Source: a virus
Virus record (IMG/VR): IMGVR_UViG_3300021964_000522
Span: 1-24,114 of that record
Length of the DNA: 24,114 bases
Direction: 5' to 3' (one strand)
Shown here piece by piece: positions 1 through 24,114 of the stretch. A program made the translations under genes and the position numbers. The notes beneath the pieces are model-generated. The model did no database searches. It saw nothing but the letters and a program-made list of their open reading frames with translations, and was not told the DNA's origin. Position 1 is the first letter of the stretch. Each line of letters starts with the position of its first letter.

Positions 1-99
1 CATCGTGTCCCACTCATCGATCTGAGTGTCCGGTTTACTGGGCATGTCGTTGCTTTCTGTGCATTTAAATGCACGATTTAGATCTCCCCATTTAGCCAT
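1..99 (-). CDS. Partial small hypothetical protein, runs off the window
   Basis: An open frame starts at an ATG whose complement is at 97-99 and stays open for 33 codons to the window edge. The peptide begins MAKWGDLNRAFKCTES and is polar and acidic toward the visible end. It follows the preceding leftward gene by two bases, and the end of that gene (GGAGAAATAGAA on the minus strand) supplies a Shine-Dalgarno. The tight spacing and shared orientation place it in the leftward operon of small early-type genes. I do not recognise a family; the C-terminus is missing, so function cannot be judged. Confidence 0.55.
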   Translation of the reverse strand, partial: MAKWGDLNRAFKCTESNDMPSKPDTQIDEWDTM

Positions 100-101
100 T
101 T

Positions 102-272
102 CTATTTCTCCAACTGCTTGAGCCGGTATAGCTCTTCATCAATTTCCGTCAGGTCACGATTGATTTGAGCAATCAATGAGCGGGCGTAGTCATCATCTAG
201 ATGCCAACCAAGCTCGTAGTCATAGATGAGATCACGCAGGACGATTAGGCGGGGGTCAGATAGATCAGTCAT
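102..272 (-). CDS. Small acidic hypothetical protein (56 aa)
   Basis: The frame runs from ATG (complement of 270-272) to TAG (complement of 102-104). The start is preceded on the minus strand by GAGAGGAATTACAA, a good ribosome binding site at normal spacing. The protein begins MTDLSDPRLIVLRDLIYDYE and ends in a charged, heptad-like stretch (ELYRLKQLEK), so it is likely helical and may oligomerise. It is flanked by genes of the same strand and belongs to the leftward operon. I do not recognise the family. Confidence rests on ribosome binding site, spacing and context. Confidence 0.6.
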   Translation of the reverse strand: MTDLSDPRLIVLRDLIYDYELGWHLDDDYARSLIAQINRDLTEIDEELYRLKQLEK

Positions 273-315
273 TTGTAATTCCTCTCATCACACGATCTCG
301 TCTTCGCTTCGCTCA

Positions 316-567
316 TTATACGATTTCAACAACTTTGTCAGCATAGAAAGATTTCCACGAGCTAGACGACACTTCATAGATAGGGATCTGACCACGGGCC
401 TTCATAGCCTCACCCTGAGCCATTCCCTTGTCGGACCCTACGATCTTACTGGTAGGCTTGAAGAGGCCATTGACTACGCGGATGCTACCGTCTTTCTTGA
501 TGAAGCTGACTGTGGCGAACTTGGTGCCTTTGGCTTCGATGATCTGGTGGATAGTGTTGATGTCCAT
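316..567 (-). CDS. Small phage protein, probable SH3-like beta-barrel fold
   Basis: This 83-residue protein starts at an ATG preceded on the minus strand by AAGGAGTGAAACGACG. The pattern of a short N-terminal helix (MDINTIHQIIEAKG), then FATVSFIKKDGSIRVVNG, a variable loop and a C-terminal IPIYEV...YADKVVEIV strand resembles small phage proteins annotated as SH3 beta-barrel fold-containing, which occur in early regions of many phages and have no established biochemical role. The resemblance is from memory of the family pattern, not a search. It lies in the leftward operon and is likely expressed early. Confidence 0.7.
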   Translation of the reverse strand: MDINTIHQIIEAKGTKFATVSFIKKDGSIRVVNGLFKPTSKIVGSDKGMAQGEAMKARGQIPIYEVSSSSWKSFYADKVVEIV

Positions 568-614
568 CGTCGTTTCACTCCTTGTGTCTTGATGATTCTA
601 AAGTAGGGTATTTG

Positions 615-794
615 TCACTCACTGTCAAGTGCTAGGGCAATAAATCTGATCCCTTCTAAGGCAGTCTTCTCAGCCTCACAGGTATTCTCTAGCTCTTCAG
701 CCCGCATAACAGCAGCCATACGACCATAACGACGACCTGTGTCTAGGCGTAGGATACCGTGGGGGGTAATCAAACCGATAATGTAACGATACAT
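615..794 (-). CDS. Small hypothetical protein (59 aa)
   Basis: The frame runs from ATG (complement of 792-794) to TGA (complement of 615-617). On the minus strand the start is preceded by GAGGAGCTATAGA, a strong Shine-Dalgarno that overlaps the stop region of the upstream gene, suggesting translational coupling. The protein begins MYRYIIGLITPHGILRLDTG and continues into an amphipathic, probably helical half (MRAEELENTCEAEKTALEG). No family recognised. It is a member of the leftward early-type operon. Confidence 0.6.
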   Translation of the reverse strand: MYRYIIGLITPHGILRLDTGRRYGRMAAVMRAEELENTCEAEKTALEGIRFIALALDSE

Positions 795-805
795 TCTATA
801 GCTCC

Positions 806-973
806 TCAGAATTGTGGGTAGAACACTTCGCCATTCATGTATTCGCTAACCAAGTGTTCTAGGTGTTTGTGCAGGTGAGGGCAATAGCCACCCTCCCATT
901 CGATCTCGTCGATCTGTCGTTTGGTGTTGCTGATCTCTTGTTCCATAGGGATTACATCTTTAAGCATTTCCAT
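806..973 (-). CDS. Small hypothetical protein (55 aa)
   Basis: The frame runs from ATG (complement of 971-973) to TGA (complement of 806-808). The start lies just after the stop of the upstream leftward gene, and its leader AAGGAACGGAGTGAC (complement of 978-992) is the last part of that gene. The protein begins MEMLKDVIPMEQEISNTKRQ and contains a CPHLHKHLEH stretch rich in His with one Cys; this could bind a metal but is too short to claim a site. Its 3' end carries a 17-base stretch (814-830) found inverted at 3890-3906. No family recognised. Confidence 0.6.
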   Translation of the reverse strand: MEMLKDVIPMEQEISNTKRQIDEIEWEGGYCPHLHKHLEHLVSEYMNGEVFYPQF

Positions 974-978
974 CGTGG

Positions 979-1212
979 TCACTCCGTTCCTTGCTTGAGT
1001 TGCTCTCTGACACCTTCGTAGACGATTCGGCAGATCACGTCAACAGCTTTGTCGAGGTAATCGAACTCACCCTCTAGCTTGAGCATGAAGTAGGCTGCAA
1101 GGCCATTCATCAGGGGAGACTTGTCGTCTACGTTGTGGCCCTTCTCTGCCAGTGCGACAGCATAGATGTGACCAAGTTCTTCGATCAGTGATTGTGCCTC
1201 CTTAATTTCCAT
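979..1212 (-). CDS. Small hypothetical protein (77 aa), first gene of the leftward operon
   Basis: The protein begins MEIKEAQSLIEELGHIYAVA and is predicted by eye to be mostly alpha-helical, with acidic and hydrophobic residues alternating. The ATG is preceded by AAGGAACGGAGTGACGAG on the minus strand, a leader nearly repeated before the next gene and before the small terminase. It is the promoter-proximal gene of the leftward transcription unit that starts near 1430, so its mRNA carries the five-copy leader repeat at 1234-1368. No family recognised. Confidence 0.6.
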   Translation of the reverse strand: MEIKEAQSLIEELGHIYAVALAEKGHNVDDKSPLMNGLAAYFMLKLEGEFDYLDKAVDVICRIVYEGVREQLKQGTE

Positions 1213-1233
1213 CTCGTCACTCCGTTCCTTAAA

Positions 1234-1368
1234 TTCTCTCGTGGGGTGTTGTTGGAATCACCCTGAACAATTTCCTCGTGGGGGTCAAGTAGAATTTTTT
1301 CCTGCTCATTTCCCTCGTGGGGTCAGGCGAACATTTCCCTCGTGGGGGTGAGCTTTTCCCTCGTGGGG
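1234..1368 (-). repeat. Five-copy direct repeat in the leader of the leftward operon
   Basis: Five copies of a TTTCCCTCGTGGGG-type element lie at about 1234-1246, 1271-1284, 1309-1322, 1334-1348 and 1355-1368. The last three are near identical; the first two are diverged at the left end. Read in the leftward transcript each copy is CCCCACGAGGGAAA, which can form a short CCC/GGG stem and contains the purine-rich GAGGGA. All lie between the leftward promoter and its first gene, so they are in the 5' untranslated RNA and could be protein-binding or antitermination-like sites. Confidence 0.7.
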
Positions 1369-1418
1369 TATCCTGATACCTCATGCCGCACCGCAGCGAG
1401 AACGAATCGGGAACACGT

Positions 1419-1433
1419 GATTCTGGCCGAATC
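1419..1433. repeat. GANTC dyad downstream of the leftward promoter
   Basis: GATTC-TGGCC-GAATC is an inverted repeat with 5-base half sites; each half is a GANTC site. It lies just downstream of the -10 box at 1437-1442, around the expected transcription start of the leftward unit, so it could be an operator or a methylation-sensitive site. A similar dyad, GATTC-N6-GAATC, is at 3693-3708 near the other promoter. Confidence 0.4.
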
Positions 1434-1436
1434 TAC

Positions 1437-1465
1437 ATGATACCACGAATCGGCGGTGGCGTCAA
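1437..1465 (-). promoter_or_regulatory. Leftward sigma-70-like promoter
   Basis: On the minus strand the sequence reads TTGACG-N17-TATCAT, five of six matches to each consensus box at ideal spacing (-35 at 1460-1465, -10 at 1437-1442). It points toward the small leftward genes with a predicted start near 1430, giving a leader of about 220 bases. The spacer next to the -10 contains GATTCGTGG, a motif also found in both orientations around the promoter at 3750-3778. Confidence 0.65.
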
Positions 1466-1470
1466 CCCCT

Positions 1471-1530
1471 AATCTTTCGACGACGACACATATCTTTCGA
1501 GTCATGGGCGAGTCTTTCGATAGCGTCACG
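1471..1530. repeat. Three 20-bp iterons with TCTTTCGA cores
   Basis: TCTTTCGA occurs at 1473-1480, 1493-1500 and 1513-1520, exactly 20 bases apart, about two helical turns. The array begins 8 bases upstream of the -35 box of the leftward promoter. A fourth, inverted partial copy (CGAAAGATA) is at 1549-1557. The regular spacing on one DNA face fits binding sites of an activator, a repressor or a replication initiator. No candidate binding protein is encoded in the window. Confidence 0.65.
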
Positions 1531-1634
1531 ATAGAGTCCTACCTAGCGCGAAAGATAGCTCCAACGCGCAAAATGTGTTCCAGATTGGTTCCAGCCTAGC
1601 AAACGCGGATTCTAACGCCACAACGCTCAATTTT

Positions 1635-1649
1635 GCATAGCTGCTATGC
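1635..1649. promoter_or_regulatory. 15-bp perfect palindrome, candidate operator
   Basis: GCATAGC-T-GCTATGC is a perfect 7-1-7 palindrome lying 12 bases upstream of the -35 box of the rightward promoter. Its position and symmetry fit a dimeric transcription factor site. A palindrome of the same 7-T-7 form but different sequence lies at 4105-4119. Confidence 0.5.
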
Positions 1650-1661
1650 GCTAGAAACATA

Positions 1662-1691
1662 TTGACGCCAGTAGCGACTCACGCTTATAAG
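1662..1691 (+). promoter_or_regulatory. Rightward promoter of the GP88 cassette
   Basis: TTGACG (1662-1667) and TATAAG (1686-1691) are separated by 18 bases, each five of six to consensus. The predicted start is near 1698, and the first gene begins at 1726 after an AAGGA at 1713-1717. It would drive the cassette up to the terminator at 3480-3506. Confidence 0.6.
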
Positions 1692-1725
1692 TAGTGCAAC
1701 GCAACCAAATATAAGGAATCGCAAT

Positions 1726-2400
1726 ATGACTCGTCCCTTCACAATGACGCTTAAAGCCGCGCAAGAGTCGGCCCGCATTAGCCTAGGCAATAGTAAAATG
1801 CCCGGCACGACATTTGCGCAAGACGCATTTGCATGTAAAGTTGGCGACAAATTAGCTAAGGTTGAGGGAAGCGTTTGCTCCAAATGCTATGCCCGCAAGA
1901 TCCAACGCCTACGCCCTAGCGTCAATCTAGGCTGGAAAGCTAATCTGGAAAAGGCGCGGCATTGGTTAAGCGTCAATCCTAAACAATGGATTGAATCTTG
2001 CGTGTTCCAGATCAACCGCGCCGCTAATAAGACGGGGGAGTCTTTTCATAGGTGGTTTGACTCTGGTGACTTGGACTCGGTGCAGCAGCTTGACGCTATA
2101 TGTAAGGTCGCGGAATTGACTCCTAGCATTGCCCATTGGTTGCCAACGCGCGAGGCTGGAATCGTCAAAGCGTATAAGAAACAAGGTGGCGTTATTCCGG
2201 GCAACCTAGTTATCCGCGTTAGTGCAACCATGATAGGTGACAAGCCTATGCGCGGGCATGAGAACACTAGCACTGTTCACGTTAAAGGGACTCAAGCCTA
2301 TGGCCATTCTTGCCCCGCTTACATTCAAGGCAACGCTTGCGGCACTTGTCGCGCTTGCTGGAATCCTAGTGTCGCAAATGTCAGTTACCCAAAACACTAG
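1726..2400 (+). CDS. GP88-family phage protein (cysteine-rich, function unknown)
   Basis: The 224-residue protein resembles the phage gene product 88 family: an N-terminal SLGNSKMPGTTF segment (residues 19-30), SVCSKCYARK (49-58), a central RWFDSGDL motif (109-116), HWLPTREA (137-144) and a C-terminal cysteine cluster. Cysteines at 51 and 54 and at 196, 205, 208 and 211 form C-x2-C and C-x8-C-x2-C-x2-C patterns that suggest bound metal or an iron-sulfur cluster; that is inference. Start chosen at the ATG after AAGGA (1713-1717). It heads a separate plus-strand cassette with its own promoter and terminator. The role of the family is not established. Family assignment is from motif recognition, without a search. 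Confidence 0.8.
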   Translation: MTRPFTMTLKAAQESARISLGNSKMPGTTFAQDAFACKVGDKLAKVEGSVCSKCYARKIQRLRPSVNLGWKANLEKARHWLSVNPKQWIESCVFQINRAANKTGESFHRWFDSGDLDSVQQLDAICKVAELTPSIAHWLPTREAGIVKAYKKQGGVIPGNLVIRVSATMIGDKPMRGHENTSTVHVKGTQAYGHSCPAYIQGNACGTCRACWNPSVANVSYPKH

Positions 2401-2468
2401 GCTTGACGCGACACAACGAATCGCGCATAGTCAATGCAACGGAAACGACAACACAAGGAAACAAAACA

Positions 2469-2660
2469 ATGTTGCTCAAGAATGAAAACACGGTGAAGAT
2501 CTATAACTATGCAATTCGCGGTCAAATTGTCGCTCAAGTGAGAACACGCAAGGATGGACTCGCGGACCTATTTATTGCCGCCCGTGGGAAGGTCGAGACA
2601 ATGCCGACTCGTCAAGCCTTCGATATGGCGCAAACACGCAAGCGCCTTGAGCTTTATTGA
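2469..2660 (+). CDS. Small basic hypothetical protein (63 aa)
   Basis: I place the start at ATG 2469 rather than the in-frame upstream ATG at 2403, because 2469 is preceded by AAGGAAACAAAACA and the upstream residues are low-complexity. The protein begins MLLKNENTVKIYNYAIRGQI and ends in a basic helix-like tail (MAQTRKRLELY). It is the second gene of the GP88 cassette. No family recognised. Confidence 0.55.
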   Translation: MLLKNENTVKIYNYAIRGQIVAQVRTRKDGLADLFIAARGKVETMPTRQAFDMAQTRKRLELY

Positions 2661-2671
2661 GGAGTCTTGGT

Positions 2672-2827
2672 ATGATACGGAATCTATTAATTGACGCATT
2701 GGCGCTAGTCGGTATTTTCGCAATGGTATTTTGTATCTTGTTTGCGGGATACGGGTTTTCTAATGAAGAAGGACTCGGCATATTCTTTCCCGGTTTTGGC
2801 GGTTACTTTTGGAGCTTAGAACAATGA
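2672..2827 (+). CDS. Small single-pass membrane protein (51 aa)
   Basis: The frame runs from ATG 2672 to TGA 2825-2827, with GAGGAG just upstream overlapping the previous stop. Residues 9-29 (ALALVGIFAMVFCILFAGYGF) form one hydrophobic helix, then a short polar and aromatic tail (GGYFWSLEQ). The ATGA overlap with the next gene supports translational coupling. The size and single transmembrane segment are common in phage cassettes that act at the host envelope, but no function can be assigned. Confidence 0.6.
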   Translation: MIRNLLIDALALVGIFAMVFCILFAGYGFSNEEGLGIFFPGFGGYFWSLEQ

Positions 2828-3042
2828 CGCAAGAATACATTGCACCCGGCACAAAGCGAGTCGATAGCCTTGGCGCTTATGTCATGACGTACTATGCCGG
2901 ATCGTGGGATTATACTTATAGCGCCCCATGCCTTCACCTTAACCCGCCCATGTTAGAATATTGGTTGCGCAAGGCTAACGACGAAAGGCTGTTGGAGCTA
3001 GGCGGCGTTTTGTGGGCCGTAGAACAAGGGAAAGGGAATTGA
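2824..3042 (+). CDS. Small hypothetical protein (72 aa)
   Basis: ATG 2824 overlaps the TGA of the preceding gene and has GGAG at 2811-2814; this is preferred over the in-frame TTG at 2809. The protein begins MTQEYIAPGTKRVDSLGAYV and is rich in aromatic residues (YVMTYYAGSWDYTYS), with a Leu-rich C-terminal helix (DERLLELGGVLWAVEQ). No family recognised. Fourth gene of the GP88 cassette. Confidence 0.6.
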   Translation: MTQEYIAPGTKRVDSLGAYVMTYYAGSWDYTYSAPCLHLNPPMLEYWLRKANDERLLELGGVLWAVEQGKGN

Positions 3043-3043
3043 T

Positions 3044-3295
3044 ATGAACACGCAAGAAACATATAATGGTTGGACTAATCGCGCCACATGGCTTGCCAAC
3101 CTATGGCTTGAAGAATGTTTTCAGCAGGATTTGCAAGACGGATATGCCATTTGTTCTGCCCACGTTAAAGATACAATCAATAATATGTTAGCAGAAATGC
3201 CGCATATCGACGGGCTTTTTTCCGACCTATTGCATAGCGCTATTTCTGAGATAGATTGCTATGAGATAGCGGCACAATATAACAAGGAGTCGTAA
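3044..3295 (+). CDS. Small phage protein with NGWTNRATW motif
   Basis: The 83-residue protein opens with MNTQETYNGWTNRATWLANL. The N-G-W-T-N-R-x-T-W-x-x-x-L-W signature recurs at the N-terminus of many small phage and plasmid proteins of unknown role, so this is very likely a real gene. The rest is acidic and mostly helical with no catalytic motif visible. It starts two bases after the stop of the previous gene, as expected for an operon. Confidence 0.7.
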   Translation: MNTQETYNGWTNRATWLANLWLEECFQQDLQDGYAICSAHVKDTINNMLAEMPHIDGLFSDLLHSAISEIDCYEIAAQYNKES

Positions 3296-3296
3296 C

Positions 3297-3437
3297 ATGT
3301 TCTTTTGGTGTATCCTATCCGACGAGCTTGGCGAAGAATTCTCGGTGAAGATAGTAGCGCACGACATGGCCGATTGCATTCAGATCATACGCGAACAGTA
3401 TCCCGAGTCTGGCATAGTAGACGTGAGACGCTATTGA
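3297..3437 (+). CDS. Small hypothetical protein (46 aa), last gene of the GP88 cassette
   Basis: The frame runs from ATG 3297 to TGA 3435-3437. AAGGAG at 3284-3289, at ideal spacing, overlaps the 3' end of the preceding gene. The peptide begins MFFWCILSDELGEEFSVKIV and contains a strand-helix-strand-like order (FSVKIVAH, DMADCIQIIREQYP, SGIVDVRRY), which looks like a small folded domain. No family recognised. The terminator at 3480-3506 follows. Confidence 0.6.
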   Translation: MFFWCILSDELGEEFSVKIVAHDMADCIQIIREQYPESGIVDVRRY

Positions 3438-3479
3438 CGCGCTAGAACGGCCCTTACAAGCCCGAGTCGATACTTTAGG

Positions 3480-3506
3480 CCCCTGCCCTACCCGGCGGGG
3501 GTTTTT
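3480..3506 (+). terminator. Intrinsic terminator of the GP88 cassette
   Basis: CCCCTGCC (3480-3487) pairs fully with GGCGGGGG (3494-3501), with one G-U pair, around a 6-base loop, and is followed directly by TTTTT. It lies 42 bases after the last cassette gene and closes the plus-strand unit begun near 1698, so the structural genes must use a separate promoter. Confidence 0.85.
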
Positions 3507-3698
3507 GCTTGTGTGCGGCGCTCTCAGGCGCTATCAGAGGCATGTGCATTTATGCAATGGTCGCATGGTGTTGTCGTGCAATTCTGCACAATGGTTTTTG
3601 ACCATTTGGTAAAATATGGGAATGCGAATCAGATCGTATGGTGTCAGCGCCCCCCGAATCCTCTGTCAAGAAAATCTTTTGTATTGACACGAGATTCA

Positions 3699-3798
3699 CC
3701 CACGAATCAGCTAATGTGTTGCACTTTAGTCACACTATGGATTTTTTCGTTGACAGGGGGCGTGGGACCCTCTAGAATCTGCGCGGATGATTCGTGGG
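3699..3798. repeat. Inverted CCCACGAATCA / TGATTCGTGGG pair flanking a promoter
   Basis: An 11-base motif CCCACGAATCA at 3699-3709 and its exact complement at 3788-3798 flank the promoter boxes at 3750-3778. The right copy lies about +3 to +13 relative to the predicted start. The shared core GATTCGTGG is also inside the leftward promoter spacer (complement of 1443-1451). These are candidate sites for one regulator acting at both promoters. Confidence 0.5.
3750..3778 (+). promoter_or_regulatory. Strong rightward promoter upstream of the structural genes
   Basis: TTGACA (3750-3755) is a perfect -35 and TAGAAT (3773-3778) is five of six for the -10, with an ideal 17-base spacer. It is the best sigma-70-like promoter noticed in the window and points to the terminase and head genes, with a predicted start near 3785 and a leader of about 515 bases. 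A weaker candidate (TTGTGA 3985-3990, N18, TATAGT 4009-4014) lies downstream. Confidence 0.7.
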
Positions 3799-3851
3799 GT
3801 AGGGTAACGACACATATATTCAAAGGAAGAAAAAGGTTCAGGTAGTTACCA

Positions 3852-3998
3852 ATGTCAAGTAAAGGCAGGCATCATCCTACGATTCGACCCGAAGTGTTCT
3901 ACCCACGACAGAAAAAAAGTAAAAATTCTTTCGTTACATTACAACACTTTAGATACATCAGCAGAAAAAAGTTGAAAATAGTGCTTGTGAACTCTTAA
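3852..3998 (+). CDS. Possible small basic protein (48 aa)
   Basis: ATG 3852 opens 48 codons ending at TAA 3996-3998. The peptide begins MSSKGRHHPTIRPEVFYPRQ and is very basic, as in small nucleic-acid-binding proteins. In favour: it is the first ATG frame after the strong promoter, and its 17-base segment 3890-3906 matches, in the same reading frame (EVFYP), the 3' end of the leftward gene 806-973. Against: the ribosome binding site is weak and the region turns AT-rich and A-tract-rich within the frame. It may be a gene remnant. Confidence 0.25.
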   Translation: MSSKGRHHPTIRPEVFYPRQKKSKNSFVTLQHFRYISRKKLKIVLVNS

Positions 3999-4016
3999 AA
4001 AAAGTGCCTATAGTAT

Positions 4017-4136
4017 AGTAAGACCCCTTACTTAAGAATAAACTATAGTTTTTCACTTAGGCTTATTAATTATAATAGATTATAAGACTCAAGTATAAAT
4101 CTTAAGTATAGTCTATACTGTCGTAGCGCTGCTACG
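4017..4136. repeat. Cluster of perfect dyads in an AT-rich island
   Basis: Five inverted repeats lie in 120 bases: AGTAAG-N4-CTTACT (4017-4032), AAACTATAGTTT (4040-4051), TTATAAT-AG-ATTATAA (4070-4085), AGTATAG-T-CTATACT (4105-4119) and CGTAGC-GCT-GCTACG (4122-4136). All are perfect. They sit about 170 bases upstream of the small terminase start, in the classical position of a packaging recognition site, but an origin or a multi-operator control site is equally possible. Confidence 0.55.
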
Positions 4137-4301
4137 CAGCTTGAGTATCCCCTAAGCCAACCAAGACGAACCTAGTCAAGATTGTCGTATCATGTAGATG
4201 TGGTCTTGCTGATGGCTCCTTTATTGGGATACATGTCCTCCAGAACATATCAATCTGGACTACCCACCTAAGTTTGATTTGTCGTTAAGGAACGCAGTGA
4301 C

Positions 4302-4697
4302 GTGGCATACGACCCCCTCCCATACAGTAAGAATGTTGAGAAGCACGTCCTTGAGTGCATTCAGGGGGGTGTCGGTATCCGTGAGATGTTAGCTTCTATG
4401 CAGCATCTACAGGGTGCGCCTAAGTCTCTTTCGACACTCTACAAGATCTATGGCACTATCATCCACAGTGAGAGAGCTAGGATCAATGCTGCTGTTGGTC
4501 GTAAGGTCATTGACCAAGCCCTAGAGGGTGATTTCAAGTCTCAAGAGCTTTTCCTTCGTAGTAAGGGTGGGTGGTCCCCGAAAGAGACTGTTGAGACAAC
4601 CGAAGGTATCGACGAAGATACTGACGAGAGTGCAGTTGACGCATTGATGAATTTGTTAGGTTTTGGTGATGACGAAGAAGAGAGCGATAACCGCTGA
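4302..4697 (+). CDS. terS: Terminase small subunit
   Basis: This 131-residue protein directly precedes the large terminase and fits the small-subunit pattern: an N-terminal helical DNA-binding region (VLECIQGGVGIREMLASM...SLSTLYKIYG, about residues 17-49), a helical middle that would oligomerise, the GDFKSQELFLRSKGGW motif (about 77-92) and an acidic tail. It would recognise phage DNA and deliver it to the packaging motor at the procapsid portal. The start is GTG at 4302, supported by AAGGAACGCAGTGAC (4287-4301), which closely matches leaders of two early genes. It overlaps the large subunit gene in another frame, implying coupled translation. Confidence 0.85.
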   Translation: MAYDPLPYSKNVEKHVLECIQGGVGIREMLASMQHLQGAPKSLSTLYKIYGTIIHSERARINAAVGRKVIDQALEGDFKSQELFLRSKGGWSPKETVETTEGIDEDTDESAVDALMNLLGFGDDEEESDNR

Positions 4698-6048
4698 TAG
4701 CCTTCGTAAGCTACCTAAGAGTAAAGTTGATGAGTTATTTAAGCAACTAGGTCCAAAGAAGGTAGAAGAGCTTAAGCATACTTGGTCGTTCTGGGCTAGG
4801 GATGAGCAGTTAGAGCCTGATGGAGACTGGAATACTTGGTTCATCAATGCTGGTCGTGGTTTCGGTAAGACCCGTGCAGGAGTTGAGTGGGTCAGGGAAA
4901 AGGTTAAGCAGGGATCTAAGCGTATTGCTGCTGTAGCTGCTACCAACTCAGATATTGAACGGGTTATGGTAAAGGGTGAGTCAGGGTTCCTGAGTATCTG
5001 CTGGGAAGGTGATAAGACCTACGCTGGCAAGAAGATGGGATACCCTGATTGGTCGCCTACCAAGAGAACACTTACTTGGGAGAATGGCGCTCAAGTCCAG
5101 TTCTTCTCTGCTGAGGAGCCTGAGCGCCTTCGTGGTCCCCAGTTTGAAGCTGCTTGGTGTGACGAGTTAGCTGCATGGAACAAAGACATTGACACTTGGG
5201 CAATGCTTCAGTTCTGTATGCGCCTCGGTAAACACCCTCGTATTATGGTTACGACGACCCCTAAGCCAACTAAGCTGGTCAGGCAGATCCTGAAAGATGG
5301 TAATACGCATGTTACCACAGGTTCTACCTTCGACAATGCAGCTAACCTTGCCTCAGTCTATCTTAAGGCTGTCAAGGAGCAGTATGAAGGCACTAGGCTT
5401 GGTCGTCAAGAACTTTATGCTGAAGTCCTAGAGGAAGCTGAAGGCGCTCTGTGGACTACTGACATGCTAGATCAGGCATCAGTTAAGCACGAAGACGTTC
5501 CCCACCTTAATCGTATTGTCGTTGCCCTTGACCCCGCTGTTACCTCTAATGCTGAGAGTGACATGACGGGGATTGTTGTTGCTGGTGTAGATGTAAATGG
5601 CATAGCCTACGTCCTCGGTGATTACACTGACAGACTGTCCCCTCAAGGTTGGGCATCTAAGGCTATCCAACTCTATCACCAATATGACGCTGATCGTATT
5701 GTCGCTGAAGTTAATCAGGGCGGTGATATGGTTAAGCAGACAATTCATGGCGAAGATGAAACAATTCCATTCAAAGCTGTTCGTGCATCTCGTGGCAAGT
5801 ATGCCCGTGCTGAACCTATATCTGCCCTATATGAGCGTGGCCTTGTTAAGCATGTTACAAACCCCCCTGATGGGGCAACTCTAAACGAACTTGAAACCCA
5901 AATGAGAACGTGGGAGCCACTAGGGTCGATTGGCTCTCCTGATAGACTTGATGCCTGTGTATGGGCGCTTACAGACCTCTCACTTAACGGATACAGCAAG
6001 CCCCAGTTGACCCTCGCTTACTCAAGCGCCAAGGGTCTTAGCCGCTAA
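4669..6048 (+). CDS. terL: Terminase large subunit (ATPase and nuclease)
   Basis: The packaging motor subunit. Counting from ATG 4669 (459 aa), Walker A is GRGFGKT at 62-68, Walker B ends in AAWCDE at about 161-166, and the coupling motif TTTPKP is at 195-200. The C-terminal RNase H-like nuclease has VALDPA with Asp288, a second acidic Asp298 (SDMTG) and a final acidic motif DRLDACVWALTDL with Asp425 and Asp428. The length and order fit the Terminase_6 type. In-frame TTG 4663 and GTG 4666 precede the ATG; ATG is preferred. It overlaps the small subunit gene by 29 bases. Confidence 0.95.
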   Translation: MTKKRAITADSLRKLPKSKVDELFKQLGPKKVEELKHTWSFWARDEQLEPDGDWNTWFINAGRGFGKTRAGVEWVREKVKQGSKRIAAVAATNSDIERVMVKGESGFLSICWEGDKTYAGKKMGYPDWSPTKRTLTWENGAQVQFFSAEEPERLRGPQFEAAWCDELAAWNKDIDTWAMLQFCMRLGKHPRIMVTTTPKPTKLVRQILKDGNTHVTTGSTFDNAANLASVYLKAVKEQYEGTRLGRQELYAEVLEEAEGALWTTDMLDQASVKHEDVPHLNRIVVALDPAVTSNAESDMTGIVVAGVDVNGIAYVLGDYTDRLSPQGWASKAIQLYHQYDADRIVAEVNQGGDMVKQTIHGEDETIPFKAVRASRGKYARAEPISALYERGLVKHVTNPPDGATLNELETQMRTWEPLGSIGSPDRLDACVWALTDLSLNGYSKPQLTLAYSSAKGLSR

Positions 6049-6065
6049 TAAAGAGACTCAATAAC

Positions 6066-7412
6066 ATGGTCAAGAAGCTCTCAGAGACGCAAGCCAAGCA
6101 GACCCTTGGTGTTGCAGGTGATAATGTCACTAACGGTCAGATCCGTGCTGATGAGTTTCTGCCTGAGCTTCGCGGTAAGAAGGCTGTCCGTAAATATCGT
6201 GAGATGCGGGATAACGATAGCACTATCGGTGCAGTTATGTATGCTACTGAGCAAGTGCTACGGGATGTTAAGCTCCACGTTAAGCCAGCTAACGACACAG
6301 CAGCAGCTAGTGCAGAAGCTGAGTTTGTCAAGAGTGTTTTAGACGATATGGACCACTCCTTGGATGACCATGTATCTGAGGCTTTGTCGTTCCTGTCGTA
6401 TGGCTTTGCTTGGTTTGAGGTTGTGTATAAGCGTCGTGAAGGGATGCAGACTACCAACCCTAAGAAGCGTTCCAAGTTTGATGATGGTCGTATCGGTGTC
6501 CGTAAGATTGCTGTCCGTGCGCCTTGGACTGTAAGCAGGTTTGATGTAGATCGTGTGTCAGGTGATGTCTTGGGTCTGTATCAAGACGTAGGCAACTTTA
6601 ATGGCACCCACTACATCCCAGTAAACAAGTCCCTCTACTATCGGACCACAAGCATCAACGGTGACCCTTCTGGTCGTTCAGTCCTGCGGAACGCTTATAC
6701 CTCGTATGAATACCTTAATAATCTTCAATCCATCGAAGCTATCGCAGTTGAGCGTGAGTTGGCTGGTATCCCAGTTGCTCGTATCCCCGCTGAGTATCTC
6801 TCTAATGATGCTTCTTCTGCACAAGCTGGTTTCGTAAACAACCTACGTCAAATCCTCCGTGACGTAAAGTTCAACGAGCAAGGCTACATTATTCTCCCGT
6901 CGGATACCTATCCTGACAAAGATGGCGCACCCACTAATGTCCGTCTTGTCGATGTAGAACTGATGGCGTCTAATGGTAAGCGTAACATTGATATCGACCC
7001 CATCGTGAAGCGGTATCAGCACGACATTGCTCGTTCAGTCTTGTCTGAGTTTCTTCTGCTTGGATCGCAGGGCGGTTCCTATGCCCTCTCCAAGTCGAAG
7101 ACAGACCTGTTCCTCCGTGCGCTTGAGAGCTACATCCAAGCAATCGTAGACGTTCTCAACAAACAGTTGGTCGAGCGTCTCTGGGAGTTGAACGGTCTGA
7201 ATTATGACCTGATGCCCCGGATTGAAGCTGGGGATGTCGCCCCGCACGATCTCCGTGAGATTGCAGCATTTCTGCGTAATCTTAACGGCGCTAACATTGA
7301 CGTTAGCACACACCCAGAGGTTATCCAAGATCTCATGGATATCGCTGAACTTAACTACGACCCTACCGTGGGTCAAACAAATCAAGAAGATCAACCCACG
7401 AAAGAGGGATAA
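6066..7412 (+). CDS. Portal protein
   Basis: This 448-residue protein follows the large terminase, where the portal gene is expected, and carries the signature of DUF935-like portals: KYREMRDNDSTIGAVMYATEQ near residues 43-63, then AEFVKSVLDDMDHSLDDHVSEALSF and YGFAWFEVVYKRREG, and a C-terminal half with QYHD-like helices (IVKRYQHDIARSVLSEFLLL). Portal proteins form the dodecameric channel at the head vertex through which DNA enters and leaves and to which the terminase docks. The tail is acidic and polar. No truncation seen. Confidence 0.88.
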   Translation: MVKKLSETQAKQTLGVAGDNVTNGQIRADEFLPELRGKKAVRKYREMRDNDSTIGAVMYATEQVLRDVKLHVKPANDTAAASAEAEFVKSVLDDMDHSLDDHVSEALSFLSYGFAWFEVVYKRREGMQTTNPKKRSKFDDGRIGVRKIAVRAPWTVSRFDVDRVSGDVLGLYQDVGNFNGTHYIPVNKSLYYRTTSINGDPSGRSVLRNAYTSYEYLNNLQSIEAIAVERELAGIPVARIPAEYLSNDASSAQAGFVNNLRQILRDVKFNEQGYIILPSDTYPDKDGAPTNVRLVDVELMASNGKRNIDIDPIVKRYQHDIARSVLSEFLLLGSQGGSYALSKSKTDLFLRALESYIQAIVDVLNKQLVERLWELNGLNYDLMPRIEAGDVAPHDLREIAAFLRNLNGANIDVSTHPEVIQDLMDIAELNYDPTVGQTNQEDQPTKEG

Positions 7413-7417
7413 TATAA

Positions 7418-7786
7418 ATGGCTACACTTAATGATCGCGTGTTTGACAACGGCTTGACCGTTCTTGACACAGAAGCAAATGCAATTCATGTGACCTCGGC
7501 AGAAGCAACTGATTTCGCCAATGTGTCTACTGTTACTCTTGGTAACTCGTCCAGCTTGAGCATCGGCGCTCCTGCTGACCGTGTCGGAGGTGGACGTGAA
7601 GTCTCCGTTTCCGCAATCACTGATGGTTCCATTACTGGAACGGGTACAGCAACCCACTACGCTATTGTGGATACGGCCAACAGCCGCCTTCTGGTAACGG
7701 GTTCGCTGACAGCGTCGCAGTCTGTTACCTCTGGAAACACCTTCTCTCTCGCGTCGTTCAAGATCGGTATCCCTGATCCTGCATAA
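7418..7786 (+). CDS. Probable virion structural protein (122 aa)
   Basis: The protein begins MATLNDRVFDNGLTVLDTEA and is rich in Thr, Ser, Ala and Gly with alternating beta-strand patterns (VTLGNSSSLSIG, YAIVDTANSRLLVTGSL). It ends in FSLASFKIGIPDPA. Composition and place at the head of the fibre block suggest a small beta-rich virion protein such as a decoration or fibre-associated protein. The start follows GAGGGA with normal spacing, 6 bases after the portal stop. I do not recognise a defined family. Confidence 0.6.
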   Translation: MATLNDRVFDNGLTVLDTEANAIHVTSAEATDFANVSTVTLGNSSSLSIGAPADRVGGGREVSVSAITDGSITGTGTATHYAIVDTANSRLLVTGSLTASQSVTSGNTFSLASFKIGIPDPA

Positions 7787-7799
7787 TCGGAGATGAACG

Positions 7800-8237
7800 A
7801 TGGCTAAACTGGCGAATCGTGTCAAAGTAAGCACTGCCACCACTGGCACAGGCACTATCACTCTTGGTAGCGCCTCTGCCGGGTATCAGACCTTTGCGGC
7901 TGGCGGTGTTTTGGATGGAGACACGGTTCGCTACGTCATTGAGGATGGTAGTGACTGGGAAATTGGCGATGGTGTCTATACGTCTTCTGGGACAACGCTT
8001 ACCCGCACCCTAGAAGCATCTAGCACTGGCTCTCTGTTGAACCTTAGTGGCTCGGCTATCGTATTTATCTCAGCCACAGCAGAATACCTGCAAGGTGCGA
8101 TTAAAGAGAATGCAACCACACTTACAGCCAACTACACAATTAGCACGGGATACAACGCCTTAACTGTTGGCCCGATTACTGTGTCCAGTGGCGTGACTGT
8201 GACCGTACCCTCTGGCTCAAAGTGGAAAGTCATCTGA
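7800..8237 (+). CDS. Tail fibre-like protein with the [18 protein letters not shown] module
   Basis: The N-terminus ([20 protein letters not shown]) followed by [19 protein letters not shown] and [31 protein letters not shown] matches a module widespread in phage tail fibre and tail-associated proteins. The C-terminal [33 protein letters not shown] is another common fibre element. At 145 residues it is two modules without a receptor-binding head, so it may be an adaptor or base of the fibre. Its TGA overlaps the ATG of the next gene (ATGA at 8237). Confidence 0.75.
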
Positions 8238-8485
8238 TGACCCAAATCAAAGTTGACAACATCACAAACGCTGCCGGGACTGGCTCTCCTGACTTCTCGG
8301 ATGGCCTTACCGTCGCTGGCTCTGCAATCAGCACACTGAACACCGCTGAGTATTACGAGACTGGCACTGAGCCTGTTAGTCCGAAGAATGGCGCTATCTG
8401 GAAAGATACAGCCAACGACAAGCTGATGATCTATGTCGCTGGTGAGTTTAAAGAGATTGAACTTGGCGGTGGAGGTGCCGCATAA
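8237..8485 (+). CDS. Short fibre protein: N-terminal module without a propeller
   Basis: The 82-residue protein (starting [20 protein letters not shown]) has the same layout as the N-terminal part of the fibre gene at 9588: a KVDNITN opening, then a TEPVSPKNGAIWKDTANDKLMIYVAGEFKEI element like TEPSSPSSGDIWWDSTNETLYFYLNGEFKEI there. It stops with a GGGGAA tail exactly where the paralogues continue into propeller-like blades. The start at 8237 is chosen from the ATGA overlap. It may be a headless fibre, a linker subunit or a product of module loss. Its stop is embedded in a junction repeated after the next two genes. Confidence 0.7.
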   Translation: MTQIKVDNITNAAGTGSPDFSDGLTVAGSAISTLNTAEYYETGTEPVSPKNGAIWKDTANDKLMIYVAGEFKEIELGGGGAA

Positions 8486-9588
8486 TGTCTACACTAGATA
8501 TTAAAAATCTCTCCGACCGTGTTGGCACTGGCTCCCCCAACTTCACGCATGGAGTGAAGATCTCTGGGACTGACAGCGGCCTGCTGGCCCCTACTCGCAC
8601 TGAAAGCGATACACAGCCTGACGCCGAAACGTCCAGCAATGGCGACACCTTCTACGACACAGTGAATGAAACCTACGACATTCTGACCGAGGGTGCATGG
8701 ACCCGTGTGCTTGGTGCAGGAGGTGCGGCTGCTGTCTGGTATGGTGATCGTGCAGTTTACATAGGAGGATTAAACTCTTCTTCTACAATTGAATATTACG
8801 ACATAACTACAGCCGGAAACGCTTCTACTTTTGGAACGACTGTCGATATCACTTTTGAAGCTGCTGCCGTTTCAAACGGAACATCTGTAGTTTTTATGAA
8901 ATCAAATGGCACTCTGCATTACATCACAACCGCCACATTAGGTAATGCACAATCTTTTGGGACTAACTCATATGGAACAACTTACGCATCTGCATGTGGT
9001 GATGGTGTCTATGGTTTGATTGCTGGTGGTAACGGGAACCTGAATACCATCTCCAGATTTGTTATGGCTACCCCCGGTAACGGAACTGATTTTGGGGATT
9101 TGACCGTAGGTCGTGGTCAACTAGCCGCTCTAGGCGGGTCTACAAGGGGCGTTTTTGTTGGTGGGGGCGGGAATGGATCACTCGGTGCTGGCAGCAATAT
9201 AATCGACTATGTAACTATAGCCACCCCGTCTAATGCCACAGACTTTGGTGATTTGGGCATTGCAACTTGGAACTACTTAGCTGCTTGCTCAGACGACACT
9301 AGAGGTGTTATAGGGGGCGGCTCAGGAAGCAGCGTAACTAATACTATTGAATACATTACGGTGAACACCACAGGAAATTCAACCGATTTTGGGGATTTGA
9401 CTGTTGCCCGTTACAACTTGGTTTCATCTGGATCTAGCGTTTATGCTTGCTTTTCTGGCGGATTGGCTGGCTCTGCCTCGAACGTAATTGACAGAATTAC
9501 AATACAAACTACAGGAAATGCCTCAGATCATGGCGACCTCATTTCTGCTAATTACGCTGGTGCTGGTTCATCAGGGAGTGCCGCATAA
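8485..9588 (+). CDS. Propeller-type tail fibre protein, copy 1 (367 aa)
   Basis: An N-terminal module (about residues 1-80, starting MSTLDIKNLSDRVGTGSPNF) leads into WYGDRAV and then six degenerate blades marked by GNASTFG, GNAQSFG, GNGTDFGD, SNATDFGD, GNSTDFGD and GNASDHGD, alternating with VFxGG or IAGG turns. The pattern (TIEYITxxTTGNxTDFGDL...) is like Kelch or RCC1-type beta-propellers and is common in fibre proteins of aquatic phages. The likely role is host surface or glycan binding at the tail tip or virion surface; that is inference. ATG 8485 shares its A with the stop of the previous gene. Confidence 0.75.
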   Translation: MSTLDIKNLSDRVGTGSPNFTHGVKISGTDSGLLAPTRTESDTQPDAETSSNGDTFYDTVNETYDILTEGAWTRVLGAGGAAAVWYGDRAVYIGGLNSSSTIEYYDITTAGNASTFGTTVDITFEAAAVSNGTSVVFMKSNGTLHYITTATLGNAQSFGTNSYGTTYASACGDGVYGLIAGGNGNLNTISRFVMATPGNGTDFGDLTVGRGQLAALGGSTRGVFVGGGGNGSLGAGSNIIDYVTIATPSNATDFGDLGIATWNYLAACSDDTRGVIGGGSGSSVTNTIEYITVNTTGNSTDFGDLTVARYNLVSSGSSVYACFSGGLAGSASNVIDRITIQTTGNASDHGDLISANYAGAGSSGSAA

Positions 9589-10658
9589 TGTCTACTATTA
9601 AAGTAAACACTATCACGAATAACGGCTCCGCTGTAGACCTTCCCTCCGGTGCATTTTCTATCGGCGGCAATAATATCATCCAAAACTATATTGAATCTGC
9701 CACTGAACCTAGCAGCCCCTCCTCTGGTGACATTTGGTGGGATAGTACCAATGAAACCCTTTACTTTTATCTCAATGGCGAGTTCAAAGAGATTGGGATT
9801 GTTTCAGAACTATTTTGGTATGGTGATAGGGCCGTCACTGCGCAATCTACCACTAATTTTGCTTATTTTTCTATACCTACCCCCGGTAACGCAGCAACTT
9901 TTGGCTCATTCAGCAGTGTTACTTCTGGTGAGGCAGGTTGTGGACTTTCTAACGGGTCTCGTATTGTTTGGGCGGGGTCAAACCAGACTACCCTTGACTA
10001 TATAACTGCTTCTACACTGGGTAATGCTTCTACTTTTGGGACTGTTTCTGCGGCTACACGACATAACTCTAGTTCGAGTGATGGTAATTATGGCTTAATA
10101 CACTTAGGGAATAACACCAATACCATTGAATACATTACGGTTGCAACAACTGGCAATGCTACAGATTTCGGTGATGCCGTAACAGTCAAGTATGCCCCAG
10201 CATCTTGGTCGAATGGAACTAGGTGTATTACAGGGGGACATACTAACTCCAACGTAATTGAGTATGTTGTATTCGCCACTCCGGGCAATGGCACAGACTT
10301 TGGGGATTTGACGCAATCACGGCATAGTTTAGCAGCGATGGGAGATGGGCAACGTGCTATTTTTTCTGGTGGTTATTTAGACAGCACAGACTCAATTTAC
10401 AACGTAATGGATTATGTTACAGTTGAAACAACTGGCAATGCTACAGATTTCGGTGATTTGACTCTAGCTAGATCATATACAAGCGGGGCAAGTGATGGCA
10501 CATACGGTGTGACAGTTGGCGGTACTGGGCCAAGCAATAGAGGTCAAAGGGTCAATAATATTGATTACGTTGTAATACAAACAACTGGCAATGCTACAGA
10601 TTTTGGCGATCTAGTTGAGTCTGGTCATTCATCTTCAGCATCTGGCGCATCCGCATAA
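9588..10658 (+). CDS. Propeller-type tail fibre protein, copy 2 (356 aa)
   Basis: A tandem paralogue of the preceding gene. It starts MSTIKVNTITNNGSAVDLPS, has the TEP-S-GDIWWDSTNETLYFYLNGEFKEI element (about residues 39-72), WYGDRAV, then six blades ending in GNAATFG, GNASTFG, GNATDFGD, GNGTDFGD, GNATDFGD and GNATDFGD. Three blades share nearly the same DNA (around 10147, 10429 and 10581), which shows recent internal duplication. The N-terminal module is closer to the 82-residue protein at 8237 than to copy 1, so modules appear to be shuffled. The start overlaps the previous stop by one base. Confidence 0.75.
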   Translation: MSTIKVNTITNNGSAVDLPSGAFSIGGNNIIQNYIESATEPSSPSSGDIWWDSTNETLYFYLNGEFKEIGIVSELFWYGDRAVTAQSTTNFAYFSIPTPGNAATFGSFSSVTSGEAGCGLSNGSRIVWAGSNQTTLDYITASTLGNASTFGTVSAATRHNSSSSDGNYGLIHLGNNTNTIEYITVATTGNATDFGDAVTVKYAPASWSNGTRCITGGHTNSNVIEYVVFATPGNGTDFGDLTQSRHSLAAMGDGQRAIFSGGYLDSTDSIYNVMDYVTVETTGNATDFGDLTLARSYTSGASDGTYGVTVGGTGPSNRGQRVNNIDYVVIQTTGNATDFGDLVESGHSSSASGASA

Positions 10659-10687
10659 TGTCTACCCGTAACCCGACAAAAGAGTAA
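10658..10687 (+). pseudogene. Nine-codon remnant of a further fibre gene start
   Basis: The frame MSTRNPTKE begins in the 15-base junction CCGCATAATGTCTAC that also starts the two propeller fibre genes, but stops after nine codons. It looks like the 5' edge of a third fibre gene whose body was lost, or a landing site for fibre modules. It could instead be a non-functional coincidence of the conserved junction. Confidence 0.4.
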
Positions 10688-10690
10688 CAC

Positions 10691-11527
10691 ATGACTAATC
10701 TAACAACCATTAACTCCGTTTCTTTCAATCTCCCAACAGTAACAGCAAATCCGATTAATGCTGCTGCTGTCGCTAAGGTAAACGAATACCTACCAGAGAT
10801 TGAACAACAGACCCGTGCATTTGATCGTAACAACAGTCAGCACACCCTCTCATTAATGTCGCTGACTATGCTGAATGGTCATTCCCCTATGCGGATGATG
10901 CGTCAGGTGATGGCTGAGATTGAGAAGCGAAAAATGGCTCTAGCAGAGGCTCAACACTCTCATGCTGAGAGGCGACAAGAGATTGAAGAGCTAGAAGACA
11001 AGGGTTTTCGCACAGAGGTAGAAGACGCCAAACTGCGAATGCTCTATGTGCAGATTTCAAGCCTAGAAAGCAAGATCAACGGCAGCTTCAAGGATATTGC
11101 CATTCTGATCGACGCCTACAACAACCTCAAGGCCAATAACGGTATTGATGAGTGGGACGAGGAAGCCTTTGAGCGTGAAGAGAAACGCCACCATGTTCGT
11201 CGCGGTTTTGAACTGATGTATCGGAACCTGATGGATGGTGGTCGGGCATCTACTGCTACTATCGAATACATGCAGCAATACGGCGTCCACCCACAGGTTG
11301 GTCTGACTGAGGTTGCAGGTTACGTCCAGCATACATCCAAGCAGATCGCCAACGGGGTTCTCCTGCACTCTAACGACCTTGAAGATTTCTTGGACACGAT
11401 GGCCGACAAGTATTGCCCCAACGTTGATAAGACAGCGGAGCGTCTTTTCGGGAAATCTGATTTCGTTAACCCCGATTACATGATGCGGCTAGAAAAGCCA
11501 AAAGAGGATAACGTCAATGATTTGTGA
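10691..11527 (+). CDS. Coiled-coil protein of unknown function (278 aa)
   Basis: The protein begins MTNLTTINSVSFNLPTVTAN. It has a long charged helical region (about residues 60-180) with a SPMRMMRQVMAEIEKRKMAL segment and heptad-like ERRQEIEELEDKGFRTEVEDAKLRM, then a mixed C-terminal part (YMQQYGVHPQVGLTEVAGYV; DFLDTMADKYCPNVDKTAERLF). No signal peptide, membrane helix or catalytic motif is visible. I recall similar proteins near structural genes of other marine phages but cannot name a family. A helical assembly factor or minor virion protein is plausible. Confidence 0.6.
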   Translation: MTNLTTINSVSFNLPTVTANPINAAAVAKVNEYLPEIEQQTRAFDRNNSQHTLSLMSLTMLNGHSPMRMMRQVMAEIEKRKMALAEAQHSHAERRQEIEELEDKGFRTEVEDAKLRMLYVQISSLESKINGSFKDIAILIDAYNNLKANNGIDEWDEEAFEREEKRHHVRRGFELMYRNLMDGGRASTATIEYMQQYGVHPQVGLTEVAGYVQHTSKQIANGVLLHSNDLEDFLDTMADKYCPNVDKTAERLFGKSDFVNPDYMMRLEKPKEDNVNDL

Positions 11528-11813
11528 ATACATGCTGGTTCGTGAGGCCGGAAAAAAGATGGCCCCATCTTGGCTTGATGACGGTGGCTATTTTATCGAC
11601 CCCGACACTTTCACGATGGTCGGTTGGGTTCAGGATGAGGGTGTTCGGGATTGGTATGTCCCCGATACCGTCATAGAACTGACCCCGGCCTCGTTGAAAG
11701 CCCGAGTAATAGAAATCCACAACCGTTACAACATGACGGATGCAGAGGGAAATGTTCTAACTTCGGCTCAAGTCGAGGCTATTGTTGACGCTTGGGTTTC
11801 GGCCCGAGGCTAA
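11517..11813 (+). CDS. Small hypothetical protein (98 aa), fibre-associated candidate
   Basis: It starts at ATG 11517, overlapping the previous gene by 11 bases, with AGAGGA at 11502-11507. The protein begins MICEYMLVREAGKKMAPSWL and contains DDGGYFIDPDTFTMVGWVQD and a C-terminal helix (SAQVEAIVDAWVSARG). The compact size and position before the giant repeat protein suggest a chaperone or adaptor for a fibre, as often found beside fibre genes, but there is no family match to support this. Confidence 0.6.
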   Translation: MICEYMLVREAGKKMAPSWLDDGGYFIDPDTFTMVGWVQDEGVRDWYVPDTVIELTPASLKARVIEIHNRYNMTDAEGNVLTSAQVEAIVDAWVSARG

Positions 11814-11817
11814 TTAA

Positions 11818-14787
11818 ATGCTCGGGTTTTCCCCCCTTGGTGCCATCGCTCTTGGCGATGATGCAGTCGAACAGGCTGAAGGTGGTGTTGCGCTAAGTGC
11901 CAACTCCGTCACCACTGGTGCGCCTTCTGTCGAAACCCTTGCGTTCACCCAGATCCACGGGTTTGCTGCTGCTGATGTCGTAACTGGAACACCTTTTGCT
12001 GGTGCCACTTCCCTAACGCAGACATTTAATTTTTCTGCTGTCGATGTCTTAACGGGTGAGCCGTTTGTTGCAAATCCCGCTATCACTGGGTCGGAAAATC
12101 TTTCGGCAGTCGGTGTAACGACAAATCAGCCTTCTGTTGAAAACGTTAGCCTAACTCAAATTCAAGTCTTCTCTACAGAGGATGTCGTAACTGAGGCAGT
12201 TAATGTTGCGTCTGTCGTCATGGCAGAGGACGAGACCTTCACAGCCGTTGCTGTGACTACAGGTTCTCCCCAAGTGGCTGCAACGTCTATTACCCTGCTT
12301 TACGCATTGGCTGCTAACAATGTGTCTTGTGCGCCACCTTCGGTTGGGGTTGCCACCCTTACTGTTAACTATGTTTTGACCCCAGTTGGGGTAACTACTG
12401 GCTCTCCCACCCTTGGGACTGCAAATATTGAACAAGAGCATTCCCTTGGTGCAACAGGTGTAACCACAGGTTCTGCTGCTGTTAGCCTCGCCAACATGGC
12501 TGAGGATGAGACATTTAATACTTCCGACATCCTTACGGGCAGTGTCGAAGTAGGCCAGTCGAATTTGCAAGAAGTAGATCCTGCGCCCCGTATGAACCTC
12601 GGGTTTGCCGCAGAGGACTACTACACAGCCTACGACTCTTCCACGGATTTTGTTACTGTTAGTATAGACTCTGATACTAATGAAAACTACAAGTTTGACC
12701 TGCGTGGAATTGGGGTTGTTACTGAGACAACTAACAACTGGTCTTTTGACGTTTACTGGCGAGAAACGGACCTAACTGGCGTTTTCTCAGATTTTTATTA
12801 CAAGAGGGGTGTTACCGTCCTTAAGGGTGGTGGGCTGTCTGGCTCCGTCACTCTGGGTAACGCAGTATATCTTGGCGCAACGCAGCCGCCCGACTGGCCC
12901 CCCCTCTCCCTCTCTTCCTCTATGGGTATTAGCGAAATACCCCTTGGCTCTGATCTGTGGTATTGGGTCTTCCCCGACTCAACAGAGAAGACAATCTCCA
13001 TAACGCCTGCTAGGGGAGATCGTCTCCTTTCGTTCCAGAAGAGCGATATTTTGCAAGCCAGAGCGGTCGTCTATGCGGTAAGAGAAAACGCTGGCTCTAG
13101 TGTAAACACAAATAACACGAACGATGCTGTTAAAATCGCCCTTTTCAATAATGGCTATGTTGATGCGCAAGCGCCAGTTACAGAGATCGTTGCAGCACCC
13201 CTAACAGGTGCGCCTGTTATAGACGACGTTCAGTTCTCTGTTGGTCACGAGTTCTTCGTTGACGCAGATGTAATTACTAATGCCCCTCAAGTTGGCAACA
13301 CGTCTGCTGTAATTAACATTGTTGCAGAAGCAGAAGATGTTGTTAGTGCAGCGCCTCAAGTTGATAGTGCAGACGCCACTATTAATATAGTTGCTGTTGC
13401 AAACAGTGTTGTGTTTGGAAGCCCCCTTGTTGGGCCTGCAAGCCTAAGTCAAGTTCACCTCTTCCAGATTGAGGACTTGTATTTGGGGTCGCCCGTTGTC
13501 GGTGATCCCGGTATCACACAAGACGAAAGCCTCAACCCCCTTGGTGTAGTTACTCAGGCTCCTGCCGTTGACATAGTTACAATGTCTGAGGCTGAGACTT
13601 TTGTCACCGCTGATGTCATCACTCAGCCCCCCTTGGTGGGAGAAGTCTTTTTTGAGCAAGAGGGAGATCTCTCTGCCAGCCCCTTGACTCTAGGCAACCC
13701 GGTGGTTGACACTGCCGCGATAAACCAAGATCACGACTTGGGGGCAAACAACCTTTACACTGGTGTATACGTTGTATCCGACGCCAACATGGCTGAAGAC
13801 GAAACCTTTGTCACGAGCGATTTGGCAAGTGGTGCGCCTGTTATAAGTAACGCACAGCTTAACCAAAACCACGAAGTTGCTGGCGAGAGTGTAATAACAA
13901 ACACTCCTTTTGTCGAACAAACACAAATTACGCAAGATGAAGATCTTTTTGCCGAAAGTGTTTATGCAGGTAATCCTGTTGTTGGTTCCTCTGACATCGA
14001 CCAAGATCATGTAGTTTCTGCAAGCGGTGTTACGACACAAAACCCCGTTGTTGGCAGTTCGCAGGTTTCTCAAGATGAAGTGTTCGTTGGTAACGATGTG
14101 TCAACAGGAAATCCTGTTGTTGCAACTGCCAACATGGCTGAAGACGAAACCTTTGTCACGAGTGATCTGAGTTCTGGTGAGCCTGTTGTCTCGACTGCCG
14201 CGATAGCTCAGAACCATCAAATTGACGTTATTGGTGTAACCTCGGGTGCTGCTGCTGTTCAAGATAGCACGTTAACGCAAGATGAAGATCTTGTCGCCGG
14301 GGGAGTTGTTACCCAGCCTGCTGTTGTAGACCAGACTTCGGTTTCTCAGGAGCATAAGCCTCTTCCAGCAGATGTTTATACTGGGCTTCCTGTCGTTAAT
14401 ACTACTGCAGTTAACCAAAACCACCTGTTAGTTGGCGACAGTGTCGTAAGTGGCGTCGTTTTTGTTTCGGGTACTGCGCTCTCTCTTGTTTATACCCTAA
14501 CAGCAGAGGGCATTGCGACTAATCCCCCCGTCGTAGGTGAGGCTTTTGTCGCAGAATTTTATTCCCTTATTGGTAATAATGTCTCTTCAGAACCCCCTGT
14601 TATTAGTTCCATAGGACTTAGACAAAACCACATTCTTGGTGAGGGTGTCTTTGTCGGTCAACCTTACCTAATTCCCCCGGCTCGCTTCCCTTCTTCTGAA
14701 TCGCCTTTTGGTTTAAGCAATTCGGTTGAGATGGCTGTAAGCCAAAACTTTGTGTTCCTAGAACCCTCAATCAATAGTGTGGAATAA
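11818..14787 (+). CDS. Giant repeat adhesin-like virion protein (989 aa)
   Basis: After a short leader (MLGFSPLGAIALGD), the protein is built of about 30 repeats of roughly 23 residues with the form (F/L)xAxxVxTGxPxVxxxxLxQxHx. About ten precede and twenty follow a non-repeat domain at about residues 255-450 (rich in Tyr, Trp and Ser; NWSFDVYWRE, LWYWVFPD, VYAVREN). Several repeats end in NMAEDETF. The 33-base DNA segment at 13783-13815 recurs at 14128-14160, 345 bases away, exactly five units, showing block duplication. Similar repeats occur in alphaproteobacterial phage and prophage proteins. A surface fibre or adhesin with an inserted binding domain is the likely role. Confidence 0.65.
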   Translation: MLGFSPLGAIALGDDAVEQAEGGVALSANSVTTGAPSVETLAFTQIHGFAAADVVTGTPFAGATSLTQTFNFSAVDVLTGEPFVANPAITGSENLSAVGVTTNQPSVENVSLTQIQVFSTEDVVTEAVNVASVVMAEDETFTAVAVTTGSPQVAATSITLLYALAANNVSCAPPSVGVATLTVNYVLTPVGVTTGSPTLGTANIEQEHSLGATGVTTGSAAVSLANMAEDETFNTSDILTGSVEVGQSNLQEVDPAPRMNLGFAAEDYYTAYDSSTDFVTVSIDSDTNENYKFDLRGIGVVTETTNNWSFDVYWRETDLTGVFSDFYYKRGVTVLKGGGLSGSVTLGNAVYLGATQPPDWPPLSLSSSMGISEIPLGSDLWYWVFPDSTEKTISITPARGDRLLSFQKSDILQARAVVYAVRENAGSSVNTNNTNDAVKIALFNNGYVDAQAPVTEIVAAPLTGAPVIDDVQFSVGHEFFVDADVITNAPQVGNTSAVINIVAEAEDVVSAAPQVDSADATINIVAVANSVVFGSPLVGPASLSQVHLFQIEDLYLGSPVVGDPGITQDESLNPLGVVTQAPAVDIVTMSEAETFVTADVITQPPLVGEVFFEQEGDLSASPLTLGNPVVDTAAINQDHDLGANNLYTGVYVVSDANMAEDETFVTSDLASGAPVISNAQLNQNHEVAGESVITNTPFVEQTQITQDEDLFAESVYAGNPVVGSSDIDQDHVVSASGVTTQNPVVGSSQVSQDEVFVGNDVSTGNPVVATANMAEDETFVTSDLSSGEPVVSTAAIAQNHQIDVIGVTSGAAAVQDSTLTQDEDLVAGGVVTQPAVVDQTSVSQEHKPLPADVYTGLPVVNTTAVNQNHLLVGDSVVSGVVFVSGTALSLVYTLTAEGIATNPPVVGEAFVAEFYSLIGNNVSSEPPVISSIGLRQNHILGEGVFVGQPYLIPPARFPSSESPFGLSNSVEMAVSQNFVFLEPSINSVE

Positions 14788-15110
14788 TGGCTACTTTTAC
14801 TATAAAACAGGGCGACACTCTCCCTACCCTAGTCGCGACCCTAAAAAACCCGTTAGGTGTCCCCGTTAATTTGACCAACTCTACGGTTACTTTCCGTATG
14901 GCAGATATTAACGGGACTGTTAAGATTTCCTCTGCGGTAACAGAGGTTGACTTTTCAAATGGACGTGTTTCCTACATTTGGTCAGAATCTGATACCGCAG
15001 AGGCTGGTAATTTTAGGGCAGAGTTTGAAGTTGTCAACGAGCAGGGCAAAAAGGAAACTTACCCTAACACACAACCAATAACAATTTCTATTGTTAGGGA
15101 CACAGTCTGA
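14787..15110 (+). CDS. BppU-like baseplate or fibre domain protein (107 aa)
   Basis: The sequence MATFTIKQGDTLPTLVATLK, then NPLGVPVNLTNSTVTFRM and YIWSESDTAEAGNFRAEFEVVNEQGKKETYPN, fits the immunoglobulin-like N-terminal domain of baseplate upper protein (BppU) type proteins, which attach receptor-binding proteins to the phage tail. Here the domain is the whole protein. It overlaps the stop of the giant repeat gene by one base, so the two may act together. Assignment is by motif memory. Confidence 0.7.
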   Translation: MATFTIKQGDTLPTLVATLKNPLGVPVNLTNSTVTFRMADINGTVKISSAVTEVDFSNGRVSYIWSESDTAEAGNFRAEFEVVNEQGKKETYPNTQPITISIVRDTV

Positions 15111-15128
15111 CTGGGGGGAGAACTAATA

Positions 15129-15392
15129 ATGAACAATGAACCTTGGCACCTCTCTAAGTCTGTCCCCCTCTCAATCATCTTTGCAGTTGTTATCCAGACT
15201 GTAACTCTTGTGTGGTTTATTGCTGGTCTTAACGCAAGCATCGACAATAATGCTAGGGATATCGTAAGGCATGAGACCCGCCTTGAGTCATTGGAAACTA
15301 GTGTCCAGAACCAAGCAATCTCTGTAGCCCGCATGGATGAGAACATTCAAGCTATCCGACAAATGCTAGAACAAATGGCTAGGGGACGATAA
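15129..15392 (+). CDS. Small membrane protein with coiled coil (87 aa)
   Basis: The protein starts MNNEPWHLSKSVPLSIIFAV. A single transmembrane helix spans about residues 13-34, and the rest (NASIDNNARDIVRHETRLES... to the end) is a polar heptad-type coiled coil. This layout, a short cytoplasmic N-terminus, one membrane span and a coiled coil, resembles inner-membrane spanin or holin-like lysis accessory proteins, but no lysin is seen next to it. Start chosen after GGGGGAGAACTAATA. Role unproven. Confidence 0.7.
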   Translation: MNNEPWHLSKSVPLSIIFAVVIQTVTLVWFIAGLNASIDNNARDIVRHETRLESLETSVQNQAISVARMDENIQAIRQMLEQMARGR

Positions 15393-15393
15393 A

Positions 15394-16203
15394 ATGCCTA
15401 CATGGGATAGACGTAACTACGAAGTCCCTGATGGTCGTCTAGTTCAAGCTGAACGTGAGATTTACCAGACCTTTAATGATAAGGTATCAGTGGACCGAAA
15501 GGCTAAGTCTCTCGTTAGGTTCGGTAAGTCTGCCTCACTTGTAACTGGCTCCCTTCAAACTGTCTGGACCGTAGGTGGCAATGAGACTTACGTAAACGCA
15601 AACCTGATTGACAGCATATCCTCCAGTTCTACTCTTGATAATAAAGAAATTTATATCGAAGGCCACACAGTTGTTGGCACAGGTGAAGATCAGAAGTTTA
15701 CCTTTGTCACACAGAGAGTAAACCTCAACGGTCAGACAAGAGTGGTTCTGCCCATTCCCCTCGCTAGGGTGTCTCTGGCCTACAATGATAATGGCACCCC
15801 TCTGGTTGGCCGTGTCGTTGTCTACGAGAATACGGCACTTGTCGGTGGTATTCCCTCTGATGTAACAAAGATTCACATTGATATCCCACTAGGGTTCCAA
15901 GAATCATTCAAGGGTGCCACAACCTTCAGTGATAACGACTATTATATTCTCACTGGTGGGTTTGGCTCAGTTAGTCTTAAGCAAGATGGTGCCGCTGACT
16001 TCTACTTGGAGATTAGAGAACCCGGCAAGATCTTCCGTCAGGTTGCAGGTATCAGTGCTACAAATGCTGGCCCTTGGACGATTAACCTAGATCCTGCGGT
16101 AATCATCCCCAAGAACTGCGACATTAGGGTTAGGGTTGAGACCTCAGCAAATAATATCGTCGTTTTCACTAGCTTCCAAGGCTATTTGGCAAAGGTAATA
16201 TAA
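15394..16203 (+). CDS. Probable virion structural protein of marine-phage type (269 aa)
   Basis: After MPTWDRRNYEVPDGRLVQAE it has RKAKSLVRFGKSASL, TVWTVGGNETYVNANLIDSISSSS, IYIEGHTVVGT, LNGQTRVVLPIPLARVSLAYND, VTKIHIDIPLGFQESFKGATTFS and IPKNCDIRVRVETSANN. This order is familiar from hypothetical structural proteins in pelagic phages. It is beta-rich with no enzyme motif. It sits just before the prohead protease, so a head decoration, spike or fibre role is possible. The TAATG overlap with the protease gene suggests coupling. Confidence 0.6.
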   Translation: MPTWDRRNYEVPDGRLVQAEREIYQTFNDKVSVDRKAKSLVRFGKSASLVTGSLQTVWTVGGNETYVNANLIDSISSSSTLDNKEIYIEGHTVVGTGEDQKFTFVTQRVNLNGQTRVVLPIPLARVSLAYNDNGTPLVGRVVVYENTALVGGIPSDVTKIHIDIPLGFQESFKGATTFSDNDYYILTGGFGSVSLKQDGAADFYLEIREPGKIFRQVAGISATNAGPWTINLDPAVIIPKNCDIRVRVETSANNIVVFTSFQGYLAKVI

Positions 16204-17318
16204 TGAAAGTAGGATCTCGTGTCTCTTGGAACTCCTCTGGTGGCACTGCTCGTGGTATTATCCGTCAGATTGTCCGCGAAGGTAATGTCCCTAACATTCC
16301 AGTCAAGATTACAGGCTCTAAAGAAGAACCTGCTGCTCGTATTGAGATTGTTGATGATGAGGGCAAGCCTACAGGTCAAATGGTAGGTCACAAGCTCTCT
16401 ACGCTCCGCAAGTCTGATGTGAGTAAGGCACAATACGCTAACGACATCTTTACCACTGAGATGGAAGCCCGCGCTCGTAGCATGGACATGGGCCTTGAGG
16501 GCGAGATACACGTCCACGAATATGACGGACAGGCCGTATTTATGCCCGCTGAGAGCCATGACGACTATTTGGCATACTACGGTGCCGAAACTGAAGATGA
16601 CCCCTCAGTGGACCGTATGGAGGCTCTACGGGTGGTTATCCAAGAGATCCTCAAGGAAGATCTCCAGAAGGCTGAGTATCAGGGTGAGAAGGTTACTCTC
16701 AACAAGCCCCGTCGCATCCAAGGTGGCAACAAGAAGTTTGAAGTCTTCGTTAAGGATGGCGACAAAGTTAAGCGAGTTACATTCGGTGATCCTAACATGG
16801 AGATCCGTCGGGATGATCCCAAGGCTCGTGCTAATTTCCGCTCCCGGCACTCGTGCGATACAGCAACGGATAAGACCTCAGCCCGTTACTGGTCCTGTCG
16901 TATGTGGGAAGCTAACACATCGGTGAGTGAAATGACTAAACTTGAAGGCAAGATCCTTAAGACTGACGACGAACAGCGCATGGTTTATGGCTGGGCTTCT
17001 GTTGTCACTGAAAAGGGTGAACCTGTTATTGACCGTCAGGGTGACGTAATTGAACCTGAGACGCTTGTCAAGGCAGTGAACAATTTTATGGAGCATGTCC
17101 GTGTAGGCAAAGCTATGCACACGGGAGATCAGGTTGGGGTTGTCGTTCATTCGATGCCAATTACCAAAGAGATCGGAGATGCTCTCGGGATTCATTCTGA
17201 CCGTGAGGGTTGGGTCGTAGCCTACAAGGTTTATGACGACAACGTATGGAACATGGTTAAGAGTGGAGAGTTGGCCGCATTTAGTATTGGCGGTCGGGCA
17301 GTGAAGGAGGACTACTGA
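16203..17318 (+). CDS. Prohead serine protease (XkdF-like) fused to two N-terminal domains
   Basis: Three parts are visible in 371 residues. Residues 1-70 (VGSRVSWNSSGGTARGIIRQ, then VGHKLSTLRKS) fit the DUF2945 or HVA1 tudor-like domain. Residues about 166-235 (LNKPRRIQGGNKKFEVFVKD, FGDPNMEIRRDDPKARANF, ARYWSCRMW) form a module often seen in phage head genes. Residues about 245-371 (EQRMVYGWASVV, VIDRQGDVIEPETLVKAV, MHTGDQVG, LAAFSIGGRAVKEDY) fit XkdF-like putative prohead proteases; Ser361 in FSIGG and His306 or His316 are candidate catalytic residues. It would process the scaffold and capsid during head maturation. The family's usual C-terminal SLVDRPA segment is in the next frame. Confidence 0.8.
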   Translation: MKVGSRVSWNSSGGTARGIIRQIVREGNVPNIPVKITGSKEEPAARIEIVDDEGKPTGQMVGHKLSTLRKSDVSKAQYANDIFTTEMEARARSMDMGLEGEIHVHEYDGQAVFMPAESHDDYLAYYGAETEDDPSVDRMEALRVVIQEILKEDLQKAEYQGEKVTLNKPRRIQGGNKKFEVFVKDGDKVKRVTFGDPNMEIRRDDPKARANFRSRHSCDTATDKTSARYWSCRMWEANTSVSEMTKLEGKILKTDDEQRMVYGWASVVTEKGEPVIDRQGDVIEPETLVKAVNNFMEHVRVGKAMHTGDQVGVVVHSMPITKEIGDALGIHSDREGWVVAYKVYDDNVWNMVKSGELAAFSIGGRAVKEDY

Positions 17319-18154
17319 TGCCTAACCTTCTTAAACAACTTGAACTAGAGGAACTGTCTCTGGTGGATCGGCCCGCCAATGCACAAGCGATGGTCTCTTT
17401 GTTCAAGCGTGACACTTCAGGAGATGATATGTCCGAGGAAACTAACGTAGAAAAGATGTCTGACGACATGAAGGCAAAACTGAAGCCTTATATGGATAAA
17501 GGCATGTCTGAGGAAGAGGCCATGAAGGCTTACAACATGGACATGAAGAAGTCAGATGAAGAAGTAGAAACTCAGGAAGAAGTCGCTGTTGACAAAGCAG
17601 AAGACGAAGAAGCCGAAGTTGAAGCTGTTGATGAGGTTGCAACCCTCAAGGCTGAAAACGAGCGCCTCCGTAAGAGCCTGATTGAAAATGGTTTCATTAT
17701 CAAAGCTGAAGCGATTGAGAAGAAAGCTGAAGTTGAGATGATTGAAGTCGAAGGTGAGATGGTCGCTAAGTCTGACATTCCCACCCCAGTCCTCAAAGCA
17801 CTCGAAGCTCTGGCTGTTGAGAAAGCTGACGTGGAACTGACTAAGCGGGCCGGAGAAACTCTCCCCCATTTTGAAACTAAGGTCGCCAAAGAACTGCTGA
17901 AGTTCGACCTTGGTGAAGAAGTCATGGCTGCACTCAAGGCTGCTGATAAGCTCTTTGAAGGCACTATGGTTGAATTTGGTAAATCTGACGCGGACGGTGA
18001 GTTCGCATCTGCAAACGACAAAATCAATGCTCTCGTTAAGAACTACATGGAAGAGCATGACATGAAAAAGAGCCAATATGCTATTGCATATGCTGCTGTC
18101 GCTAAAACCGACGAAGGCAAAGCTCTGATCGCAAAGTCCTATAAAGGAGAATAA
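17318..18154 (+). CDS. Scaffold protein with protease C-terminal motif; internal start likely
   Basis: Residues 1-31 (MPNLLKQLELEELSLVDRPA, then AMVSLFKRD) are the segment normally found at the C-terminus of XkdF-like proteases. From residue 38 the protein is a long acidic, Glu- and Lys-rich helical scaffold (MSEETNVEKMSDDMKAKLKP...), ending YAAVAKTDEGKALIAKSYKGE. An in-frame ATG at 17429 has AGGAG at 17419-17423, so a 241-residue scaffold may be made on its own. ATG 17318 has GAAGGAGG upstream and overlaps the protease stop as TGATG. The scaffold would template capsid assembly and be removed by the protease. Confidence 0.75.
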   Translation: MPNLLKQLELEELSLVDRPANAQAMVSLFKRDTSGDDMSEETNVEKMSDDMKAKLKPYMDKGMSEEEAMKAYNMDMKKSDEEVETQEEVAVDKAEDEEAEVEAVDEVATLKAENERLRKSLIENGFIIKAEAIEKKAEVEMIEVEGEMVAKSDIPTPVLKALEALAVEKADVELTKRAGETLPHFETKVAKELLKFDLGEEVMAALKAADKLFEGTMVEFGKSDADGEFASANDKINALVKNYMEEHDMKKSQYAIAYAAVAKTDEGKALIAKSYKGE

Positions 18155-18156
18155 TT

Positions 18157-18531
18157 ATGGCTGTGATCCAAACGCGGGATACCCGCACCTTCATCGCTGG
18201 CGAAAACCTTGCGTCGGCACAATTCAAGTTCGTCACTCTCGAAGCTGATGGTCAGGTTGATCTGGCTGATGCGGCTGGCGAGAATGCTATCGGTGTCTGC
18301 CTTGTGGGCGGCGCTGCTGGTGCTGCTGTAACTGTCGCTCTCTCGGGCAAGGTTATGGTTGAAGCTGGTGGTAACATTACTGCTGGCGACCAAATTCAGA
18401 CTGGCGCTGATGGCACGGCTCTTCTGGCCGCTGCTGGTGATGTTGTTCTCGGTTACGCTCTGGAAAACGGTGTCGATGGTCAGATCATCGCCATTGAGTT
18501 GATCCAAGGCGGCAACGTCGTCCCGGCCTAA
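18157..18531 (+). CDS. Capsid decoration (cement) protein, DUF2190-like
   Basis: The 124-residue protein (MAVIQTRDTRTFIAGENLAS) is Ala- and Gly-rich and beta-patterned, with ALSGKVMVEAGGNITAGDQIQT and GDVVLGYALENGVDGQIIAIELI, like DUF2190-type or lambda gpD-type head decoration proteins that trim the capsid surface. It sits immediately before the major capsid gene, the usual place. Start after AAAGGAGA with good spacing. Confidence 0.8.
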   Translation: MAVIQTRDTRTFIAGENLASAQFKFVTLEADGQVDLADAAGENAIGVCLVGGAAGAAVTVALSGKVMVEAGGNITAGDQIQTGADGTALLAAAGDVVLGYALENGVDGQIIAIELIQGGNVVPA

Positions 18532-18557
18532 TCTAGAGCATAGAAAGGAATAATAAT

Positions 18558-19571
18558 ATGCCTCTTTTGACTCCCTCGCAGGTGCATATCGACCAGCCGC
18601 TCTCCAATTTGACGCTGGCCTACGCACAAGAACAAACCAACTTCATCGCTGACAAAGTGTTCCCGACTGTGGGTGTGCAGCGTCAGTCCGATAAGTATTA
18701 CATCTACGACCGTGCCAACATGAACCGCACTGGCGATGTCCAGAAGCTGGCTCCCCGCACGGAAGTAAACCGTATCGGCATGACCATCTCCAACGACAGC
18801 TACTTTGCTGACGTGTATGGCCTCGGTATGGACTTTGACGAGCAGACCCTCGCAAACGAAGATGCTATGCTGGACATCCGCTCGGCTGGCGCTCAGACCC
18901 TTGCAATGCGCCTGATGATCCACCGTGAGGAGCAGTTCGCTTCGACGTTCTTTGCTGCTGACGTTTGGGGCATCGACTACGACGGTGTTGCTAACGCTGA
19001 CAACAACCTCGCTTCGGAAGTGACCCAGTGGTCGGACTACGACAACTCGACCCCCATCCTCGACGTGACCAATGCTCGTCGTGCGATGCAACTCAAGTCG
19101 GGTGGCTACAAGCCGAACACGATGGTCGTCGGTAAGGAAGTCCGTGACATCCTCATCAACCACCCCACCATCTTGGCTCGTCTGAATGGCGGTGCGACCG
19201 TTACCAACACGGCTCTCATCACCAATGCCAAGCTGGCGGAAATCTTTGAGGTAGAGAACTTCTACGTCATGGAAGCAGTCAAGAACACTGCTGTTGAAGG
19301 TCTTGCAGAAAGCAATGCGTTCATCGGTGGCAAGTCGGCCCTGCTGGTTCACACCCCCCGCGCTGCTGGTCTGATGACCCCTGCTGCTGGTTTGACCTTC
19401 GCTTGGAACAACATTCCCGGCGTTAACAACCTCGGCATCACTGTTGAATCGTTCTCGGACGATGCACTGAAGCGTCAGCAGGTTGCTGAGCATATTCAGG
19501 TGAAGATGTCCTACGACATGAAGATCGTGGGCGCTGACCTCGGTGTGTTCTTCAACACGATTGTCGCCTAA
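18558..19571 (+). CDS. Major capsid protein
   Basis: This 337-residue protein (MPLLTPSQVHIDQPLSNLTL) lies after protease, scaffold and decoration genes, has an N-terminal FIADKVFPTVGVQRQSDKYY segment typical of E-loop-containing capsid proteins, a central helical region (ANEDAMLDIRSAGAQTLAMR, about residues 100-120) and a C-terminal RLNGGATVTN...FYVMEAV and SYDMKIVGADLGVFFNTIVA. The order and length fit an HK97-fold capsid subunit. Codon use is heavily biased to frequent codons (CGT, GCT, CTC), as expected for the most expressed virion gene. It is followed by a strong hairpin at 19581-19610. Confidence 0.88.
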   Translation: MPLLTPSQVHIDQPLSNLTLAYAQEQTNFIADKVFPTVGVQRQSDKYYIYDRANMNRTGDVQKLAPRTEVNRIGMTISNDSYFADVYGLGMDFDEQTLANEDAMLDIRSAGAQTLAMRLMIHREEQFASTFFAADVWGIDYDGVANADNNLASEVTQWSDYDNSTPILDVTNARRAMQLKSGGYKPNTMVVGKEVRDILINHPTILARLNGGATVTNTALITNAKLAEIFEVENFYVMEAVKNTAVEGLAESNAFIGGKSALLVHTPRAAGLMTPAAGLTFAWNNIPGVNNLGITVESFSDDALKRQQVAEHIQVKMSYDMKIVGADLGVFFNTIVA

Positions 19572-19580
19572 TTTATCTCG

Positions 19581-19610
19581 TGGGGGCTGCTCTAGTGGGT
19601 GGCCCCCGCA
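19581..19610 (+). promoter_or_regulatory. Hairpin after the major capsid gene
   Basis: GTGGGGGC (19581-19588) pairs with GCCCCCGC (19603-19610), with one G-U pair and a 14-base loop. There is no following T-run, so it is not a standard intrinsic terminator; it may stabilise the 3' end of capsid mRNA or lower downstream expression. Its left arm contains TCGTGGGG, the core of the leader repeats at 1234-1368. Confidence 0.5.
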
Positions 19611-19639
19611 CTCTCCTAACCCCGACTAAGGAGTATCTG

Positions 19640-20080
19640 ATGTCTCATCCTTCGTATCTTGGCTGGCAAGTTGACTGGCCCTTGTTTGTTAAAGTCCCCT
19701 TCGGTGATTGGAAGAAGGGTCAACACTATGACTGGCGAAAGCACAACATTGATCCTTCTCGTGTCGCTATCAATTACGTCACAGGTCTAGTCTATCATAA
19801 CACTGACCTAGAGGTGGAAACTAAAGTTGGTGACCGCCTTAACGAAATGAATACGCTACAACTTGACCGACTTGTTACTCTGCTGAATGCTGAAGTTAAG
19901 TCACGGACAAATAGCGTAACTGAATATACCGCTAAGAAGTGCAAGCAGTCTAAGATTGACGACAAACAACGTGGTCTCCTTCGTAGCTTCCTTCGTAATA
20001 ACCGCTGGATTGAAGACAAGTTCTACGAGATCCGCGACAATGTTCTTGACGCCCCAAAGGCTGACTCACCGCAGGAGTGA
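19640..20080 (+). CDS. Hypothetical protein after the capsid gene (146 aa)
   Basis: ATG 19640 is preferred over an upstream in-frame start because AAGGAG (19628-19633) is at ideal spacing and the upstream residues lie in the hairpin. The protein begins MSHPSYLGWQVDWPLFVKVP and has a Trp- and Tyr-rich front (FGDWKKGQHYDWRKHNIDPS) and a basic C-terminal half (KKCKQSKIDDKQRGLLRSFL). Such proteins often follow the capsid gene in marine siphoviruses, with no known role. It may be a head completion or connector-related protein. Confidence 0.65.
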   Translation: MSHPSYLGWQVDWPLFVKVPFGDWKKGQHYDWRKHNIDPSRVAINYVTGLVYHNTDLEVETKVGDRLNEMNTLQLDRLVTLLNAEVKSRTNSVTEYTAKKCKQSKIDDKQRGLLRSFLRNNRWIEDKFYEIRDNVLDAPKADSPQE

Positions 20081-20083
20081 TAA

Positions 20084-20539
20084 ATGGCGTGGTCCTACGA
20101 TTCATACAACCTTAGTAACGCCGATATCACAGGTCGTTTAAATAGCGTAAGGCTTTTGGTTGGTGATATAAATGCAAATGACCAACAAGTGCAAGATGAA
20201 GAAATTGTTTTTGCCCTCGCTGAGTCAAACAACAATATCTATGCAGCCTCTAGTTGGGTCGCTAGGACCATTGCCTCTCAATACTCCCGCCGTGTGAATA
20301 CGACGCTAGATGGCGCTCTCTCTGCTGACTACTCAGACTTAGCTGAACAATACTATAAGTTGGCAGAAGATCTTGAGTATCGCGGTAAGACAAACGGTGC
20401 CATTCTAGGTGTTGCTGCTGGTGGTTTGACTATCTCAGATATCCAAGCTGTCCGTGCCAATACGAACCGTGTAGAGGGTTCTTTCCGTCGTGATAGGTTC
20501 CGTAATCCTCCGGGGTATGAAAGCCCTGAATACGAATAA
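20084..20539 (+). CDS. Head-tail connector (adaptor) protein
   Basis: The 151-residue protein (MAWSYDSYNLSNADITGRLN) carries SVRLLVGDINANDQQVQDEE and a helical ALAESNNNIYAASSWVARTI stretch typical of head completion adaptors (gp6-like or Ad1), which form a ring below the portal. A C-terminal Arg-rich tail (RVEGSFRRDRFRNPPGYESP) may contact DNA or the portal. The place between capsid and head-closure genes supports it. Confidence 0.75.
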   Translation: MAWSYDSYNLSNADITGRLNSVRLLVGDINANDQQVQDEEIVFALAESNNNIYAASSWVARTIASQYSRRVNTTLDGALSADYSDLAEQYYKLAEDLEYRGKTNGAILGVAAGGLTISDIQAVRANTNRVEGSFRRDRFRNPPGYESPEYE

Positions 20540-20550
20540 GGGGGTCAGCA

Positions 20551-20913
20551 ATGTCCTTTAGGTCCGCAGATCTTCTTAGGCTTATCAACGAACATGGCAA
20601 GAACCTGACATTTACCACTAAGGGTTCTATGACTTACAATCCAGTAACTGGTGGGACTACAGGCACAGATACGACAAAGACAGTCAAAGGTTATTTTTAT
20701 AACTACAGTGCTAGTGATATTACAGGAACTAGTATTGTCATTGGTGATCGTCGTCTCGTTATTTCCACTGTGGATACCTCTGGCGCTACAATCACAGCCC
20801 CTAAGAAGGGCGACACATTTGCTGGTGAGGGCGACACTATGGTTGTCGTTTCTGTTGAGCGTATCATGTCTGGCGACAATCCTGTCTGCTACATTTGCCA
20901 GACGAGGGAATAA
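20551..20913 (+). CDS. Head closure protein
   Basis: At 120 residues, with short strands and GDRRLVISTVDTSGATITAP and GEGDTMVVVSVERIMSGDNP, it resembles gp16- or Hc1-like head closure proteins, which seal the neck after packaging and join the adaptor to the tail. It begins MSFRSADLLRLINEHGKNLT and is followed by the gp10-like gene with a one-base overlap. Assignment relies on size, beta pattern and synteny. Confidence 0.7.
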   Translation: MSFRSADLLRLINEHGKNLTFTTKGSMTYNPVTGGTTGTDTTKTVKGYFYNYSASDITGTSIVIGDRRLVISTVDTSGATITAPKKGDTFAGEGDTMVVVSVERIMSGDNPVCYICQTRE

Positions 20914-21341
20914 TGCTTAGGGTTCAAGTAAACCGTGGCCTAGACGGTAAGTTCCAGAAGCTAGAGAACATGCTTGAAGGCTACAGGGATTTATATCTTG
21001 AGGGTATGTCTGAGCAACTAGTTCTTAATTCCCCTGTGGACACTGGCACATACATTACTGGGCATCATGTAGGGGCAAGTGCTGTAGGTGCGACAAGAAG
21101 TTCTGAGGGTAAGCCAAGGCAACAGCCTTATGAGCCTTATGCACAAGAGGGTCTAAACCAACTCTTTGCCGAGATTAACACACTCCCTGATGCAGCAACT
21201 CAAGTGGTTTTCTCTAACGACACCTTCCACTCGGATGAAGTTGAATACGAACATGGGTATGCTCCCTACCGTAAGACAGCCCGTGAGCATAGTCGAGTAG
21301 CAGCCCAAGCAGCAGCAGAAGCAAAGGCTAGAAACACATGA
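20913..21341 (+). CDS. HK97 gp10-like neck protein
   Basis: ATG 20913 overlaps the previous TAA and is preferred over the in-frame TTG at 20895. The 142-residue protein has LVLNSPVDTGTYITGHHVGA near residues 33-52, the SPVDTG motif typical of HK97 gp10-like proteins, then NDTFHSDEVEYEHGYAPYRK and an Ala-rich helical end. These proteins sit at the neck between head closure and tail terminator, matching the gene order here. Confidence 0.8.
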   Translation: MLRVQVNRGLDGKFQKLENMLEGYRDLYLEGMSEQLVLNSPVDTGTYITGHHVGASAVGATRSSEGKPRQQPYEPYAQEGLNQLFAEINTLPDAATQVVFSNDTFHSDEVEYEHGYAPYRKTAREHSRVAAQAAAEAKARNT

Positions 21342-21748
21342 GTGTAATCTATAAGAAGATCCGGGCTGCACTTGAGAAGCACCTTGTCGATAGCTCCTTT
21401 AATCTTCCCTCTATTGCTTGGGAGAATGTAGATTTCTCTCCGACAACTGGCACTGCCTTTATTAAGGTTCAGTTCCAACCCACCTCTCGTCGCCCTTCAG
21501 TGATGGGAACTAACCCTGAGCATCGTTATCAGGGTATTATGACCATCTTGTGCTATTCCCCCGAGGGGTCTGGTCCCGGCAATAGTCAGACACTGACAGA
21601 TCAGCTTTTGGCTAGGTTCAACTCTACGACAGACATTTCCTTTGATGGTGTGATTGTCTCTGTAGAATACTCGCAACAAGAATCATCCTACATCAATAGC
21701 CCGTGGTATGTGACACCTATCACAGTGGCTTGGTATATCTACGATTGA
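21338..21748 (+). CDS. Tail terminator protein (DUF4128-like)
   Basis: The 136-residue protein (MSVIYKKIRAALEKHLVDSS) has an N-terminal helix followed by strands FIKVQFQPTSRRPSVMGTNP, YQGIMTILCYSPEG and a helix NSQTLTDQLLARFNS, the pattern of DUF4128 or gpU-type tail terminators, which cap the tail tube and join it to the head. It overlaps the gp10-like gene by ATGA. Confidence 0.8.
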   Translation: MSVIYKKIRAALEKHLVDSSFNLPSIAWENVDFSPTTGTAFIKVQFQPTSRRPSVMGTNPEHRYQGIMTILCYSPEGSGPGNSQTLTDQLLARFNSTTDISFDGVIVSVEYSQQESSYINSPWYVTPITVAWYIYD

Positions 21749-21765
21749 GATAAAGGAGGCCACAC

Positions 21766-22713
21766 ATGGCATTTTCTCAGGGGTCTCGCACCCGTCTTTC
21801 CATTCTCCCCGAAGTAACCTTTGGCACTACGCCTGCTGGTAACTTTACGGAACTTCCGTTTACTACTCATTCGCTTAACCTGAGCAAAGAACGTGTGACG
21901 GGTAACGACATCCAGTCTGACCGTATGCCCCGTGTGGACCGTCATGGTAACCGCACTGCTGCTGGTGATATTGTCGTTGACCTCCGTAATGGCAACTACG
22001 ACAGCCTGCTTGAAAGCCTGTTGTTTGGTGCTTGGGATGATAGCCCAGCTTCTGCACCTGACCAACTTAAAGTTGGCACTACCCTCAAGTCGTTGTCGAT
22101 TGAAGACTACCTGTCGGACATTGACCAAGCCAAACTTTTCACTGGTATGGTTGTGTCTCAGGCTTCGTTCTCCATGCAGCCTAACCAAATGGTTACTACC
22201 ACCTTCTCTATGGTTGGTAAGGACATGGGCCTCTCGGCAACTGAGAAGACTGTCGATGCTGCTGTTGTCAACCAGCCGTTTGATGCCTATAGCGGTGACT
22301 TCCGTATTGGCAACCATGATGGCGCTCTGTCTGCCCTGACTGCTGTGACTTCGATTGACTTCACCATTAACAACAACCTGAACCCGACCTTCGTGATTGG
22401 TGAAAGCACTACTCCCCAGCTTGAGTTTGGTCGTTGTGAAGTTGAAGGCACTATCACTGCTTATATCGAAGATGCTACTCTCTTGAACCGTTTCCTTAAC
22501 GAGACTGAGACTGCCTTTGATGTGTCGGTCAATGACCCCTCTGGCACCAACGAATATAAGTTCTTCTTCCCCAAAGTCAAGATTAACTCGGCTGATACTC
22601 CTGTGGAGAACCCGCAGAGCCGCTTGGTTACTCTGTCGTTTGTCGCTCTCTATGACGACTCGGTTGGTGGTGAAGAATCCAACATTGTGATCTATCGCCC
22701 CGATAGCACCTAA
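21766..22713 (+). CDS. Major tail tube protein
   Basis: The 315-residue protein (MAFSQGSRTRLSILPEVTFG) has the PEVTFGTTPAG opening, KERVTGNDIQSDRMPRVDRH and AAGDIVVDLRNGNYDSLLES of Phage_tube_2-type tail tube proteins, with alternating strands to the C-terminus. It would polymerise into the tail tube around the tape measure. The start is supported by AAAGGAGG. Codon bias is strong, as in the capsid gene. Confidence 0.88.
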   Translation: MAFSQGSRTRLSILPEVTFGTTPAGNFTELPFTTHSLNLSKERVTGNDIQSDRMPRVDRHGNRTAAGDIVVDLRNGNYDSLLESLLFGAWDDSPASAPDQLKVGTTLKSLSIEDYLSDIDQAKLFTGMVVSQASFSMQPNQMVTTTFSMVGKDMGLSATEKTVDAAVVNQPFDAYSGDFRIGNHDGALSALTAVTSIDFTINNNLNPTFVIGESTTPQLEFGRCEVEGTITAYIEDATLLNRFLNETETAFDVSVNDPSGTNEYKFFFPKVKINSADTPVENPQSRLVTLSFVALYDDSVGGEESNIVIYRPDST

Positions 22714-22755
22714 CGCTATCCGCTGAATCCCCTCTGGGGCTAGGCTAGGGGGCTA

Positions 22756-22797
22756 TGTCGGGTGGTCCTCTAGCCGCTTTAATTAAACTACCCGACA
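22756..22797 (+). promoter_or_regulatory. Hairpin between tail tube and tail chaperone genes
   Basis: TGTCGGGTGGT (22756-22766) pairs with ACTACCCGACA (22787-22797), 11 pairs with one G-U, around a 20-base loop. CCCGACA occurs again in direct orientation at 22807-22813 and 22823-22829, the last overlapping the next ATG. A smaller CCCC-TCT-GGGG stem lies just upstream, near 22727-22737. The element could lower chaperone and tape measure expression relative to the tail tube by attenuation, mRNA processing or occlusion of the start. Confidence 0.6.
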
Positions 22798-22828
22798 CCC
22801 TTACCTCCCGACAATAAGGATACCCGAC

Positions 22829-23218
22829 ATGGATCTTAAAGATCTCACCCCGACAAGCGAAACTATCGAAGTCAAGATTGTCCACCCTACGACCCGTGAG
22901 CCTTTCCTAAATGATGATGGCTCTCAGATGGCTGTAGAAGTATATGCCCCTCATACGAAGAATTACAAGACCGCTGTGTATAAGCAAGCGTCTGCTCGTA
23001 TGAAGATGTCTAAAGGTGACGACATCGACTTTGAAGCTCTAGAGAATGCCAGTATTGACCTGTTGGCTGGTATCACGAAGTCTTGGAACATTACTTACGA
23101 CAGTAAGAAACCCAAGCTGACTGAGGCTAAAGCCAAGGAAGTTTACGACACGGTCTTCTGGCTTAAGACGCAAGTCGAGGAGGCTATTAATACCTTTGAG
23201 GTTTTTACCAAGAACTGA
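22829..23218 (+). CDS. Tail assembly chaperone, short form (gpG-like)
   Basis: The 129-residue protein (MDLKDLTPTSETIEVKIVHP) lies between the tail tube and tape measure genes, where the gpG-like chaperone is expected, and is helical and charged (FEALENASIDLLAGITKSWN; KAKEVYDTVFWLKTQVEEAI). It would bind the tape measure and guide tail tube assembly. Its last codons, GAG GTT TTT ACC, contain a candidate -1 slip site, and the -1 frame continues as a long open frame. Confidence 0.8.
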   Translation: MDLKDLTPTSETIEVKIVHPTTREPFLNDDGSQMAVEVYAPHTKNYKTAVYKQASARMKMSKGDDIDFEALENASIDLLAGITKSWNITYDSKKPKLTEAKAKEVYDTVFWLKTQVEEAINTFEVFTKN

Positions 23219-23556
23219 TCGGTAGATTAACTGCTTATGCTGAACACCAGTTTCAACTAAGCAAGACCGATCAGAATGGTGTTACCGTTAGAGCGCATTT
23301 AGAGACAGTGGAGAAGCAGACCGGGAGGAGACCAGCAGAATTAGAGGGACCAGAGTTCCCCTATCAACTGTCTCATCTTTGGTCTGCTTTCTTGTTTCTA
23401 AACTCAGGTAGAGCTTCAGGTTTTAATGGCCCCCAAGGTTTGTCGTTCTCTGAGATTAAGGCTTGGTCCGAACTGACTGCTACACCCGTATCTCCTGCGG
23501 ATGTAGAAATAATAAAGAAACTAGACTCTGCATACTTGAGGGTAGCGAATGGCTGA
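22829..23556 (+). CDS. Tail assembly chaperone, frameshifted long form (gpGT-like)
   Basis: The -1 frame is open from 23200 to the TGA at 23554-23556 and has no good start of its own except a GTG at 23308 inside the conserved part. Slippage at GGTTTTT (23200-23206) would give 126 shared residues plus 116 new ones (about 242 in all), continuing YQELIGRLTAYAEHQFQLSK. The new part contains RRPAELEGPEFPYQLSHLWS and LSFSEIKAWSELTATPV, the pattern of T-type tail chaperone extensions. Lambda GT-type frameshifting is standard in siphoviruses; the site here is not the most common heptamer. End overlaps the tape measure start. Confidence 0.7.
23200..23206 (+). other. Candidate -1 ribosomal frameshift site
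   Basis: In the zero frame the site reads G-GTT-TTT, followed by ACC. After a -1 slip the A-site codon is still TTT, and the P-site changes from GTT to GGT. The last -1-frame stop before it is at 23197-23199, so the only usable window is 23200-23218, and this heptamer is the only homopolymer-rich stretch in it. Confidence 0.6.
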
Positions 23557-24114
23557 TCTTGTCCTTTCTGTTGACGTAACTTCTCTTGCTGATGCAAAGA
23601 GGAAGCTGGACGGTTTCCAGAAGGCTATGAATGGCCTGACTGTCAATCGACTTGCCGCTGGTGTAGACAGTCTGCAAAATAATATTAAGCAGCTTGTAAA
23701 TGCTCAAGCCAGAGGTGTTATCAGCACAGGGGCTTATGAAAAGGGTCTCTTGCAAATCAAGAGAGCTTACGAGCAGCTTGGCTATAGCAGCCAGAAGGCA
23801 ACCTCCGAGGTTCGTCGGTTTGCCGCACAAATTGAGCAACAGAGGGCAAGCCAAGTAAGTCTTGCTAGTGCTGCTCACACGTCTTCTCGTGGCATGAATG
23901 CTATGGGCGTTGGTATGCAGCAAGCTGGTTATCAGGTAGGTGACTTTCTTGTTCAGGTTCAGTCTGGCACAAATGCTATGGTGGCCTTCGGTCAACAGGC
24001 GACACAGTTGGTCGGTATCCTACCCATGTTCAATTCCGTTATGGGGATCAGCGGAACAAAGTTAATTGGTTTGTCGGCTGGTTTGGGTATTGCCATCCCC
24101 CTGCTAACTGCTAT
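23549..24114 (+). CDS. Tape measure protein, N-terminal part
   Basis: ATG 23549 overlaps the stop of the frameshift product, and the frame stays open to the window end (188 codons). The protein starts MADLVLSVDVTSLADAKRKL, is helical with coiled-coil character, and has the GMQQAGYQVGDFLVQVQSGT motif followed by NAMVAFGQQATQLVGILP, a near-constant element of tape measure proteins in siphoviruses of this kind. A hydrophobic helix begins near residue 170 (GLSAGLGIAIPLL). It sets tail length and is likely injected with DNA. Confidence 0.88.
   Translation, partial: MADLVLSVDVTSLADAKRKLDGFQKAMNGLTVNRLAAGVDSLQNNIKQLVNAQARGVISTGAYEKGLLQIKRAYEQLGYSSQKATSEVRRFAAQIEQQRASQVSLASAAHTSSRGMNAMGVGMQQAGYQVGDFLVQVQSGTNAMVAFGQQATQLVGILPMFNSVMGISGTKLIGLSAGLGIAIPLLTA

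Follow-up and report, generated by a model that had tools for sequence, protein, structure and literature searches.

The closest described counterparts of the locus analyzed here are the phased activator or repressor arrays of divergent phage control regions, the iterons of plasmids and phages, the CcrM/GcrA promoters of Alphaproteobacteria, and the genome of Roseobacter phage CRP-6 (MK613348). In the available text of its genome paper, CRP-6 is presented as a podovirus and the founder of a new group, ubiquitous in the ocean; the same text describes no cis-acting control site (PMC6918029). High conservation of CcrM and GcrA across Alphaproteobacteria has been described (PMC3667746), and GcrA, together with CcrM methylation, has been proposed as an activator of promoters containing YGAKTCG/TGATTCG (PMC7987155).

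Our locus resembles phased activator and repressor arrays in having direct sites about two helical turns apart that adjoin −35-like elements, but differs in that its units turn over between sister phages and several site types are mixed. With plasmid and phage iterons, such as those of PLE RepA (PMC8263062), it shares one-orientation direct repeats, a single locus, and modular exchange of repeat segments; unlike them, it sets different repeats beside common early genes and carries promoter-like words between sites. As in CcrM/GcrA promoters (PMC3667746, PMC7987155), GANTC, often in the form TGATTCG, lies between the predicted −35 and −10 elements, whereas the very high GANTC density over 0.5–3 kb of phage genome is particular to this locus. 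CRP-6 (MK613348, PMC6918029) is alike in gene order, leader repeats, GANTC-rich control region, and array position, and unlike in that its array consists of TTGCAAAAATGTCAC in 16–17-bp steps and not of the site TATCTTTCGATA treated below.

The phage and its gene neighborhood

The window, by which we mean the whole stretch of 24,114 nucleotides that was analyzed, is a 24-kb virus record and a fragment of a CRP-6-type marine phage. Its terminase finds its best phage match in CRP-6 (64% amino acid identity) and is 85–90% identical to those of several marine contigs, and blastn over the terminase–portal stretch gives 69%. The window has the homologous terminase, portal, and gene order of a CRP-6-type phage, and G001, a near-complete relative of 46 kb, shares its layout. 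The array lies between divergent operons: the left one, of early and replication genes, leads in G001 to thymidylate synthase, a sigma-like protein, primase, and polymerase, and the right one begins in the window with a GP88 gene, followed by terminase and structural genes. Genes on either side of the array in the window include the following.

316..567, minus strand: WYL_2-domain protein of the left operon (Pfam WYL_2, 2.4e-5, just under the curated cut-off)
979..1212, minus strand: first gene of the left operon, 77 aa, with nine relatives in viral contigs
1726..2400, plus strand: GP88 family gene, first of the right operon (Pfam GP88, 6.8e-16)

The WYL_2 protein family occurs in 45 related contigs, across all array types. 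No known RNA families were found within 900–4400 of the window. In G001 (6068–6210) and many other relatives, ACTTAAGT words are repeated 500–700 bp before the large terminase gene and may be a late control element.

A helically phased array of 12-bp sites

Three exact copies of TCTTTCGA in 20-bp steps had been reported in the preliminary description, and exact matching recovers them on the plus strand at 1473–1480, 1493–1500, and 1513–1520; the inverted partial copy reported with them is likewise present, as CGAAAGATA at 1549–1557. A single further copy of TCTTTCGA exists in the window, at 4427, within a small-terminase-like ORF. Equally spaced exact 8-mer triples (10–60 bp) arose in none of 200 dinucleotide shuffles of the window and in none of 2000 shuffles of the intergenic stretch.

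Relatives were reached by scanning the collection for core pairs at a 20-bp distance and through relatives of the neighboring genes. From 22 distinct copies, collected with the 8-mer core only, we derived a full site of 12 bp, TATCTTTCGATA, whose borders are sharp (more than 1 bit at each inner position, less than 0.4 outside). The relatives hold 3–11 copies of it at this one locus (seven in G001, seven in L030, and 11 in L025 at the same place), in steps that are mostly 18–21 or 41 bp, with 59 and 107 bp also found. Seven of the eight TCTTTCGA copies in G001, and all of its exact 12-mers, fall inside the array. G001, L030, and the window keep site and phase although their spacers no longer resemble one another. 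Transferred to the window, the full site gives the following features.

1471..1482, plus strand: array site 1, AATCTTTCGACG, with an exact core match (TCTTTCGA, 1473–1480) and the 12-bp extent taken from relatives
1491..1502, plus strand: array site 2, TATCTTTCGAGT, core 1493–1500, delimited in the same way
1511..1522, plus strand: array site 3, AGTCTTTCGATA, core 1513–1520, delimited in the same way
1546..1557, minus strand: inverted site 4, GCGCGAAAGATA, 35 bp from site 3, with three mismatches to TATCTTTCGATA

The inverted copy sits in a stretch of 47 bp (~1523–1569) for which the relative L016 shows 90% identity. The three direct copies are poor versions of the full site, with two to three mismatches in the outer bases. 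Given the 3–11 full sites that relatives carry at one locus, mostly 18–21 or 41 bp apart, the array is, by the pattern of its letters, a real, helically phased array of protein-type sites, and the two-turn spacing on one helix face first suggested from the window alone holds for the relatives. The sites are thus phased on one face, as in activator arrays, and also form direct repeats, ~20 bp each and all oriented alike, the geometry of iterons. We read the three copies in the window as a short, partly decayed member of this family of protein-binding-site arrays, in a divergent control region of the CRP-6 type.

Turnover of the array within a constant frame

To look beyond TATCTTTCGATA, 80 control regions were collected by scanning for leader repeats; a small-terminase homologue is carried by 46 of the 80, and membership in the CRP-6 type is not proven for all of them. 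With an array defined by a TRF score of at least 50 within 300 bp, 58 of the 80 loci have repeat arrays, against nine of 640 random 300-mers from the same contigs. Kinship inflates such counts, and dereplicated figures are given where computed; here, grouping similar regions leaves arrays in 25 of 40. Sister phages have units of 10, 16–17, 21, 24, 29 bp and more at the same locus, among them the following.

TTGCAAAAATGTCAC, 16–17-bp steps: the CRP-6 array
GTTCCTGATTCG, 29/11-bp steps: array in other phages
ATACGAAAGGATAGGTCAAT, 21-bp steps: array in other phages
GGTATACGAT, 10-bp steps: array in other phages
ATATGCTTATATTCGAATATT, 24/48-bp steps: array in other phages

In L099 and L100, a second tandem array (AAGCCTGAGCTA × 18 or CCAAGCCTGAGCCATTG × 5) adjoins the first, ~180–400 bp after the leader.

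The frame around the array is kept. Its most constant feature is the leader motif, TTTCC-N3..7-GGGG with variable inner bases, present in three to seven copies just before the first left-operon gene in the window and 36 related loci; clusters of at least three were seen in 36 loci searched, and in G001 the motif occurs on one strand only (15 vs. 0). A role as T7-type primase sites was dropped because GTC is not in all copies. On the other side of the array lies a second conserved element.

1232..1368, minus strand: left-operon leader repeats, five TTTCCCTCGTGGGG-like units with plus-strand starts at 1232, 1269, 1308, 1333, and 1354
1593..1673, strand not assigned: conserved element upstream of the rightward promoter, 83% identical in L039, with matches in L030, L147, and L155
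1635–1649: palindrome GCATAGCTGCTATGC inside the conserved element, kept in variant forms just upstream of the rightward promoter in relatives

Another palindrome, GGTATCCTGATACC, stands at 1367–1380, directly after the last leader repeat, and relatives have GTTATAACA-like palindromes in the same spot.

Two comparisons illustrate the turnover. The L221 and L213 sequences agree at 93% over a stretch that starts 793 bp to the left of their last leader repeat and takes in the leader; their arrays then differ, and similarity returns 139 bp on, at 83% identity. To judge from this alignment, the pair is a natural local swap of the array between conserved flanks. In L039, whose GP88 is the closest found to that of the window (84%), the leader repeats and the rightward promoter are kept and the array is absent, as it also is in L071.

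A neutral minisatellite, arising by slippage during replication of non-coding DNA, would account for arrays that are near-perfect tandem repeats (10 bp × 9, 12 bp × 18, and 41 bp × 6 exist) and for units that differ between phages; it is very improbable, given the retention of site and phase amid fully diverged spacers in G001, L030, and the window and the concentration of arrays at this locus. A still smaller chance, close to negligible, attaches to a DNA packaging (pac/cos) or partition site. The array does lie ~3 kb upstream of the terminase genes, but these are conserved while the array changes, and its position follows the divergent promoters and leader repeats, not the terminase.

A shared vocabulary of site words

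On comparison of the units, the arrays are, as far as the words themselves tell, drawn from a common vocabulary, in which one phage amplifies a word that another has only once. A lone B unit is found in 10 non-B regions (0.6% of random stretches) and a lone C unit in 21 non-C regions (4% of random stretches). The B-type unit, which forms 29/11-bp arrays in other phages, frames the three A sites of the window as an inverted pair.

1400..1414, minus strand: B-type unit at the left flank of the array, reading GTTCCCGATTCGTTC on the minus strand (inverted repeat I1)
1577..1591, plus strand: B-type unit GTTCCAGATTGGTTC at the right flank, in the orientation opposite to that of the left unit

Among 92 sites of the CGAAAG kind, 25 are followed 5–6 bp later by TTGAC on their own strand, or 10 of 52 after dereplication; the reversed control, GTCAA, gives none at 5–6 bp from CGAAAG and seven at 4 bp. 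In the window, the gap from the site of this kind to TTGAC is 8 bp.

Predicted promoters and GANTC

All promoters discussed here are string predictions. The two in the window are listed below; GANTC stands 8 bp after TTGACG, between −35 and −10, in both, the position it has in promoters of the CcrM/GcrA type.

1437..1465, minus strand: predicted leftward promoter, TTGACG-N8-GATTC-N4-TATCAT, by string match
1662..1691, plus strand: predicted rightward promoter, TTGACG-N8-GACTC-N5-TATAAG, before GP88, with GANTC in the spacer

The leftward promoter (TTGACG-N17-TATCAT, read from 1465 to 1437) has 10 of 12 matches, with ~0.7 threshold-passing strings expected per region shuffle. The array had been placed 8 bases from it; the gap between the −35 element and the first repeat is in fact 7 bases. 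A fixed tie between the array and this promoter is not supported by comparison: no conserved leftward sigma-70 promoter was found at the window's position in relatives, and L039 does without the array. Repeat number, which was to be checked in relatives, and even repeat sequence are not conserved at the locus either; where relatives have the 12-bp site, its steps are mostly 18–21 or 41 bp.

The link between GANTC and predicted promoters extends to relatives. Across 48 GANTC-rich relatives, 14 rightward promoters were predicted, and the spacer of 12 of them contains GANTC (background 0.29). Control regions totaling 32 kb hold 14 copies of the module TTGAC-N-GANTC-N-TANNNT, against six in 374 kb elsewhere, the thresholds for motif counts having been set after looking at the sequences. 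GANTC, the methylation site of host CcrM, reaches 24.5 per kb in 20 non-redundant GANTC-rich control regions, about 22-fold the 1.13 per kb found elsewhere, and TGATTCG is 33-fold enriched, with 46 of 48 regions containing it. Of the 68 GANTC sites in the window, 40 lie within the first 4 kb; of the 69 in CRP-6, 38 lie in the corresponding region, there the last 3 kb. GANTC richness divides the set, since 32 of the 80 leader-bearing regions are below the cut-off (first 700 bp after the leader), and the GANTC modules lie hundreds of bases from the array in many relatives.

Over 1000–4000 of the window and 42000–44927 of the CRP-6 sequence (L054), coding sequence included, GANTC density is also about 10-fold that of the remaining genome, a density not shown by the GP88-bearing roseophages CRP-4 and CRP-171. 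A rightward promoter in L030 (~1273–1301, GCGACTCACTATAGAAAGG) is very close to the core of a T7 RNA polymerase promoter; no phage RNA polymerase is annotated in CRP-6, and the resemblance is probably a coincidence of GANTC plus the −10 element.

Candidate partner proteins

No gene or protein that covaries with array type was found. Every gene family tested showed significant similarity by array type, a result that thus reflects kinship only. A small sigma-70-like gene with a region 4 match, very variable in sequence, precedes the primase in 36 related contigs (for example, L061, 4554–5135, minus strand, and L054, 3586–4101, plus strand, the latter annotated as a hypothetical protein in CRP-6). 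Its product was rejected as the determinant of array type: the gene does not follow array type, L150 (A2) and L213 (B) share nearly the same protein, and two highly dissimilar versions accompany A2 arrays. The first gene of the left operon was also set aside as a partner, having no recognized DNA-binding domain and no match in named phages.

Array differences despite near-identical early genes are what would be expected if the partner were a host protein. On this basis, the sites could be repressor or host-range operators that restrain early transcription or bind host-varying regulators, with no phage-encoded partner; the case for it is that array types differ between phages such as L150 and L213, whose early genes, the sigma-like gene included, are near-identical. 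We consider it improbable, as the 12-bp array was not found in the roseobacter genomes scanned: a paired-site scan of 84,980 species genomes returned 30 scattered matches, none of them in a roseobacter, and a host chromosomal origin of the motif was accordingly rejected.

Transcription control or replication

The array had been put forward as that of an activator or a replication initiator. Phased sites of the protein type stand; as to the role, the evidence from sequence leans to transcription control over a replication initiator. Under the replication alternative, the repeats would be origin iterons bound by an initiator, and the divergent promoter region would be the phage origin. Several features fit: direct repeats in a single orientation at two-turn spacing, one locus per genome, both transcription arms diverging there, and a cumulative GC skew that turns there in CRP-6. 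Diversification of initiator sites is also known, from PLE RepA/iteron replicons swapped under nuclease attack (PMC8263062). However, no replication initiator gene was recognized among the early genes scanned, the window being part of a genome only. Phages of this group encode a primase-helicase and a family A DNA polymerase, and T7, with that outfit, needs no iteron-binding initiator. GC skew is inseparable from gene direction here, the 600-bp region is not AT-rich at that scale (GC 0.50), and the L221 and L213 arrays differ while several early genes and the leader are 80–98% identical at the DNA level. We therefore regard an iteron origin as unlikely, though less so than any other rival considered.

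The transcription reading has its own difficulties, in that L039 and L071 lack the array and presumably still transcribe, and relatives do not keep the leftward promoter of the window. We give about even credence to a modular early transcription-control locus that combines the site array with a possible role of host GcrA/CcrM. In such a locus, a putative DNA-binding protein would sit cooperatively on the array, adjoining the TTGAC (−35-like) elements, and would assist host RNA polymerase in initiating early transcription to the left and to the right; host GcrA would act jointly, on CcrM-methylated TGATTCG sites; and the array would be rapidly replaced or amplified anew, perhaps as an adaptation to different hosts.

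Arrays that turn over between close relatives while the frame is kept offer a natural experiment on the evolution of control DNA. A more specific version, which we hold to be rather unlikely, would make the locus a plug-in cassette, in which a fixed frame of leader repeats and GANTC promoter surrounds an array of words amplified from the shared vocabulary and is wired to the cell-cycle methylation of host CcrM/GcrA. If so, the early program would be started according to the methylation state of the host, and a change of host would be met by a change of the amplified word. Should the GANTC link be true, a lytic phage would be reading host cell-cycle methylation at its main promoters.
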